From contig JAODBK010000004.1 in NCBI GenBank assembly GCA_025463925.1, positions 62,001 through 126,000 of the forward strand: a stretch of DNA of 64,000 nt, in the 5' to 3' direction. Below are positions 1 to 64,000 of this stretch, one piece after another; positions within the stretch are counted from its first letter, which is position 1, and every line of letters starts with the position of its first letter. The translations under genes and the position numbers were made by a program. This DNA is from Acidimicrobiales bacterium (GTDB taxonomy: Bacteria > Actinomycetota > Acidimicrobiia > Acidimicrobiales > AC-14). The notes below the pieces were generated by a model. It had not been told where the DNA came from, made no database searches, and saw only the letters and a program-made list of their open reading frames with translations.

Positions 1-32
1 ACCACGGCGGACGATTTGGGAAGGCGATCTCG

Positions 33-491
33 ATGGCGCGTGCCAGGGAGACCCCAGTGCAGATCAACTTGAACTTGAGCCTCCCGAGGGATGAGTCGAC
101 GGTAACGGTGGCCCGGCACGTCGTGCGGGTATCGCTCTGCGAGATCGGCGTCACCGAGGACTGCGTCGCCGACATCGAGGTCGCGTTGAGCGAGGCGTCG
201 ACCAACGTGCTGCGCCACTCCGGGCCCGGCGACGCCTATGAGGTCAGCTGCGAGATGAACGACGCGAGCTGCATCATCCGGGTGATCGACGCCGGCCGCG
301 GCTTCGACCACGCGTCGCTGGGTTTCGGCGAAGCCGACGGCACCGCCGAGCAGGGCCGCGGGATCCAGCTCATGCGGTCCCTCGTCGACTCGGTCCGGTT
401 CGAGTCGATTCCGGAGGACGGCACGATCGTCCACCTCGAGAAGGGGCTCGAGTTCACCGAACGCTCGCTGGTGGCCCGTAGCCGGCGCTGA
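33..491 (+). CDS. RsbW-like ATP-binding regulator (HATPase_c_2)
   Basis: A 152-aa protein that is almost entirely one GHKL ATPase domain of the anti-sigma factor/serine kinase (RsbW/SpoIIAB) type. Visible motifs are the N box (EASTNVLRHS), the G1 box (DAGRGFD) and the G2 box (GRGIQLMRSL). Family members bind ATP and either phosphorylate an anti-anti-sigma factor or sequester a sigma factor. No sigma factor or STAS partner is visible here, so the target is unknown. The ATG follows a GGGAAGG-like ribosome-binding site. It is the first complete gene in the window and could be the tail of an operon that starts upstream. Confidence 0.8.
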   Translation: MARARETPVQINLNLSLPRDESTVTVARHVVRVSLCEIGVTEDCVADIEVALSEASTNVLRHSGPGDAYEVSCEMNDASCIIRVIDAGRGFDHASLGFGEADGTAEQGRGIQLMRSLVDSVRFESIPEDGTIVHLEKGLEFTERSLVARSRR

Positions 492-503
492 GCGCGGGGC
501 CGC

Positions 504-911
504 TCAGCGGGAGGTCACGACCAGCCGGCGCACGACGGCTCCGGCACACAGCAGCAGGACCGCTGCGACCACGAAGGGATCGCCGCCGGTCTTCGGGACC
601 TCGCCACCCATCGCGACCTGCCCGGCACCACCCGTTCCCAGGCCGCTCTGGGCGACCGTGGTTGCGGTCGCGCCCGCGACCGCCGTCGTGGGTGTCGCCG
701 CCGGCGCGGCCGTCGTCGGGGGCTCGGCGGTGGTCGTCGTCGGCCCGCTCGAGGTGGTCGATCGGGCGGTTCCCAGGGTCGTGGTCGGGGTGCCCTTCGA
801 CGACGAGGTCGACTTGCCCGATCGGGCCACCGCGGTCCCGACCGCGACGACGAGGATGATCGCGATGATCGCGATCATCCCGTTCCGGACGGGCGTGGTC
901 AGCTTCGTCAT
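504..911 (-). CDS. Thr/Ser-rich surface protein with sortase-like C-terminal signal
   Basis: A 135-aa protein with a hydrophobic N-terminal helix (about residues 12-29), a long low-complexity Thr/Ser/Pro/Ala linker, then VPKTGGDP, a hydrophobic stretch and a basic RR-rich tail. The last three parts have the layout of an LPXTG cell-wall sorting signal, with Val in place of Leu. Inference: it is exported and either anchored to the wall by a sortase or held by two membrane helices. No other domain is recognisable. It is convergent with the RsbW-like gene, 12 bp away. Confidence 0.6.
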   Translation of the reverse strand: MTKLTTPVRNGMIAIIAIILVVAVGTAVARSGKSTSSSKGTPTTTLGTARSTTSSGPTTTTAEPPTTAAPAATPTTAVAGATATTVAQSGLGTGGAGQVAMGGEVPKTGGDPFVVAAVLLLCAGAVVRRLVVTSR

Positions 912-1073
912 TGGGGGTTCGCGGCAGGTGGGCGCGGCGCCGTCACCGTACTTCCGAGGTCGTGCGAGTCCGGGGATCCCGGCGCCGGGCCCTTCCTACC
1001 CCGTCCTCCTCGGCGAACTCAACTTCGGTGACCGTCCGCGCGAAGCGTTCACACTTTGGGTAAGAGATTGGCT

Positions 1074-1445
1074 GTGTCGCTCACCGTCGTCGTCGTGGAC
1101 GACGAGCCCGACGTCCGGGCGCTCGTGCGTCATCAGCTCGAACGTGACGGCCGGTTCGACGTGGTGGGTGAGGCGGAGGACGGCGAGCAGGCGGTGCGGC
1201 TCGTCGAACAGCACCATCCCGATGCCGTCGTGCTCGACCTGTGGATGCCCGTCCGGAGTGGGCTCGAGGCGCTGCCCGACATCGTCAAGGTCTCGAAGGA
1301 CACCCGCGTGATCGTCTACACCGCGGCGACTGACGGCCAGTCGCGCCGCGAAGCGATTGCCCTCGGCGCCCACGCGTGCGTCATCAAGGGAGGACTGCTG
1401 ATGGCCGACCTGCCCGAGCTCGTCGCGCGCCTGTGCGGACCGTGA
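1074..1445 (+). CDS. Single-domain response regulator (CheY-like receiver)
   Basis: A 123-aa receiver domain without an output domain. It has the acidic pair in VVVDDEPD, the phosphoacceptor Asp55 in VVLDLWMP, the Thr-containing VYTAAT strand and the conserved Lys in CVIKGG. I prefer the GTG start at 1074, which has AAGAG about 8 nt upstream, over a TTG at 1056. The protein probably passes phosphate in a relay or acts by protein contact. The hybrid kinase gene 2 kb downstream is a possible but unproven partner. The last 62 bp overlap the end of the convergent glycosyltransferase gene. Confidence 0.8.
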   Translation: MSLTVVVVDDEPDVRALVRHQLERDGRFDVVGEAEDGEQAVRLVEQHHPDAVVLDLWMPVRSGLEALPDIVKVSKDTRVIVYTAATDGQSRREAIALGAHACVIKGGLLMADLPELVARLCGP

Positions 1446-2724
1446 GCGTCACGACCGCGACCGCGGCGACCAGCGTCGCCAGGCGCGCCCCGAACACGAG
1501 GGTGCGCAAGGCGTGGTCGAGCAGGTCGGGCTGGGTCACCTTGCCGTAGGAGTAGGCGAACGCCAGGACGATCGACTGGGCGAACACGAGCCGGGCGACA
1601 CGCGAGCGGTGCTCGAGCGCCGCCAACGGCAATCCCCACATCGAGTACCACGGGAGGATGTACGCCGCGCCGACGAGGTAGCCGGCGGTGGCGCGCAATG
1701 TCGCGTCCGCCGCGGTCGACCGCCGGTGGTGCCACACGAGGGCGGCGCTGAGGCCCCCGACCAACCCGACCGCGAGGAGCGGCACCGACGCCACGAACGG
1801 CTGGCCGTTGCGGTAGGGGAACAGCTCCCAAAGGCTGATCCGGCTGACGCCCGACGTCGCCCGGGCCAACGGCGCCAGGGCGGCCCTCCCACCGAATGCC
1901 ACGTACCCGACGAGCGCCGGCCCGGTGGCGACGGCCAGGACCTCGGCCGCCCGCCGCGGGCCGCGGTTCACCCACAGCCAGCACGCGAGCCCGAGCGCCG
2001 GGAGCAGGGCCACGGCCTTGATCGACACCGCCACCGCGAGCCAGCCCCCGGCGGCCCAGCGCGAGTCGTGCGTCGTCGCCAGCGCGGCGGCGAACAACGC
2101 CGCCCCGACCAGCACGTCGTTGTGGCCACCGTTCACGGCCCAGACTATGACCAGCGGGTTCAACAGGAACGCGGCCAGCACCGTGGTGGGCACGCCGCGG
2201 CGCACCAGCACGACGACGATGGCCGCGATCGCGACGAGCCCGAGACTCTGGAAGCAGAGGCGGGCGACGGTCGGCGAGTTGCCGGCGATGCGGGCGATGG
2301 CGCCGGAGAGCAGCGAGAAGCCAGGCCCGTACACGGAACGCGTCGACCGCCACGCCGGCGCGACGTGCGCGAGGAACCGGTCGTGGCTGAAAGCCGACGG
2401 CGGCGTCCGGTAAGGGTTGGTGTGGTGCACCGCCAGGATGCGGCCGTACATGACATAGGACCAGATGTCACGGGAACCGGCCGGCGGCCGCACGACTGCC
2501 AGCAATTGGAGGCTTCCGCCGAGCACCAGCACCGCGCTCCGGAACCGCTGCGACACCTCGTCGCGTTCGAGGACGAGAAAGGCGATGAGCCCGCCGGCCG
2601 CCACGACGAGCGCCGGCACCGCGACGTCGGCCGACGCCGACCCGCCGGCGAACAGGAGCGCCATGGTGCCGGCGGCACTGGCCGCGAGCACCCCGAGACT
2701 CAGGCGGCCGCGGTCCCGTTGCAT
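1384..2724 (-). CDS. Polyprenol-phosphate-mannose-dependent mannosyltransferase-like membrane protein (GT87/MptB type)
   Basis: A 446-aa multi-pass membrane protein. It carries SRDIWSY near the first extracytoplasmic loop and the hallmark NPLVIVWAVNGGHND, shared with actinobacterial MptA/MptB-type enzymes that use polyprenyl-phosphate sugars outside the membrane. It is paralogous to the gene at 39509-40966. The open frame continues upstream through the tRNA genes, but the first sensible start is the ATG at 2724. That ATG lies 7 nt after a TAGCGT -10 box, and everything upstream is tRNA sequence. Sugar donor and acceptor are not determinable. Confidence 0.75.
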   Translation of the reverse strand: MQRDRGRLSLGVLAASAAGTMALLFAGGSASADVAVPALVVAAGGLIAFLVLERDEVSQRFRSAVLVLGGSLQLLAVVRPPAGSRDIWSYVMYGRILAVHHTNPYRTPPSAFSHDRFLAHVAPAWRSTRSVYGPGFSLLSGAIARIAGNSPTVARLCFQSLGLVAIAAIVVVLVRRGVPTTVLAAFLLNPLVIVWAVNGGHNDVLVGAALFAAALATTHDSRWAAGGWLAVAVSIKAVALLPALGLACWLWVNRGPRRAAEVLAVATGPALVGYVAFGGRAALAPLARATSGVSRISLWELFPYRNGQPFVASVPLLAVGLVGGLSAALVWHHRRSTAADATLRATAGYLVGAAYILPWYSMWGLPLAALEHRSRVARLVFAQSIVLAFAYSYGKVTQPDLLDHALRTLVFGARLATLVAAVAVVTLTVRTGARRARAGRPSAVLP

Positions 2725-2731
2725 CGACCGA

Positions 2732-2737
2732 ACGCTA
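2732..2737 (-). promoter_or_regulatory. -10 box TAGCGT of the GT87 gene, leaderless spacing
   Basis: On the minus strand TAGCGT is followed by 7 nt and the ATG at 2724. A transcript would start at or within a few bases of the ATG. No Shine-Dalgarno sequence is seen. The -35 is unclear. Confidence 0.45.
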
Positions 2738-2760
2738 CGTCCCCGTTCGTCACGAGCACG

Positions 2761-2831
2761 AGCGGGTGACGGGAATCGAACCCGCGTCGCCAGCTTGGAA
2801 GGCTGGAGCTCTACCGTTGAGCTACACCCGC
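2761..2831 (-). tRNA. tRNA-Gly (anticodon TCC)
   Basis: The reverse strand folds as a 71-nt cloverleaf. It has acceptor GCGGGTG/CACCCGC with discriminator T, D-arm GTAGCTCAACGGTAGAGC, anticodon stem CCAGC/GCTGG around loop CTTCCAA (anticodon TCC), and T-arm GCGGGTTCGATTCCCGT. The 3' CCA is not encoded. Confidence 0.93.
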
Positions 2832-2852
2832 GTGGTCGCCGAGACGACCGAG

Positions 2853-2924
2853 TCGGGGAGGCGGGATTTGAACCCGCGACCGCCTGCCCCCAAAGCAGGT
2901 GCGCTACCACTGCGCCACTCCCCG
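2853..2924 (-). tRNA. tRNA-Pro (anticodon TGG)
   Basis: The reverse strand gives a 72-nt tRNA with acceptor CGGGGAG/CTCCCCG and discriminator A. The anticodon stem CCTGC/GCAGG encloses loop TTTGGGG, so the anticodon is TGG. The T-arm is GCGGGTTCAAATCCCGC. CCA is not encoded. Its 5' half is duplicated upstream in decayed form (2950-2999). Confidence 0.93.
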
Positions 2925-3009
2925 GTCTGGGCGTCATGGTAGGGGTCGTGACCGCCTGCCCCGCAATGCCGGCTTGCGCTACCACTGCGCCACTCCCCGG
3001 TCTGGGCGT
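2878..3009. repeat. Direct repeat: 5' half of tRNA-Pro and flank duplicated
   Basis: Positions 2878-2934 and 2950-3009 are near-identical. They share the D-arm, the 5' acceptor strand and the flanking GGTCTGGGCGT sequence. They differ only in the anticodon-stem region, by several substitutions and a 3-nt length change. The unit includes about 10 bp outside the mature tRNA, so it arose as a DNA duplication and not by RNA retro-insertion. Confidence 0.85.
2950..2999 (-). pseudogene. Truncated, decayed tRNA-Pro copy
   Basis: This minus-strand copy keeps CGGGGAGTGGCGCAG and the whole D-arm of tRNA-Pro. The anticodon arm is rearranged (GCCGGCATTGCGGGG), the 3' half with the T-arm is missing, and no 3' acceptor strand follows. 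It cannot make a tRNA. It lies directly upstream of the functional tRNA-Pro, so the tRNA-Pro promoter may sit within or upstream of it. Confidence 0.75.
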
Positions 3010-3028
3010 GGCGGTTACGACGCGAAGA

Positions 3029-3184
3029 TCACCATCGGTACCAGCTGGCTTCGGCGCCACGGAGGAGGAAGCCGAGCAGCCAGACGACGAGCAGGACGAC
3101 GGCGATGACCCACAGCGCGTGCACGGCGAAGCCGAGCCCGCCGAACAGCAGGGCCAGGATCAGGACGGCCAGGACGAGATTCAT
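3029..3184 (-). CDS. Small hydrophobic membrane protein, 51 aa
   Basis: A 51-residue protein beginning MNLVLAVLILALLFGG. It has two hydrophobic helices separated by a short His-containing turn and ends GAEASWYRW. The ATG at 3184 has a good GGAGG ribosome-binding site 7 nt upstream. The codons have the GC-rich third positions normal for this genome. Short proteins of this form, often just called 'hydrophobic protein', are common in actinobacteria and have no assigned role. It is divergent from the hybrid kinase gene. Confidence 0.75.
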   Translation of the reverse strand: MNLVLAVLILALLFGGLGFAVHALWVIAVVLLVVWLLGFLLRGAEASWYRW

Positions 3185-3290
3185 CGGTCGGACCTCCAGG
3201 GCGAGGGTTTGGCCGGTTTGCTACCCGCGGCACCGGGCGGCCATACCGATCAGGACACATTGGCGCCAGGGAGCGGCCACACTTTCCGCG

Positions 3291-5915
3291 GTGGGTGACA
3301 GGGCACCAGGCGGGCGACGGTCCTGGCTCTCGCCGGCGGACGCAGTCGAGGCATGGGCGATCGACCGCCGAGCTCGCCGGCGGGGTGGTGCCACCGCGCC
3401 CGATCCGCCCGACGAGACCGATCCCGAGAGTCTCGTCCGCCGGCTGACACTCGGCAGCGAGCACGTCAGCCGGCACCTGACGATGCTGGCCCAGGGCGGG
3501 GCCGTGCTGGCGCCGGCGATGGACGACGACAACGGGGCGCTGCTCGCGCTGATCGACGTGCTCGTCCCGGAGTTCGCCGATTGGGCCGCCATCGACCTGG
3601 TCGACCGCGACGTGATCCGCCGGATCGGCACCCGTCACGCGTCGGCCGACGCCCCGGCGTGGGAGCAGTTGGCCGAGCGGTTCCCGAAATGGATCGCGCC
3701 GGTCCGGCGGGCGATGGCCACCGGCACGTCGTTGCTGTCGTTCGACGTGGTCGGCGACGCCGACAGCAGCCCCGACGAGGACCGTGACCACATTGCGATC
3801 GCGGCGGAGCTCGCGCTGGTCTCGTGCATGGTCGTGCCCGTCCGCGTACGCGGGCTGTCACTGGCGGCCATCACCATGGCGACCGGCGCCGGTCGACGCG
3901 GCTACCGGCCGTCCGACCTGCGCACCGCCGAGCAGTTGGCCGCCCGAGCCGCGGCTGCGATCGAGCGGGGGATGCTGTACCGCGACGCCCGCGCGTCCGC
4001 CGAACGCGCCGATCGCAACGCCGCTGGCATGGCCCGCCTCGTCGAAGCCGCGCTGGCATTCGCGGCCGCCCGCGCCCCGGCCGACGTGCTCGACGCGGTC
4101 GCCGAACAAGCCCGGCGCATCTTCGGCGCGGCGCGCGCCGCCGTCGCCATGCAGATCAACGACGTGGAGATGCGGAGCGCGGCGCCGGCCGGCGAGGAGG
4201 GTCTCGCCGATCTGCCGCTCGAAGAGGTGATCGCGACCAACCGCCCGACGCGACCGCGGGGCGAGAACTGGATGGGCGTGCCGCTGGTGGGACCGGAGGG
4301 GACCAACCGGGGCGCGATCTTCATCGCCGACCAGCGCGATCAGCGTTGGTTCGGACCGGACGACGAGGCCCTCGCCGTCCTCCTCGGCCAGCTCGCGTCG
4401 CTGGCGGTCGAGAGCGCCCGCCGCTACGACGCGGTCCACCGCAGCGAGCAACGGGTGACGGCGGTGCTCGACACCTCGCCGATGGCGATCGTCGAGTTGA
4501 GCCCGGAGGGCAACGTCACCGGCGCCAACGCCGCCGCCGGGGTCATATTCGGCTGGCCGCCCGCGTCCGACCGCGAGTTCCATCCGGAGACCGAGGCCCG
4601 GCTCGAACCGTTGTGGCGCCGGGCGGTCAACGGCACGCCGGCGGCCGGCTCGATCGAGGCCCAGCGCGCCGATGGCACCCCGATCCCGCTCTGGGTCACG
4701 ACCGTCGGGTTGCGCGACGCGACCGGCAAGACGATCGGCGCGTTGCTCTCGGCCGCCGACCTCACCGAGCGGCGCGCCCTCGAACAACAGCTCCAGCAGA
4801 GCCAGCGGATGGAGGCGATGGGGCGGCTTGCCGGCGGCCTGGCCCACGACTTCGGCAACCTCCTCACCGTCATCCTCGGCTACTGCGAGTTCCTGCTCCG
4901 GATCGCCACGCCGGGTCATCCGTTGCACGACGACGTCGTCGCCATCCAGCAGGCGGGGGAGCGGGCGACCACCCTCACCGAGCAGCTCCTCACGATCAGC
5001 AGCCGCCGCGTCGTCGAGCCCGTCGCGGTGGATGTCCGCGCCGTCGTCCTCGAGCTCGAGGGAATCTTGCGCCGGCTGATCGGCGAGGACATCGAGATGT
5101 CCACCGAGACGCCCGCCGCGCCGGCGTGCATCCGGGCCGATCGCGGCCAGCTCGAGCAGATCGTGTTGAACCTCGTCATCAACGCGCGCCACGCGATGCC
5201 CAACGGCGGCGTGCTGAAGCTTCGAGTCGACGAGGTCGACGTCGTCGACGTCGACGCGTCGTACACCGCGGTCCGGCTGACGGTCAGCGACAACGGCGTC
5301 GGCATGGACCAGGAGACACTCGACCACTGCTTCGAGCCCTTCTTCTCGACGCGCGAGCGATCCAAGGGCACCGGGCTCGGCCTGGCGACGGTCTACGGCA
5401 TCGTCCACCAGGCGGGCGGCCAGATCTCCGTCGAGAGCCAGCTCGGCCGCGGCACGACCTTCCGGGTGGTGATGCCGAAGGTGGCGAACACTGCGCCGGC
5501 CGCCGCCGAACCGATGGAGCGGGCCGCGCTCGCCGGATCGGAGACCATCCTCCTCGTGGAGGACGAGCCCGAGGTGCGCGAGCTTGCTCGCGACGTGCTC
5601 GAGCGCCGCGGCTACCACGTGCTGACCGCCGAAGGGGTCGCCGCGCTCGACGTCATCCGCGACCCGTCGGTCCCGATCGACCTGCTCGTCACCGACGTGG
5701 TGATGCCCGACCTCAGCGGGTTCGCCCTCGCCGAGCAGGCGGTCGCCGAGTTCCCGCAGCTCGCCGTGCTGTTCATCTCGGGCTACACCGACACCGACGA
5801 GCGCGAGTGGCCGGACGCGGGGCACTTCCTCGCCAAGCCGTTCCGGCCCGACCAGTTGACGGCGAAGGTGCGCTTCGTGCTCGACTCCGCTGGCGCGGCG
5901 CCGCCGGCCTTCTGA
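3291..5915 (+). CDS. Hybrid sensor histidine kinase (GAF-GAF-PAS-HisKA-HATPase-receiver)
   Basis: From the GTG at 3291 the protein has 874 aa. In order: a GAF-like domain (about 65-220), a second GAF (about 245-380), a PAS domain (about 385-495), a HisKA dimerisation helix with phosphoacceptor His519 (LAHDFGNL), and a HATPase with N box NLVINARHAM, DNGVGM, FEPFFSTR and GTGLGLATVYG. A C-terminal receiver with Asp802 (LLVTDVVMPD) follows. No membrane helix is seen, so it is a soluble sensor. The open frame runs upstream to 3105, but that part is antisense to the small hydrophobic gene and reads as non-protein, hence the later start. The exact start is uncertain. Confidence 0.8.
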   Translation: MGDRAPGGRRSWLSPADAVEAWAIDRRARRRGGATAPDPPDETDPESLVRRLTLGSEHVSRHLTMLAQGGAVLAPAMDDDNGALLALIDVLVPEFADWAAIDLVDRDVIRRIGTRHASADAPAWEQLAERFPKWIAPVRRAMATGTSLLSFDVVGDADSSPDEDRDHIAIAAELALVSCMVVPVRVRGLSLAAITMATGAGRRGYRPSDLRTAEQLAARAAAAIERGMLYRDARASAERADRNAAGMARLVEAALAFAAARAPADVLDAVAEQARRIFGAARAAVAMQINDVEMRSAAPAGEEGLADLPLEEVIATNRPTRPRGENWMGVPLVGPEGTNRGAIFIADQRDQRWFGPDDEALAVLLGQLASLAVESARRYDAVHRSEQRVTAVLDTSPMAIVELSPEGNVTGANAAAGVIFGWPPASDREFHPETEARLEPLWRRAVNGTPAAGSIEAQRADGTPIPLWVTTVGLRDATGKTIGALLSAADLTERRALEQQLQQSQRMEAMGRLAGGLAHDFGNLLTVILGYCEFLLRIATPGHPLHDDVVAIQQAGERATTLTEQLLTISSRRVVEPVAVDVRAVVLELEGILRRLIGEDIEMSTETPAAPACIRADRGQLEQIVLNLVINARHAMPNGGVLKLRVDEVDVVDVDASYTAVRLTVSDNGVGMDQETLDHCFEPFFSTRERSKGTGLGLATVYGIVHQAGGQISVESQLGRGTTFRVVMPKVANTAPAAAEPMERAALAGSETILLVEDEPEVRELARDVLERRGYHVLTAEGVAALDVIRDPSVPIDLLVTDVVMPDLSGFALAEQAVAEFPQLAVLFISGYTDTDEREWPDAGHFLAKPFRPDQLTAKVRFVLDSAGAAPPAF

Positions 5916-5979
5916 GAGTTGGGCGGGCGTTGATCACCCGACCGCGCTGGCGTTGTCAATCGGTTGCCAAGCTCATGCG

Positions 5980-6450
5980 ATGCGTACTGGTGCACCTGCG
6001 CACCCGCTCACGTGCCTCGTCGTCGGCACCGACGATTGGGCGATCGAGCAGGGCGCGCTGAGTCTCGAGATGGCGGGTCACGAGGTGGCCCGCTGTCACG
6101 AGCCGGGCGCGCCGGTCTTCCCGTGCCGCGCGCTGCAACCGGGTGGGCAGTGCCCCCTCGACGCCGGCGTCGACGTGGTCGTGACCATGCGGGCCCGGCC
6201 GGACAACATCCCGCTGCCGGCCGAGATCGGCGTGATCTGCGCGCTGCACGTCGGCGTCCCGCTGGTCGTCGCCGGGCTCGCCACCGATCACCCGTTCGCG
6301 CCGTGGACCGACGCGACCGTCGACCCGACGGGGGATCTCGCCGACGCGTGCGCCGCCGCGGCCGGTCGCCACACGCTCGACCTCACCGACTCGGCATCGG
6401 CCGGGGCCCGGGCCGAGGTCGCGGCCACCGATCGGTCGATCCCGGGATAG
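5980..6450 (+). CDS. Uncharacterised protein with receiver/Rossmann-like start and conserved-looking cysteines
   Basis: A 156-aa protein I do not recognise. It starts LTCLVVGTDDWAIEQG, resembling the first strand of a receiver or flavodoxin-like fold. It has cysteines in VARCHEPG, VFPCRAL, GGQCPLD and GVICALH. There is no signal peptide or membrane helix. A TTG start at 5953 is possible, but the ATG at 5980 fits better. It lies between the hybrid kinase and tig on the same strand. It could be a degenerate receiver partner of the kinase or a metal-binding protein; neither is shown. Confidence 0.55.
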   Translation: MRTGAPAHPLTCLVVGTDDWAIEQGALSLEMAGHEVARCHEPGAPVFPCRALQPGGQCPLDAGVDVVVTMRARPDNIPLPAEIGVICALHVGVPLVVAGLATDHPFAPWTDATVDPTGDLADACAAAAGRHTLDLTDSASAGARAEVAATDRSIPG

Positions 6451-6464
6451 CTCGGGGCCGCCGG

Positions 6465-6470
6465 TACACT
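6465..6470 (+). promoter_or_regulatory. -10 box TACACT of tig, leaderless spacing
   Basis: TACACT is followed by 10 nt and then the tig ATG, with no Shine-Dalgarno sequence between. The same TACACT-N10-ATG arrangement occurs before the radical SAM gene at 20149. The -35 is not obvious. Confidence 0.45.
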
Positions 6471-6480
6471 CGGCGCTCGC

Positions 6481-7893
6481 ATGAAGACGAGCGTGGAGCC
6501 CCTCGAGGGGAACAAGGTCAAGTTGTCGGTCGAGGTCGAAGAGGCCGAGTTCGACAAGGCCATCGAGGCGGCGTTCCGGCGCATCGCCCGGGAGGTCCGC
6601 ATCCCGGGGTTCCGTCCCGGCAAGGCACCACGCCGCCTGCTCGAGGCGCGGCTCGGAAGCGACGCCGCCCGCCAGGAGGCCCTGCGCGAGGCGTTGCCCG
6701 ACTACTACGTCGCCGCGCTCAAGGAGCACGACGTCGACGCCATCGCGCCACCCGAGATCGACATCACCGCCGGCGAAGCCGACGGACCGGTGGTGTTCGA
6801 CGCCGTCGTCGAGGTCCGCCCGCAGGTCTCCGTCGCGGGCTACGGCGGCCTGCGTGTCACGGTGCCGAGCCCGGAGGTCACCGACGAGGAGGTCGACGCC
6901 CAGATCGATCGCCTGCGCGAGCAGTTCGGCACGCTCGATCCCGTCGAGCGGACGGCGCGCGAGGGCGACTACGTGTCGATCGACATCAAGGGCAGCCAGG
7001 ACGGCGAGCCGCTCGAAGGGCTCACCGCCGACGACTATCTCTACGAGGTCGGTCGCGGCGCCATCACGCCGGCGCTCGACGAGCAGCTGCGGGGTGCGAA
7101 GGCCGGCGACATCCTCGCGTTCGACGCCGAGGTGGGCGGCTTCGACGAGGGGCCGCAGGACGTGCACTTCACCGTCCTGGTGAAGGAGGTGCGCGAGAAG
7201 TCGCTGCCCGAGCCGGACGACGAGTGGGCCGCCGAGGCCTCCGAGTTCGAGACCGTCGCCGAGTTGCGCGACGACATCCGCACGCGGCTCGGCATGGTGA
7301 AAAAGGTCCAGGCGACCATGGCCATGCAGGAGCAGACGGTCGACGCGCTGGTCGAATTGGTCGAGGAAGACGTGCCGGAGGCGCTCGTCGCGTCGGAGGT
7401 CGAGCGGCGCATCCACGACCTCGGGCACCGGCTCGAACACCAGGGCGCCGACCTGGCGCAGTACCTGGAGGCCACCGGCCGGACCCAGGACGACCTCCTC
7501 GCCGAGCTGCGAGAGCAGGGGGCCCGGGCGGTCAAGGCGGACCTGGCCCTGCGGGCGGTGGCCGAGTCGGAGGGCATCGAGGCCACCGACGAAGACGTCG
7601 ACAAGGAAGTCGGCCAGCTCGCCGATCGAGCCGGTGTGAAGACGGCTCGACTGCTGCGCGAACTGGACCGCAATGACCAGTTGCCCGCGGTACGCTCGGA
7701 CATCAGGAAGAGCAAGGCGCTGGCCTGGCTCATCGACAACGTGGAGGTCGTCGACCCGGAAGGGCGTGCGATCGACCGCTCCGAGCTCCAGCCACCACCG
7801 CTCGACACGACATTGTCCGAGACATCCGAGACGACAGAGTCCGACACCCACGATCACACCGAGGTCGAGGCCTCGGAGGAGATGGCCGAGTGA
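6481..7893 (+). CDS. tig: Trigger factor
   Basis: A 470-aa ribosome-associated chaperone and peptidyl-prolyl isomerase. The N-terminal ribosome-binding domain carries the [12 protein letters not shown] signature. The FKBP-like domain lies near residues 155-240 ([19 protein letters not shown]). The C-terminal helical chaperone arms fill the rest and end in an acidic/Thr tail. It acts on nascent chains at the exit tunnel. It is the first gene of tig-clpP-clpX. Its stop overlaps the clpP start (GTGA), so translation is probably coupled. Confidence 0.95.
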
Positions 7894-8525
7894 CCCAGCC
7901 CATCCTGAACTACCTGGTGCCCACGGTCGTCGAGCAGACCAACCGCGGCGAGCGGGCGTTCGACATCTACTCCCGGCTCCTGAAGGAGCGGATCGTCTTC
8001 CTCGGGACACCGATCGACGACACGGTGGCCAACCTGATCATGGCGCAGCTGCTCCACCTGGAGTCCGAGGACCCGGACAAGGACATCAACCTCTACATCA
8101 ACTCACCCGGTGGCGAGATCTCGGCGTTGTTCGCCATCTACGACACGATGCAGTTCATCAAGCCCGACGTCGCGACCTACTGCATGGGCCAGGCGGCGTC
8201 GGCCGCGGCCGTGCTGCTCGCCGCCGGTACCAAGGGCAAGCGCTTCTCGCTGCCGCACGCCCGGATCCTCATTCACCAGCCCTACGGCGGCGCGGCCGGC
8301 CAGGCGGCGGACATCGAGATCCAGGCCCGCGAGATCCTGCGGATGCGGGAGCTCCTCGAGAGCATCCTCGCCCATCACACCGGTCAAACGACCGAGAAGG
8401 TCGCCAAGGACACGGATCGCGACTTCATCATGAGCGCCGACGAGGCGAGGGAGTACGGCATCATCGACGAGGTGATCATGACCCGCGAGCTGGCGCAGGT
8501 GCCCCAGGTCGCAGGCGTGGCCTAG
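7890..8525 (+). CDS. clpP: ATP-dependent Clp protease proteolytic subunit
   Basis: A 211-aa serine peptidase subunit that forms the barrel working with ClpX. The catalytic Ser104 is in [15 protein letters not shown] and His129 in ILIHQPYGG; the catalytic Asp falls in the following helix region. The GTG start overlaps the tig stop by 4 nt. Only one clpP is in this locus, whereas many actinobacteria have a clpP1-clpP2 pair here; a second copy may lie elsewhere. clpX follows 18 nt downstream. Confidence 0.95.
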
Positions 8526-8543
8526 GACGAGGACGGGGGTCCG

Positions 8544-9821
8544 GTGGCGAAGTTTGGAGACGGGGGCGACCTGCTGAAGTGCAGCTTCTGCGGGAAGTCG
8601 CAGAAGCAGGTCAAGAAGTTGATCGCGGGTCCCGGCGTCTACATCTGCGACGAGTGCATCGATCTCTGCAACGAGATCATCGAAGAGGAGCTCTCGGAGA
8701 CCACCGAGACGCGCTTCGACGAGCTGCCCAAGCCGCGAGAGATCTACGAGTTCCTGAAGGACTACGTCATCGGGCAGGACGCGGCCAAGAAGATCCTGTC
8801 GGTCGCGGTCTACAACCACTACAAGCGCGTGCAGGCCGGGTCGTACACCGACAACGAGGTCGAGCTCACCAAGTCCAACATCCTCCTCCTCGGTCCGACC
8901 GGCTGCGGCAAGACGCTGCTGGCGCAGACGCTGGCGCGCATGCTCAACGTGCCGTTCGCGATCGCCGATGCCACCGCGCTCACCGAAGCCGGGTACGTCG
9001 GCGAGGACGTCGAGAACATCCTCCTCAAGCTGATCCAGTCCGCCGACTACGACGTCAAGAAGGCCGAGACCGGGATCATCTACATCGACGAGATCGACAA
9101 GATCGCCCGCAAGAGCGAGAACCCGTCGATCACGCGCGACGTCTCGGGTGAGGGTGTGCAGCAGGCGCTGTTGAAGATCCTGGAGGGCACGACCGCGTCG
9201 GTACCGCCGCAGGGCGGGCGCAAGCACCCGCACCAAGAGTTCATCCAGATCGACACCACCAACATCTTGTTCATCTGCGGTGGCGCGTTCGCCGGCATCG
9301 AGAAGATCATCGAGAGCCGCATCGGCCACAAGGGCGTCGGCTTCGGCGCCGACCTTCGCCGGTCCGACGAGAAGGACCTGGGCTCGATCCTCTCCAAGGT
9401 GCTGCCGGAGGATCTGCTCAAGTTCGGGTTGATCCCGGAGTTCGTCGGTCGCCTCCCGCTCATCGGCGCGGTGTCCAACCTCGACAAGGAGGCGCTGGTG
9501 CGCATCCTGGTCGAGCCGAAGAACGCGCTCGTGAAGCAGTACCGCAAGTTCTTCGAGTTCGACGGTGTCGAGCTCGAGTTCAGCGACGACGCCCTCGAGG
9601 CGGTCGCCGAGCAGGCGCTGCTCCGGGGCACCGGCGCCCGTGGGCTGCGGGCGATCCTCGAAGAGGTGTTGCTCAACGTCATGTACGACCTGCCGAGCCG
9701 CACCGACGTCGGCAAGTGCGTCATCGACCGATCGGTCGTGCTCGAGAAGGTGAACCCGACCCTCGTGCCCCGCAGTGACGTGCCGGCGCAGCCGAGCCGG
9801 CCCCGCCGCGCCGCGTCGTAG
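8544..9821 (+). CDS. clpX: ATP-dependent Clp protease ATP-binding subunit ClpX
   Basis: A 425-aa AAA+ unfoldase. The N-terminal zinc-binding domain has the CSFCGK and CDECIDLC cysteine pairs. Walker A is GPTGCGKT (117-124), Walker B is IIYIDEIDK, and the [11 protein letters not shown] sensor-2 region is intact. It feeds unfolded substrates to ClpP. The start is a GTG with a GGGGGT-like site upstream. Length is normal for the family. Confidence 0.96.
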
Positions 9822-9831
9822 TCGGCGGTTT

Positions 9832-9850
9832 CCCGCGCCACGATCGCGGG
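9832..9850 (+). terminator. Weak hairpin after clpX
   Basis: CCCGCG (9832-9837) and CGCGGG (9845-9850) form a 6-bp stem with a 7-nt loop, 10 nt after the clpX stop. No U-tract follows, so an intrinsic terminator is doubtful. Confidence 0.25.
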
Positions 9851-9862
9851 CACGTTCCCCCC

Positions 9863-10411
9863 ATGCGGAAGATGGTGACGTTCGCCCTGATCGGCGGCGC
9901 GGTCGGCGCCGGCCTCGGGATGGCCCGGTCCCGGCAGAGCACTGGCTCGGGCAACGGTGCCGGTGCGCCGACGGGATCCAACGAGATCGGCCCGACGGCC
10001 GCCGCCGGCGCCGCCGTGGGGTTGGGCGTCGGCCTGGTGCTCGACCGCCGGGCGAAGAAGAAGGCCAAGAAGCGGGTGGGCATCGGGTCGGCCCTCGCCG
10101 CCGGCGGCATCGTCGAAGCGGCCCGGGCCGCCCTCCCCGTCATCGAGCACGCCGCCGACCTGGCGCGGGAGCGGGCGAGCAAGGCGGCCGAAGCGGCCAA
10201 GCCGGTGGTCGGCACCGCGGCCGAGAAGGCGGCCGACAAGGCCCGCGACGTCGCCGGCCGGGCCGCCGACGCCGCCCGGCCGGTCGTCGAGAAGGCCGCC
10301 GACAGCGCCCGGGACCGGGCCAAGGAGGCCACCCACCGAGTGGCCGAGCGGGCCCGGACCATCGACCTGTCCGACGGGCGGGTCCGCGACGCCATCACGG
10401 TGCTGACCTAG
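9863..10411 (+). CDS. Alanine-rich repeat protein with glycine-zipper N-terminus
   Basis: A 182-aa protein. The first 35 residues include a glycine-rich hydrophobic segment (GGAVGAGLG), and a second one, [15 protein letters not shown], ends in a basic patch ([10 protein letters not shown]). The C-terminal half is built of Ala/Lys/Glu/Asp-rich roughly 11-residue periods ([20 protein letters not shown]) that predict amphipathic helices, as in LEA-like or apolipoprotein-like proteins. No enzyme motif is present. It may associate with the membrane surface. It sits alone between clpX and the ValS-like gene; function unknown. Confidence 0.6.
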
Positions 10412-10430
10412 GCGCCTGACCTAGACACGG

Positions 10431-10459
10431 CTGACGGAGCCGGGCCGCTCTCCTAGGCT
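10431..10459 (+). promoter_or_regulatory. Promoter CTGACG-N17-TAGGCT of the ValS-like gene
   Basis: CTGACG (10431-10436) and TAGGCT (10454-10459) are separated by 17 nt. The GTG start follows 9 nt later, so the mRNA would be leaderless or nearly so. An own promoter suggests that the ValS-like gene is still expressed. Confidence 0.5.
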
Positions 10460-10468
10460 CGGGCGGTC

Positions 10469-12193
10469 GTGCTCGAGCCCTTCCGTCTGGTCACCATCCC
10501 TGTTCCCGCGCTCGGCCCGCTGCCGGGGCCGATGCTGTCGGCGCTCGTCTCCGTCGACGCGGTGCTGCGCCGCGCCCGGGCCGAGGGCCGGCGTGTGGAG
10601 TGGGCTGCCGCCATCCTCACCGGCGGGCTGGCGGACCAGCTCGCGGTCGAGCGCGAGCTGCTGCGCGAGGGCGTCGAACGTGACGACGTCGGCCGAGAGG
10701 GCTTCCGCGAGCGGGTGCGGGCGTTCAACGCCGAAGCCCGCGCCGCCATCGAGGACCAGCTGGCGGCGCTCGGGGTCGCGCCGCCCGACCAATGGCTGAC
10801 GACCGACGACGACACGTGGGTGCGGGCGTCGCGGACCGCGTTCGTCCGCCTGTACGACGAGGGATTGCTGACCCGGGCCGAACGGGTGGTGTGCGAGTGT
10901 CCCAGCTGCCGCACCGTCGTCGACGACGCCGGCATCGACCGCTCCTCCTTGCCGGCGGAACGGGTCGAGGTGCGCATGCCGAGGGACGAGGAGCTCCCGC
11001 TGGCGGTTGCCATGGTGGCGCTCGAGCTGCTCCCCGGCGTGGTGGCGATCGCCGTACCGGAGGGCCACGAGGCCGCCCGGTCGACCGTCGTCGTGCCGAT
11101 CGTGGACCGCACGGTCCCGGTGATCGAGGACGCCGAGGTCGATGCGCCGCGCGCGCTGGTCCCAGCGCACGATCCCGAAGACCACGAGGTCGCCCTCCGG
11201 CACGGGCTCACGCCGGTCGAGGTGCTCGACGACAACGCGATCGTTCGCGCCCCCGGGCCGCTGGACGGGATCAGCCGCTTCGCGGCCCGCGCCGCGGCCC
11301 GTGAGCTGCTCGCCGCGGAAGGCGTGCTCGGCGCGGTCGAGGACGTCGACGAGCCGACGGGCCGCTGCGGCCGGTGCGGGACCGTGTTGATCCCCCGACT
11401 CGGCCGCCACTGGTTCCTCGCCTCGGCCGGGCTCGAGGGCGCGGCGGCCGACGCGGTACGCGAAGGGCAGGTCGGGTTCTCGCCGTCGGCGGCGCGCGAG
11501 CGGCTCATCGAACGGGCCGGAGCCGTCGCCGAGTGGTGCCTCTCCCATCAGGTCTGGGCCGGGTTGCCGGTTCCCGTGGCCCGATGCCTCGACTGCGGGC
11601 AGCTCTCGATCGACGTCGAGCCGGAGCCGTCGTGCGGCAAGTGCATGGGCACGCTCGAAGCCGAAGACGACGTCCTCGACAACCGGTTCGCCGGCACGCT
11701 GTGGCCCTTGGTGGCCGCCGGCTGGCCGGACGACCGGACGGCGGCGGTCGACCTCGGCCCGACGACGACGTTCCTCGTGGGTCCGGACGGCGTCGGCGAT
11801 TGGGTGCTCCCGGTGCTCGCGCTCGGGCTGCGGCTCGCCGGCGGTCTGTCGATCGGCTCGGTCCTCGTGTACGACCTGCCGCCGGAGGCCGAGACACTGC
11901 CGATCGAGGTCGACGCGCTGCTCGCCGACGAGGGCACGCGCATCACTCGCGTGTTGCTCGCCGCCGCCGGCGCCTTCGACGTCGACGCCGCCCGGGCGTT
12001 CGTCGCGCTCGTCGACTCGCCACCGGAGGGTGCGTCCGACGGGTCGGCGGTGCTCGAGGCGCTCGACGCCCACTACGCCGCCGGCACGCCCGGCGCGGCG
12101 TTGCCGGCGGTCGCGGCCGCACTGGCCGAGGGCCTGCTTCCCGGCGCAGCGGCGCGTGTGCAGGCGGCGGTCGCCCCGATCATCGGTGACTGA
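10469..12193 (+). CDS. Catalytically degenerate valyl-tRNA synthetase paralogue
   Basis: A 574-aa protein that follows ValS over most of its length but lacks what aminoacylation needs. The region matching PPPNVTGSLHMGHAL reads PVPALGPLPGPMLSAL (11-26), so the HIGH histidines are gone. GTDHAGIATQ has become AAILTGGLADQ. KMSKS is absent after VLVYDL (466-470), and the anticodon-binding domain and C-terminal coiled coil are missing (ValS is usually 860-900 aa). Retained parts include FVRLYDEGLL, CECPSC (142-147), editing-domain PAHDPEDHEVALRH (232-245), RCGRCG (299-304), EWCLSHQVWAG, CLDCG and CGKCMG cysteine pairs, and DDVLDNRFAGTLWPL (400-414). It occupies the usual valS slot between clpX and folC. 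Loss of activity is inferred; role unknown. Confidence 0.8.
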   Translation: MLEPFRLVTIPVPALGPLPGPMLSALVSVDAVLRRARAEGRRVEWAAAILTGGLADQLAVERELLREGVERDDVGREGFRERVRAFNAEARAAIEDQLAALGVAPPDQWLTTDDDTWVRASRTAFVRLYDEGLLTRAERVVCECPSCRTVVDDAGIDRSSLPAERVEVRMPRDEELPLAVAMVALELLPGVVAIAVPEGHEAARSTVVVPIVDRTVPVIEDAEVDAPRALVPAHDPEDHEVALRHGLTPVEVLDDNAIVRAPGPLDGISRFAARAAARELLAAEGVLGAVEDVDEPTGRCGRCGTVLIPRLGRHWFLASAGLEGAAADAVREGQVGFSPSAARERLIERAGAVAEWCLSHQVWAGLPVPVARCLDCGQLSIDVEPEPSCGKCMGTLEAEDDVLDNRFAGTLWPLVAAGWPDDRTAAVDLGPTTTFLVGPDGVGDWVLPVLALGLRLAGGLSIGSVLVYDLPPEAETLPIEVDALLADEGTRITRVLLAAAGAFDVDAARAFVALVDSPPEGASDGSAVLEALDAHYAAGTPGAALPAVAAALAEGLLPGAAARVQAAVAPIIGD

Positions 12194-12226
12194 ACGCGTG
12201 GCGACGGGGACGCGGTCCGGGCCGCG

Positions 12227-13522
12227 ATGACGTACGACGAGGCACTGGCCTACCTCGACGCGCATGTCAACCTCGAGGTGCTGCCGCCGGCCGATCCGGG
12301 CGTCGGGCGCAGCCTCGACCGCATGACGCGGCTCGTCGACGTGATGGGCGACCCCCAGCGGGCCTACCCGGTGCTCCATCTCACCGGCACCAACGGCAAG
12401 GGCTCGACGGCCCGCATGCTGACCGCGCTCCTCGGGGCGCAGGGCCTCTCGGTGGGCACGTACACCAGCCCCCATCTCGAGCGCATCAACGAGCGGCTCG
12501 CCTACGGGGGCCAGCCGATCTCGGACGGCGAGTTCGCGGCCCTCATCCGCGCGGTCTCCCTGGTGGAGCCGCTCGTCGGTGACCGGCCGACCTACTTCGA
12601 GATCCTCACCGGTTCGGCCTTCCGCTGGTTCGCCGACCTGGGCGTCGACGCCGCGGTCGTGGAGGTCGGCCTCGGTGGCCGCTGGGACGCGACCAACGTC
12701 GCCGATGGGCAGGTCGCGGTCGTGACGAACGTGGAGCTCGACCACGCGGAGTACCTCGGCACGACGCGCCGGTCCATCGCCGAGGTGAAGGCGGGCATCG
12801 TGAAGCCCGACAGCACGCTCGTTCTCGGGGAGACGGATCCGGAGATCGCCTCCGTCTTCGTCGACGCCGGAGCGCGCGAGGTGTGGCAGCGCGATCGCGA
12901 CTTCGGATGCGAGGTGAACCGGCTCGCGCTCGGTGGGCGCGTCGTCGACATCCGCACGCCCGGCGCGTCCTACGACGAGCTGTTCATCCCGGTGCACGGC
13001 GCGCACCAAGGCGACAACGCCGCGCTCGCGCTGGCCGCCGCAGAAGCGTTCTTCGGCGCGCCTATCGCGCCCGACGTCGTCATCGACGCGTTCGCCGGTC
13101 TGCAACTTCCGGGCCGGCTCGAAATCGTCGGCCGCCAGCCATTGGTCGTGCTCGACGGCGCGCACAACCCCGCCGGCGCGCACGCCGCGGCTGACGCAAT
13201 CGACGAGGCGTTCGCCAACCGACCCGGTCGCATCCTTGTCACCGGCATGCTCAACGGCCGCGACCCGGACGAGATGCTCGCCGCGCTCGGCGCGGCGCGC
13301 GCCCGGCTCGTCGTGGCGTGCCCGCCACCGTCGCCGCGCGCGCTGCCCGCGGCCGAGGTGGCGGCCGCGGCGGCGCGCCTCGGCGTCGCCGCCGAGGTCG
13401 CCTCGTCGGTTCTCGAAGCCGTCGCGGTCGCACTCGCGCTGGCCGAGCCCGAGGAGCTGGTGCTCGTGTCGGGCTCGCTCTACGTCGTGGGCGCGGCCAG
13501 GGCCGCGCTGGCGCGCGGGTAG
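12227..13522 (+). CDS. folC: Dihydrofolate synthase/folylpolyglutamate synthase
   Basis: A 431-aa Mur-ligase-fold enzyme that adds glutamate to dihydropteroate and reduced folates. The P-loop GTNGKGST is near residue 50, followed by TSPHL, the Mg-binding EVGLGGRWDATN, and the C-terminal domain with LDGAHNPAG. It starts 33 nt after the ValS-like gene and is probably co-transcribed with it. It is followed closely by ndk, the common actinobacterial order. Confidence 0.94.
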   Translation: MTYDEALAYLDAHVNLEVLPPADPGVGRSLDRMTRLVDVMGDPQRAYPVLHLTGTNGKGSTARMLTALLGAQGLSVGTYTSPHLERINERLAYGGQPISDGEFAALIRAVSLVEPLVGDRPTYFEILTGSAFRWFADLGVDAAVVEVGLGGRWDATNVADGQVAVVTNVELDHAEYLGTTRRSIAEVKAGIVKPDSTLVLGETDPEIASVFVDAGAREVWQRDRDFGCEVNRLALGGRVVDIRTPGASYDELFIPVHGAHQGDNAALALAAAEAFFGAPIAPDVVIDAFAGLQLPGRLEIVGRQPLVVLDGAHNPAGAHAAADAIDEAFANRPGRILVTGMLNGRDPDEMLAALGAARARLVVACPPPSPRALPAAEVAAAAARLGVAAEVASSVLEAVAVALALAEPEELVLVSGSLYVVGAARAALARG

Positions 13523-13536
13523 GGTCCCCGCCCGTC

Positions 13537-13944
13537 ATGGATCGCACCCTGGTCATCTGCAAGCCCGACGCCGTCGAACGCGGACTGGTCGGCGAGATCG
13601 TCGGCCGCCTCGAACGCAAGGGGCTCCGCCTGGTCGCGGCCGAGCTCCGCACCATCGACGCCGCGACCGCGGGCCGGCATTACGAGGAGCACCACGGCAA
13701 GCCGTTCTACGACCGCCTGGTCGCGTTCATCACGCGGGGGCCGGCGCTGCTGATGGTGGTCGAGGGGCCGCAGGACACTTGGCAGGTCGTCCGCACGATG
13801 ATGGGCGCAACCAATCCGAACGAGGCCGCGCTCGGCACGATCCGGGGCGACCTGGCCATCGAGATGACCGAGAACCTCGTCCACGGCAGTGACGGGCCGG
13901 AGTCGGCCGAGCGCGAGATCGGGATCTTCTTTCCCGGTCGGTAG
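13537..13944 (+). CDS. ndk: Nucleoside diphosphate kinase
   Basis: A 135-aa enzyme that exchanges the gamma-phosphate between NTPs and NDPs. [16 protein letters not shown] is the conserved start, and the phosphoacceptor His116 sits in NLVHGSD. The open frame extends upstream into folC, but the ATG at 13537 gives the exact family start. The folC stop codon TAG begins a TAGGGT hexamer 11 nt before this ATG, a possible weak -10 box. Confidence 0.96.
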
Positions 13945-14021
13945 CTGGCCCGGGTGGCGACTGCGGCCGCGACGGCCTAGCCTTCGTCGGTCACCTCCCA
14001 AGGGCGGAGGAACCTTCGCAC

Positions 14022-15059
14022 ATGTCGGAAAGCTTCTTCTCGTCGTTCCTTGGTCGGGACATGGCAGTCGACCTCGGCACGGCCAACACGCTGGTCTACG
14101 TACGTGGCAAGGGCATCGTTCTGAACGAGCCCTCTGTCGTCGCGGTCGACACCAGGACCGGTCGACCGCTCGCGGTCGGCATCGAGGCCAAGCGCATGAT
14201 CGGCCGCACACCGAGCCACATCCAGGCGATCCGGCCGCTCAAGGACGGCGTGATCGCCGACTTCGAGATCACCGAGAAGATGCTCCGCTACTTCATCCAG
14301 CGGGTGCACCAGCGGCGCTTCGCCAAGCCCCGCATGGTGATCTGCGTCCCGTCGGGGGTCACCGGCGTCGAGAAGCGCGCCGTGCAGGAGGCGGCCGAGT
14401 ACGCCGGCGCCCGCAAGATGCCGTACATCATCGAGGAGCCGATGGCCGCGGCCATCGGCGCCGGTCTCCCCGTGCACGAGCCCACCGGCAACATGGTGGT
14501 CGACATCGGCGGCGGGACGACCGAGGTGGCCGTCATCTCGCTCGGCGGCATCGTCACCAGCCAGTCCATCCGCATCGGCGGTGACGAGCTCGACGAGGCG
14601 ATCATCCAGTACATCAAGAAGGAATACAGCCTCGCCCTCGGGGAGCGGACCTCCGAGGAGATCAAGATCGCGCTGGGTTCGGCGTGCGAGCTCGAGGAGG
14701 AGCTGCACGCCGAGATCCGCGGTCGCGACCTGATCACCGGTCTGCCCAAGACGATCGTCACCTCCACCGAGGAGATCCGCACCGCGATCGAGGAGCCGGT
14801 GTCGGCGATCGTCGACGCGGTGAAGGTCACGCTCGACAAGACGCCACCCGAGCTCGCCGCCGACATCATGGAGCAGGGCATCGTCCTCACCGGCGGCGGC
14901 GCGTTGCTGCACGGGCTCGACGCCCGGCTGTCCTCGGAGACCGGCATGCCGATCGTGATCGCCCGCAACCCACTGCACTCGGTGGTGATCGGGTCGGGGC
15001 AGTGCCTCGAGGAGTTCGCGGTGTTGCGGCAAGTGTTGTTCACCTCCACCGAGCGGTAA
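14022..15059 (+). CDS. mreB: Rod-shape-determining actin homologue MreB
   Basis: A 345-aa bacterial actin that polymerises under the membrane and directs lateral wall synthesis. Phosphate-1 loop [10 protein letters not shown], phosphate-2 [11 protein letters not shown] and the adenosine motif LTGGGALL are intact. It is preceded by a GGAGGA ribosome-binding site. It is first of a cluster mreB-mreC-mreD-PBP2-rodA, so the organism probably grows as a rod by lateral insertion and not only by tip growth. Confidence 0.96.
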
Positions 15060-15077
15060 CGGGGGCCTCCCCGAGTT

Positions 15078-15920
15078 GTGGCCGTGTACCGGCGTTCCAA
15101 CCGTCGCCGATTCGTCTTCGTGCTGCTGCTGCTCACCTCGATCACGCTGATCACCCTCGACATGCGCGGGTCGAGCTCGGGGGCGATCGGCTCGCTCCGC
15201 CGGGGCGCCCACGACGTGTTCGCGCCGATCCAGTCGGCTGCCGACAAGGTGATCGCGCCGGTCGGCGACTTCTTCGGCGGGCTGACGCGCTACGGCCACG
15301 TGAAGTCGGAGAACCAGCGGCTGAAGGCCCGCATCGCCGACCTCCAGGCGCACGGCCTGGTGGAGTCCGACGCCCAGCGCCAGCTCCGGGAGCTGACCCA
15401 GCTCGAGCAGCTCACCTTCGCCGGCGACCTGAAGTCGATCGTCGCCCGGGTCGTCTCGACCAGCCCCTCCAACTTCCAGGTCACCGTCGAGCTCGACAAG
15501 GGCACGGCCGCGGGCATCGCGAAGGGCATGCCCGTCGTGAGCGGCGCCGGGCTGGTGGGCCGGGTGGTCGAGGTGTCGAAGGAGCGGGCCACCGTCCTGC
15601 TCATCACCGATGGCGAGTCTCACGTGGGCGTGCGCTTCAGCGAGTCGGGCGACACCGGCGTGGCCAACGGCGCCGGCGCCCGGACCCCGATCCAGGTCGG
15701 CTTCGTCAACGCCGGCACCAAGGTGACCACCGGCGAGGTCGTGACCACCAGCGGGCTGCAGGACGCGATCTTCCCGCCGGGCGTCCCGGTCGGGAAGGTG
15801 CGCTCGGCGAAGCCCGCGGCCGACAAGCTCGCCCTGGATGTCACGATCGAGCCCGTCGTGGACCTCTCTCACCTCGAGTTCCTGAAGGTGCTCACCTGGC
15901 TCCCGCCGGCCGGCCCGTGA
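15078..15920 (+). CDS. mreC: Rod-shape-determining protein MreC
   Basis: A 280-aa membrane-anchored scaffold. A basic N-terminus precedes one transmembrane helix (about 12-30). A coiled coil follows (about 70-110, VKSENQRLKARIADLQ), then the beta-barrel MreC core (residues 115-275) with PVVSGAGLVGRVVEV. It links MreB filaments to the extracytoplasmic PBP2/RodA machine. The start is a GTG 18 nt after mreB. Confidence 0.93.
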   Translation: MAVYRRSNRRRFVFVLLLLTSITLITLDMRGSSSGAIGSLRRGAHDVFAPIQSAADKVIAPVGDFFGGLTRYGHVKSENQRLKARIADLQAHGLVESDAQRQLRELTQLEQLTFAGDLKSIVARVVSTSPSNFQVTVELDKGTAAGIAKGMPVVSGAGLVGRVVEVSKERATVLLITDGESHVGVRFSESGDTGVANGAGARTPIQVGFVNAGTKVTTGEVVTTSGLQDAIFPPGVPVGKVRSAKPAADKLALDVTIEPVVDLSHLEFLKVLTWLPPAGP

Positions 15921-15933
15921 TCGCCCCGTCCGC

Positions 15934-16446
15934 ATGAACCAGCCCCGACTCAAGGTGCCGCTGGTCCTGCTGGTCGCGCTGGTGCTGCACACCGCGGTGA
16001 TGGGCCACCTCCGGCTGGCCGGCGTCGCGCCCGACCTCATGGTGCTGATCCCGATCGTCGGTGGGCTCACGTCAGGCCCCGAGCGCGGCGCCGCGCTCGG
16101 CTTCTTCTGTGGCCTCGCCGTCGACCTCGTCGTGCAGACGACGCCGCTCGGGCTCTCGGCGCTGGCGTTCTCGATCATCGGCTACACGGTCGGGGTGCTC
16201 GAAGCCGGCATCCTGCGATCGTCGTGGTGGATCCCGCCGGCGACCGCGCTCTTCGCCAGCGCCGCCGGTGAGGCGCTGTACGCGGTGTCGGGCGCGCTGG
16301 TTGGTCAGACGCAGCTCGTGACCGACCGCCTCGCCACCATCGTCGTGGTCGTCGGCGTGCTCAACGCGGTCTTCGCGCTGCCGATGCTGCGCATCGTCCG
16401 CTGGTCGATGCGCGACGGGTCGGCGGCCAACGCGAGGTACGTGTGA
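15934..16446 (+). CDS. mreD: Rod-shape-determining protein MreD
   Basis: A 170-aa membrane protein with about five hydrophobic helices and the MreD-typical GVAPDLMVLIPIVGGL and GFFCGLAVDLV segments. It is part of the elongasome with MreC. It sits between mreC (13 nt gap) and the PBP2 gene (19 nt gap), clearly one operon. Confidence 0.9.
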   Translation: MNQPRLKVPLVLLVALVLHTAVMGHLRLAGVAPDLMVLIPIVGGLTSGPERGAALGFFCGLAVDLVVQTTPLGLSALAFSIIGYTVGVLEAGILRSSWWIPPATALFASAAGEALYAVSGALVGQTQLVTDRLATIVVVVGVLNAVFALPMLRIVRWSMRDGSAANARYV

Positions 16447-16465
16447 ACGCGCCCGCCCCCCGGTC

Positions 16466-18376
16466 ATGAGCCTCGATTCGCCGCGGTTGCGGCTCGGCGT
16501 GCTGGGCGTCGTGGTCGCGTCGCTGTTCGCGGCGTTGCTGGCCCGCGCCTGGTACCTGCAGGTCGTGCAGGCGCCGACGGCGCGGCTGGAGGCCAACGGC
16601 AACCGCGTGCGCACCGTCACCATCCCGGCGCCGCGCGGCCGCATCCTCGATCGGCAGGGGCGGCCGCTCGTCGTCAACCAGGAGATCAACGCGGTCACGG
16701 TCAGCCGGGCGCAGTTGTCGAAGCGCAGCGACGTGCTCGAGAAGTTGGCGCGCGTGCTCGTCATGCCGGTCGACGAGCTCCAGCGGAAGGTGGACGACAA
16801 GCGGTTCTCGCCGTACAAGCCGGTGCCGGTGGCCGAGAACGTGCCGAAGGACAAGCTGATCTACATCGGCGAGCACGCCGCCGACTTCCCCGGCGTCGAG
16901 GGGGTGCGCCTGACGCAACGGGCCTACCCGCAGGGCAACATCGCCGCCCACCTCCTCGGGTACGTCGCCGAGATCAACGACAAGGAGCTCGCCGCCCGCA
17001 AGAACAAGGGCTACAAGGCCGGCGACGAGATCGGAAAGTCGGGCATCGAAGCCGCCTACGAGGACGACCTCCGCGGGTCGCCGGGCATCGAGCAGCTCGA
17101 GGTCGACGCGCGGGGGCGGGTGCTGCGGACGATCGCCAGCAAGCTCCCGTCGACCGGCCACGACGTGAAGCTCACCGTCGACATCGACATCCAGAAGCTG
17201 GCCGAGGACTCGCTCGACCGCGGGTTGAAGGCGGCGCGTGCGGCCAACGACCGCGAGCGCAAGAAGCACTTCCTGGCGCCCGCCGGCTCGGTCGTGGTGC
17301 TCGACCCGCACGACGGATCCGTGCTGGCGCTGGCGTCGAACCCGACGTACGACCCGGCCAAGTTCATCGGCGGCATCACGCTGGCCGACTTCGCGGCGCT
17401 GCAGGACCCTGCGCAGGGATCGCCGCTCACCGACCGCGCGACCCAGGGGCAGTACGCGCCGGGCTCGACGTTCAAGCTGATCACCTCGGTCGCGGCGCTG
17501 CGGGCCGGCGTGATCAATCCCAACTCGAGCTTCACCGACGCCGGTTGTTACCTCATCGGCGGCAGCAAGCAGCGGGTGTGCAACGCGCTGCACGAGTCGC
17601 ACGGCCCGGTGAACGTGACGCGCGCGCTGACGGTGTCGAGCGACGTCTTCTACTACCACCTCGGTGACGTCTTCTGGCAGACGCGCCGGCAGAACGGCGA
17701 GACCCCGATCCAGGACGTGGCCCACGAGTTCGGCCTCGGGAAGTCGAGCGGGATCCCGGTCGGCGGCGAGTCGCCCGGGCTGGTGTCCACGCCCGAGACG
17801 CGACGGAAGCTGCACGACAAGTACCCGAAGGCATATCCCAACGGCCAGTGGTTCGCCGGCGACAACGTCAACCTGGCGATCGGCCAGGGCGAGCTGACGG
17901 TGACACCGCTCCAGCTCGCCAACGCGTACGCCGCGTTCGCCAACGGCGGCACGCTGTACGAGCCCCGCGTCGCCGACTCGGTGATCGACGCCGACGGCAA
18001 GCCGGTGCGCACGGTCGCACCAAAGGCCAACGGCCACGTGGACCTCCCGCCCAGCGTGCGCGACCCGATCATGCGCGGCTTGCTCGGTGTGACGTCGGAC
18101 CCGCGCGGGACGGCGGCCGGCGCGTTCAGCGGGTTCTCCCAGGCCGGGTTCCAGGTCGCGGGCAAGACCGGCACCGCCCAGGTCGTCAACAAGCAGGACA
18201 CCGCCCTCTTCACCTGCTTCGGCCCGTTCCCCGATTCGCGCTACGAGGTCACCGTCGTGATGGAGGAGGCCGGCTTCGGCGCCGATGCCGCCGCGCCCGT
18301 CGCCCGCCGCATCCTCGACGTCCTCGCCGGCCACACCCCGAAGGACATCACCGTCACCGGGATCCCGGGGGACTGA
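16466..18376 (+). CDS. mrdA: Penicillin-binding protein 2 (elongasome transpeptidase)
   Basis: A 636-aa class B PBP with one N-terminal membrane anchor (about 10-30), a pedestal domain and a C-terminal transpeptidase. The active site Ser334 lies in APGSTFKL, the second motif in VSSDVFYY (SxD in place of SxN, as common in PBP2), and Lys567 in GKTGTAQV. It cross-links new peptidoglycan together with the glycosyltransferase RodA encoded one gene later. Confidence 0.93.
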   Translation: MSLDSPRLRLGVLGVVVASLFAALLARAWYLQVVQAPTARLEANGNRVRTVTIPAPRGRILDRQGRPLVVNQEINAVTVSRAQLSKRSDVLEKLARVLVMPVDELQRKVDDKRFSPYKPVPVAENVPKDKLIYIGEHAADFPGVEGVRLTQRAYPQGNIAAHLLGYVAEINDKELAARKNKGYKAGDEIGKSGIEAAYEDDLRGSPGIEQLEVDARGRVLRTIASKLPSTGHDVKLTVDIDIQKLAEDSLDRGLKAARAANDRERKKHFLAPAGSVVVLDPHDGSVLALASNPTYDPAKFIGGITLADFAALQDPAQGSPLTDRATQGQYAPGSTFKLITSVAALRAGVINPNSSFTDAGCYLIGGSKQRVCNALHESHGPVNVTRALTVSSDVFYYHLGDVFWQTRRQNGETPIQDVAHEFGLGKSSGIPVGGESPGLVSTPETRRKLHDKYPKAYPNGQWFAGDNVNLAIGQGELTVTPLQLANAYAAFANGGTLYEPRVADSVIDADGKPVRTVAPKANGHVDLPPSVRDPIMRGLLGVTSDPRGTAAGAFSGFSQAGFQVAGKTGTAQVVNKQDTALFTCFGPFPDSRYEVTVVMEEAGFGADAAAPVARRILDVLAGHTPKDITVTGIPGD

Positions 18377-18380
18377 CGAC

Positions 18381-18938
18381 ATGTCCGACACCTTCACGTA
18401 TGCGGAGTTCGGGGCGGCGTTCGTGCCGTTGGCGGTCAGTGACGACCGGGTGCGGGCCGCGGTCGCCGAGATCGCGGGCGACACCATCGAGGTGGGTCCG
18501 CTGCCGGCCGGGCCCGGCGGGGTCGCCGGGGCGCGGGCTACCGGCGCGATCCGCGCGGTCGTGGTCGAGGCCGACCGGTCGGGGGAGCCGGTCCGCTTCG
18601 ACGTCACCCTGAAGGTGGACCTCACCTTGCGCGTCGAGGTGGCGGGCGTGCCCCACCGCTATCAGGCCGACGTCGTGGTGCATCTTCGGCTGTCCGTCTG
18701 GGCCCGCCCGCCGCTCGGCCTCTTCATCGGCGTCGAGTCGTTCGGCGCCAGCGACGTCGGGTGCCGGGTGAAGGCCGACGGGGTGCGGGCCAAGGTGCTG
18801 CAGAAGCTCGGCCGCATCGACGACGAGATCCGCGCCAACGTGGCGCGGGTCGTCAACGAGAAGCTCGCCTCCGACGCCGGGCGGGCCGCGCGCGAGATCG
18901 ACCTCCTCCCACTGATCGAGCAGGCATGGCCGGCCTGA
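18381..18938 (+). CDS. Unknown protein encoded between PBP2 and RodA
   Basis: A 185-aa protein without a signal peptide or transmembrane helix. The middle (residues 60-110) alternates hydrophobic and polar residues in beta-strand fashion (FDVTLKVDLTLRVEV, YQADVVVHLRLSVW), as in a lipid-binding or barrel fold. The C-terminal 50 residues are helical (VLQKLGRIDDEIRANVARVVNEK). It starts 4 nt after the PBP2 stop, and its last 13 nt overlap rodA, so it is translated with the elongasome proteins. I do not recognise the family; the location suggests an accessory elongation factor. Confidence 0.7.
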   Translation: MSDTFTYAEFGAAFVPLAVSDDRVRAAVAEIAGDTIEVGPLPAGPGGVAGARATGAIRAVVVEADRSGEPVRFDVTLKVDLTLRVEVAGVPHRYQADVVVHLRLSVWARPPLGLFIGVESFGASDVGCRVKADGVRAKVLQKLGRIDDEIRANVARVVNEKLASDAGRAAREIDLLPLIEQAWPA

Positions 18939-20056
18939 GGGTTCCGCGCAACGCGGCCGCGCCGTGGCGGCATCTCGACTTCTCGCTGATCGCGGCCACG
19001 GTCGCGCTGGCGAGCCTCGGGATCGTGATGATCTACTCGGCGACCAACCACAAGCTCGAGCAGAGCGGCATCGACCCGTACTTCTACGTCAAGAAGCAGG
19101 CGACGTGGATCGCACTCGGCGCGGTGCTGATGGCCGTCGTGGCGACCATCGACTACCGGCGCCTGCGCGAGTTCGCGCCCGTTCTCTATGGCGGCGCGGT
19201 GCTGGTGCTCGCCGCGGTCATCAGCCCGGTGGGATCGAATGCCAAGGGCGCGCAGGCCTGGTTCCAGTTGGGCCCGTTCAAGTTCGAGCCGTCGGAGTGG
19301 GCCAAGGTCGTCCTGATCCTTTGCGTGGCCTCGTACGGCGCCAGCCATCGGGGCGAGCTCTCGGGTCGGCAGGTGCTCGGCGTGCTCGTGCTGGCCGCGG
19401 TGCCGATGGCCTTGATCGAGCTGCAGCCCGACCTCGGCACGAACCTCGTGTTCATGGCCATCCTTATGGCGGTGCTGCTGGTCGCCGGCGCCCGGCCCCG
19501 CCACATCGCCACGCTGACGGTGCTCGGGATCGTGGGCTCGGTCGCGGTCCTGCAGCTCGGGGTGCTGAAGCAGTACCAGGTCGACCGGCTGACGGCGTTC
19601 CTGCACCCGACCGGCGACGTGCGGGGGTCGACCTACAACCTGCACCAGTCGGTGAACGCCATCGCCGCCGGCAGCCTCACCGGCAAGGGGCTGTTCAAGG
19701 GCACGCAGACCAACCTCGGATTCGTGCCCGAGCAGCACACCGACTTCATCTTCACCGTGGTGGGCGAGGAGCTGGGGTTCGCCGGCGCCATCACCCTCCT
19801 GGCGCTGTTCGCCATCGTGGTGTGGCGGACCTGGCGAACCGCCGGCCTCGCCCGCGACCTGTTCGGCACCCTGCTCTGCGTCGGGGTGCTGGCGATGTTC
19901 GTCTTCCAGGTGTTCGAGAACGTCGGGATGACGATGGGCATCATGCCGATCACTGGCATCCCGTTGCCCTTCATGTCCTACGGCGGATCGGCGACCATCG
20001 CCTGCTTCGTGGGCGTCGGGCTGGTCCTCAACGTCCACATGCGCAGATTCGCCTAG
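18926..20056 (+). CDS. rodA: Peptidoglycan polymerase RodA (SEDS family)
   Basis: A 376-aa SEDS membrane glycosyltransferase with about ten helices that polymerises lipid II together with PBP2. Visible signatures are FEPSEWAKV, LQPDLGT (the Asp-containing motif), FVPEQHTDFIFTVVGEELGF and PLPFMSYGGSA. The ATG at 18926 overlaps the preceding gene by 13 nt. The longer upstream reading is shadow of that gene. Confidence 0.94.
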   Translation: MAGLRVPRNAAAPWRHLDFSLIAATVALASLGIVMIYSATNHKLEQSGIDPYFYVKKQATWIALGAVLMAVVATIDYRRLREFAPVLYGGAVLVLAAVISPVGSNAKGAQAWFQLGPFKFEPSEWAKVVLILCVASYGASHRGELSGRQVLGVLVLAAVPMALIELQPDLGTNLVFMAILMAVLLVAGARPRHIATLTVLGIVGSVAVLQLGVLKQYQVDRLTAFLHPTGDVRGSTYNLHQSVNAIAAGSLTGKGLFKGTQTNLGFVPEQHTDFIFTVVGEELGFAGAITLLALFAIVVWRTWRTAGLARDLFGTLLCVGVLAMFVFQVFENVGMTMGIMPITGIPLPFMSYGGSATIACFVGVGLVLNVHMRRFA

Positions 20057-20132
20057 CCCCGGCCGAACTCGGCAGCGATTTTTGGCCCGTTCCGGGCAGA
20101 AGGGCCGGCAAAGAACCGGGTGGGGCCGCGCC

Positions 20133-20138
20133 TACACT
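20133..20138 (+). promoter_or_regulatory. -10 box TACACT of the radical SAM gene
   Basis: TACACT is followed by 10 nt and the ATG at 20149, the same spacing as at tig. This spacing favours 20149 over the ATG at 20140 as the start. Confidence 0.45.
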
Positions 20139-20148
20139 GATGGTCCAC

Positions 20149-22101
20149 ATGACGCTCTGGCCGCGGATCGAGCCGCTCCTGGCCAAGGTGCAGAAGCCGG
20201 CCCGCTACATCGGGTGCGAGGACGGGGCCAGGGTGGCGCCGCCCGGCCCGGGCCGGGTCGGGTGGCTGCTCGTCTACCCGGACACCTACGAGATCGGCCT
20301 GCCCAACCAGGGACTGCAGATCCTGTACGAGATCCTCAACGAGCGCGACGACGCCCGGGCCGAGCGCGCCTACGCGCCCTGGTCGGATCTCGAGGCCGAG
20401 TTGCGGGCCGCCCGGGTGCCGCTCTTCAGCGTGGACACCCACCGCCCAGCCGGCGAGTTCGACCTGATCGCCTTCAACCTGTCGGCCGAGCTCGTGTACA
20501 CGAACGTCGTGAACTGCATCGACCTGGCCGGGGTGCCGGTCCGGGCCGCCGACCGCGGTCCCGAGCACCCACTCGTCGCGGCCGGCGGTCACTGCACCTA
20601 CAACCCCGAGCCGCTGGCCGACTTCGTCGACCTGTTCGTGATCGGCGACGGCGAGGAGGTGGTCGCCGAGATCACCGAGGTCGTCGGCGAGTGGAAGGCG
20701 AGCGGCCGGACGCCAGGGTCGCGCCAGGCCGTGCTGCGCGAGCTGAGCAAGGTCGTCGGCGTCTACGTCCCGTCGATGTACGACGTGGAGTACGACGGCC
20801 CGGCGCTCCGAGCGATCACGCCGCGCCACCCCGACGTCCCGGCGCGGGTCGAGAAGCGCACCGTCGCCGATCTCGCCGAGTGGCCGTACCCGAAGCGGCA
20901 GCTGGTGCCGTTGACCGAGGTGGTGCACGACCGCCTCAACGTCGAGGTGTTCCGCGGCTGCACGCGCGGGTGCCGGTTCTGCCAGGCCGGCATGATCACC
21001 CGCCCGGTGCGCGAGCGGCCGGCCGAGCAGGTGCGCACGATGGTCAGCGAAGGCCTCAAGCGCACGGGCTACGACGAGGTGAGTCTCACCAGCCTCTCGA
21101 CCGCGGACTTCAGCGGCATCGAGGGCGTCGTGGCCGGGGTCATCAACGACCCGGTCAATTGCGGGCAGGTGTCGTTGAGCCTGCCCAGCCTGCGGGTCGA
21201 CGCCTTCACCGTGGGCATCGCCAGCCAGATCCAGCAGGTGCGGCGCACCGGCCTCACCTTCGCGCCCGAGGGGGGCACCTGGCGCATCCGCCAGGTCATC
21301 AACAAGCTCATTCGCGAGGAGGACCTCTACGAGGCGGTCGAGTCCGCCTTCAGTCAAGGATGGCGCCGGGTCAAGCTGTACTTCCTCGCCGGCGTCCCGA
21401 CCGAGCAGGACGTGGACACCCTGGGCATCGCCACCCTGGCCCGGGCCTGCGCCGAGATCGGTCGGAGGCACACCAAGAGCCCGCAAGTCACCGCGTCGGT
21501 CGGTGGCTTCGTGCCCAAGCCCCACACCCCGTTCCAGTGGTTCGGGCAGAACACCGTCGCCGAGCTGACCCGCAAGATCAACCTGCTCCGCGACGACCTC
21601 CGCCGCGAGCGGGGTGTCACGCTCCGCTGGCACGACCCCAAGGCGACGCTCGCCGAGGGGATCGCCAGCCGCGGCGATCGCCGCATCGGGCGCGTCATCG
21701 AAGACGTCTGGCGAGCCGGCGGGACGTTCCAGGAGTGGTCCGAGCAGTTCGACATCGGTCGATGGGAAGCGGCGATGGCCCGGCACGGGCTCTCGATCGA
21801 CTGGTACGTCCACCGCCATCGCACCGAGGACGAGGTGCTGCCGTGGGACCACATCTCCGCCGGTCTGCACAAGGACTTCCTGTGGGACGACTGGCAGGCC
21901 GCGCTGCGTGAATCGGGTGTCCCCGATTGCCGATGGACGCCGTGTTACGACTGCGGCGTGTGCACCGGCTACGGGATCGAGCACGTCGTCGCGTCGGCGG
22001 TCCCGCCGGCCGGCGGCAGCCAGGGCACTGGGCAGGACCTCACCACCGGCGGCCGCGTGCCGGTGGCGCTCCTCCCGACGCGCGCCGGGGTGGCGTCGTG
22101 A
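20149..22101 (+). CDS. Radical SAM protein, TIGR03960 type
   Basis: A 650-aa protein with an N-terminal B12-binding-like region and a radical SAM domain. The cluster-binding motif is CTRGCRFC with first Cys271, followed by GMITRPVRERP. The C-terminus has CYDCGVCTG, a possible extra cysteine site. In actinobacteria and some other phyla this family sits next to a TIGR03936 (DUF2344) protein and RNase E/G, exactly as here. A role in RNA or ribosome modification is suspected from that context but not established. The stop overlaps the next GTG start (GTGA). Confidence 0.88.
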   Translation: MTLWPRIEPLLAKVQKPARYIGCEDGARVAPPGPGRVGWLLVYPDTYEIGLPNQGLQILYEILNERDDARAERAYAPWSDLEAELRAARVPLFSVDTHRPAGEFDLIAFNLSAELVYTNVVNCIDLAGVPVRAADRGPEHPLVAAGGHCTYNPEPLADFVDLFVIGDGEEVVAEITEVVGEWKASGRTPGSRQAVLRELSKVVGVYVPSMYDVEYDGPALRAITPRHPDVPARVEKRTVADLAEWPYPKRQLVPLTEVVHDRLNVEVFRGCTRGCRFCQAGMITRPVRERPAEQVRTMVSEGLKRTGYDEVSLTSLSTADFSGIEGVVAGVINDPVNCGQVSLSLPSLRVDAFTVGIASQIQQVRRTGLTFAPEGGTWRIRQVINKLIREEDLYEAVESAFSQGWRRVKLYFLAGVPTEQDVDTLGIATLARACAEIGRRHTKSPQVTASVGGFVPKPHTPFQWFGQNTVAELTRKINLLRDDLRRERGVTLRWHDPKATLAEGIASRGDRRIGRVIEDVWRAGGTFQEWSEQFDIGRWEAAMARHGLSIDWYVHRHRTEDEVLPWDHISAGLHKDFLWDDWQAALRESGVPDCRWTPCYDCGVCTGYGIEHVVASAVPPAGGSQGTGQDLTTGGRVPVALLPTRAGVAS

Positions 22102-22919
22102 AGGTCCGGTTCCGCTTCGCCAAGCAGGGAAAGGTGCGCTTCACCAGCCACCGCGACGTGGCTCGGATGTGGGAGCGGGCGTTCCGGCGGGTGCAGCTCC
22201 CGGTCTCGTACTCGGCCGGGTTCTCGCCCCGGCCCAAGGTGAGCTTCGGCCTCGCCCTGCCCACCGGCGCCGAGTCGGTGGCGGAGTATCTGGACGTCGA
22301 CCTCACCGAGGCGGTGGTGATCGACGGCCTGGCGGCCACCTTGACGGCGGCGATGCCGGTGGGCGTCGACGTGTTGGCGGCCGGTGAGCTCGAGGCCGGC
22401 TCGGGCTCGCTGCAACAAGAAGTCACGTCGTGCACGTGGTCGATCGACGTCGGCGGCCTCGATCTCGGCCAGGCGCGCGCCCGAGCGGCCGGCGTCGTGG
22501 CCGCCGCCGAGCTGGTCGTCACCCGCGAGCGCAAGGGCTCGCCGGTGACCGACGACATCCGGCCGGCCATCCTCAGCCTCGCCGAGCCCCAGCCGGGCTC
22601 GTCGGGGATCCGCATCGACTGCGAGCTGGCCACCCAGCCGCGCGGGCTGCGACCGTCGGAACTGGTCGAGGCCCTCGGCGGTGGCCTGCTCACAGCATTC
22701 AGACACGCACAGTGGATCGAGCGCGACGGCGCCCGGTGGGAGCCAATCCCGCTGCCGGCGACGGACGCGACACACGAGAAGGACGCAACCCATGACCGAT
22801 CAGGTCCCGGGCTCGACCGAGCCCACCGAGACACCAGAACCCCGGCCACCGGCGGAGCCGTCGACCACCCAGCCGTCGACCACCCAGCCGCAACCGTCGG
22901 GTCGGCCAGCTTCTCCTGA
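22098..22919 (+). CDS. TIGR03936/DUF2344 family protein
   Basis: A 273-aa protein starting VKVRFRFAKQGKVRFTSHRD, the typical beginning of the family that is found separate from or fused to the radical SAM protein. The family core ends near residue 220 (FRHAQWIERDGARW). The last roughly 40 residues are low-complexity and lie in a 128-nt overlap with rne in another frame, so this tail is probably a by-product of late termination. Its substrate is unknown. Confidence 0.85.
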   Translation: MKVRFRFAKQGKVRFTSHRDVARMWERAFRRVQLPVSYSAGFSPRPKVSFGLALPTGAESVAEYLDVDLTEAVVIDGLAATLTAAMPVGVDVLAAGELEAGSGSLQQEVTSCTWSIDVGGLDLGQARARAAGVVAAAELVVTRERKGSPVTDDIRPAILSLAEPQPGSSGIRIDCELATQPRGLRPSELVEALGGGLLTAFRHAQWIERDGARWEPIPLPATDATHEKDATHDRSGPGLDRAHRDTRTPATGGAVDHPAVDHPAATVGSASFS

Positions 22920-24639
22920 GGGCGAGGACGGCGCGGCCAAGCGCCGCCGTCGTGGCTCGCGCGGCGGCCGCAACCGCGCCCGCGGCAACGGAACCGCCAA
23001 CGGGGCGGCCGGCGGGGGTGCTGCCGACGGAACGGGGACGCCGCCCGCGACCATGCCGGCGGTGATGCCGGGCGAGATGCTGGGCGCGCCGTCGGCCCGG
23101 CCGAAGATCGGCGACTCGCGGCCGGCGCCGCCGTCTGCTCCGAAGCCCGAACGGGCCGGCGCGCCCGTCGAGGGGACTGGCTCGCCGGCCGCCAAGCGCC
23201 GCCGGCGGCGCGGCGGTCGAGGTCGCAGCAGCAACAGCAGCGGGAGTGGCGGCGGTGGCGCGGGCGCGGCCTCGAGCCCAGTGATGGCCGGCGGCTTCGA
23301 CAACGAGGACGCGGTCGACGTCGACGAGGAGACGCTCGAGCGCCGGCGCGGGCGCGAGCGCAAGGGCCGGCCGGTCGGTCGCTACCTCATGTGCGTGCAC
23401 GTCCGGCCGGACGCGACGCAGATCGCGGTGCTCGAGGGCCGCAACCTGATCGAGCACTACGTCAGCCGGCCGCAGGACGACGCCACCCAGATCCACGGCA
23501 ACATCTACCTCGGCAAGGTCCAGAACGTGCTGCCCGGGATGGAGGCGGCGTTCGTCGACATCGGCACGCCGAAGAACGCGGTGCTCTACCGCGGCGACGT
23601 CCAGTACGACCAGGACGACGTCGAGGAGCGGGGCAACGACAAGGACGTGCGCATCGAGCAGATGCTCCGCGGCGGCCAGACGATCCTCTGCCAGGTCACC
23701 AAGAATCCCATCGGCACCAAGGGCGCCCGGCTGACGCAAGAGGTGTCGATGCCGGGGCGGTTCGTGGTGCTCATCCCGAACTCGTCCACGTACGGCATCT
23801 CCAAGCGGCTGTCCGACGACGAGCGCAAGCGGTTGCGCCGGGTCCTCGACGACGTCAAGCCGGCCGAGCACGGCGTCATCGTGCGGACCGCGGCCGAGGG
23901 CGCCACGCCCGACGAGCTGCGGCGCGATGTGCAGCGCCTCGTCGGTCAGTGGCAGGCGATCGAGGCGCTGGCCGCGCGCACGAGGGCTCCGGCACTGCTG
24001 TACCGCGAGCCCGACCTGGCGGTGCGGGTCATTCGGGAGGAGTTCAACCGCGACTACCGCGGCGTGATCATCGACGACCCGGCCTTGTACGCCGAGGTCG
24101 GCGAGTACGTGTCGGCGCTGATCCCCGAGCTGGCCGAGCGGGTCGAGCTCTACGACGAGCCTGACCTCCCGATCTTCGAGCGGCACCATGTGCACGAGCA
24201 GCTCCACAAGGCGCTCGACCGCAAGGTGTGGCTCCCGTCGGGTGGCTCGTTGATCATCGAGCGGACCGAGGCCTTGACCGTCATCGACGTCAACACCGGC
24301 AAGAACGTCGGCAAGGACAACCTCGAGGAGACGGTGTACCGCAACAACCTCGAGGCGGCCGACGAGATCGCCCGCCAGCTCCGCCTGCGCGACATCGGCG
24401 GCATCATCGTCATCGACTTCATCGACATGGAGATCAAGAAGAACCGCGAGGACGTGCAGCGGGCCTTCAAGGAGGCATTGGCGCGCGACAAGACGCGCAC
24501 GCAGGTGTTCGACATCTCCGAGCTCGGACTGGTCGAGATGACGCGCAAGCGGGTGTCGGAGGGTCTGGTCGAGGCGTTCTCCGCGACCTGCCCCACGTGT
24601 GCCGGCCGCGGCATCGTCCTCGACGACACCTTGCTCTAG
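22792..24639 (+). CDS. rne: Ribonuclease E/G
   Basis: A 615-aa endoribonuclease of the RNase E/G family, acting in mRNA decay and rRNA processing. An intrinsically disordered Pro/Gly/Arg-rich N-terminus spans about residues 1-190. The S1 domain (GNIYLGKVQNVLPGMEAAFVD) begins near residue 240. The catalytic DNase-I-like part has VIDVNTGKN and IIVIDFIDM acidic residues. The Zn-link motif CPTCAGRG is at the C-terminal end. The ATG at 22792 has AAGGA 8 nt upstream, which supports the long overlap with the preceding gene. A 15-bp tandem repeat (22858-22887) encodes PSTTQ twice. Confidence 0.93.
   Translation: MTDQVPGSTEPTETPEPRPPAEPSTTQPSTTQPQPSGRPASPEGEDGAAKRRRRGSRGGRNRARGNGTANGAAGGGAADGTGTPPATMPAVMPGEMLGAPSARPKIGDSRPAPPSAPKPERAGAPVEGTGSPAAKRRRRRGGRGRSSNSSGSGGGGAGAASSPVMAGGFDNEDAVDVDEETLERRRGRERKGRPVGRYLMCVHVRPDATQIAVLEGRNLIEHYVSRPQDDATQIHGNIYLGKVQNVLPGMEAAFVDIGTPKNAVLYRGDVQYDQDDVEERGNDKDVRIEQMLRGGQTILCQVTKNPIGTKGARLTQEVSMPGRFVVLIPNSSTYGISKRLSDDERKRLRRVLDDVKPAEHGVIVRTAAEGATPDELRRDVQRLVGQWQAIEALAARTRAPALLYREPDLAVRVIREEFNRDYRGVIIDDPALYAEVGEYVSALIPELAERVELYDEPDLPIFERHHVHEQLHKALDRKVWLPSGGSLIIERTEALTVIDVNTGKNVGKDNLEETVYRNNLEAADEIARQLRLRDIGGIIVIDFIDMEIKKNREDVQRAFKEALARDKTRTQVFDISELGLVEMTRKRVSEGLVEAFSATCPTCAGRGIVLDDTLL
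22858..22887. repeat. 15-bp tandem repeat, two units
   Basis: CCGTCGACCACCCAG occurs twice head-to-tail. It lies inside the overlap of the TIGR03936 gene and rne and is translated as repeats in both frames (VDHPA and PSTTQ). The length can vary by 5 codons per unit without a frameshift in either gene. Confidence 0.85.
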
Positions 24640-24642
24640 CCT
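24637..24642 (+). promoter_or_regulatory. -10 box TAGCCT overlapping the rne stop codon
   Basis: The rne stop TAG (24637-24639) is the start of TAGCCT. The ATG at 24650 follows 7 nt later. This is the leaderless spacing seen at other genes in the window. Confidence 0.4.
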
Positions 24643-24649
24643 GCCGCCC

Positions 24650-25012
24650 ATGGGTGACGACAACGAGAAGACCGTCACGGCGTTCTGCCAGGCGATCGAG
24701 GGCGGCGACATCGAGGAGATCCTGGGCTTCTTCGCCGACGGCGCGGTGTACCACAACATGCCGATGGAGCCGGCGGTCGGAGCGGACGCGATTCGCGCCT
24801 TGCTCGGCATGTTCGTGTCCGGCCCCGGGTCGGTGGGGTTCGAGGTCCTGGCGATGGCGTCGGCCGGCGACGTGGTGTTCACCGAGCGGGTCGACCGCCT
24901 GACGTTCGGCGGCCGCGAGGTGGAGTTGCCGGTGGCCGGCGTCTTCGAGGTGCGCGACGGCAAGATCACCGCCTGGCGCGACTACTTCGACATGGCCGCC
25001 TTCACCGGCTGA
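24650..25012 (+). CDS. Limonene-1,2-epoxide hydrolase-fold protein
   Basis: A 120-aa cone-shaped alpha+beta (NTF2/SnoaL-like) protein. The residues that define limonene-epoxide hydrolase are recognisable: the Tyr-x-Asn pair in VYHNMP, the Arg-x-Asp pair in ERVDR, and the last Asp in WRDYFD. An epoxide hydrolase activity is therefore plausible, with substrate unknown. It is placed between rne and rplU. The ATG at 24650 lies 10 nt after the rne stop. Confidence 0.78.
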   Translation: MGDDNEKTVTAFCQAIEGGDIEEILGFFADGAVYHNMPMEPAVGADAIRALLGMFVSGPGSVGFEVLAMASAGDVVFTERVDRLTFGGREVELPVAGVFEVRDGKITAWRDYFDMAAFTG

Positions 25013-25090
25013 CCGCCGCAACCTCGGCAGTGGTCACGCCGGCGGACGACCGGTGCCGGGTCGCCGGACGGTCCGTCTCTCCTCGCCCGG

Positions 25091-25119
25091 TTTCGCTCGG
25101 TGCCCGGGGCCGGTAAGCT
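25091..25119 (+). promoter_or_regulatory. Promoter TTTCGC-N17-TAAGCT of rplU
   Basis: TTTCGC (25091-25096) and TAAGCT (25114-25119) are 17 nt apart. The rplU GTG start is 9 nt downstream. Positions 25013-25128 hold no gene and no L21-leader-like fold that I can see. Confidence 0.45.
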
Positions 25120-25128
25120 CTCCCCTTC

Positions 25129-25440
25129 GTGTACGCAGTGATCCGCACCGGTGGCAAGCAGGAGCGCGTGAGCGAGGGACAGCGCCTCGACGTCGAGCTG
25201 CTCGGCCAGGACGAAGGGGCCGACGTCTCGTTCGCGCCCATCCTCCTCGTCGACGGCGAGACGGTCCTGGCCCGACCCGACGAGCTGACCGGCGCCTCGG
25301 TGACGGCCCGGGTGGTCGGCGAGGCCAAGGGGCCGAAGATCGTCGGCCGCACCTACAAGAACAAGACGAACCAGCGGAAGCGGTGGGGCCACCGCCAGCG
25401 CTACTCGACCATCGAGATCACCGCCATCAAGAAGCACTGA
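25129..25440 (+). CDS. rplU: 50S ribosomal protein L21
   Basis: A 103-aa ribosomal protein that binds 23S rRNA. It begins YAVIRTGGKQERVSEGQ and ends with the basic RKRWGHRQRYSTIEITAI segment. The GTG start matches the family length. It is followed by rpmA after 21 nt, as in almost all bacteria. Confidence 0.97.
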   Translation: MYAVIRTGGKQERVSEGQRLDVELLGQDEGADVSFAPILLVDGETVLARPDELTGASVTARVVGEAKGPKIVGRTYKNKTNQRKRWGHRQRYSTIEITAIKKH

Positions 25441-25461
25441 GCACGAGGGGCTGAGCGACAC

Positions 25462-25719
25462 ATGAGCAAGACCAAGGGCGGCGGCAGCACTCGCAACGGT
25501 CGCGACTCGGCGGCGCAGCGGCTCGGCGTGAAGGTGTTCGACGGGGGCATCGTGCACGCCGGTGCCATCATCGTCCGGCAGCGCGGGACCAAGTTCCACC
25601 CCGGTGAGAACGTGGGGCGCGGCGGCGACGACACGCTGTTCGCCATGGCGCCGGGCCGGGTGAAGTTCGGCGAGCGCAAGGGCCGCAAGCTGGTCGACGT
25701 CCTCCCCCCGGAGGCGTAA
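25462..25719 (+). CDS. rpmA: 50S ribosomal protein L27
   Basis: An 85-aa ribosomal protein near the peptidyl-transferase centre. The signature [20 protein letters not shown] is at the N-terminus, without the cleaved extension of Firmicutes. In most actinobacteria obgE follows directly; here a 6-kb ABC transporter operon intervenes. Confidence 0.97.
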
Positions 25720-25729
25720 CCCGAATAGG

Positions 25730-25763
25730 GTTCTCCCCAGTTCCATCGCGCACAGGGGAGAAC
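25730..25763 (+). promoter_or_regulatory. Hairpin covering the ribosome-binding site of the ABC lipoprotein gene
   Basis: GTTCTCCCC (25730-25738) is perfectly complementary to GGGGAGAAC (25755-25763), giving a 9-bp stem with a 16-nt loop. The right arm contains the GGGGAG Shine-Dalgarno sequence, 6 nt before the ATG at 25767. An overlapping alternative pair, CAGTTC (25738-25743) with GAACTG (25760-25765), excludes the first stem. A TAGGGT hexamer at 25726-25731 could be the -10 box. It could act as a translational switch or as an operator dyad. Confidence 0.5.
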
Positions 25764-25766
25764 TGA

Positions 25767-27401
25767 ATGCGACTCAAGAGCTGGCGCAGCGCGATCGTCC
25801 TGTTGGCGATCATGGCGGTCACCGCATCGGCGTGCAGCAGCAGCAAGAAGTCGACCACGGCGGGCGGGTCGACCGGCGGTGGCAAGGTGGCCGACAGCTT
25901 CGTGCTCGGCACCACCGACTCCTTGCAGAACAGCTTCGACCCGGCCGAGGCGTACGACTACTTCGGGGCCGACGTCGTGTGGAACGTGGCCGAGACGCTG
26001 GTCACCTACGCGCCGAACGCGACCACCGCGTCGCCCCTCCTCGCCAAGGACCTGCCGACGGTCTCGGCGGACGGCCTGACGTACACGTTCACGCTGCGCG
26101 ACGGCGTGAAGTTCACGGACGGCACCACCATGGATTCGGCGGCGGTGAAGTTCTCGCTGCTGCGCGCCGAGGCGTTCGGCAACAAGGACTCGGAATCGGC
26201 CGGCTTCCTCCTGTCGGGGATCAAGACCATCGACACGCCGTCGGCGAGCACCGTGGTGATCCACCTCGACAAGCCCAACAAGGCGTTCCTCTCGCGGCTG
26301 GCGTACACGGTCGCCGCCATCGTGAGCCCGGCGGCCTACAAGGACAACGTGCTCTCCGGTTCCGAGACCGGCGATGCGGTCCTCGCCAAGTACAAGAAGG
26401 ACACGATCGTCGGCACCGGCCCCTACAAGATCGTCTCGTACAAGGAGAAGGAGTCGATCACCCTCCAGGCCAACGACACGTACTGGGGTACGCAGCCGAA
26501 GACGAAGAACATCCTCGTGAAGCTCTACGACAAGTCGTCGGCGCTCAAGCTCGCCCTCCAGAACAAGGAGGCCGACATCGCGTTCCGGAGCCTGCAGCCG
26601 GACGAGAACGCGTCGTTCAAGAACGCCGCCGGTTTCAAGCTCGTCGAAGGTGAAGGCCCCGGCATCCGGTACCTCACGTTCAACGTCACCAAGGCGCCGT
26701 TCGACAACATCAACCTCCGCAAGGCCGTCGCGGCGGCGCTCGACCGCAAGCCGGTGCTCGACGAGGTGTTGAAGGGCACCGGCAAGTCGTTGGGCTCGAT
26801 GATCCCGCCGTCGTTCAAGACCAGCGACGCCAAGTGGACCGAGCTCTACGGTGACGGCACCGACAAGGCCAAGCTCGACCAGTACCTGACGGCCGCCGGC
26901 GTCCCGGCCGGCCAGAAGGTCAACATCGACTTCTGGTTCAGCCCGACGCATTACGGCGACACCGAAGCCGCCGTGGCGCAGGTCATCGCCCGCACCCTCG
27001 AGGCGACCGGCCGCTTCAGCGTGAAGATCAGCAGCGTCGAGTGGGCCGAGTACGGCTTGAAGCGCAAGGCCGGTGAGATGCCCGCCTTCCTCATGGGCTG
27101 GTACCCGGACTACCTCGACGAGGACGACTACCTCGAGCCCTTCGCCGACAAGGCGATCTTCGACCCGGCCAAGTGGGACGACCCGAAGATGCTCGACCTC
27201 GTCCACCGGCAGCAGGCCGCGACCGATGACGCCCAGCGGGCCACGATCATCAAGCAGGCCCAGGACTACATGGCCGAGCAGGTTCCGTACGTGCCCATCT
27301 GGTCGATCCAGCAGTTCGCCGCGACCACCGACAAGATCTCGGGTGTCGTGCTCGACCCGATCCAGCTGCTCCGCTACTGGACGATCGAGAAGCAGGCCTG
27401 A
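25767..27401 (+). CDS. ABC transporter substrate-binding lipoprotein (SBP_bac_5, peptide type)
   Basis: A 544-aa extracytoplasmic binding protein. The lipoprotein signal ends at lipobox TASAC with Cys23, followed by a Ser/Lys/Thr-rich linker. The mature part carries family-5 features such as VWNVAETLVTYAP, YTFTLRDGVKFTDGT and GTGPYKIVSYK. It captures peptides, nickel or similar small solutes for the permease genes downstream. Its ribosome-binding site lies within a 9-bp hairpin. Substrate not determinable. Confidence 0.92.
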   Translation: MRLKSWRSAIVLLAIMAVTASACSSSKKSTTAGGSTGGGKVADSFVLGTTDSLQNSFDPAEAYDYFGADVVWNVAETLVTYAPNATTASPLLAKDLPTVSADGLTYTFTLRDGVKFTDGTTMDSAAVKFSLLRAEAFGNKDSESAGFLLSGIKTIDTPSASTVVIHLDKPNKAFLSRLAYTVAAIVSPAAYKDNVLSGSETGDAVLAKYKKDTIVGTGPYKIVSYKEKESITLQANDTYWGTQPKTKNILVKLYDKSSALKLALQNKEADIAFRSLQPDENASFKNAAGFKLVEGEGPGIRYLTFNVTKAPFDNINLRKAVAAALDRKPVLDEVLKGTGKSLGSMIPPSFKTSDAKWTELYGDGTDKAKLDQYLTAAGVPAGQKVNIDFWFSPTHYGDTEAAVAQVIARTLEATGRFSVKISSVEWAEYGLKRKAGEMPAFLMGWYPDYLDEDDYLEPFADKAIFDPAKWDDPKMLDLVHRQQAATDDAQRATIIKQAQDYMAEQVPYVPIWSIQQFAATTDKISGVVLDPIQLLRYWTIEKQA

Positions 27402-27443
27402 CGCCGGTCATCCGTCCGAGCGCCCGGCCCGGAGCCACCTGAG

Positions 27444-28472
27444 GTGGCCCGGGCCGGGGGCGGCTCGCTGCGCACGTACGTCCTGGTGCGGCTGGTGCTG
27501 GCCGTCCCGATCCTCTTCATCCTGCTGACGACGACGTTCCTCCTGCTGCGCGTCGCTCCTGGCGACCCCATCACCGCGACGCTCGGTGACCGCGTGTCCG
27601 ACGTCCGGGCGGCCCAGATCCGGAAGGACCTCGGCCTCGACCGGCCGCTGTGGCGGCAGTACATCAGCTACCTCGGCAAGGTGGGCCAGGGGGACTTCGG
27701 CAACGCCATCACCACCAACCGCCCGATCGCCAAGACCATCGGCGACCGCTTCCCGGCCACCCTCGAGCTCACGCTGGCGTCGATGGTGGTCGCGGTCGGT
27801 GTCGGCGTGCTCCTCGGCGCGGCGTCGGCCCGGTTCCGCGACACGCCGCTCGACGTCGGTGGCCGATTACTCGGCATCGTGCTCTACGCGGCGCCGATCT
27901 TCTGGCTCGGGATCATGTTGCAGCTGGTCTTCTCCATCAAGCTGCACCTGCTGCCGACCGGCGGTCGCATCGCGCCGTTCTCCGAGCCGAGGACGATCAC
28001 GCACCTCTACGTCGTCGACTCGATCCTCACCGGCGACTGGGCCGCGCTCGGTTCGACGCTGCGGTACCTGACGCTGCCGGCGTTCACGCTCGGCATCGTC
28101 ATCGGTGGCATCTTCATCCGCCTCGTCCGCGTCAACATGCTGCAGACGCTGAAGTCCGACTACGTCGAAGCCGCCCGGGCGCGCGGCATCCCGGAACGCG
28201 CGGTGGTGTTCCGCCACGCCTTCAAGAACGCGCTGGTGCCGGTGGTGACGATCATCGGCCTGCAGTTCGCGCTGCTCCTCTCGGGCGCGGTGCTCACCGA
28301 GGCGACCTTCACGTGGCCGGGCCTCGGCTTGTCGCTGTACCAGTTCCTCCAAAACCGCGATTACACCGCGGTGCAGGGGCTGGTGACGTTCTACGCGCTG
28401 TTCGTCGTCGCCGTCAGCCTGCTCATCGACATCATCTCGGCCTGGGTCGATCCGAGGATCCGGTTCTCGTGA
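27444..28472 (+). CDS. Peptide-type ABC transporter permease (DppB/OppB family)
   Basis: A 342-aa membrane protein with six predicted helices. It has the N-terminal VRLVLAVPILFILLTTTFLLLRVAPGDP family start split over two segments and the EAA-loop EAARARGIPERAVVFRHAFKNAL that contacts the ATPases. The GTG start is 42 nt after the lipoprotein gene. Its stop overlaps the next GTG start (GTGA). Confidence 0.92.
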   Translation: MARAGGGSLRTYVLVRLVLAVPILFILLTTTFLLLRVAPGDPITATLGDRVSDVRAAQIRKDLGLDRPLWRQYISYLGKVGQGDFGNAITTNRPIAKTIGDRFPATLELTLASMVVAVGVGVLLGAASARFRDTPLDVGGRLLGIVLYAAPIFWLGIMLQLVFSIKLHLLPTGGRIAPFSEPRTITHLYVVDSILTGDWAALGSTLRYLTLPAFTLGIVIGGIFIRLVRVNMLQTLKSDYVEAARARGIPERAVVFRHAFKNALVPVVTIIGLQFALLLSGAVLTEATFTWPGLGLSLYQFLQNRDYTAVQGLVTFYALFVVAVSLLIDIISAWVDPRIRFS

Positions 28473-30607
28473 CCGCGACGCGGAGCTCGGCCCGCCGCGT
28501 GCGGTACCGCAACCTGTGGCGGTCGACCCATCCCACGGCCCGCCGCCTCATCGTGATCGGCTCGGTCATCACGGCGGTGTTCCTCGTGGCCGCGATCGCG
28601 GCGTCGCTTGTCGCCCCGTACGGGCAGGCCGACTTCAAGGGCATCCCGCAGCTCCAGCCGCCGAGCTGGAGCCATCCCTTCGGGACCACCAACCTCCGGT
28701 ACGACGTCTTCTCGCGCGTCATCTACGGCACCCGGCTGGCTTTCGAGGTCGTCGCGCTCTCGACCGCGTTCGCCATGGGCATCGGTGTCCCGCTCGGCCT
28801 GCTCGCGGGGTACGCCGGCCGGTGGCTCGACCGCGTGCTGGTGCTGGTGATGGACGCGATGTACGCGTTCCCGAGCCTGCTCCTCGCCATCGTCGTGGCG
28901 TTCGCGCTGCGCCGCTACGTCGGGCAGGGAGTGCCAGCCGCCGCGCTGGCCATCTCGGTGATCTACGTGCCGCAGTACTTCCGCGTCGTGCGCAATCACA
29001 CGCTGGCGGTGCGGGAGGAGACCTTCGTCGAGGCGGCCCGGGCGATGGGCGCGACCCGTTCGACGATCATCCGCAAGTACGTGCTGTTCAACGTCGTCCA
29101 GTCGGTGCCGGTGATCTTCACCGTGAACGCCGCCGACGCCATCCTCACCCTCGCCGGCCTCGGGTTCCTCGGCTATGGCGTGCGGATCCCCGCGGCCGAG
29201 TGGGGCTACGACATCAGCCGGGCGATCAGCGACGCCGCCAACGGGTTCTGGTGGACGTCGCTGTTCCCGGGACTCGCCATCCTCTTCCTCGTCACCGGCC
29301 TCACACTGGTGGGCGAGGGCATCAACGACATCATCAACCCGCTGCTGCGCCGGCGCGGTGTCGCGCTGGGGACGGTCGTGCCGACCGCGGTCGGCATCCC
29401 GTCGGGCCAGGTCGAGACCAGCCCGGTCGTCGACATCCCGATCGACGCGACCGGGGAGGGCGGCACCCTCGATGCGGTGGCCGCGGTGCCGGTGACGGAG
29501 CTCGAGCCGGTGCGCCCGGCCCGGTCGCGTCGACCGCCCGAAGCCGACCGCCCGCCGGGCGAGCTGCCGTCGCTGGAGGTTCGCGACATCCGGGTGACGT
29601 ATGGCAGCGCCCGCGGGCCGGTGGTCGCGGTCGACGGCGTCGACCTCACCATCTGGCCGGGCGAGAGCGTGGGCCTGGTCGGCGAGAGCGGGTGCGGCAA
29701 GTCGACGCTCGGCCGCGCCATCGTCGGTGTGCTGCCGGAGGAGTCGTCGGTCGAGGGCCGGGTCGTGGTCGCGGGCGACGACCTGCGGGAGATGTCGGCG
29801 GCTGAGCTTCGCAGGGCGCGCGGCGAACGGGTCGCGCTCGTCTTCCAGGAGCCGATGACCCGGCTGGATCCTCTGCAACGCGTCGAGGACCATTTCGTCG
29901 AGACGATTCGCGCCCACCGGCCGGAGGTCAAGAAGCGGGAGGCCCGCCGGATGGCGCGCCACGCGCTCGCCGCGATGCGCATCCCGCCGACCCGGGCCCG
30001 CAACTATCCGCACGAGTTCTCGGGCGGCATGCGGCAGCGGATCATGATCGCGCTCGGCATCGTGCTCGACCCCGAGCTGGTGATCGCCGACGAGCCCACG
30101 ACGAGCCTCGACGTCATCGTCGAAGCGCAGATCCTCGACCTGCTCGACGACCTCCGGCGCCGGCTCGACATGGGCCTGCTGCTGATCACCCACAACCTCG
30201 GCATCGTCGCCGAGACCTGCGACCGAGTCGCGGTCATGTACGCCGGCAAGATCGTCGAGCTGGCGCCGGTCGACGTGCTCTTCGCGTCACCGAAGCATCC
30301 GTACGCGCAAGGTCTGCTGGCCAGCGTGATCAGCCTCGACACCGTCAAGCTGGCCTCGATCCCGGGCTCGCCGCCCGATCTCCTCCACCCGCCGGTCGGT
30401 TGCCGGTTCGCCGAGCGCTGCCCGTTCGCGATGGAGGTGTGCCATCGCGTCGAGCCGGTTCGGGCTCGGCTCGACGACGGCGGCGACGTGGCGTGCCACA
30501 TGTTCCCGGGCGCCGACCCGAGCCACCCGGGCCAGTCCTGGGTGCCGCAGGGCCGGCGGCGCGGCCTGGACGACGCGCCGGTGCCCGGCGAGCCGGTGGA
30601 CCAGTGA
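28469..30607 (+). CDS. Fused ABC permease (DppC) and ATPase (DppD)
   Basis: One 712-aa frame joins a DppC/OppC-type permease (residues 1 to about 300, with EAARAMGATRSTIIRKYVLFN as EAA loop) to a DppD-type ATPase (about 365-705). They are connected by a Pro/Val/Glu-rich linker of roughly 65 residues. Walker A is GESGCGKST (405-413), followed by the signature SGGMRQR, VIADEPTTSLD and the C-terminal oligopeptide-binding cysteine region CRFAERCPFAMEVC. Such fusions are known in actinobacteria. The GTG starts at both ends overlap neighbouring stops, so the operon is translationally coupled. Confidence 0.92.
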   Translation: MTATRSSARRVRYRNLWRSTHPTARRLIVIGSVITAVFLVAAIAASLVAPYGQADFKGIPQLQPPSWSHPFGTTNLRYDVFSRVIYGTRLAFEVVALSTAFAMGIGVPLGLLAGYAGRWLDRVLVLVMDAMYAFPSLLLAIVVAFALRRYVGQGVPAAALAISVIYVPQYFRVVRNHTLAVREETFVEAARAMGATRSTIIRKYVLFNVVQSVPVIFTVNAADAILTLAGLGFLGYGVRIPAAEWGYDISRAISDAANGFWWTSLFPGLAILFLVTGLTLVGEGINDIINPLLRRRGVALGTVVPTAVGIPSGQVETSPVVDIPIDATGEGGTLDAVAAVPVTELEPVRPARSRRPPEADRPPGELPSLEVRDIRVTYGSARGPVVAVDGVDLTIWPGESVGLVGESGCGKSTLGRAIVGVLPEESSVEGRVVVAGDDLREMSAAELRRARGERVALVFQEPMTRLDPLQRVEDHFVETIRAHRPEVKKREARRMARHALAAMRIPPTRARNYPHEFSGGMRQRIMIALGIVLDPELVIADEPTTSLDVIVEAQILDLLDDLRRRLDMGLLLITHNLGIVAETCDRVAVMYAGKIVELAPVDVLFASPKHPYAQGLLASVISLDTVKLASIPGSPPDLLHPPVGCRFAERCPFAMEVCHRVEPVRARLDDGGDVACHMFPGADPSHPGQSWVPQGRRRGLDDAPVPGEPVDQ

Positions 30608-31875
30608 GCGCGCCCGACGCGCCCATCGTGCGCATGCGCGGGTTGCGGACGTGGTTCCCGATCCGGAGCGGGTTCCTCGGCTCGCTGGTCGGCGCGGCGT
30701 CGGGTTGGATCCGCGCCGTCGACGGCGTCGACCTCGACGTCGAGCCGGGGGAGACCTTCGGCGTCGTCGGCGAGAGCGGCAGCGGCAAGACCACGCTCGG
30801 CCGCAGCATCCTGCGACTCGTCGAGCCCACCGACGGGGTCCTCGAGATCGACGGGCGTGACATCACCCATGTCGGCGAAGGAGAGCTGCGGCCCCTCCGC
30901 CGGCAGATGCAGCTCGTCTTCCAGGATCCCAACGCGGCGCTGAACCCGGCGATGACGATCGCCGACGCGGTCGCCCACCCGTTGAAGATCCACGGCATGT
31001 CGACGTCGCGCGCCGACGGCCGCCGGCAGGCCGCGGAGATGCTCGAGCGCGTCGGCATCTCGCCGGCATCCGCGTTCCTCGACCGGTACCCGGAGGATCT
31101 GTCGGGCGGTCAGAAGCAGCGCGTCGTGATCGCCCGTGCCTTGATCACGCGACCGCAGCTCGTCGTCGCCGACGAGCCGGTGGCGATGCTCGACATGAGC
31201 GTGCGGGCCAAGATCCTCGAGCTGATGCTCGACCTCCAGCGCGAGCTCGGGCTGACGTACGTGTTCATCACCCACGACTTGGCGACGGCGAGGTTCCTTT
31301 GCGACCGCATCGCCATCATGTACATGGGCAAGGTCGTCGAGATCGGGCCGTCGGCCGAGATCTTCGCCGAGCCCCGCCATCCGTACACCCGCGCGTTGCT
31401 GCAGGCGATCCCGCGGCCCGACCCGTCGCGTCGAGGCCGGGAGAAGAACCTGCCGAAGGGCGAGGTCCCCGACGCCGGCGCGCCACCGCGCGGCTGCCGG
31501 TTCCACCCGCGTTGCCCGTCGCACTTCGCGCCGTGCGGGTGGGAGGGCCGCGACCTGGTCGAGTACCTCGAGGAGCGATGGACCGATCCGGCGCGGTTCG
31601 AGGCGGAGTCCGCCATCGTCGGGCCGATCGACGCCGTCGTGACGTCGCCGACCGAGGCGGTGTTCCCGCGCGGCGGGGCCGCGTTGGCCGAGTGGCTCGA
31701 AGCGTTGCGGTCGGAGCCCGCCGACCCGCTGTTCGAGGCGGTGGAAGGCATCGACGTCCGGGGCCCGCGCGTCGTCGTCCGTTTCGGCGACGGGCCCGAA
31801 CCGGCGCTGCAGGACGTGGGCGGCTGCCGGGTCGCATGCCATCTCTACGGGCTCGCCGAAACCGGGGCCTCGTAG
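30604..31875 (+). CDS. Peptide-type ABC transporter ATPase (DppF/OppF family) with extended C-terminus
   Basis: A 423-aa ATPase. Walker A GESGSGKTT lies at 56-64, with signature SGGQKQRVVIARAL, Walker B VVADEPVAMLD and the HDLATARF switch. The cysteine-bearing oligo_HPY segment reads CRFHPRCPSHFAPC. Between this and the terminal CRVACHLY there are about 100 residues, some 70 more than usual, including EAVFPRGGAALAEWLEALR. It pairs with the ATPase half of the fused protein to energise import. Confidence 0.9.
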   Translation: MSAPDAPIVRMRGLRTWFPIRSGFLGSLVGAASGWIRAVDGVDLDVEPGETFGVVGESGSGKTTLGRSILRLVEPTDGVLEIDGRDITHVGEGELRPLRRQMQLVFQDPNAALNPAMTIADAVAHPLKIHGMSTSRADGRRQAAEMLERVGISPASAFLDRYPEDLSGGQKQRVVIARALITRPQLVVADEPVAMLDMSVRAKILELMLDLQRELGLTYVFITHDLATARFLCDRIAIMYMGKVVEIGPSAEIFAEPRHPYTRALLQAIPRPDPSRRGREKNLPKGEVPDAGAPPRGCRFHPRCPSHFAPCGWEGRDLVEYLEERWTDPARFEAESAIVGPIDAVVTSPTEAVFPRGGAALAEWLEALRSEPADPLFEAVEGIDVRGPRVVVRFGDGPEPALQDVGGCRVACHLYGLAETGAS

Positions 31876-31878
31876 TCT
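31873..31878 (+). promoter_or_regulatory. -10 box TAGTCT overlapping the ABC operon stop codon
   Basis: The TAG stop of the preceding ATPase gene forms the first half of TAGTCT, and the obgE ATG follows after 6 nt. This would give obgE its own leaderless transcript independent of the inserted ABC operon. Confidence 0.4.
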
Positions 31879-31884
31879 CATGGG

Positions 31885-33132
31885 ATGTCAGGGTTCGTCG
31901 ACGAGGCCGGCCTCCACGTGAAAGGGGGCGACGGCGGCGCTGGTTCCGTGTCCTTCCGGCGCGAGGCTCACGTCCCGCGCGGCGGTCCCGACGGTGGCGA
32001 CGGCGGCCGGGGCGGCGACGTGTGGTTGATCGCCGACCGCGACACCGCATCGCTGCTCGGCTTCAAGGATCACCCGCACCGGGCCGCGACCAGCGGCACC
32101 CACGGCGCCGGCAAAGGGCGTCACGGCGCCGGTGGACGCGACCTCCTGGTGCCGGTGCCCGAGGGGACGGTGGTGCGCAGCCAGGATGGCGAAGTGGTCG
32201 CCGACCTGGTGACCGCGGGGGATCGGTGGCTGGCGGCGCGCGGCGGTCGGGGTGGCAAGGGCAACACCCGGTTCCTCAACAACTTCCGGCGGGCGCCCTC
32301 GTTCGCCGAGCAGGGCGAGGTCGGCGAGGAGTTCTGGTTCAAGCTGGAGCTGAAGCTCATGGCCGACGTCGCGCTGGTCGGCTTTCCGAATGCCGGCAAG
32401 AGCACGCTGATCTCGACGATCTCGGCCGCCCGGCCCCGCGTCGCCGACTACCCGTTCACCACGCTGGAGCCGCACCTCGGCGTCGTGCGCGGCCGCGACG
32501 CCGAGTTCGTCGTGGCCGACGTCCCCGGGCTCATCGAGGGCGCCAGCGAGGGCCGCGGCCTCGGCCACCGGTTCCTCCGCCACGTCGAGCGGGCCCGGGC
32601 ACTGTGCCTCCTCCTGGACCTGGCGGCGCCTGGCGCCGGTGGCCCGGCGCCGGCCGAGCAGCTGCGGGTGCTGCTCGACGAGCTCGGGCGCTACCGGCCG
32701 GAGTTGCTCGAGCGGCCGCGCCTCGTCGTCGGCACGAAGGCCGACATCGCCGACCCGGAGGAGGCCGGCGTGACGCTCGACCAGGTGATCTCGGCGGTGA
32801 CCCACGACGGGATCGACGAGCTGCTCGGGCGGTTGACCGGCCTGGTCGCCGAAGCGCGGGCCGCGCTCCCTGCGCCCGAGACCTTCGTCGTGCACCGGCC
32901 CGAGGAGGAGGGCGTGCGCGTCGACCGGGCCGACGACGGCGCGTTCCGTGTGCACGGGCGGAAGGCCGAGCGGGCGGTCGCGGTCACCGACCTCACGAAC
33001 TCCCAGGCGCTGGCGTACGTGCACAAGCGCCTCAAGCGGCTCGGTGTCGACCGGGCACTCGCGCGCGCCGGCGCGCGTGAAGGCGACCTCGTGCACATCG
33101 GCGGGCTCACCTTCGAGTTCGAGCCCGACTGA
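31885..33132 (+). CDS. obgE: GTPase Obg (ribosome assembly)
   Basis: A 415-aa GTPase. It has the glycine-rich Obg fold (1-158, GGDGGAGSVSFRREAHVP), the G domain with G1 GFPNAGKST (166-174), FTTLEPHLGVV switch I, DVPGLIEGA and GTKAD, and a C-terminal OCT domain (about 330-415). It acts in late 50S maturation. The OCT domain is typical for actinobacteria and Gram-positives. proB begins 11 nt after. Confidence 0.95.
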   Translation: MSGFVDEAGLHVKGGDGGAGSVSFRREAHVPRGGPDGGDGGRGGDVWLIADRDTASLLGFKDHPHRAATSGTHGAGKGRHGAGGRDLLVPVPEGTVVRSQDGEVVADLVTAGDRWLAARGGRGGKGNTRFLNNFRRAPSFAEQGEVGEEFWFKLELKLMADVALVGFPNAGKSTLISTISAARPRVADYPFTTLEPHLGVVRGRDAEFVVADVPGLIEGASEGRGLGHRFLRHVERARALCLLLDLAAPGAGGPAPAEQLRVLLDELGRYRPELLERPRLVVGTKADIADPEEAGVTLDQVISAVTHDGIDELLGRLTGLVAEARAALPAPETFVVHRPEEEGVRVDRADDGAFRVHGRKAERAVAVTDLTNSQALAYVHKRLKRLGVDRALARAGAREGDLVHIGGLTFEFEPD

Positions 33133-33142
33133 TGACGGCGTC

Positions 33143-34234
33143 GTGATCGTCGTCGTCAAGATCGGCACGTCGTCGCTCACCGACCATCACGGCGCGGTGT
33201 CGCTCGAGGCCATCGACAAGCTGTGTGCCGAGGTGGCGGCGCTCCGCGGCCAAAGCCACCGCGTCATCATCGTGACGTCGGGCGCGATCGCCGCCGGCCT
33301 GCCGGCCCTCGGGCTGTCCGGCGCGAGGCCCATCGACCTGGCGACGCTGCAAGCGATCTCGGCGGTCGGCCAGAGCCGGCTCATGCGGGTGTACGACGAC
33401 GTGCTGGCCCGCCACGGTCTCGTCGGCGGGCAGGTGCTGCTGGCGCCCCTCGACTTCGTGCACCGCAGCCAGTACCTCCACGCGCGCCAGACGCTGCGCC
33501 GGCTGCTCGACCTCGGCGTCGTGCCGGTCGTCAACGAGAACGATGCCGTCGCCGACGACGAGATCCGGTTCGGGGACAACGACCGGCTCGCCGGCCTGGT
33601 CGCGCACCTCGTGTCGGCCGACGTCCTGGTGCTCCTCACCGACACCGCCGGGCTGCACACCGCCGACCCGCGTCTCGCCGCCGACGCGTCGCTCATCGAG
33701 GAGATCGTGGAGATCGACCACGAGCTCGAGCAGATTGCCGGTCCGGCCGGCACCGTCCGGGGGAGCGGCGGCATGGCGTCCAAGCTGGCCGCGGCCAAGA
33801 TGGCGGCGTGGTCGGGCGTGCGAGCCGTCATCGCCGCCGCCGAGCGGCCGGGTGTGCTCGCCGGCGCGGTCGCCGGCGAGCCCGGTGTCGGCACGGTCGT
33901 CCGGCCGCGTGACACCCGGCTGCCGGCCCGCAAGCTCTGGATCGCGTTCGCGGTCGGCGCCGCCGGCACCGTCGTGGTCGACGACGGCGCGCGGGCCGCG
34001 CTGGTCGAGCGCGGCCGGTCGCTGCTGCCGGCCGGGGTCGTCGAGGTGCGCGGCGACTTCGCCGCCGACGACGCGGTGGAGATCGCCGACCCGTCGGGCA
34101 AGGTGTTCGCCAAGGGCTTGGTGCGCTACGGCGCCCGAGGCCTGACGGAGGTCGCGGGCAGCCGGACCAGCGACCTGGCCGACGGCCTGCCGCACGAAGT
34201 CGTCCATCGTGACGACCTGGTCGTCCTGCCATGA
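33143..34234 (+). CDS. proB: Glutamate 5-kinase
   Basis: A 363-aa enzyme, first step of proline synthesis. The amino-acid kinase domain has VVKIGTSSLT, TSGAIAAG, VVNENDAVADDEIRFGDND and GTVRGSGGMASKLAAA. The C-terminal PUA domain covers about residues 275-363. The GTG start gives the standard N-terminus (IVVVKIGTSSL). The product is unstable gamma-glutamyl phosphate, handed to ProA encoded 1.6 kb downstream; two unrelated genes lie between. Confidence 0.94.
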   Translation: MIVVVKIGTSSLTDHHGAVSLEAIDKLCAEVAALRGQSHRVIIVTSGAIAAGLPALGLSGARPIDLATLQAISAVGQSRLMRVYDDVLARHGLVGGQVLLAPLDFVHRSQYLHARQTLRRLLDLGVVPVVNENDAVADDEIRFGDNDRLAGLVAHLVSADVLVLLTDTAGLHTADPRLAADASLIEEIVEIDHELEQIAGPAGTVRGSGGMASKLAAAKMAAWSGVRAVIAAAERPGVLAGAVAGEPGVGTVVRPRDTRLPARKLWIAFAVGAAGTVVVDDGARAALVERGRSLLPAGVVEVRGDFAADDAVEIADPSGKVFAKGLVRYGARGLTEVAGSRTSDLADGLPHEVVHRDDLVVLP

Positions 34235-34250
34235 GGGGCGCCGCCGCATC

Positions 34251-35027
34251 ATGAGCGACGGAGCCGCGACACCGATGCGTCGCTGGGCCCGGCCACTGGA
34301 CGACGAGCTCGAGCGGCTGGTCGTGATCTCGCCCCACTTCGACGACGCCGTGCTCGGCTGCGGGCTGCTGCTGGCGGTCCGACCGGGCGCCACGGTGATC
34401 ACCGTGCTCGGCGGCTTCCCGCCGGCCTACCCGGACCACGTCACCGAATGGGACGCGTACGGCGGCTTCCGCGACGGCGACGACGTCGTGGCGGCGCGCC
34501 GCGAGGAGGACTCGGCGGCGATGCGGGCCCTCGGCTGCCAGCACGTGTGGCTGCCGTTCAGCGACCACCAGTACGTCGGCACCGGCGCGTACCAGGCCGA
34601 GGAGATCGCCGGGCCGCTCGAGGCCGCGGTGCTGGCCGCCGACCCGACCGCGGTGTTCATGCCGTTCGGCCTGGCCAACCCCGATCACGTGCTCACCCAT
34701 CGCGCCGCCGCGCTGGTGCAGGCGCGTCATGTCGAGCTGCCGTGGTTCTGCTACGAGGACTACGGCTACAAGCACATCCCGGGGATGCTGGCGTGGCGGG
34801 TGTCGTCGCTCTTCCGGAAGGGCTCGTGGCCGACGCCCGCGGTGATCCCGGCCGACCACGGCGAGGCGAAGAAGCGGGCCGCGCTGGCGTGCTATCCGAC
34901 GCAGATGCCGGCGCTCGAGCACGACTGGGCCATCGGCGCGATCCTTGACGCGCCGGCACCCGAGCAGTACTGGCGACTCGACCCACCGCCCACCGGCTGG
35001 GAAGCCATCACCGATTCCGACCCCTGA
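34251..35027 (+). CDS. PIG-L/LmbE family deacetylase
   Basis: A 258-aa zinc-dependent N-acetyl-sugar deacetylase-like protein. The metal-binding SPHFDDAVLGCG is a variant of PHPDDxxLG, and the third ligand region is NPDHVLTHRAAAL. Relatives act on GlcNAc-inositol (mycothiol path), GlcNAc-PI or antibiotics; the substrate here is not predictable. ATG 34251 has GAGGGG upstream. It is inserted between proB and pspA. Confidence 0.82.
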   Translation: MSDGAATPMRRWARPLDDELERLVVISPHFDDAVLGCGLLLAVRPGATVITVLGGFPPAYPDHVTEWDAYGGFRDGDDVVAARREEDSAAMRALGCQHVWLPFSDHQYVGTGAYQAEEIAGPLEAAVLAADPTAVFMPFGLANPDHVLTHRAAALVQARHVELPWFCYEDYGYKHIPGMLAWRVSSLFRKGSWPTPAVIPADHGEAKKRAALACYPTQMPALEHDWAIGAILDAPAPEQYWRLDPPPTGWEAITDSDP

Positions 35028-35032
35028 CCCAC

Positions 35033-35776
35033 CTAGGGGGCGTCAGGCGGGGGCCCGGCGATCCCGAGTTGGCTGCGGATCTCGGCCAACCGCGCCTGGG
35101 CCTCGTTGTTCATCTGGGCCTGCTGCACCTCGATCATGCGGCCTTCGACGCTCTGGCCCTGCAGCTCGTTGACGCCGAGCGCCTTGGCGTAGCGCGCCTC
35201 GATCTTGAGGCGGACCTCTTCGAACGTCGGCACATCCTGCCCGACGGTCTCGTTGAGCGAGGCCATCGCGGTGTTGACCTGCTCCTGCATCTTGGCCTGG
35301 TCGAGTTGGGACAGGAGCTTCTGGCGCTCGGCCAGCTTCTGCTGGAGGACGCGCCCGTTCTGCTGGACCGCGCCCTTCGCCTGGTCGGCGGCCTGGGCCG
35401 CCTGCAGGTGGAGCGTCTTCAGCGAGCCGACCGTCTTCTCGGTCTCGATCAGCCGGTTGGCGAACGCCTCGGCGGCCTGGCCGTACTCGGTGGCCTTGCC
35501 GGCGTCGCCCTTCTTCACCGCGTCGTCCGTCATGAGCACCGCCTGCCGGGCCGAGCCGTTCAGCTGCTCGAGCTCCTCCATCTTGCGGTTGAGCTGCATC
35601 TCGGTCTGCTTCTGGTTGGCGATGACGTTGGCCGCCTGCTCCACCAGCCGGCGGTGCTGGTCCTGGGCTTCGCTGATCGCCTGCTCCAGCTGCACCTTGG
35701 GGTCGGCCCGCTCGTCGAACGACGAGTTGAGCTTGGCGGTGAAGTACTTCCACATGCGCCGCAGCGACTTCAGCAT
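35033..35776 (-). CDS. pspA: PspA/IM30 (Vipp1-like ESCRT-III) membrane-stress protein
   Basis: A 247-aa, almost fully helical protein starting MLKSLRRMWKYFTAKLNSSF, an amphipathic membrane-binding helix. Long coiled-coil segments follow (QLEQAISEAQDQHRRLVEQA), then a short Gly/Pro tail. PspA proteins polymerise on damaged inner membrane to keep it sealed. It is divergent from proA, with a leaderless -10 box 7 nt upstream of the ATG. Its end is 5 bp from the convergent deacetylase gene. Confidence 0.9.
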   Translation of the reverse strand: MLKSLRRMWKYFTAKLNSSFDERADPKVQLEQAISEAQDQHRRLVEQAANVIANQKQTEMQLNRKMEELEQLNGSARQAVLMTDDAVKKGDAGKATEYGQAAEAFANRLIETEKTVGSLKTLHLQAAQAADQAKGAVQQNGRVLQQKLAERQKLLSQLDQAKMQEQVNTAMASLNETVGQDVPTFEEVRLKIEARYAKALGVNELQGQSVEGRMIEVQQAQMNNEAQARLAEIRSQLGIAGPPPDAP

Positions 35777-35783
35777 GCCGCCA

Positions 35784-35789
35784 AGCCTA
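35784..35789 (-). promoter_or_regulatory. -10 box TAGGCT of pspA
   Basis: On the minus strand TAGGCT-N7-ATG, with no Shine-Dalgarno sequence. It faces away from the proA promoter about 60 bp to the right. Confidence 0.45.
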
Positions 35790-35845
35790 TGACGCGGCGC
35801 GTGGAAGCGCCCGAATCGACGAGACCGACCGGTCGGGCCGCCGAG

Positions 35846-35851
35846 TAACCT
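35846..35851 (+). promoter_or_regulatory. -10 box TAACCT of proA
   Basis: TAACCT is followed by 6 nt and the proA ATG. proA therefore probably has its own promoter, separate from proB. Confidence 0.45.
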
Positions 35852-35857
35852 GCGGCG

Positions 35858-37114
35858 ATGTCCGGCCAGCCGCCCATCGCCGAACTCGGCCGCCGGGCCA
35901 AGGCGGCGGCTCGGGTGCTCGCGCTGGCGTCCACCGCGGCGAAGGACGACGCCCTGCGCGCCGCGGCCGACGTGCTCGTCGAGCGCTCGCCGGAGATCCT
36001 GGAAGCCAACGGGCAGGACGTCGTCACCGCCGAGGCCGCGGGTACCACCGCGACGGTGGTCGACCGCCTGCGGCTGACGCCGGCGCGCGTCTCGGCGATG
36101 GCCGACGGCCTGCGCCAGGTGGCGGCGCTGCCCGACCCGGTCGGCGAGGTGGTCGAGGGCTGGACCCGGCCGAACGGGCTGGTGATCGAGAAGGTGCGCG
36201 TCCCGCTCGGCGTGGTGGCGATCATCTACGAGAACCGCCCGAACGTCACCAGCGACGCCTTCGGCCTCTGTCTCAAGTCGGGCAACGCCGCGTTCCTCCG
36301 CGGCAGCTCGGCCGCCATCGAGTCGAACAAGGCCATCGCGGCCGCCCTGCGCGAGGGGGTGGCCAAGGCCGGCCTGCCCGAGGACGCGCTGGTCCTCGTC
36401 GAGGACACGGACCACGACACCGCGATCGAGTTCATGCGCCTCCGCGAGTCGATCGACTGCCTCATCCCGCGCGGCGGGCCGTCGCTGATCCGGTCGATCC
36501 TCGAGCACGCCACCGTGCCCTACGTAATCGACGGTGACGGCAATTGCCACGTGTACGTCGACGAGACCGCCGACCTCGACCAGGCGGTCGACATCATCGT
36601 CAACGCCAAGATGCAACGGCCCTCGGTGTGCAACGCCGCCGAGTCGCTGGTCGTTCACGAGGCGGTCGCGGCCGAGTTCCTGCCGCGCGCCGCGGCCGCG
36701 CTCGAGGGCGTCGAGCTGGTCGGCGACGCCCGCGCCATCGACATCATCGGCGCCGACCGTGTCGCACTGGCGAGCGACGACGACTTCGGGCGCGAGTTCC
36801 TCGACCTCAAGCTGTCCGTGGCCGTCACCCCCGACCTGTCGGCGGCGATCGACCACGTCAACCGCTTCGGGAGCGGCCACACCGAGGCGATCCTCACCCG
36901 CGACCTCAACGCCGCCCGCCGCTTCACGCGGGAGGTGGACGCGGCCGCGGTCATCGTCAACGCGTCGACCCGTTTCACCGACGGCGAGCAGTTCGGCTTC
37001 GGCGCCGAGATCGGCATCAGCACGCAAAAGCTGCACGCCCGTGGTCCGATGGGCCTGCGCGAGCTCACCACCTGCAAGTACGTCATCACCGGAGAAGGGC
37101 AGACCAGACGCTGA
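35858..37114 (+). CDS. proA: Gamma-glutamyl phosphate reductase
   Basis: A 418-aa aldehyde-dehydrogenase-superfamily enzyme that reduces gamma-glutamyl phosphate with NADPH in proline synthesis. Typical segments are [17 protein letters not shown], the catalytic Cys in [11 protein letters not shown], and [12 protein letters not shown] at the end. The stop TGA overlaps the next ATG (TGATG), so a MoxR-type ATPase is translationally coupled to proA, an unusual neighbour. Confidence 0.95.
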
Positions 37115-38013
37115 TGTCCACCACCGTCGACACCCCGCCGCGCTTCGAGTCGGTGCCCGCGGTCCGCGAGGGCCTGAAGCGGGTTGCCTATCTCGCCGAC
37201 GAAGGGATCGCCGGCGTGGTGTACCTCGCCGACCGGCTCGGCAAGCCGGTGCTGATCGAAGGCCCGGCCGGCACCGGCAAGACGCAGCTGGCCAAGTCGG
37301 TGGCGGAGATGAGCGGCGCCCGCCTCATCCGCCTCCAGTGCTACGAGGGCCTCGACGAGTCGAAGGCGCTCTACGAGTGGAACTACAAGAAGCAGCTGCT
37401 GCGCATCCAGGCCCAACGGGTGGCCGAGGATCAGGGCGGCACGTGGGCCGACGTCGAGGAGGACATCTTCGGCGAGGAGTTCCTGCTCACGCGCCCGCTG
37501 CTCGAGGCGATCCGGGCCGAGGAGCCGGTCGTGCTCCTGATCGACGAGGTCGACCGGGTCGAGGTCGAGACCGAGGCCCTGCTGCTCGAGGTGCTGTCGG
37601 ACTACCAGGTGTCGATCCCCGAGCTCGGCACGGTGTCGGCGACACAGATCCCGCTGGTGTTCCTCACCTCCAACAACACCCGCGAGCTGTCCGAGGCACT
37701 GAAGCGCCGCTGCCTCTACCTGCACGTGGACTACCCGGACTTGGACCGCGAGAAGGAGATCGTCCTGACGCGCGTCCCCGGCATCTCGGCGAACCTGGCC
37801 GACCAGGTCGCCCGCATCGTGCGCTCGATCCGGCAGCTCGAGCTGAAGAAGGCGCCGTCGGTGTCCGAGACGCTCGACTGGGCCCGCACCCTCGTGCTCC
37901 TCGGTGTGGAGACGGTCGGCGTCGAGCAGGCCAGGGAGACGCTGCACATCCTGCTCAAGTACCAGTCCGACATCGCCAAGACAGCCAAAGAGCTCACCGT
38001 CGACGAGTCCTAG
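37114..38013 (+). CDS. MoxR-family AAA+ ATPase
   Basis: A 299-aa AAA+ chaperone-like ATPase. Walker A GPAGTGKT (50-57), Walker B PVVLLIDEVDR, sensor-1 FLTSNNTREL and an arginine-finger region ALKRRCLYLHVDYPD are visible. MoxR ATPases work with VWA-domain partners to insert cofactors or mature enzyme complexes; such a partner is encoded 15 nt downstream. The pair resembles CoxD/CoxE, but no CO dehydrogenase gene is in the window. Confidence 0.92.
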   Translation: MSTTVDTPPRFESVPAVREGLKRVAYLADEGIAGVVYLADRLGKPVLIEGPAGTGKTQLAKSVAEMSGARLIRLQCYEGLDESKALYEWNYKKQLLRIQAQRVAEDQGGTWADVEEDIFGEEFLLTRPLLEAIRAEEPVVLLIDEVDRVEVETEALLLEVLSDYQVSIPELGTVSATQIPLVFLTSNNTRELSEALKRRCLYLHVDYPDLDREKEIVLTRVPGISANLADQVARIVRSIRQLELKKAPSVSETLDWARTLVLLGVETVGVEQARETLHILLKYQSDIAKTAKELTVDES

Positions 38014-38028
38014 GGTCGGCCGGTCGCG

Positions 38029-39453
38029 ATGCTCGACGTCCTTGCCGGGTTCATCCAGGAGCTGCGCGCCGCCGGCTTGCCGGTGAGCCTCACCGAGAAC
38101 CTCGACGCCATGGAGGCGGTCCGCCACATCCCGATCGAGGATCGCGACGCGTTCAAGTACGCCCTCGCGGCGACGCTCGTGAAGAGCAACGCGCACTGGA
38201 AGGCGTTCGAGACCGTCTTCGAGGTGTACTTCTCCCTCCGGGGCGGTGAGTGGAGGCTCGACCCCGACAAGGAGGACGAGCTGGACGCGATGCTCGGTGG
38301 CGCCGCCGGGGGTGACATCCAGACCGGCGGCGGCGGCGCCATGGACCAGCTGTCACCCGAGCAGCTGGCCGAGATGCTGTACCGAGCGCTGCTCGACGCC
38401 GACGAGGCGATGATGCGGGCGCTGGCCCGGCAGGCGGTCACCCGCTTCGCCGGCATGGAGCCCGGTCGCCCGGTCGGCGGCACCTACTACCTCTACCGGA
38501 CACTGCGGAACCTCGACCTCGACAGCGTGCTCGAGCGGCTGATGGACGCGTCGCGGCAGCAGGCGGGCGAGCTCACGCCGCTCGAGGAGCGGCTCGAACA
38601 GGACGAGTACCAGACGCGCATCACCCACTTGCGCCAGGAGATCGAGGCGGAGATCCGCCGGCGCCTCGTCGCCGACCGCGGCGCCGAGGCCATGGCCAAG
38701 ACGCTGCGCAAGCCGCTGCCCGAAGACGTGGACTTCATGCACGCGACGCGCGACGAGCTGGCCGCGCTCCGGCGCGCGATCCAGCCGCTGGCCCGGAAGC
38801 TCGCGGTGCGACTGGCCCGGAAGCGCCGGCACGGCCGGAAGGGACCGCTGGACTTCCGCAACACCGTCCGGCACTCGCTCTCCTATGGCGGCGTGCCGGC
38901 CGAGCCGAAGTTCCGCTACCCGCGGCCGTCGAAGCCCGAGATCGTCGTCGTCGCCGACATCTCGGGATCCGTCGCGGCGTTCGCCCGGTTCACCCTGCAG
39001 TTCGTCTACGCCATCGCCAACCAGTTCTCGAAGGTCCGGGCGTTCGTGTTCATCGACGGCATCGACGAGGTGACCAGGTTCTTCGAGGGCATCGACGACG
39101 TGGCCGATGCGGTCCATCGCGTCAACACCGAGGCCGACGTGGTGTGGGTCGACGGGCACTCCGACTACGGCCACGCCTTCACCACCTTCTACGAGAAGTG
39201 GGGCCAGGAGATCGGGCCCAAGACCACGCTGATCCTGCTCGGCGACGCCCGGAACAACTACCACGCCTCCCAGTCCTGGGTCGTGAAGGAGCTGCGCAAG
39301 AAGGCCCGCCACGTCTACTGGCTCAACCCCGAGCCCCGCTCCTACTGGGACACCGGCGACTCGATCGTCTCGGAGTACTCGATCCACACCGACGGCGCCT
39401 ACGAGTGCCGCAACCTGCGCCAACTCGAGCGGTTCGTCGAATCACTCGCCTAG
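38029..39453 (+). CDS. VWA domain-containing CoxE-like protein
   Basis: A 474-aa protein with a helical N-terminal half and a C-terminal von Willebrand A domain. The MIDAS motif is DISGS (Asp310), with later VWVDGHSDYGHAF and TLILLGDARNNY. The middle is strongly basic (RLARKRRHGRKG). It is the partner of the adjacent MoxR ATPase. Its client is unknown. Length and order fit the CoxE family (PF05762). Confidence 0.88.
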   Translation: MLDVLAGFIQELRAAGLPVSLTENLDAMEAVRHIPIEDRDAFKYALAATLVKSNAHWKAFETVFEVYFSLRGGEWRLDPDKEDELDAMLGGAAGGDIQTGGGGAMDQLSPEQLAEMLYRALLDADEAMMRALARQAVTRFAGMEPGRPVGGTYYLYRTLRNLDLDSVLERLMDASRQQAGELTPLEERLEQDEYQTRITHLRQEIEAEIRRRLVADRGAEAMAKTLRKPLPEDVDFMHATRDELAALRRAIQPLARKLAVRLARKRRHGRKGPLDFRNTVRHSLSYGGVPAEPKFRYPRPSKPEIVVVADISGSVAAFARFTLQFVYAIANQFSKVRAFVFIDGIDEVTRFFEGIDDVADAVHRVNTEADVVWVDGHSDYGHAFTTFYEKWGQEIGPKTTLILLGDARNNYHASQSWVVKELRKKARHVYWLNPEPRSYWDTGDSIVSEYSIHTDGAYECRNLRQLERFVESLA

Positions 39454-39495
39454 TGCCGCGACCGGACTGCATGGTATTTCCGGGTAGCCGCTCGG

Positions 39496-39501
39496 TATCT
39501 T
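39496..39501 (+). promoter_or_regulatory. -10 box TATCTT of the second GT87-like gene
   Basis: TATCTT-N7-GTG, leaderless spacing, in a locally AT-richer stretch after the VWA gene. Confidence 0.4.
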
Positions 39502-39508
39502 CAACCTC

Positions 39509-40966
39509 GTGACCTCGCTGGTCGGCCTGTTCGTCGCCACCGGCGGCACCGCGGCGATCCTGTTGCGCGGCCCGAAGGGATCGAGCCCGGTCAACATCGC
39601 ACTCCTGCTGGTCGCGTTCGCCGGATTGGGCCTGGTGGTCGCGGCCGAGACGCGGCGGCCGCGGCTCGGCGCGCCGCTGGTCTTTGCCCTCACCGGCGGC
39701 CTGCTCGTGCTCGCCGTCGCCATCCCACCGACGCAGAGCCGTGACGTCTACGCGTACGCCTACTACGGCCGGCTCGTCAGCCACTACGGGCAGAGCCCGT
39801 ACACCCACTCGGCCGCCGGTCATTACCCCGAGGACCCGTTCGCCCGGCGGGTCGACCCGATCTGGCGGTCCAACGCGTCGGTCTACGGTCCCGTGTGGAC
39901 ATGGATCTCGGCGCTGGGCACCGCGACGGTGGCTCGCAGCTCGTTCCTCGCGACGCGCATCTACTTCCAGACGGTCGCGGCGCTCGCCGCGGCGTTGTCG
40001 CTCTGGTTGATCTGGCGACGCACGCGATCGCCCGCGGCGGTCGCGTTCCTGGGCGTCAACCCGGTCATCATCATCAGCATCGTCAACGGCGGGCACAACG
40101 ACGCGCTCGTCGGCCTCGGCGTGCTGGCCGGCGTGCTCCTGCTGATCGCGGAGCGACCAGCCTGGGCCGCGGTCGTGTTCGGCCTGGCGGTGCTCATCAA
40201 GGTGTCGGCGCTGCTGCCGATCGCCGCGGTGGGCCTGTGGGTCTGGCGCCGTCACGGGCTCAAGGCGGCGACGAAGATGGGCGGTGTCACCGCGGTGGTG
40301 GTGCTCGCCGGCTTCGCCTTGAGCGGCGGCCGCGAGATCCTCGCGCCATTGCACGTGGCGCAGACCCACATCAGCGGCAGCTCGGTGTGGTGGGGCCCGC
40401 GCAAGTGGATCACATGGGCGTCGGTGGCGAAGGGGACGCCGAGCAGCGTGGCCGGCGAGGCGGCCCGATTGCGGGTGTCGACGGTGGGGTCGTTGTGCGC
40501 GGTCGGGATGACGCTGCTGCTGGCGCGGCGCCGCCTGCGGAACTCGGATCCCGTGCTGGTCGCGGGCGCCGCGGTGTTGGCCTACACGCTGCTAGCGGCG
40601 TACGTGCTCCCGTGGTACCTCGGATGGGGACTGCCGGTGATGGCGCTGGCGTGGCGGTCACGCCTCTACTGGCTAACGCTCCTGCACGGCGCCATCCTGC
40701 AGATCGCGTACCTCCCGGATCCCACGATCGAAGGCAAGGTCGACAAGCTGTACATCATGCGACCGTTGCAGCGGATGCAGCTCGACCTGTATCAGGTGTG
40801 GGTGCCGCTGCTCGAGCTGGTGATCATCGTCGCCGTCGTGGTGATTTCGGTGAAGAGGCCGAAGTGGTCGCTGGCGAACGTGCCGGTGAGTGCGGTGTCG
40901 CAGGCCACGCGGGCCGACATCACCTGGCCGGCGCCGTCGTCCTTGCGCCAGCCGACCAGCACGTAG
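39509..40966 (+). CDS. Polyprenol-phosphate-mannose-dependent mannosyltransferase-like membrane protein (MptB type)
   Basis: A 485-aa multi-pass membrane protein, paralogous to the one at 1384-2724. Shared features are the SRDVYAYAYYGRL loop, RSNASVYGPVW, and the helix end NPVIIISIVNGGHNDALVG. It probably extends an alpha-mannan or lipoglycan chain on the outer face of the membrane. The GTG start follows a -10 box by 7 nt. Its last 175 bp are antisense to the end of the EEP hydrolase gene and encode a hydrophilic tail after the last helix. Confidence 0.78.
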   Translation: MTSLVGLFVATGGTAAILLRGPKGSSPVNIALLLVAFAGLGLVVAAETRRPRLGAPLVFALTGGLLVLAVAIPPTQSRDVYAYAYYGRLVSHYGQSPYTHSAAGHYPEDPFARRVDPIWRSNASVYGPVWTWISALGTATVARSSFLATRIYFQTVAALAAALSLWLIWRRTRSPAAVAFLGVNPVIIISIVNGGHNDALVGLGVLAGVLLLIAERPAWAAVVFGLAVLIKVSALLPIAAVGLWVWRRHGLKAATKMGGVTAVVVLAGFALSGGREILAPLHVAQTHISGSSVWWGPRKWITWASVAKGTPSSVAGEAARLRVSTVGSLCAVGMTLLLARRRLRNSDPVLVAGAAVLAYTLLAAYVLPWYLGWGLPVMALAWRSRLYWLTLLHGAILQIAYLPDPTIEGKVDKLYIMRPLQRMQLDLYQVWVPLLELVIIVAVVVISVKRPKWSLANVPVSAVSQATRADITWPAPSSLRQPTST

Positions 40967-41619
40967 TCGATCCGCCGGCTCGGCTCGAGGTCGAGCACCG
41001 CGTAGGTGTTGCGGTTGTCCCACGTGTGCCCCGGCCCGCGACCCCCGGCGATCCGCCACGCATCCTGGTAGTAGGTGCTGTGCCCGTCGATCGACGCCAG
41101 GCCGGCGAGGTACCGCATCTCCGTCGAGTCCGGCTCGGCGTTGAAGTCGCCGGCGATGATGGGGGGCAGCGGTGATGCCGGGTCCGAGTCGCGGCGGACC
41201 ACGCGCTCGATCTCGGCGACCTGCCGCTCGCGGAGCGCGCCGTCCCACGACCGCCAGTTGAGGTGGGTGGAGAAGACGTCGATCCCGTTGGTGCGGGCGT
41301 GGAGCAGGACCCGCTGGCCGTCGTCGGGCCGCGGCTCGAGCGGAAGGTCGTGGATCGCCTGGCTCTCGATCGGCCACCGGCTCATGACCCCGTTGCCGAG
41401 GGCCCACCCGTCGGCGCCGCTCATGGCCGGGCCGAAGGCGGCGTGGTACCCGGCCTCTTCGGCGAGCCAGCGCGCCTGGTTCCGCCCGTCGGCCAGCTCC
41501 ACGACCTCCTGGAGGCACACCAGGTGCGGGTCGAGGCGTTCCAGCCAGGCGACGATCTCGGTCCGGCGGGCCCGCCAGTGCGCGGTCATCCAGATGTTCA
41601 GGGTCAGCACGCGGAGCAC
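40792..41619 (-). CDS. Endonuclease/exonuclease/phosphatase (EEP) family hydrolase
   Basis: A 275-aa protein with the full set of EEP (DNase I-like) motifs: LTLNIWM, the catalytic Glu in LVCLQEVVEL, STHLNWR, IAGDFNAEP and RIDYVLVG with the terminal SDHFGLF. It could hydrolyse nucleic acids, phosphoinositides or other phosphodiesters. There is no signal peptide. The conserved domain ends near 40850; the Thr/Ser-rich tail lies over the coding end of the convergent mannosyltransferase gene. The start is a GTG 6 nt after a -10 box. Confidence 0.85.
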   Translation of the reverse strand: MLRVLTLNIWMTAHWRARRTEIVAWLERLDPHLVCLQEVVELADGRNQARWLAEEAGYHAAFGPAMSGADGWALGNGVMSRWPIESQAIHDLPLEPRPDDGQRVLLHARTNGIDVFSTHLNWRSWDGALRERQVAEIERVVRRDSDPASPLPPIIAGDFNAEPDSTEMRYLAGLASIDGHSTYYQDAWRIAGGRGPGHTWDNRNTYAVLDLEPSRRIDYVLVGWRKDDGAGQVMSARVACDTALTGTFASDHFGLFTEITTTATMITSSSSGTHT

Positions 41620-41625
41620 GGCCGC

Positions 41626-41631
41626 AGGCTA
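41626..41631 (-). promoter_or_regulatory. -10 box TAGCCT of the EEP hydrolase gene
   Basis: Minus strand TAGCCT-N6-GTG (start at 41619), no Shine-Dalgarno sequence. Confidence 0.4.
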
Positions 41632-41682
41632 CGGGAACCCCGAACCCTCACGTCCGGTCGCTCGCGGCCGATCAGACCTCCA

Positions 41683-43674
41683 ATGGAGAGGGGCAACTCC
41701 CGCGCGCCGCAGTCGACTCGTCGGCTGTTCACGCACTTCGCCGCCATCAGCCTGGTGCCGGTGCTCCTCTTCGGCGCGGTCCTGGTCGCGAGCTACCGGG
41801 CCGAGGCCCGCCGCCACGGCATCGCCGACGGCCGGCTCGAAGCGGCGCTGCTCGCCCAGACCGCGGTCGAACCGCTCCTCACCGGCCGGCCGCTCGAGGC
41901 GGGCCTGACGCCCGAGGAGACGGCGCGCGTGCGCACGATGGTCGACCGGTCGATCAGGCAACGGTCGGTGCTGAGGTTGCGGCTGCGCGATCTCGACGGC
42001 CGTGTCGTGTTCTCCGACGACGGCTCGGGATTCGAGGAGAGCACCCCGGACCACGAGGCCCTCGATGCCGCGCGCGGTGACGCCGCGACCAAGCTGACTC
42101 GGCTCAACTCCGACAGCAACGACATCGGGCCCAGCGGCGTGGCCGCGGTCGAGGCCTACCGCCAGCTGCGGGCGGGCTCGCCGGCCGCGCCGGTCGGCGT
42201 TCTCGAGCTGTACCTGCCCTACGCGCCGATCGCCAAGAACGTCAGCACCGGCCTACGCAACCTCTACCGCGACCTCGCCGTCGGCCTGGTCGCCCTGTAC
42301 CTCGCGTTGTTCCTCATCTCGGTGCTGCTCAGCCGGGGCCTGCGGCGTGAGCTGACGCGCAACAAGCACCTGGCCGAGTACGACACGCTGACTGGCCTTC
42401 CCAATCGCACCCTCTTCCAGGACCGCGCCCGCGACGCGGTCAAGGGTGCGGTGCGATGGGGCGAGCGCGTCGCTATCGCGATCATCGACCTGGACCGCTT
42501 CAAGGAGATCAACGACACCCTCGGCCATCACAACGGTGACCGCCTTCTGCGCGAGCTCGCCGATCGGCTCGCGGCGCACATCGGCCCGACCGACACCGTC
42601 GCCCGGCTGGGTGGCGACGAGTTCGGCCTGATCCTGCGCGGCCTGCCGCGGCCCGACGACGCGCTGGCGCGACTGCGCGCCGTCATCGGCCGCGAGGTCG
42701 AGGTCAACGGCGTGCCGCTGTCGGTGGAGGCCAGCGCCGGGTACGTCGTCGCGCCGCACGACGGCGACGACGTGGACGACCTCCTGCAACGGGCCGACGT
42801 CGCCATGTATGTCGCCAAGACGGAGCACGCCGGCGTCGTGCGGTACGACTCGGTGCACGATCACTACGACGCCGCCACGCTCGGACTCATCGCCGAGCTG
42901 CGCCGGGCCATCGTCGACGGTCACCTCGTGCTGCACTACCAGCCGAAGTTCGCGGTCGCCGACGGGCGGGTCGAAGCAGTGGAGGCGCTCGTCCGCTGGC
43001 GCCACCCGACGCTCGGCCTGCTGTACCCCGATCGGTTCCTCCCGCTGGTCGAGCAGACCGACCTGATCGACGACCTCACCGAATGGGTGCTGCAGCGCGC
43101 CCTCGCCGACCTGCGCGACCTCGGTCCCGCGGTCGGTGAGTTGGCGATGGCGGTCAACGTCTCCGCCCGCAACCTGGCCCGGCCCGACTTCGCCCGGCGG
43201 GTCATCGACATGCTCGCCGCCGCAGGTGTGGAGCCGTCCCGGCTGATCATCGAGATCACCGAGACCGCGCTGCTGATCGAGCCGGCCCGCGCCGCGGTGA
43301 TCCTCGCCGAGCTCGCCGCCGGCGGCGTGTCCATCAGCATCGACGACTTCGGCCGCGGCCAGACGTCGCTCGGCTACCTGTCGGAGCTGCCGGTCCACGA
43401 GCTCAAGATCGACAAGACCTTCGTGTCGGACATGCTGGCCCAGCCGGCCCACGCCGCCATCGTCCGGTCGATCGTCGACCTCGGCCACAACCTGGCGCTT
43501 CGCGTGGTGGCCGAGGGCGTCGAGACCGACGGGGTGCTCAGCAGCCTGCGGGACTCCGGCTGCGACGTGGCCCAGGGCTACCTGCTCGCCCGGCCGGTCC
43601 CCGTCGAGGATCTCACCGCCTGGCTCGCCGCGGAGCGGGCCGACGCCGAGCGGTTGCCGTCACCCGTCGCCTGA
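41683..43674 (+). CDS. Membrane GGDEF-EAL c-di-GMP protein
   Basis: A 663-aa protein. One transmembrane helix (about 18-38), an extracytoplasmic sensor region with HDGR-like coil, and a second helix (about 195-220) are followed by a GGDEF domain and an EAL domain. The GGDEF motif is intact (ARLGGDEFGLIL). The phosphodiesterase domain keeps EALVRWRHP and IEITETA, while the loop-6 motif reads DDFGRGQTSL in place of the usual DDFGTGYSS. Whether it makes or breaks c-di-GMP cannot be told. A second such protein is at 60499. Confidence 0.92.
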   Translation: MERGNSRAPQSTRRLFTHFAAISLVPVLLFGAVLVASYRAEARRHGIADGRLEAALLAQTAVEPLLTGRPLEAGLTPEETARVRTMVDRSIRQRSVLRLRLRDLDGRVVFSDDGSGFEESTPDHEALDAARGDAATKLTRLNSDSNDIGPSGVAAVEAYRQLRAGSPAAPVGVLELYLPYAPIAKNVSTGLRNLYRDLAVGLVALYLALFLISVLLSRGLRRELTRNKHLAEYDTLTGLPNRTLFQDRARDAVKGAVRWGERVAIAIIDLDRFKEINDTLGHHNGDRLLRELADRLAAHIGPTDTVARLGGDEFGLILRGLPRPDDALARLRAVIGREVEVNGVPLSVEASAGYVVAPHDGDDVDDLLQRADVAMYVAKTEHAGVVRYDSVHDHYDAATLGLIAELRRAIVDGHLVLHYQPKFAVADGRVEAVEALVRWRHPTLGLLYPDRFLPLVEQTDLIDDLTEWVLQRALADLRDLGPAVGELAMAVNVSARNLARPDFARRVIDMLAAAGVEPSRLIIEITETALLIEPARAAVILAELAAGGVSISIDDFGRGQTSLGYLSELPVHELKIDKTFVSDMLAQPAHAAIVRSIVDLGHNLALRVVAEGVETDGVLSSLRDSGCDVAQGYLLARPVPVEDLTAWLAAERADAERLPSPVA

Positions 43675-43696
43675 CCGACACGACGCGTGACCGAGG

Positions 43697-44371
43697 TCAG
43701 TCGTGGAGGCCGCACTCCGTCTTCTCCAGGCCGGACCACCGGCCCGAGCGCGGGTCCTCGCCCGGTGCGACCGGCTTGGTGCACGGCATGCAGCCGATCG
43801 ACGGGTAGCCCTGGTCCACCAGCGGGTTGACCGGGACGTCGTGGTCCTTGATGTAGCCGGCGACGTCGAGATCCGACCACGTCGCGATCGGGTTGACCTT
43901 CACCAGGCCGCGCAGGTCGCGGACGACGATCGGCGCCTGGCCCCGCGTCGGTGACTCGGCCCGGCGCAGCCCGCTCATCCACGCTTCCTTGCCGGCGAGC
44001 GCCCGGTCGAGCTGGCCGACCTTGACCGCCGAGCAGCAGTTCTCCGGGTCGATCTTCCAGAGCTCCTCGTCGTGGTGGGCGACGGTCATGATCCGCAGGT
44101 TCAGGCCGTACTTGCGTCGCACGTTCTCGACGGTCTCGAGCGTCTCGGGGAAGTGGTAGCCGGTGTCGATGAAGACGACCTCGATCGACGGCTCGACGTT
44201 CACCGCAAGGTCGATCAACACCGCGTCGGTCATCGACGCGCTGAGGCACAGGTGCGGATGAAAGGTGTCCACCGCCCAGCGGATGATGGTGGACGCGCTC
44301 TCCGTCTCGAAGTGGCGGTTCAGCTCGGCCAACTCCGAGTCGGTGAGGAACGCGGTCTCGGTGATCGTCAT
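43697..44371 (-). CDS. cysH: Adenylylsulfate (APS) reductase, CysH family
   Basis: A 224-aa assimilatory reductase. The cysteine pairs NCCSAVK and GCMPC (with PCTKPV) bind a [4Fe-4S] cluster and mark the APS-using type over the PAPS-using type. The catalytic Cys is in ECGLHD at the very end. The nucleotide-binding LCLSASMTDAVL and VFIDTGYHFPET are typical. The ATG at 44371 has GGAG 9 nt upstream; a TTG at 44386 is possible. Downstream of the sulfite reductase in the same operon, it supplies sulfite. Confidence 0.92.
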   Translation of the reverse strand: MTITETAFLTDSELAELNRHFETESASTIIRWAVDTFHPHLCLSASMTDAVLIDLAVNVEPSIEVVFIDTGYHFPETLETVENVRRKYGLNLRIMTVAHHDEELWKIDPENCCSAVKVGQLDRALAGKEAWMSGLRRAESPTRGQAPIVVRDLRGLVKVNPIATWSDLDVAGYIKDHDVPVNPLVDQGYPSIGCMPCTKPVAPGEDPRSGRWSGLEKTECGLHD

Positions 44372-44387
44372 GGCAGTGGGCTCCAAC

Positions 44388-46187
44388 TCATGAACCGGCG
44401 CACTCGCCGACGCCGACGTCGGCCGAGTACGGACCCGTCTCGTCGAAGTCGACGTAGAAGTCGGGTCGCTCTTCAGGGACGGGGAACTCGTCGAGATCCT
44501 TCAAGGTCGCGCCGACCGCGGCGGCCCCGCCCGAGCGGGCGAGCCAGTCGGCGAACATCTCGCCGGCCTCGCGCTCGTTGGCGAACTGGCCGATCACGCG
44601 GACGGCGGCCGCGCTGGCCGCCTTGGCCGGCAGCCGCAGTGCCTTCTGGCCGAACATCACCTCGGTCTGGCCGACGTAGCCGCCGAGCAGCATCTGGTAG
44701 CCGGGGGCCGAGCGCCCGTGGGCCCGCCGCTCGGCGCCCATGAAGCCGATGTCGGAGATGTGGTGCTGGCCGCACGAGTTGGTGCAGCCGGAGATGTTGA
44801 TGCGGATGCCGCCCACCTCGGCCAGACCGGCCTCCTCGAGCGCTTGGCCGATGTCGGCGGCCAGGCCCCGGCTCTGGGTGACGGCCAGGTTGCAGGTGTC
44901 GGCGCCGGGGCAGCTGACGACGTCGCGCGAGAGCTCGGCGCCGGGCTCGGCCATGCCGATCGCGGCCAGCCGCTCGTGCAACTGCGGCAGCTGCTCCTCG
45001 GTGAGGCCGCTGAACACGACGTTCTGCCGGTTGGTGAGCCGCACGTCGAGACCGAACTCGCGCTGGATCGCGGCCAGCCCGCGGAACTGGACCGACGTCA
45101 CGTCGCCCAGCCGGGCGTAGGCATAGGCCGACACGGTTCCCTTGGCGATGCCGCGCACGACGTTGGCATCCTCCCAGCGCGCGTACGGGTCGTTGTGGCG
45201 GAAGGTGACGTTGACGCCCTGGCCGACCGGCGTCGGTGCGACCGAGGTGGCCAGGCCGGCCGGCGCGTCGCCGAGCTCGGCGACGATCGCCGGGATGCCG
45301 CCAGGCCAGGTGTTCGACGCCCGCAGCAGCTTGCGCTCCTTGAGGATGCGGGCCCGCAGCTCCTCCATGCCCATGGTGTCGACGAGCCACTTCAGCCGGG
45401 CCCGCAGCTTGTTGTCGCGGTTGCCGTAGTGGTCGAAGACGCGCAGCACGGCCTCGATCGTCGGCAGCAGGTCCTCGCGCGCCGTGAACTCCTCGAGGGC
45501 CTGCGCAGGATGCGGGTTGGCGCCGAGGCCGCCGGCGACGAACACCCGGAAGCCGGGCTCGAGGGTGCCATCCGTGTTGGGCCGCATGACGCCGACCACG
45601 CCGACGTCGTTGAACATGGCCTGGCCGCAGTCGGTGGCGCAGCCGCTGAAGTTGATCTTGAACTTGCGGGGCAACCGCTGGCTGTACGGATGACCGAGCA
45701 GGTGACGGAACGTCGCCTCGGCCCATGGCGAGATGTCGAGCGCCTCGAAGGGGCACGCGCCGGCGAGATGGCAACCGATGATGTTGCGCACCGTGTCGCC
45801 GCAGGCCTCGCGCGTCGTCAACCCGGCCGATGCCAGCTCCTTCAGCACCTGCGGCGTGCGCTCGAGCTGCACGAAGTGGAACTGGATGTTCTGGCGCGTG
45901 GTGATGTGGCCCCAGCCGCGGCTGTAGGTGTCGGCGACGTGGGCGAACATCTCGAGCTGCTCGGGTTGGATCGAGCCGTACGGCACCTTCACCCGGATCA
46001 TCTGGTCGTGGCCGCCCTGGCGTTGGCCGTACACGCCGTTGTTGAGGCGGCACAGGCGGAACACGTCCTCGTCGATCCGGCCGGCGAGGTACGCCTCGAC
46101 CTCACCCGTGAACTTGTCGACAGCGGCCGCGATCGTCGGCTCGAGCTCAGGACGATCGGTGGGGCGGGACAGCGTGACGTCGCTCAT
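44388..46187 (-). CDS. Ferredoxin-dependent sulfite (nitrite) reductase
   Basis: A 599-aa siroheme/[4Fe-4S] reductase with two homologous halves. The ferredoxin-type N-terminal part has ITTRQNIQFHFVQ. Cluster ligands are CPGADTC and GCTNSC. Nitrite and sulfite reductases are close relatives; cysH directly downstream points to sulfite, giving sulfide for cysteine synthesis. The ATG at 46187 has a strong AAGGAGG ribosome-binding site. The cysH start region overlaps or abuts its stop. Confidence 0.9.
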   Translation of the reverse strand: MSDVTLSRPTDRPELEPTIAAAVDKFTGEVEAYLAGRIDEDVFRLCRLNNGVYGQRQGGHDQMIRVKVPYGSIQPEQLEMFAHVADTYSRGWGHITTRQNIQFHFVQLERTPQVLKELASAGLTTREACGDTVRNIIGCHLAGACPFEALDISPWAEATFRHLLGHPYSQRLPRKFKINFSGCATDCGQAMFNDVGVVGVMRPNTDGTLEPGFRVFVAGGLGANPHPAQALEEFTAREDLLPTIEAVLRVFDHYGNRDNKLRARLKWLVDTMGMEELRARILKERKLLRASNTWPGGIPAIVAELGDAPAGLATSVAPTPVGQGVNVTFRHNDPYARWEDANVVRGIAKGTVSAYAYARLGDVTSVQFRGLAAIQREFGLDVRLTNRQNVVFSGLTEEQLPQLHERLAAIGMAEPGAELSRDVVSCPGADTCNLAVTQSRGLAADIGQALEEAGLAEVGGIRINISGCTNSCGQHHISDIGFMGAERRAHGRSAPGYQMLLGGYVGQTEVMFGQKALRLPAKAASAAAVRVIGQFANEREAGEMFADWLARSGGAAAVGATLKDLDEFPVPEERPDFYVDFDETGPYSADVGVGECAGS

Positions 46188-46250
46188 GCGAACGCCTCCT
46201 TGACGAGGAGGGAGGGGGAGACGGGGGTCGCGCGCGGGCGCGAGGGCCGG

Positions 46251-46334
46251 CTAGCGAGCCGGACAGGTCTCGTCGAACTCGTGGCGCGTCAGCTCTCCCC
46301 AGGTGTCGTTCTGGACGGCGCGGCCACGAATCAC
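46251..46334 (-). CDS. Candidate 27-aa leader peptide of the sulfite reductase operon
   Basis: A short minus-strand frame from GTG 46334 encodes IRGRAVQNDTWGELTRHE followed by FDETCPAR, ending 63 nt before the sulfite reductase start. It starts 7 nt after a -10-like CAGACT with TTGATT 17 nt further up, so it would be the first thing translated on a leaderless mRNA. The single Cys is four codons from the end, suggestive of a cysteine-sensing leader. The start of the sequence also faintly resembles the N-terminus of DUF934 proteins linked to sulfite reduction. It might be a leader or a small functional protein; conservation was not tested. Confidence 0.5.
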   Translation of the reverse strand: MIRGRAVQNDTWGELTRHEFDETCPAR

Positions 46335-46341
46335 GAGGTGC

Positions 46342-46370
46342 AGTCTGGCATTGCCGACAAAATCAATCAA
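46342..46370 (-). promoter_or_regulatory. Promoter TTGATT-N17-CAGACT of the sulfur operon
   Basis: On the minus strand, TTGATT (46370-46365), a 17-nt spacer and CAGACT (46347-46342) lie in a noticeably AT-rich patch. The leader GTG follows 7 nt later. The patch is the most AT-rich part of the 259-bp gap upstream of the sulfite reductase. The remaining positions up to 46446 show no gene. Confidence 0.5.
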
Positions 46371-46446
46371 GTTTCAGAGTTCCCCACCAATCCGATGGAG
46401 ATTGTGCAGAAGGTCGCTCGAGACCGGCCGGACCGGAAACGCCGAG

Positions 46447-47795
<1,349 letters not shown>

Positions 47796-47796
<1 letters not shown>

Positions 47797-48275
47797 CAGC
47801 GTGGCACGTCCGCCGCGGCCGTCACCAACGGAATGATGCGGTAGCCGATCTGCTCGGACAGCGCGATCACGGTCGAGGTCCGGCTGATGCCCGCGACCTC
47901 GAGCATGCGGTTGATGACCTGCTGGAGATGCTCGTTGGTCCGGGCCACGACGCGGCAGTGGAGGTCGCCGGGCCCGGTGGTCGCGTGGGCCTCGAGCACT
48001 TCCGGGATGGCGCGGACGTGTTCGACCACGTCCGCCAACCGGCCCTGGGCGATCTCGAGCGTGGTGAACGCCAGCACCTCGTAGCCGAGGGGCACCAGCG
48101 CGACATCGGGTCCGTAGCCGGTGACGATGCCCCGGGCCGAAAGCTTGTCCAGGCGGGCCTGCACGGTGCCGCGGGCGACGGCGAGCCGCCGGGCCAGGTC
48201 CATGACCCCGGCCCGGGGCGTGGTGGCCAAGGCCTCGAGGAGCCGGGCGTCGAGGTCGTCGATCGGGCTGGTCAT
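47796..48275 (-). CDS. Lrp/AsnC-family transcriptional regulator
   Basis: A 159-aa regulator with an N-terminal winged helix-turn-helix ([34 protein letters not shown]) and a C-terminal RAM ligand-binding domain ([20 protein letters not shown]). Family members sense amino acids. The frame extends to 48341, but the ATG at 48275 gives the family start and lies 9 nt after a TACGAT box. It is coupled to DAHP synthase and divergent from the HPPD genes. Inference: it senses an aromatic amino acid or its keto acid. Confidence 0.9.
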
Positions 48276-48278
48276 GCT

Positions 48279-48315
48279 GCACAGATCGTACTGATCAACG
48301 GCGCTGATCCTGTGC
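48279..48315. promoter_or_regulatory. Inverted repeat over the lrp promoter start
   Basis: GCACAGATC (48279-48287) faces GATCCTGTGC (48306-48315), imperfect by one base, with arms centred about 27 bp apart. The left arm covers the lrp start region and overlaps its -10 box (TACGAT on the minus strand, 48290-48285). It is a likely autoregulatory site. Confidence 0.45.
48285..48290 (-). promoter_or_regulatory. -10 box TACGAT of the lrp-DAHP synthase operon
   Basis: Minus strand TACGAT-N9-ATG (start 48275), leaderless spacing, overlapped by one arm of an inverted repeat. Confidence 0.42.
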
Positions 48316-48342
48316 GATCTGCCCAATGATGTCGCGAACACT

Positions 48343-48361
48343 TGACCCGTTCGCCGGGTCA
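48343..48361. promoter_or_regulatory. Perfect dyad TGACCCG-N5-CGGGTCA upstream of the HPPD operon
   Basis: TGACCCG (48343-48349) and CGGGTCA (48355-48361) are exact inverted repeats with a 5-nt spacer, ending 17 nt before the ATG at 48379. TTGACC within it could serve as a -35 element. It is a candidate operator for the aromatic-catabolic genes. Confidence 0.5.
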
Positions 48362-48378
48362 GGCGTCAACTGACCGAC

Positions 48379-49158
48379 ATGACGATGATGACGGCATCGG
48401 CCGATCTCGCCGCCTTCCGGGCTCGGATCGACGACGTGGTGCACCGCCATCCGGTCGTGGTCGACAACGCCTACACCCGCTGGTTCGCGACCGGCGTCGC
48501 CCGCCGGGACGACGTGCGGCATCTCACCGTGCAGTTCTCGGTGTTCAGCCACCTCTTCGTCGAAGCCCAGCTCCGGAAGGTGATCAACGCCGCCGACCTC
48601 GACACCTACCGGGCCGGCAAGGAGATCCTGATGAACGAGCTCGGCGTGGCCTTCAACGGAGGCGTCGACGAGGAGGGGATCGCGACCGAGGGCACCGTCA
48701 ACGGCAGCCGCTTCAAGTTCACCGCCGCGCACTTCGAGTGGCTGGTGCGCTTCGCCAAGCCGCTGGGCCTCGGTTTCGAGGACCTCGGCAAGCGATGGCA
48801 CGGCACGCCGTCGACCCTGTTCTTCTGTGACGAGCTCATGCGGCTCTACGGAAATGACGACGCGGTCGTTGCCGAAGGCGCGAGCTACGCGGTCGAGAAC
48901 TGGGCCGCCGCCGGCTTCTGGAAAGAGCTGATCGCCGGCTTGCGGGCGTTCAAGACGCGTGAATGCGCAGAGCTGCCGCTCGGCTTCTGGACGTGGCATG
49001 ACAAGGTCGAGGACCAGCACGCGGCCCACACTGCGGACGAGCTGGTCGAGGCGTTCGCAATGCCGGGTTTCGACGGCGAGAAGTTCCTCGCCGGCGCGGC
49101 CGAGATGCTCGACGGTGTGAAGGCGTTCTGGGATGGGCTCGATGCCGACCGTCGCTGA
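48379..49158 (+). CDS. Heme-oxygenase-fold (HDO-like) metalloenzyme
   Basis: A 259-aa helical protein with possible metal ligands in HLFVEAQLRKV, AHFEWL and the C-terminal HDKVEDQHAAHT. These are spaced as in heme-oxygenase-like diiron oxidases and related PqqC/TenA-fold proteins. No heme-binding or thiaminase signature is seen. Its frame overlaps the HPPD gene by 26 nt at most, so the two are co-translated. Inference: it acts on a substrate of aromatic amino-acid catabolism. It is divergent from lrp. Confidence 0.65.
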   Translation: MTMMTASADLAAFRARIDDVVHRHPVVVDNAYTRWFATGVARRDDVRHLTVQFSVFSHLFVEAQLRKVINAADLDTYRAGKEILMNELGVAFNGGVDEEGIATEGTVNGSRFKFTAAHFEWLVRFAKPLGLGFEDLGKRWHGTPSTLFFCDELMRLYGNDDAVVAEGASYAVENWAAAGFWKELIAGLRAFKTRECAELPLGFWTWHDKVEDQHAAHTADELVEAFAMPGFDGEKFLAGAAEMLDGVKAFWDGLDADRR

Positions 49159-50272
49159 CCAACGGGTCGTACCGGCGCCGCGGGCGCAGGCGCTCGGTCT
49201 CCTCGGGTTCGACCATCTCGAGTGGTGGGTCGGCAACGCCCGCGCCTTCGCCGGCTTCCTGTGCTCGGGGTTCGGCTTCGAGGTGGTCGCCTACGCCGGC
49301 CCGGAGACCGGCCGCGACGACCGCATCTCCTATGTCGTCGTGCAGAACGACATCCGGTGGGTCGTCACCAGCCCGCTCGGGCCGGCATCGGCGATCACTG
49401 CCCAGGTCGCGACCCACGGCGACGGTGTGCACGACATCGCGTTGCGCGTCCGCGACGCCGCGGCCGCGTACGACGAGGTGCTGCGGCGCGGCGCCGCCGG
49501 GCTGCGGCCGCCTGAGGTCCTCGACGACCGCGACGGTCGCGTCGTGGTCGCCACGGTCGCGACCTACGGCGACACGCAGCACACCTTCGTCGAGCGATCC
49601 GAGTACGACGGTCCGTTCCTGCCGGGATTCGAGGCGGCGACGTTGCCGCAATCCCCGGGCCCGGTGGTGGGGCTCGACGTGATGGACCACGTCGTCGGCA
49701 ACGTCGAGCTCGGCCACCTCGGCGACTGGGTGGGCTTCTACGAGCGGGTGTTCGGCTTCGACCAGCTCACCCATTTCGACGACGAGCAGATCAGCACCGA
49801 GTACTCGGCGCTGATGTCGACGGTGGTCTGGGACGGCAGTCGCATCGTCATGCCGATCAACGAGCCGGCCCCGGGCCGCCGCAAGAGCCAGATCGAGGAG
49901 TACCTCGACTATTACGGCTCGCCGGGCGTGCAGCACATCGCCCTGGGCACCACCGACATCGTCGCCGCGGTCCGCGCCCTCCGGCAGCGGGGCGTCCGTT
50001 TCCTCGAGGTGCCGGCGGCCTACTACGAGGAGGCCCGGGACCGGATGGCCGGCGTCGACCTCCCGTGGGCCGACCTCGCCGACCTCGGCGTGCTGGTCGA
50101 TCGTGACCATGACGGCCACCTGCTGCAGATCTTCAGCGAGACCGTTGCCGGTCGCCCGACCGTCTTCTTCGAGATCATCCAGCGAGCGGGGGCCCGGGGC
50201 TTCGGCGAGGGCAACTTCAAGGCGCTGTTCGAGGCCATCGAGCGGGAACAGGAACGCCGAGGAAATCTCTAG
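49133..50272 (+). CDS. hppD: 4-Hydroxyphenylpyruvate dioxygenase
   Basis: A 379-aa non-heme iron dioxygenase that converts 4-hydroxyphenylpyruvate to homogentisate in tyrosine degradation. The iron ligands are the His in VMDHVVGNVE, the His in GVQHIALGT and the Glu in VFFEIIQR. The C-terminal gate FGEGNFKALFEAIEREQ is intact. Start could be ATG 49133 or 49142, both inside the preceding gene. No homogentisate dioxygenase is in the window. Confidence 0.93.
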   Translation: MGSMPTVADQRVVPAPRAQALGLLGFDHLEWWVGNARAFAGFLCSGFGFEVVAYAGPETGRDDRISYVVVQNDIRWVVTSPLGPASAITAQVATHGDGVHDIALRVRDAAAAYDEVLRRGAAGLRPPEVLDDRDGRVVVATVATYGDTQHTFVERSEYDGPFLPGFEAATLPQSPGPVVGLDVMDHVVGNVELGHLGDWVGFYERVFGFDQLTHFDDEQISTEYSALMSTVVWDGSRIVMPINEPAPGRRKSQIEEYLDYYGSPGVQHIALGTTDIVAAVRALRQRGVRFLEVPAAYYEEARDRMAGVDLPWADLADLGVLVDRDHDGHLLQIFSETVAGRPTVFFEIIQRAGARGFGEGNFKALFEAIEREQERRGNL

Positions 50273-50297
50273 CGCGATCCTGGGTAAAGCGTTGCGC

Positions 50298-50828
50298 ATG
50301 GGTGAGTTCCTGACCGACGTCCAAACCCTGCGCGAGCAGGCCCGACAGCACATCGAGCTCGGACCGATCACGTCGGCCTATGGCGCCGACCGCGAACGGG
50401 TGGTCTCCGTGCTCAACGAGGCGCTGGCCACCGAGCTGGTGTGCGTCCTCCGCTACAAGCGGCACTACTACATGGCCTCCGGACTCTCGTCGAGCGGGGC
50501 CGTCGCCGAGTTCATGCAGCACGCCAACGAGGAGATGGGCCATGCCGACCTCATCGCGGCCCGCATCGTGCAGCTCCGCGGTGAACCCGACTTCAACCCG
50601 GACGTGCTGACCAAGCGCAGCCACGCCGAGTACGTCGAGGGGCAGAACCTCACCGACATGTTGCGCGAAGACCTGGTCGCCGAGCGGGTCGCCATCGCGT
50701 CCTACGAGGAGATGATCCGGTGGCTGGGGGACAAGGACCCCACCACGCGTCGCATGCTCGAGGGCATCCTCGAGATCGAGGAACAGCACGCCGAGGATCT
50801 CCTGAACCTGCTCGTGGACCCGGGGTAG
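50298..50828 (+). CDS. Bacterioferritin-like ferritin-family protein
   Basis: A 176-aa four-helix protein. Ferroxidase-type ligands appear as Glu in ATELVCVLRY, Glu/His in NEEMGHADL, Glu in LVAERVAIASYEE and Glu/His in EIEEQHAEDL. The Met before GHAD falls where bacterioferritin has its heme-ligating Met, so heme binding is possible. It stores iron or detoxifies peroxide. It starts 25 nt after hppD and may share the operon, which would pair an iron store with an iron-dependent dioxygenase. Confidence 0.8.
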   Translation: MGEFLTDVQTLREQARQHIELGPITSAYGADRERVVSVLNEALATELVCVLRYKRHYYMASGLSSSGAVAEFMQHANEEMGHADLIAARIVQLRGEPDFNPDVLTKRSHAEYVEGQNLTDMLREDLVAERVAIASYEEMIRWLGDKDPTTRRMLEGILEIEEQHAEDLLNLLVDPG

Positions 50829-50844
50829 CGATAGAACCTGGGGC

Positions 50845-51465
50845 TTGGGCGAGCGCATCGGGATCTTCGGCGGCACGTTCGACCCTGTCCACGTCGGGCA
50901 TCTCGTCGCCGCCGTCAACGCGCGTCACGACGCCCGGCTCGATCGGGTGCTCGTCGTGGTCGCCAACCAGCCGTGGCAGAAGGCCGATCGTCCGGTCACG
51001 TCGGCCGAGGATCGCTTCGCGATGGTCGAGGCCGCGGTCGAGGACGTCGAGGGCATCGAGGCCAGCCGCCTCGAGATCGACCGCGGTGGTGAGTCGATGA
51101 CGGCTGACACCCTCGCGGTGCTGGCCGACGGGCAGCCGGGCGCCGACCTCTTCCTCGTCGTCGGCAACGACGTCGCCGCGCAGCTGGCCACCTGGCGGCG
51201 CGCCGACGAGGTGAAGGCCCTCGCGTCGCTCGTGGTCGTCAGCCGGGCCGGGTCGAAGAAGCCGGTGGTCGACGACTCGTGGCGACCGACGTGGGTCGCC
51301 ATCCCGCGGCTCGAGATCTCCAGCACCGACCTGCGCGAGCGGGCCGCCGACGGCCGCCCGCTCGACTACCTGGTCCCGCCGAAAGCTGTCCACGTCATAC
51401 GCGAGCGGGGTCTGTACGCTGGCGGGCAGATGAGGCGGCAGGCAGACCAGAGCCCTCGAGCTTGA
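50845..51465 (+). CDS. nadD: Nicotinate-nucleotide adenylyltransferase
   Basis: A 206-aa nucleotidyltransferase in NAD synthesis. ATP-binding GIFGGTFDPVHVGHL is at the N-terminus and ISSTDLRERAADGRPLDYLVP in the C-terminal part. It uses a TTG start at 50845, the only start giving the full N-terminal motif. rsfS follows 30 nt downstream, as is general in actinobacteria. In relatives this pair usually follows proA; here a 13.7-kb stretch separates them. Confidence 0.93.
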   Translation: MGERIGIFGGTFDPVHVGHLVAAVNARHDARLDRVLVVVANQPWQKADRPVTSAEDRFAMVEAAVEDVEGIEASRLEIDRGGESMTADTLAVLADGQPGADLFLVVGNDVAAQLATWRRADEVKALASLVVVSRAGSKKPVVDDSWRPTWVAIPRLEISSTDLRERAADGRPLDYLVPPKAVHVIRERGLYAGGQMRRQADQSPRA

Positions 51466-51495
51466 CCCGGAGCCGATTTCCCGCCGCCGTCACGC

Positions 51496-51912
51496 ATGAT
51501 GATCCCTAGCGTCGTCGCGCCCGAGGAGGCATCACTGGACGAGATCCGGCAGTGGGTGGTCAGTGCCGCAGCGGCGGCATCGGCCAAGGGCGGCCTCGAC
51601 GTCGTCGCCCTGGAGGTCGGCGAGGTGCTCGCCATCACCGACGCCTTCGTCATCGCCAGCGGTACGAACCGCCGCCAGGTGCTGGCGATGGCGGACGAGG
51701 TGGAAGCGCGCGTGAAGGCCGAAGGCGGGCCGCCCCCCATGCGGATCGAAGGGCTGACCGAGGCGCAGTGGGTGCTCCTCGACTACGGGGACTTCGTCGT
51801 GCACCTGTTCCTCGACGACGTGCGCCGGTACTACGACCTCGAGCGGCTGTGGGCCGACGCCCCGCCGATCGCGCTGGGCCTGCAGGAGGCGCGCGCCGCC
51901 AACGGCGACTAG
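51496..51912 (+). CDS. rsfS: Ribosome silencing factor RsfS
   Basis: A 138-aa protein of the RsfS/Iojap family that binds L14 and blocks subunit joining in stationary or starvation conditions. The typical ITDAFVIASGTNRRQV and VLLDYGDFVVHLF segments are present. It is translated after nadD and 9 nt before the SDR gene. Confidence 0.94.
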   Translation: MMIPSVVAPEEASLDEIRQWVVSAAAAASAKGGLDVVALEVGEVLAITDAFVIASGTNRRQVLAMADEVEARVKAEGGPPPMRIEGLTEAQWVLLDYGDFVVHLFLDDVRRYYDLERLWADAPPIALGLQEARAANGD

Positions 51913-51921
51913 ACCCGTGCC

Positions 51922-52710
51922 GTGGACGCCACGGGGGTTGCCGTCGTCACCGGCGCGAGCCGGGGGATCGGGCGGGCGGTCGCGCGGGAGCTGGCGGCGC
52001 GAGGTTTCGACACGGTCGCGACGATGCGTGACGTGTCGGCGGGCGAGGACCTGCCGATGCGCGTCGAGCGGCTCGACGTCACCGACCCGTCGTCGATCCG
52101 GCTCCCTGATGGACTCCGCGTGCTGGTCAACAACGCCGGCGTCGAGCGGCCCCACCATCCGTTCGAGGCGACGCCGGCGGACGACTGGCGCGCCATGTTC
52201 GAGACGAACGTGTTCGGTCTCATCGAGGTCACGAAGCGGGCGATCCCGCTCATGCGGGCGTCCGGCGGCGGCGTCATCTGCAACGTCACGTCGTCGTCGC
52301 TGTTCGCGCCGGTGCCGTTCTACTCGCCGTACCGGGCGTCGAAGGCGGCGGTGAGCGCGCTGGGTGAGTCGTTGCGCACCGAGCTGGCGCCATTCGGGAT
52401 CCGGCTGGTCGAGATCATGCCGGGCCCGATCGAGACCGACATGCTCGCCGGGTCGGAGGAGCCGCCGGCCGCGCTGGATCACGAGGCGTACCGGCCGATG
52501 GCCCAGCGGTCGCACGACCTGCGCGGCAACGTGAAGGGCAGCTACACGCCGGTGGCCGAAGCCGCGGTCGCCATCGTCGACGCCATCTGCGACGACGACG
52601 GTCCGCTGCGTTACGGATGCGACCCGATGAGCGTCGGCCTGCTCGAGATGTGGCGCACCACGCCCGACGAGGACCTCATGACGATGATGAGCCAGGGATG
52701 GCTGGGCTCG

Positions 52711-52719
<9 letters not shown>
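51922..52719 (+). CDS. Short-chain dehydrogenase/reductase
   Basis: A 265-aa classical SDR. The cofactor motif TGASRGIG and the NNAG motif (VNNAGVE) are intact, and the catalytic Ser-Tyr-Lys appears as TSSSL and YSPYRASKAA. The substrate is not predictable. The GTG start is 9 nt after rsfS. Its last 9 bp overlap the 3' end of the opposite-strand tRNA-Ala gene, so the stop codon is made from tRNA sequence. Confidence 0.88.
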
Positions 52720-52783
<64 letters not shown>

Positions 52784-52839
52784 GAGGGACGCTCACGTTA
52801 CCAGCGCGAATCTGGCCCAGGACGCTGGCCGGTCACGCC

Positions 52840-52845
52840 TACGAT
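52840..52845 (+). promoter_or_regulatory. -10 box TACGAT of leuS
   Basis: TACGAT-N8-ATG. The gap between the tRNA-Ala promoter and leuS is too short for a T-box or attenuator leader, and none is seen. Confidence 0.45.
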
Positions 52846-52853
52846 GCTCCGCG

Positions 52854-55277
52854 ATGGCTCAGGCCTACGACGTGGCTTCCGTCGAGGAGAAGTGGCAGCG
52901 CCGGTGGCGTGACGAGGGCACCTACGAGGTGTCGAACGACGACCCGCGCCCGCACTTCTACTGCCTGTGCATGTTCCCGTACCCGAGCGGCCAGGCCCAC
53001 ATGGGCCACGTCCGCAACTACACCTTCGGCGACCTCATCGTCCGCCACCGCACGATGAACGGCTTCGCCGTCCTGAGCCCGATCGGCTTCGACAGCTTCG
53101 GCCTCCCGGCCGAGAACGCCGCCATCAAGAGCGGGATCCATCCGCGCCTGTTCACCGATGCCCGCATCGAGGAGCTCAAGGAGAGCCTGATGCGGCTCGG
53201 CGCGGTCTACGACTGGCGGCGGGAGGTCCGCAGCCACGACCCGCAGTACATCAAGTGGACGCAGTGGATCTTCCTGCGGTTGCTCGAGGCCGGCTTGGCC
53301 TACCGCCGGAACGCGCCGGTGAACTGGTGCCCCGGCTGCCAGACCGTCCTCGCCAACGAGCAGGTGCTGGCCGACGGCACCTGCGAGCGGTCGGGCGACA
53401 TCGTGACGAAGAAGGATCTCGAGCAGTGGTTCTTCCGCATCACCGACTATGCCGATCAGCTGCTCGACGACCTCGACCCGCTGGACTGGCCCGAGCGCGT
53501 CAAGACCATGCAGCGCAACTGGATCGGGCGCAGCGAGGGCGCCGAGTTCGACCTCCCGGTGGCCGACCACGAGGACCTGAAGATCCGGGTCTTCACGACG
53601 CGACCGGACACGAGCTTCGGCATGACCTATGTCGTGCTGGCGCCCGAGCACCCGCTGGTCGCGGCGATCACCACCGCCGAGCATCGCGTCGAGGTCGAGG
53701 CGTTCGTCACGAGGGTGCAGGGGGAGACCGAGGTCGAACGGCAGTCGGCCGAGGGGCCGCTCGACAAGCGCGGCGCGTTCACCGGCAGCTACGCGGTGAA
53801 CCCGTTCAACGACGCGCGGGTGCCGATCTACATCGCCGACTACGTGCTGATGGGCTACGGCACCGGGGCGATCATGGCGGTGCCCGGCGAGGACCAGCGC
53901 GACTGGGACTTCGCGAAGGCGCACGGCCTCGACATCATCCGCACCGTCGCGCCGCCCGAGGGTTGGGAGGGCGAGGCCTACACCGGCGACGGCCCGGCGA
54001 TCCACAGCGAGTGGCTCAACGGGCTGCCCAAGGTCGAGGCGATCGCGAAGGCCATCGACTGGCTCGAGGAGAAGGGGATCGGCCAGCGCACCGTCAACTA
54101 CCGGCTGCGCGACTGGCTCTTGTCGCGACAGCGGTTCTGGGGATGCCCGATCCCAGTCGTCTATTGCGAGACCCACGGCATCGTGCCGGTGCCGGACGAC
54201 CAGTTGCCCGTGCTCGCGCCCGACGACGTCGAGTTCCGCCCGACCGGTGAGTCGCCGCTCCGGTACCACGAGGGCTTCCTGCGCACGACCTGCCCGATCT
54301 GTGGCGGGCCGGCGGTGCGCGAGACCGACACGATGGACACCTTCGTCGACTCGTCGTGGTACTTCCTGCGCTTTGCCGACGCATGGAACGAGGACAAGCC
54401 GTTCGATGCCGACGCGGTCGCCCGCTGGCTGCCGGTCGATCAGTACATCGGCGGCATCGAGCACGCCATCCTCCACCTGATGTACGCCCGATTCTTCACC
54501 AAGGCGCTGTCGGACCTCGGCGTCGCGCCGCCGGATCTGCGTGAGCCGTTCGCGCGCCTGTTCACCCAGGGCATCATCTTGATGGGTGGCACGCGGATGT
54601 CGAAGTCCAAAGGAAACCTGGTGCGGCCGCAGGAGTACTTCGAGACCGTCGGCGCCGACGCACTGCGCCTGTTCCACCTGTTCGTCGGCCCGCCGAACGA
54701 GAACGTCGAGTGGAGCGACACCGGTCTCGAAGGCGTGGCCCGCTTCCTCAACCGGCTCTGGCGGCTGGCCGACCCGTTGTCGGACGCGGTCCCGCTCGCC
54801 AATGCGGGCGCTGCGGTCGAGATCGAGAAGGCGACGCACCGGCTCATCCTGCGAGTGAGTGGCGAGTACGACCGCTGGTCGTACAACACCGCGGTCGCCG
54901 GCTTCATGGAGTTCGTCAACCTCCTCTACAAGCAAGGCGCGACACCGTTCGCGATCGACACCCTGCTGAAGTTGATGGCCCCCATGACCCCGCACGTGAC
55001 CGCCGAGTTGTGGGAGCTGCGTCACGGCGCCGGCGCCCACCTGCACGCCGAGACCTGGCCGGTGGCCGACGCCGCGCTGGCGGCGCTGCGCACCGAGACC
55101 ATGGTGGTGCAGGTCAACGGCAAGGTCCGCGACCGGATCGAGGTCGAGACCACGATCAGTGCCACCGAGGCCGAGGCGCTCGCGCTGGCGTCGACGAAGG
55201 TTCGCGAGCATCTCGCCGGCCACGCGCCGACGAAGGTCATCAGCCGGCCGCCGAAGCTGGTGAACCTCGTCGTCTGA
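52854..55277 (+). CDS. leuS: Leucyl-tRNA synthetase
   Basis: An 807-aa class I synthetase. The HIGH motif is in PYPSGQAHMGHVRNY and KMSKS appears as RMSKSKGN. The zinc-type NWCPGCQTVL and CPICGG segments, the editing domain with FTTRPDTSFGMTYVVLAPEHPL, and the anticodon-binding C-terminus are all present. It is complete and intact, in contrast to the ValS relative at 10469. Its stop overlaps the next ATG (TGATG). Confidence 0.97.
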   Translation: MAQAYDVASVEEKWQRRWRDEGTYEVSNDDPRPHFYCLCMFPYPSGQAHMGHVRNYTFGDLIVRHRTMNGFAVLSPIGFDSFGLPAENAAIKSGIHPRLFTDARIEELKESLMRLGAVYDWRREVRSHDPQYIKWTQWIFLRLLEAGLAYRRNAPVNWCPGCQTVLANEQVLADGTCERSGDIVTKKDLEQWFFRITDYADQLLDDLDPLDWPERVKTMQRNWIGRSEGAEFDLPVADHEDLKIRVFTTRPDTSFGMTYVVLAPEHPLVAAITTAEHRVEVEAFVTRVQGETEVERQSAEGPLDKRGAFTGSYAVNPFNDARVPIYIADYVLMGYGTGAIMAVPGEDQRDWDFAKAHGLDIIRTVAPPEGWEGEAYTGDGPAIHSEWLNGLPKVEAIAKAIDWLEEKGIGQRTVNYRLRDWLLSRQRFWGCPIPVVYCETHGIVPVPDDQLPVLAPDDVEFRPTGESPLRYHEGFLRTTCPICGGPAVRETDTMDTFVDSSWYFLRFADAWNEDKPFDADAVARWLPVDQYIGGIEHAILHLMYARFFTKALSDLGVAPPDLREPFARLFTQGIILMGGTRMSKSKGNLVRPQEYFETVGADALRLFHLFVGPPNENVEWSDTGLEGVARFLNRLWRLADPLSDAVPLANAGAAVEIEKATHRLILRVSGEYDRWSYNTAVAGFMEFVNLLYKQGATPFAIDTLLKLMAPMTPHVTAELWELRHGAGAHLHAETWPVADAALAALRTETMVVQVNGKVRDRIEVETTISATEAEALALASTKVREHLAGHAPTKVISRPPKLVNLVV

Positions 55278-55969
55278 TGGCGGACGCGCCGGATGCCTTC
55301 GAGCTGACCGCGGCGCAGGCGCGCGTGCTCGGCGCGTTGCTGGAGAAGCAGCTCACGACACCGGACGGGTACCCCATGACGCTGAACGCGCTCACCACGG
55401 CGTGCAACCAGACGTCGAATCGTGACCCCGTCGTCCAGTACGAGCCGACGCAGGTCGAGACGACGCTGCTGGCGCTGAAGGCCAAGGGCCTGGCGCGGGT
55501 GATCCATCCGGGCTCGGGCGAGCGGGCCACCAAGTTCCGCCACGTGCTCGACGAGGCGCTGGATCTCGACCCGCCCGATCGCGCGCTGGTGTGCGTGCTG
55601 CTGCTCCGCGGGGCCCAGACCCTCGCCGAGCTGAAGACGCGCACCGAGCGGATGCACCCGTTCGCAGCGCCCACCGACGTCGAGGACGCGCTCGACCGGC
55701 TCGCGGAACGTGACCCGGCGATCGTGGCCCGCGTCGACCGGGCGCCGGGGCAGCGGGAAGGGCGTTGGATCCAGCTTCTGGAGGCCGGGGCCGAACGCCG
55801 CGCCGCGGTCACCCCGTCGGTGACCATCACGCCGACGACGCGCGGTGCGACCGGACCGTCGGAGCTGGAGCAGCGCGTCGCCGCGCTGGAGGTCCGGTTG
55901 GCGGCACTGATCGAGTCGCTCGGCGACCTGGCCGAACTGCCCGAGGCGACCACCGACCGCGGGATGTAA
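55277..55969 (+). CDS. YceH/DUF480 family protein
   Basis: A 230-aa protein with the DUF480 double winged-helix core: RVLGALLEKQLTTPDGYPMTLNAL, CNQTSNRDPV and VLLLRGAQTLAELKTRTERMH. The C-terminal 25 residues form a short coiled coil (LEQRVAALEVRLAALIESL). The function of the family is unknown, though the fold suggests DNA or protein binding. It is translationally coupled to leuS. Confidence 0.88.
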   Translation: MADAPDAFELTAAQARVLGALLEKQLTTPDGYPMTLNALTTACNQTSNRDPVVQYEPTQVETTLLALKAKGLARVIHPGSGERATKFRHVLDEALDLDPPDRALVCVLLLRGAQTLAELKTRTERMHPFAAPTDVEDALDRLAERDPAIVARVDRAPGQREGRWIQLLEAGAERRAAVTPSVTITPTTRGATGPSELEQRVAALEVRLAALIESLGDLAELPEATTDRGM

Positions 55970-56000
55970 CTGGGCCTCCCTGGCCGCGGTCCAATCTCTC

Positions 56001-57647
56001 ATGACGACGCTGGTCGACAGGATCGAACGCGCCGCCGAGCGGCCCGGCACCGTGACGTTCATCCGCGGCGACCAGGCCGAGCCGGTCAGCTGGGCCCAAC
56101 TGCACGACGACGCGGTCGCCATGGCGGCCCGGCTCCAGGGTCGCGGGATCGGGAAGGGCAGCCACGTCGCCCTCCTCGGCCCGACCAGCCGGCCCCTGGT
56201 CACCGCCATCCAGGCGACCTGGCTCGCCGGCGCCACGGTGATCGTCCTGCCACTGCCGATGCGACTCGGGTCGGTGGACGAGTTCGTCGGCCAGACGCGT
56301 GCCCGCATCCGCAACGCCGACGCGTCGCTCGTCGTGATCGACCCCGACCTCGCGGCGTTCGTCGAGCCGCGACCCGGCGACCCGCCGATGCTCGCCCTCG
56401 ACGCGCTGGTCAGCGGCCCGCACGGGTCCTACGACCGGCCCGCCGTCAGGCCCGAGGATCTCGCCATCCTGCAATTCACCAGCGGGTCCACCGCCGACCC
56501 GAAGGGCGTGATGCTGCCGCACGACCGGGTGATCGCGAACCTCGACGCCGCCGGGCGCGCCACGCAGATCGACGCCGACACCGACGTCGCGGTGTCGTGG
56601 CTGCCGCTCTACCACGACATGGGGATGATCGGGCTGCTGACGATCCCGATGATCACCGGCACCGATCTGGTGCTCGCCGGGCCGCAGGACTTCATGGCGG
56701 CGCCCGCCCGGTGGCTCGAATGGCTCTCGGCGTTCGGCGGCACCATCACTGCCGGGCCCAACTTCTCCTACGCGCTCGCGGCGCGCGCGCTCAGGAGCCG
56801 GCCCGCGGGCGTCGACCTCTCGCGTTGGCGGATCGGGCTCAACGGCGCCGAGCCGGTGGACCCGGCCACGGTCGAGGCGTTCTGCCAGGCCGGCGCGCCG
56901 TTCGGGCTGCATCCCGGCGCGGTGTTCTGCGCGTTCGGGATGGCCGAGGTGACGATCGCCGGAACGTTTCCCGAGCCTGGCAAGGGCATGGCGGTCGACG
57001 CCGTCGAGCGGCGGGTGCTCGAGACCGATCGCTACGCCGCGCCGGCCGATCCGTATGCCGACACGACGCGCCGCTTCGCACGACTCGGTCGCCCGGTGCC
57101 GGGTCTCGCGATCCGCATCAGCGAGCCGGGGACCGGGCGGGCGATGGGCGAGCGCGAGGTCGGCGAGCTCGAGATCCAGGGCACGTCGGTGACCCCCGGC
57201 TACTACAAGCACCCCGAAGCGACCGCGGCGGCGTTCCGGGACGGCGGCTGGTTGCGGACCGGCGACCTCGCCTACATCGTCGACGGCGAGTTGGTCGTGT
57301 GCGGCCGCATCAAGGACGTGATCATCGTCGGCGGGCGCAACGTCTTTCCCGAAGACGTCGAGCGGGCGGTCGCCGACATCGACGGGGTGCGGGCCGGCAA
57401 CGTCATCGCGTTCGGCGTCGAGGGTCGCCGCGGCCGCGAGGGCGTGGTGGTCGTGTGCGAGACGAAGGCCGACGACTCGGGCCCCGTGCGCGACGCGGTG
57501 GCCAAGCGGGTTCGCCAAGCGGTCGGGATCCCGCCGCACGAGGTCGTGCTGGTCGGCGCCGGCGCGCTGCCGAAGACGTCGTCGGGCAAGTTGCAGCGAT
57601 CGCTGTGCCGCGACCGGTACCTCAACGCCGAGCTGACGGTCGACTGA
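56001..57647 (+). CDS. Fatty-acyl-AMP-ligase-like adenylate-forming enzyme
   Basis: A 548-aa ANL-superfamily enzyme. AMP-binding LQFTSGSTADPKGVMLPH, the core WLPLYHDMGMIG, LRTGDLAY and the C-terminal CGRIKDVIIVGGRNVFPEDVE with the catalytic Lys in PKTSSGKLQR are visible. The YHDMGMIG and KDVIIVGGRN forms resemble fatty-acyl-AMP ligases (FAAL) more than CoA ligases, so transfer to an ACP or other carrier is possible. No PKS or carrier is nearby. A free-standing CoA ligase cannot be excluded. Confidence 0.85.
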   Translation: MTTLVDRIERAAERPGTVTFIRGDQAEPVSWAQLHDDAVAMAARLQGRGIGKGSHVALLGPTSRPLVTAIQATWLAGATVIVLPLPMRLGSVDEFVGQTRARIRNADASLVVIDPDLAAFVEPRPGDPPMLALDALVSGPHGSYDRPAVRPEDLAILQFTSGSTADPKGVMLPHDRVIANLDAAGRATQIDADTDVAVSWLPLYHDMGMIGLLTIPMITGTDLVLAGPQDFMAAPARWLEWLSAFGGTITAGPNFSYALAARALRSRPAGVDLSRWRIGLNGAEPVDPATVEAFCQAGAPFGLHPGAVFCAFGMAEVTIAGTFPEPGKGMAVDAVERRVLETDRYAAPADPYADTTRRFARLGRPVPGLAIRISEPGTGRAMGEREVGELEIQGTSVTPGYYKHPEATAAAFRDGGWLRTGDLAYIVDGELVVCGRIKDVIIVGGRNVFPEDVERAVADIDGVRAGNVIAFGVEGRRGREGVVVVCETKADDSGPVRDAVAKRVRQAVGIPPHEVVLVGAGALPKTSSGKLQRSLCRDRYLNAELTVD

Positions 57648-57656
57648 GCGCCGCGG

Positions 57657-58667
57657 TCAGGCCGAGCGGAAACCGTCCATCACCGCGGCCCACCGCTCGG
57701 GGTCGGACTTGTACGGCGCGTAGAAGCTGACGCGGTCCATGACGTCGCCGTAGCGCGACAGCATCAGCTTCGGGATCTCCTCGGGCTCGCCGCGGATCGC
57801 GAAGGCCTGAAGCACGTCGTCGTCGATGCGCCGGCCCATCTCCTGCCACTCGCCCTGCTTGGAGAGCAGGTTCAGCTCGGACTGCAGATCGCCCCATCCG
57901 TGGAGATCGAGCACCGGCCGGTAGTTCGGCGTCGACGCGTAGAACGCGACCTGCTCGCGGGTGCCACGGTCGGCCGCTGCGATCTCCTCTTCGGTGGTTC
58001 CGGTGATCACGAACACCGGGCACGAGATCTGGAAATCGGCGCGCGTCCTGCCGGACTTCTCGAGCCCGCGCTCGATCGCCGGCAGCGTCACCTCGCGGAA
58101 GTAGCGCTCGGTGGTGAAGCCGTGCGCGAGCAGGCCGTCGCCCACCTCGCCCGCGACCTCGGTCATCCGCTCGCCGACCGCGGCGAGGAAGACCTTGGGG
58201 TTGCCGTGTGGATTGGGCCCCGGATCGAAGAACGGCGTCATGAGGGTGTGCCGGTAGAAGTCGCCGCGGAAGTCCAGCTTGGTGCCGTCGTTCCACGAAT
58301 CCCAGATGGCGCGGGTGGCGAGGATCAGCTCGCGCATCCGGGCTGCCGGATGCGACCACGTCGCCGAGAATCGCTTCTCGACGTGGGCCTTGATCTGGCT
58401 GCCCAGCCCGAGCATGAAGCGCCCGCCGGAGTACGCCTGCAGGTCCCAGCCGACGTTGGCCAGGTGCATCGGGCTGCGCGGGAACGCGACCGCGATGCCG
58501 GTGCCCAGCTCGAGCCGCTCGGTGTGCTCGGCCGCGAGCAGCAGCGGGAAGAACGGGTCGTGATTCGTCTCGGCGGCCCACGCGCCGTCGTATCCGGCGT
58601 GTTCGAGATCGCGTGCCGCGCCGGCGGCGCGCGCCAGGTCGCCCGGAATGCCTCCGTCAACTTTCAT
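57657..58667 (-). CDS. LLM-class F420-dependent oxidoreductase
   Basis: A 336-aa luciferase-like monooxygenase-fold enzyme. Visible features are GYDGAWAAETNHDPFFPLLLAAEHT, ELGTGIAVAFPRSPMHLA, GRFMLGLGSQIKAHVEKRFS and KVFLAAVGERMTEVAGEVGDG. This pattern is typical of actinobacterial F420-using members, although FMN cannot be excluded. The start ATG 58667 lies 8 nt after a TAGCGT box shared in part with the divergent peptidase gene. Substrate unknown. Confidence 0.88.
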   Translation of the reverse strand: MKVDGGIPGDLARAAGAARDLEHAGYDGAWAAETNHDPFFPLLLAAEHTERLELGTGIAVAFPRSPMHLANVGWDLQAYSGGRFMLGLGSQIKAHVEKRFSATWSHPAARMRELILATRAIWDSWNDGTKLDFRGDFYRHTLMTPFFDPGPNPHGNPKVFLAAVGERMTEVAGEVGDGLLAHGFTTERYFREVTLPAIERGLEKSGRTRADFQISCPVFVITGTTEEEIAAADRGTREQVAFYASTPNYRPVLDLHGWGDLQSELNLLSKQGEWQEMGRRIDDDVLQAFAIRGEPEEIPKLMLSRYGDVMDRVSFYAPYKSDPERWAAVMDGFRSA

Positions 58668-58675
58668 CAGCGGCG

Positions 58676-58685
58676 ACGCTAGCTT
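58676..58685. promoter_or_regulatory. Bidirectional promoter core ACGCTAGCTT
   Basis: The palindrome GCTAGC supplies -10 boxes on both strands. TAGCGT (58681-58676, minus) is 8 nt from the LLM gene ATG, and TAGCTT (58680-58685, plus) is 10 nt from the peptidase ATG. The 28-bp gap between the two start codons holds nothing else, so both genes must use this core. Confidence 0.5.
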
Positions 58686-58695
58686 CGCCGTCGAG

Positions 58696-60480
58696 ATGGA
58701 GGATTGGGAGCGCCGGTTCCGCGCGCCACAGATCGGGTTCCCGTCGTGGGCCCGCGACGCGCCCGACCGGCTGGCGGTCGCCACCGACGAGGGCGGGTCG
58801 TGGCAGGTGCACGCGTGGGACCGCGCGTCCGGCCATCGCGGCGCGGTCAGCGACGAGCCCATCGGCGTCATGGGCGGCGACCTGACACCGGACGGCGAGG
58901 GCGTCGTCTGGTTCCACGACGTCACCGGTGACGAGCGCGGCCACTGGCTGGTCGCGCCGTTCGACGCCGACGCCGACGCCGGCACCGCGACCCCGGGCAA
59001 GCTCCTCGACGGCGTGCCCGACGGGTGGTCGGAAGGGCTGGCGCTCGGCCGTGACGTGGTGGCCTTGGGCGTCGCCGACGGCGAGGGGTTCGACGTGTGG
59101 ATCGCGCGCCGGGCGGCGGCGCCGATCCGCGTCCACCGCCACGTCGAGTACCTCCACGTCGGCCCGCTCTCACGAGACGAGACGCTCGTCGCGTACGGCC
59201 ACGCCGAGCACGGCGACGTCGTGCACCTCGCGGTGCGCGTCATCGACAGCCGCACCGCCGAGACCGTCGGCGAGCAATGGGACGGCCGCGGTCTCGGGCT
59301 CACGCCGGTGGCCTTCTCGCCGGTGACCGGCGACCCCCGGTTGGTGCTGCAGCACGAGCGGTCAGGACTCGAGCGGCCTGCGATGTGGAACGTCGCCACC
59401 AACGAGCGCGTCGACCTCGAAGTCGGTCTCCCCGGCGATGTCACCGTTGCCGGCTGGTACCCGGACGCCGGCGCGCTCCTGCTCGTGCACGGGTACGAGG
59501 GCCGCGATCAGTTGCACCGGCTCGACCTCGCCGACGGCGCCCTGGTCGCGCTGACGCACCCTCCCGGCACGCTGGCCGGCGCGGGTGTCCGGCCGGACGG
59601 CGACGTCTGGTACCGGCTCTCGAGCGGGGCGGTCCCCCCGGCGGTGCGCAGCCTCGCCACTGGCGCCGACGTCGTCGCGCCCGTCGGCCAACCGGCGCCG
59701 GGCGGCCGGCCGTACGAGTCGTGGTGGTTCACCAACCCGAACGGCGACCGCGTCCACGGCTTCTTCGTCGAGCCGGACCGGCCCGGCCCGCATCCGGTCG
59801 TGATGCTCGTGCACGGCGGTCCGACGTGGGCCTACACCGACATGTTCCAACCCGACGTCCAGGCCTTCGTCGACCGGGGGTTCGCGGTCGGCGTCGTCAA
59901 CTACCGCGGCTCGACGGGCTACGGGGTTCGGTGGCGAGACTCCCTCCTCGGCAATCCCGGCTTCCCCGAGTGCGAGGACGTGGCTGCCGGGCTCGACGAT
60001 CTGGTGGCGCGCCGGGTGGCCGATCCGGCCCGAGCCGTCCTCGCCGGCCGGTCGTGGGGCGGGTACGTCACCTTGCTCGGGCTCGGTCTCCAGCCCGACC
60101 GATGGGCGCTCGGGCTGGCCGGCGTGCCCGTCGCGGACTACCCGGCGGCCTACGAGGACGAGGCGCCGGGCTTGCAGGCGTATGACCGCAGCCTGTTCGG
60201 CGGCAGCCCGGAAGAACTGCCCGATCTGTACCGCGAGCGATCACCGCTGACCTACGTCGATCGGGTGCGGGCGCCGGTGTTCATCTGGGCCGGCGACAAC
60301 GACAGCCGCTGCCCGATCCGGCAGATCCTCAACTACGTCGACGCCCTCCGCGAGCGGGGCCGCGACGTCGAGCTCTACCGCTACGACGCCGGCCACGGCG
60401 CCATGGTCGTCGAGGAGAAGGTGGCGCAGATGCGGCGCCAGCTGGACTTCCTGGACCGAGGGCTTCAGCAGGGCCGCTGA
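58696..60480 (+). CDS. S9-family prolyl oligopeptidase-type serine peptidase
   Basis: A 594-aa protein with an N-terminal beta-propeller-like region (about 1-345) and a C-terminal alpha/beta hydrolase. The nucleophile Ser453 lies in AGRSWGGYVTL, the Asp in WAGDNDSRCP and the His in DAGHGAMV. VMLVHGGPTWAY forms the oxyanion region. There is no signal peptide, so it is cytoplasmic. It is divergent from the LLM oxidoreductase gene and shares its promoter core. Confidence 0.9.
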   Translation: MEDWERRFRAPQIGFPSWARDAPDRLAVATDEGGSWQVHAWDRASGHRGAVSDEPIGVMGGDLTPDGEGVVWFHDVTGDERGHWLVAPFDADADAGTATPGKLLDGVPDGWSEGLALGRDVVALGVADGEGFDVWIARRAAAPIRVHRHVEYLHVGPLSRDETLVAYGHAEHGDVVHLAVRVIDSRTAETVGEQWDGRGLGLTPVAFSPVTGDPRLVLQHERSGLERPAMWNVATNERVDLEVGLPGDVTVAGWYPDAGALLLVHGYEGRDQLHRLDLADGALVALTHPPGTLAGAGVRPDGDVWYRLSSGAVPPAVRSLATGADVVAPVGQPAPGGRPYESWWFTNPNGDRVHGFFVEPDRPGPHPVVMLVHGGPTWAYTDMFQPDVQAFVDRGFAVGVVNYRGSTGYGVRWRDSLLGNPGFPECEDVAAGLDDLVARRVADPARAVLAGRSWGGYVTLLGLGLQPDRWALGLAGVPVADYPAAYEDEAPGLQAYDRSLFGGSPEELPDLYRERSPLTYVDRVRAPVFIWAGDNDSRCPIRQILNYVDALRERGRDVELYRYDAGHGAMVVEEKVAQMRRQLDFLDRGLQQGR

Positions 60481-60498
60481 CGTGCCGAAACCCCGCTG

Positions 60499-62811
60499 GT
60501 GACCGCCTGGTCCCGGCGGCTGGGGGGGACGTTCGCCTCCCCTCGCGCCTTCGTACCACTGGGCAGCGACAAGGTCGCGGTGGGGTTCGTGGTCGGGACG
60601 GGCATCCTCGTGGCCGCGTCGCCGCGCCCCTTGGGCGTGCCGCTGCTGCCCCTGGTCGGCTTGGCGGCCATCGCGATCGCCGGTTGGGGTTTCACGCGCC
60701 ACCGGCTGGGCCGGGTGCTGCCGGCCGGCGCCGGCCCGATCGACCCGGGCCTCCTGCTCGTCGCCGGCCTGGCCGGCCAGGCCTGCGGGTGGGCCATGGG
60801 CGCGGGCAACAGCCATCCCTCGGTGCCGGGTCAGATCCTCTTCCTCGCGTCGTACCCGTTCGCCGCCGCCGGGCTGGTGTCGATGGTGCGCGGGCGCGTG
60901 CCCGACCGTTCGGTCGACGTCCTGGTCGAGGCGGTCCTGGCCGGGATCGTCGTCGACATGGTCGTCTGGACCGCGGCCGTCACTCGCCATCTCGACGGCG
61001 GGCTCGGCGCCCGGCAGATCGTCGCCGCGCTCCTGTTCCCCGCGCTCGACGCCGGTCTCATCGCGATGGCGATCCGGGTCGTGCTCGTCGGCTACGACCA
61101 GGCGACCGGGCCGCGGGCGCTCGCCATCGGCATCGGCGCCCAACTGGCGGCTCACGTCTCGTTGGCCGTCATCGCGCTCACCGGCTGGTCGAACCCCGAC
61201 TCGGCGGTGCGGCTCATGGCGGTGCTCGGGATCGGCATGTCGGCGGTCGGCCTCGCGCACGCCTCGATGGCGGTCGTCTTCGAACCCCAGGCCACCGACC
61301 GCGCCCGGTTGTCCGTCGGTCACCCGGCGATCGTCGCCGGCGGGTCGCTGGTGGCCCCGGGCGTCCTGTGCGCGCAGGCGTTGCGACACGACACCCTTTC
61401 GCCGGGTCTCGCCCTCGGGTCGGCGGCGCTGGCCCTGCTCATGGTCGGCCACCTGATCCACCTCATTCGCCGGCGCGCCGACGTCGAGCACCGCACCGAG
61501 CACGACCCGCTGACCGGGCTGCCGAACCGGGTCCTGTTCGACGACCGCCTGGAGGTCGCGCTGGCGCGGGCCCGTCGAAACGGCTGGAACGTCTGCGTGA
61601 TGTACCTCGACCTCGACCGTTTCAAGGACGTCAACGACAGCCTCGGCCACGCCGCCGGCGACGAGCTCCTCCGCTCGGTCGCCCGGCGCCTGCGCGACAC
61701 CGTGCGCGAGGAGGACACGATCGCACGCCTCGGCGGTGACGAGTTCACGCTGCTGCTGCCCCAGATGCCCACACGCGAGACGGTGGCGGTGGTGGCCGAG
61801 AAACTCGTGCACTGCTTCGCGACCCCGTTCGTCATCGGTGGTCGAGAGTTGTTCGTCAGCACCAGCGTCGGGGCGGCGGTGTACCCGCTCGACAGCGACG
61901 ACGCCGAGTCGCTGATGACGAACGCCGACGCCGCGATGTACCAGGCCAAGGAGCTCGGTCGGAACGGCTTCTGCATCTACGACGCGCGGATGCACGTCAC
62001 CGCGGCGGCGCGCCTGGAGCTCGGCAGCCAGTTGCGGACCGCGGCCGACCGCGACGAGCTGGTGCTGTACTACCAGCCGAAGGTCGACCTCCGCACCGGT
62101 CGGATCGTCGGCAGCGAGGCGCTGGTGCGGTGGCGTCATCCCGAGCACGGGCTCATGTCGCCCAGCGAGTTCATCCCGCTGGCCGAGGAGACCGGGATCA
62201 TCGTCGAGCTCGGCCGGTGGGTGCTCGAGCGCGCCTGTCAGCAGAACCGCGAGTGGCAGGCCCTCACGACCTGGCCGCTGACCGTCTCGGTCAACCTGTC
62301 GGTGCGGCAGTTCCAGCAGGATTCGGTGACGGACATGGTCGCATCGACGTTGCGGCGGACCGGCCTCGAGCCGCACTGCCTCGAGCTCGAGCTCACCGAG
62401 ACGATGGCGTTGCACGGGCCCGACGCCATGCGGGAGGCACTCCATGACCTGCGGGCCATGGGCGTCCAGTGCTCGATCGACGACTTCGGCACTGGGTACT
62501 GCGGGCTGTCACACCTGACGCGCTTCCCGCTCGACCGCCTCAAGATCGACAAGTCGTTCGTCGACCAGATCAAGGTCACGGAGGCCGACGCCGCGGTCGT
62601 GGCCGCGATCATCGCCATGGGCCACTCGCTCGGGCTCGAGGTGGTGGCCGAGGGCGTCGAGACCGAGGAGCAGCTCGAGTACCTGATGTCGTGCGGGTGC
62701 GACCAGGTGCAGGGGTACATCTTCAGCCATCCGCTCCCGCCCGACGGCTTCGCCGACCTCCTCGCCGACACCGCGGAGCGCGGGAGAGCGACCGAACTCA
62801 CCGTTTCCTGA
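60499..62811 (+). CDS. Membrane-anchored GGDEF-EAL c-di-GMP protein
   Basis: A 770-aa protein with an N-terminal membrane part of about eight hydrophobic helices (residues 25-320), a GGDEF domain (intact ARLGGDEFTLLLP, also DLDRFKDVNDSLGH) and an EAL domain (SEALVRWRHPEHG, ELTETMALHG, DDFGTGYCGLSHL). All key residues of both activities appear present, so it may be bifunctional or switched by the membrane sensor. The GTG start gives the first helix. Confidence 0.9.
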   Translation: MTAWSRRLGGTFASPRAFVPLGSDKVAVGFVVGTGILVAASPRPLGVPLLPLVGLAAIAIAGWGFTRHRLGRVLPAGAGPIDPGLLLVAGLAGQACGWAMGAGNSHPSVPGQILFLASYPFAAAGLVSMVRGRVPDRSVDVLVEAVLAGIVVDMVVWTAAVTRHLDGGLGARQIVAALLFPALDAGLIAMAIRVVLVGYDQATGPRALAIGIGAQLAAHVSLAVIALTGWSNPDSAVRLMAVLGIGMSAVGLAHASMAVVFEPQATDRARLSVGHPAIVAGGSLVAPGVLCAQALRHDTLSPGLALGSAALALLMVGHLIHLIRRRADVEHRTEHDPLTGLPNRVLFDDRLEVALARARRNGWNVCVMYLDLDRFKDVNDSLGHAAGDELLRSVARRLRDTVREEDTIARLGGDEFTLLLPQMPTRETVAVVAEKLVHCFATPFVIGGRELFVSTSVGAAVYPLDSDDAESLMTNADAAMYQAKELGRNGFCIYDARMHVTAAARLELGSQLRTAADRDELVLYYQPKVDLRTGRIVGSEALVRWRHPEHGLMSPSEFIPLAEETGIIVELGRWVLERACQQNREWQALTTWPLTVSVNLSVRQFQQDSVTDMVASTLRRTGLEPHCLELELTETMALHGPDAMREALHDLRAMGVQCSIDDFGTGYCGLSHLTRFPLDRLKIDKSFVDQIKVTEADAAVVAAIIAMGHSLGLEVVAEGVETEEQLEYLMSCGCDQVQGYIFSHPLPPDGFADLLADTAERGRATELTVS

Positions 62812-62838
62812 CCGTCGGCATCGGGAACGCGTGGGGGC

Positions 62839-63438
62839 ATGTCCCTGGCACTGTTCGTACTCCGCATCGTCGTCGGCGTGCTGTTCATCGGCCACGGTGC
62901 CCAGAAGCTCTTCGGGTCATTCGGCGGTCACGGCCCCGAGGGCACCGGCCAGTTCTTCGAGCAGCTCGGCTACCGCCCAGGCAAGCGCCACGCGGTGCTG
63001 GCCGGGCTGGCCGAGTCCGGCGGTGGCCTGCTCCTCGCCCTCGGCCTGCTGACCCCACTCGCCACCGCCATCATCATCGGGGTGATGGTGAACGCCATCG
63101 GATCGGTCCACGCGCGCAACGGGCCCTGGGTGACGAACGGCGGCTACGAGTACCCGCTGGTGCTCATCGCCGCGATGTACGCCGTGGCTGCGACCGGCCC
63201 CGGCGTGGCGTCGATCGACCACGCGTTGGGGCTCAGCCTTCAGGGTGCGGCGTGGGGTCTGATCTCCCTCGCCGTCGGCCTGGCGTCCGGCGCCATCGTG
63301 CTGAGCCTGCGCAAGCCGGTACCCGAGCCCGAGGCCGAGGCCACTCCCGAGTCGGCCGAGCCGCGTGAGACGCGTGCCGGCGAGGGTCGGGCCTCAGCGC
63401 CCCTCTCCTCGGAGGAAACGCTCGAGCTCGGCGGCTAG
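62839..63438 (+). CDS. DoxX-family membrane protein
   Basis: A 199-aa protein. The DoxX core has four helices (residues 1-150; VLRIVVGVLFIGHGAQKLFGSFGGHG, LAESGGGLLLALGLLTPLA). The acidic, Glu/Pro-rich cytoplasmic tail (about 155-199) is of low complexity. DoxX proteins are linked to quinone metabolism or oxidative-stress handling, but the role here is open. Its last 45 bp overlap the convergent PAC2 gene. Confidence 0.85.
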   Translation: MSLALFVLRIVVGVLFIGHGAQKLFGSFGGHGPEGTGQFFEQLGYRPGKRHAVLAGLAESGGGLLLALGLLTPLATAIIIGVMVNAIGSVHARNGPWVTNGGYEYPLVLIAAMYAVAATGPGVASIDHALGLSLQGAAWGLISLAVGLASGAIVLSLRKPVPEPEAEATPESAEPRETRAGEGRASAPLSSEETLELGG

Positions 63439-64000
63439 CTCGTCGCCCGACGGCAGGCCGTCCGGCCCGCCGGACAGCGGATTGGCGAACCGGTCCGCCT
63501 CCTCGTCGAGTTGGGCTTCGAGAGCCCGCACCATCGCGGTGTGCTCGGCGTTGCCGGCGACCAGCTCGTCGACGCGGTCGCGGTGGGCCCGCGCCTCGGT
63601 CCGCAACTCGGTGGTGTCCGCGCCCACGCCGGCAACGCGCTGCAATGTCTCCAGCAATGCCGCCGACGCGTCGGGGTACGGCATCGCCGAGACGTAGTGC
63701 GGAACTCGAGCCCAGAGGCCGACCGCCGCCAGACCGCCGGCCGCGAACCGAGCTTCGATCGCCGACTCGATCCCCGCAGGAACGTCGATCGTGACCGGGA
63801 GGAAGCCGACGTCGGCGGCGAGATCCGGCGTCGTCGCCGTGGCCACGACGCGCGCCGGCCGGGTGTGGGGGACCGGCGCCGGGAAGCCGCCGAGGCCGAC
63901 CGCGAGCGCGACGCCGAACTGCGTGGCCAGCGTGAACACGGCATCGCAGAAGCCGCGCCACTCGTGGTCCGGCTCGGGACCGACGAGGAACAGCGCGTCC
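63394..64000 (-). CDS. PAC2-family protein, cut by the window end
   Basis: The C-terminal part (202 codons seen) of a protein of the PAC2 (proteasome assembly chaperone 2-like) family of actinobacteria. Segments include WRGFCDAVFTLATQFGV, GGFPAPVPHTRP, VGLWARVPHYVSAMPYPDAS and a helical acidic tail (EAQLDEEADRFANP). The frame is open to the edge, so the start lies beyond 64000. In relatives these proteins are about 280-310 aa. Its role in proteasome-bearing actinobacteria is not settled. Confidence 0.85.
   Translation of the reverse strand, partial: DALFLVGPEPDHEWRGFCDAVFTLATQFGVALAVGLGGFPAPVPHTRPARVVATATTPDLAADVGFLPVTIDVPAGIESAIEARFAAGGLAAVGLWARVPHYVSAMPYPDASAALLETLQRVAGVGADTTELRTEARAHRDRVDELVAGNAEHTAMVRALEAQLDEEADRFANPLSGGPDGLPSGDELAAELERFLRGEGR

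Follow-up and report, generated by a model that had tools for sequence, protein, structure and literature searches.

In the tryptophanase operon, a ribosome near the end of the TnaC leader open reading frame (ORF) controls the access of Rho to the spacer that follows, and it is an excess of the ligand, tryptophan, that is sensed. Short ORFs are also found before sulfur genes in actinomycetes, where they encode the 'RLHVDL' leader peptides. In mycobacteria, leaderless small ORFs (sORFs) containing cysteine codons precede cysA2, Rv0485 and nirA (Shell et al. 2015, PMC4633059); contiguous cysteine codons in such frames have been reported to control the downstream genes through cysteine-dependent elongation or attenuation (Canestrari et al. 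2020, as summarised in PMC9031893 and PMC9094748). CruR (DUF2946) is a conserved, copper-responsive upstream ORF that acts through Rho, sensing copper via a CXXC motif and arresting on a RAPP motif (PMC9426467).

Upstream of a sulfite reductase gene (sir) in the window, as we term the whole 64-kb stretch of DNA that was analysed, lies a 27-codon leader ORF for which the mycobacterial sORFs are the closest known case. Both are short, leaderless, cysteine-containing ORFs with RTG start codons that precede sulfur-assimilation genes, including the sulfite reductase-type nirA. However, the mycobacterial peptides contain runs of cysteine, whereas those described here have one near-invariant cysteine, encoded by UGU, within a motif of 16-20 residues; in addition, masking of the Shine-Dalgarno (SD) sequence is unsupported in these leaders, which belong to a different class of Actinomycetota, the Acidimicrobiia. 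The window peptide has a single cysteine and hence no contiguous cysteine codons; in the absence of a poly-Cys run, these peptides were not assigned to the mycobacterial group. By analogy, the closest published mechanism would be that of CruR, as a conserved peptide working through Rho: in each case the peptide stands at the top of operons sharing one metabolic theme and has cysteine in the nascent chain, and the Rho-dependent termination demonstrated for CruR may also act on the Acidimicrobiia leaders. Nevertheless, CruR differs in its ligand and its sensing and arrest motifs, and Pfam and NCBIfam scans revealed no sequence kinship with it. TnaC has in common a short leader ORF with ribosome-gated access of Rho, as proposed here, but senses excess ligand and has another sequence and codon logic. 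The 'RLHVDL' leaders are comparable in being short ORFs ahead of sulfur genes; an RLHV-type motif was nevertheless rejected, there being no conserved occurrence in the sir upstream regions and no NCBIfam match for either of the two peptide families described below.

The leader ORF and its promoter

The window forms part of a draft genome in 119 contigs, the named relatives of which are mostly Acidimicrobiia. The features of the locus are:

46365..46370, minus strand: -35 element TTGATT, read from the sequence, with a TTGATC box before homologous sORFs in about ten relatives
46342..46347, minus strand: -10 element CAGACT, read from the sequence, with an identical hexamer at locus L120 and TTGACT or TANNNT elsewhere
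46251..46334, minus strand: putative leader-peptide gene of 27 codons with a GTG start, translation VIRGRAVQNDTWGELTRHEFDETCPAR followed by the stop
46334..46332, minus strand: GTG start codon of the leader ORF, read from the sequence
46265..46263, minus strand: TGT, the sole cysteine codon of the leader ORF, four codons ahead of the stop
46253..46251, minus strand: TAG stop codon of the leader ORF, read from the sequence
46201..46250, minus strand: C-rich, G-poor spacer, a candidate rut (Rho-loading) stretch
46195..46211, minus strand: predicted CCUCCU-CGUCA-AGGAGG hairpin over the sir SD, particular to the window genome and unconserved
46200..46195, minus strand: SD of sir, AGGAGG, read from the sequence
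44388..46187, minus strand: sir, the main gene, encoding a ferredoxin-type sulfite/nitrite reductase (Pfam NIR_SIR and NIR_SIR_ferr; NCBIfam)
43697..44386, minus strand: cysH, encoding a (P)APS reductase (NCBIfam PRK02090 over its cut-off; Pfam PAPS_reduct)

The two promoter elements are separated by 17 nt on the minus strand, and a further 7 nt (GCACCTC) lie between the -10 hexamer and the leader GTG. This is the promoter described in the first-pass annotation; though a scan for consensus sigma-70 promoters found none at the locus, CAGACT matching TATAAT at three of six positions, a similar box (TTGATC, 17-18 nt, then TANNNT, TTGACT or CAGACT) is also found upstream of the homologous frames in about ten relatives. 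A 39-aa version of the ORF reaching 46370 was rejected as a real gene, as its TTG start falls within the -35 box. A 63-nt spacer separates the leader stop from the ATG of sir at 46187, and cysH is likely to be the second gene of the sir operon; the upstream neighbour, which ends at 46447, encodes a type II DAHP synthase. The mRNA had been characterised as a leaderless sulfite reductase transcript, which holds for the small ORF but not for sir, as the latter has its own SD.

Across the 52 frames that could be placed, 33 of which start with GTG and 19 with ATG, the RTG codon lies 6-8 nt past the -10 hexamer in 50, a spacing that is partly circular because start and hexamer were picked jointly, and to which close relatives contribute a promoter box near that of the window. 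Such spacing is as expected if the transcripts of the family are leaderless, and lends support to the earlier suggestion that the window frame starts where its mRNA should begin.

Between the -35 and -10 elements, a motif composed of TTGATC, GGAT/GATT and TC[AG]GGAAT is conserved in the window (46370..46342, minus strand) and ahead of most related sir genes, including those without a small ORF. In sequence, this interval looks like the operator of a sulfur regulator. Elsewhere in the window, a 259-aa gene (48379..49158, plus strand), whose match to BesC in NCBIfam is only weak (E = 0.033), adjoins genes for an AsnC/Lrp-type regulator (47796..48275, minus strand) and a 4-hydroxyphenylpyruvate dioxygenase (49133..50272, plus strand).

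Peptide families, genomic contexts and distribution

Two families of peptides, between 27 and 38 residues in length, were distinguished. Family I, the first to be found, was detected in the upstream regions of related sir genes and has 41 distinct members with the motif GAPSIxxGRTPHExxDExC (in its fuller form, VIRxxGAPSIxxGRTPHExxDExCR). Whole-genome searches revealed family II, with the motif NDxWGEL[TS]RxxFDExC (NDTWGEL[TS]RxxFDExC); its 14 members, one of which is the window peptide, consist of 12 from the collected loci and two from a later search. Within the collected loci, all 41 family I and 12 family II sequences, some of them near-duplicates from sister genomes, score above 42 bits, the next match reaching 17.5 bits. 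The window peptide bears the family II motif and is encoded by a short ORF that has a leaderless RTG start and precedes a sulfur gene, and a family II model from which the peptide had been omitted still matched its frame, and no other, in all six frames of the window (E = 3.5e-12; next-best match, E above 3). Hence the 27-codon, cysteine-bearing leader ORF proposed before sir in the first-pass annotation corresponds to a conserved peptide. By contrast, the GAPSIxxGRTPHE core of family I is absent from it, and a family I model made without it, from a reduced set of rows, scores it at 4.2 bits; its assignment to family I, whether directly or as a frameshifted copy, was dropped once family II had been discovered. 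A second family-like match in the window, RADGAPSISPGIT (23061..23099, minus strand), was attributed to chance, as it lies on the strand opposite a long coding frame, which we take to resemble ribonuclease E/G.

Aligned with hhalign, families I and II match over their G...DExC half (16 columns, probability 79%, E = 1.5e-5), which suggests that they are probably related. A Pfam scan of family I, like the NCBIfam scan of both families, gave no match. Taken together, the sequences indicate a real family of leader peptides in Acidimicrobiia, hitherto unannotated and unnamed.

Codons for invariant residues differ freely in their third base, with glycine encoded by GGC, GGT, GGA or GGG, threonine by ACC, ACG, ACT or ACA and proline by CCG, CCC, CCT or CCA, whilst an invariant serine is encoded by both AGC and TCG, in which all three bases differ. 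Such variation in synonymous codons beneath invariant residues argues that it is the peptide itself, including the 27-residue peptide of the window, that is under selection. The conserved residues fall within approximately 18 codons upstream of the near-invariant cysteine, and a consensus-structure test on the coding part found no RNA fold exceeding codon-shuffled controls. A lack of conservation in relatives had been named as the observation that would count against the frame; instead, it is conserved at the protein level in numerous genera and in several sulfur operons.

Nearly all of the leaders are followed by a sulfur gene, mostly sir, with seven or more kinds of sulfur locus represented. 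These include ATP sulfurylase followed by sir (L072), TauE/SafE (L006, L117 and L120), PAPS reductase (L170 and L204), a JAB protease, ThiS-like protein and cysteine synthase equivalent to mec-cysO-cysM (L121), and NMT1/SsuA-like transport proteins (L122, L159, L161, L184, L185 and L187). The genes behind L203 and L131 are exceptions, the latter having no Pfam match. Cysteine dioxygenase-like genes lie directly behind the family II leaders of L158, L183 and L188, where the expected direction of regulation is opposite to that of cysteine biosynthesis. The family II leader of L138 heads an ssuA-ssuB-ssuC-like operon of transport proteins, the last gene of which encodes an Rrf2-family regulator (L138:3248-3733, minus strand), a candidate for the protein acting at the shared operator. 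One contig (L137:4317-6291) has leaders of both families: that of family I lies before mec-cysO-cysM, and that of family II about 1.9 kb downstream, just past cysM and ahead of a gene of unknown function.

Of 298 genomes in a sample of the window's order, 11 contained family I at E<1e-8, a count that includes the window's own peptide, itself a row of the model. Matches, nearly all of them to family I, were present in 32 of 61 relatives of one Acidimicrobiia genome; family II was found in three of 397 genomes of the order sample and nine of 80 relatives of another genome, and samples taken across the phylum produced no match beyond the window's order. The distribution of the peptide is therefore patchy. 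Most related sir genes lack a leader ORF, and some appear to begin right at a similar promoter.

The UGU codon and the C-rich spacer

The cysteine of the DExC motif is encoded by TGT in all 49 members that have it. The cysteine codons of the downstream genes comprise 340 TGC and 17 TGT (Fisher p ~5e-49, shared ancestry being ignored), and the other cysteines of the same sORFs are encoded by nine TGC and one TGT. Four family I members (L007, L181, L182 and L192), all still situated before sir, have serine or aspartate at this site, with the codons AGT, AGT, GAT and GAT. The third codon position is consequently U in 53 of 53 sequences irrespective of the residue, which is cysteine in 49; given that the serine and aspartate codons also end in T, the requirement at this site seems to be for a codon ending in U and read by wobble, with cysteine strongly preferred though not indispensable. 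The importance that the first-pass annotation attached to a cysteine four codons from the end of the leader, a position evident in the window sequence, is thereby reinforced.

C outnumbers G in all 44 spacers between leader and main gene, with a mean skew of +0.30 and a value of +0.42 in the window. At 65 other gene starts, drawn from the window and the fetched loci, the skew was +0.04 and positive in 48%; these starts replaced an initial control of sORF-less sir upstream regions, which was poor in that it contained coding sequence. A C>G stretch behind the leader ORF is what a Rho-dependent leader of the TnaC or CruR type would have, and the window genome possesses a rho gene; the composition is suggestive of Rho-loading sites rather than proof of Rho. 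Nothing terminator-like emerged from a scan for intrinsic terminators near the site, as a classical terminator/antiterminator arrangement would entail, and no Rfam elements were found there. Over 52 loci, the predicted accessibility of the SD matched that of shuffled controls and was hardly altered by placing a ribosome at the cysteine codon, hence SD sequestration was rejected as a general mechanism.

Proposed mechanism and alternatives

The reading that we favour, with a probability of roughly 0.55, is that of a leaderless, cis-acting leader-peptide gene of the sir-cysH operon, in which ribosome pausing at or near the UGU codon gates Rho; it is from the observed layout, conservation, codon bias and C-rich spacer that we infer pausing, cysteine sensing and the action of Rho. 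Transcription would start at the leader GTG. When Cys-tRNA or sulfur is low, the ribosome would pause at the UGU codon or close to it, while the conserved nascent chain occupied its exit tunnel; by covering the start of the C-rich spacer it would keep Rho off, so RNA polymerase would proceed into sir and cysH. When cysteine is ample, the ribosome would complete the leader and expose the spacer, allowing Rho to load and stop transcription early. The leader peptide is thus most likely a sensor through which sulfur assimilation is raised or lowered. However, the leader has only a single cysteine, four family I members have serine or aspartate in its place (albeit with T-ending codons), induction by simple cysteine starvation would be unexpected for the cysteine dioxygenase-like genes behind some family II leaders, and most related sir genes have no leader ORF. 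The cysteine-responsive attenuation suggested by the first-pass annotation may apply, but pure codon counting is doubtful, as the four members without cysteine retain an otherwise intact motif. More tentatively, and at rather less than even odds, the two families may be related nascent-chain sensors of sulfur status in Acidimicrobiia, stalling at a single codon with an invariant final U (UGU) and governing the early, Rho-dependent termination of sulfur-acquisition operons; they would then, just as tentatively, constitute a peptide-plus-wobble-codon sensor instead of a run of cysteine codons.

Two features, the serine and aspartate variants and the occurrence of leaders before cysteine dioxygenase-like genes, would also be compatible with a peptide that senses a different sulfur signal as a nascent chain, or with a protein acting in trans. 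In the former case, the peptide would stall the ribosome in the manner of TnaC or CruR and sense a small sulfur molecule, such as free cysteine, sulfide or persulfide. The strong conservation of residues at tunnel distance from the cysteine codon, the retention of the motif before sir in the variants and the constant third-position U would all be consistent with this; it is possible but unlikely, given that cysteine is nonetheless kept at 49 of 53 sites, and that the position would be less important as a cysteine codon is equally unlikely. Alternatively, in keeping with the tiny functional protein considered in the first-pass annotation, the leader might encode a small trans-acting partner of, for instance, sulfite reductase, ferredoxin or a regulator, its place at the head of sulfur operons being incidental; this would explain both protein-level selection and the variety of main genes. 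Nevertheless, it seems improbable for a peptide of 27-38 residues whose ORF opens the transcript, in a constant leaderless layout and with a C-rich spacer behind it; a free protein would have no need of constraint on the TGT codon, and only around half of the genomes sampled in one clade have the peptide.

A still less probable alternative is classical Cys-tRNA attenuation through refolding of the RNA, with anti-SD or terminator hairpins, similar to that of the mycobacterial poly-Cys leaders. The SD of the window sir is predicted to be buried in the CCUCCU/AGGAGG hairpin, and in three sister genomes (L002, L003 and L112) predicted SD accessibility rises when a ribosome occupies the cysteine codon, an anti-SD immediately following the TGT codon in L002 and L003. 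Yet modelling suggests that a stalled ribosome would leave the window hairpin closed, and neither the accessibility across the 52 loci, the terminator scan nor the fold of the coding part supports refolding. Although GC-rich DNA is rich in short ORFs, 79 of at least 20 aa occurring in the surrounding 8.5 kb, a chance ORF or a translation-enhancing lead-in with a functionless peptide is very improbable in view of the leave-one-out match and the codon pattern, conservation having already refuted the element of chance.

Leaderless leader peptides of sulfur genes thus appear to be present in a class of Actinomycetota far from the mycobacteria, in a form with a single cysteine and a conserved motif. 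That one site should so strictly favour UGU in genomes rich in GC provides a directly testable case of regulation by a wobble codon, within which the serine and aspartate variants allow codon sensing to be separated from sensing by the nascent chain. The family model may also be used by annotation pipelines to recover genes that are currently missed.
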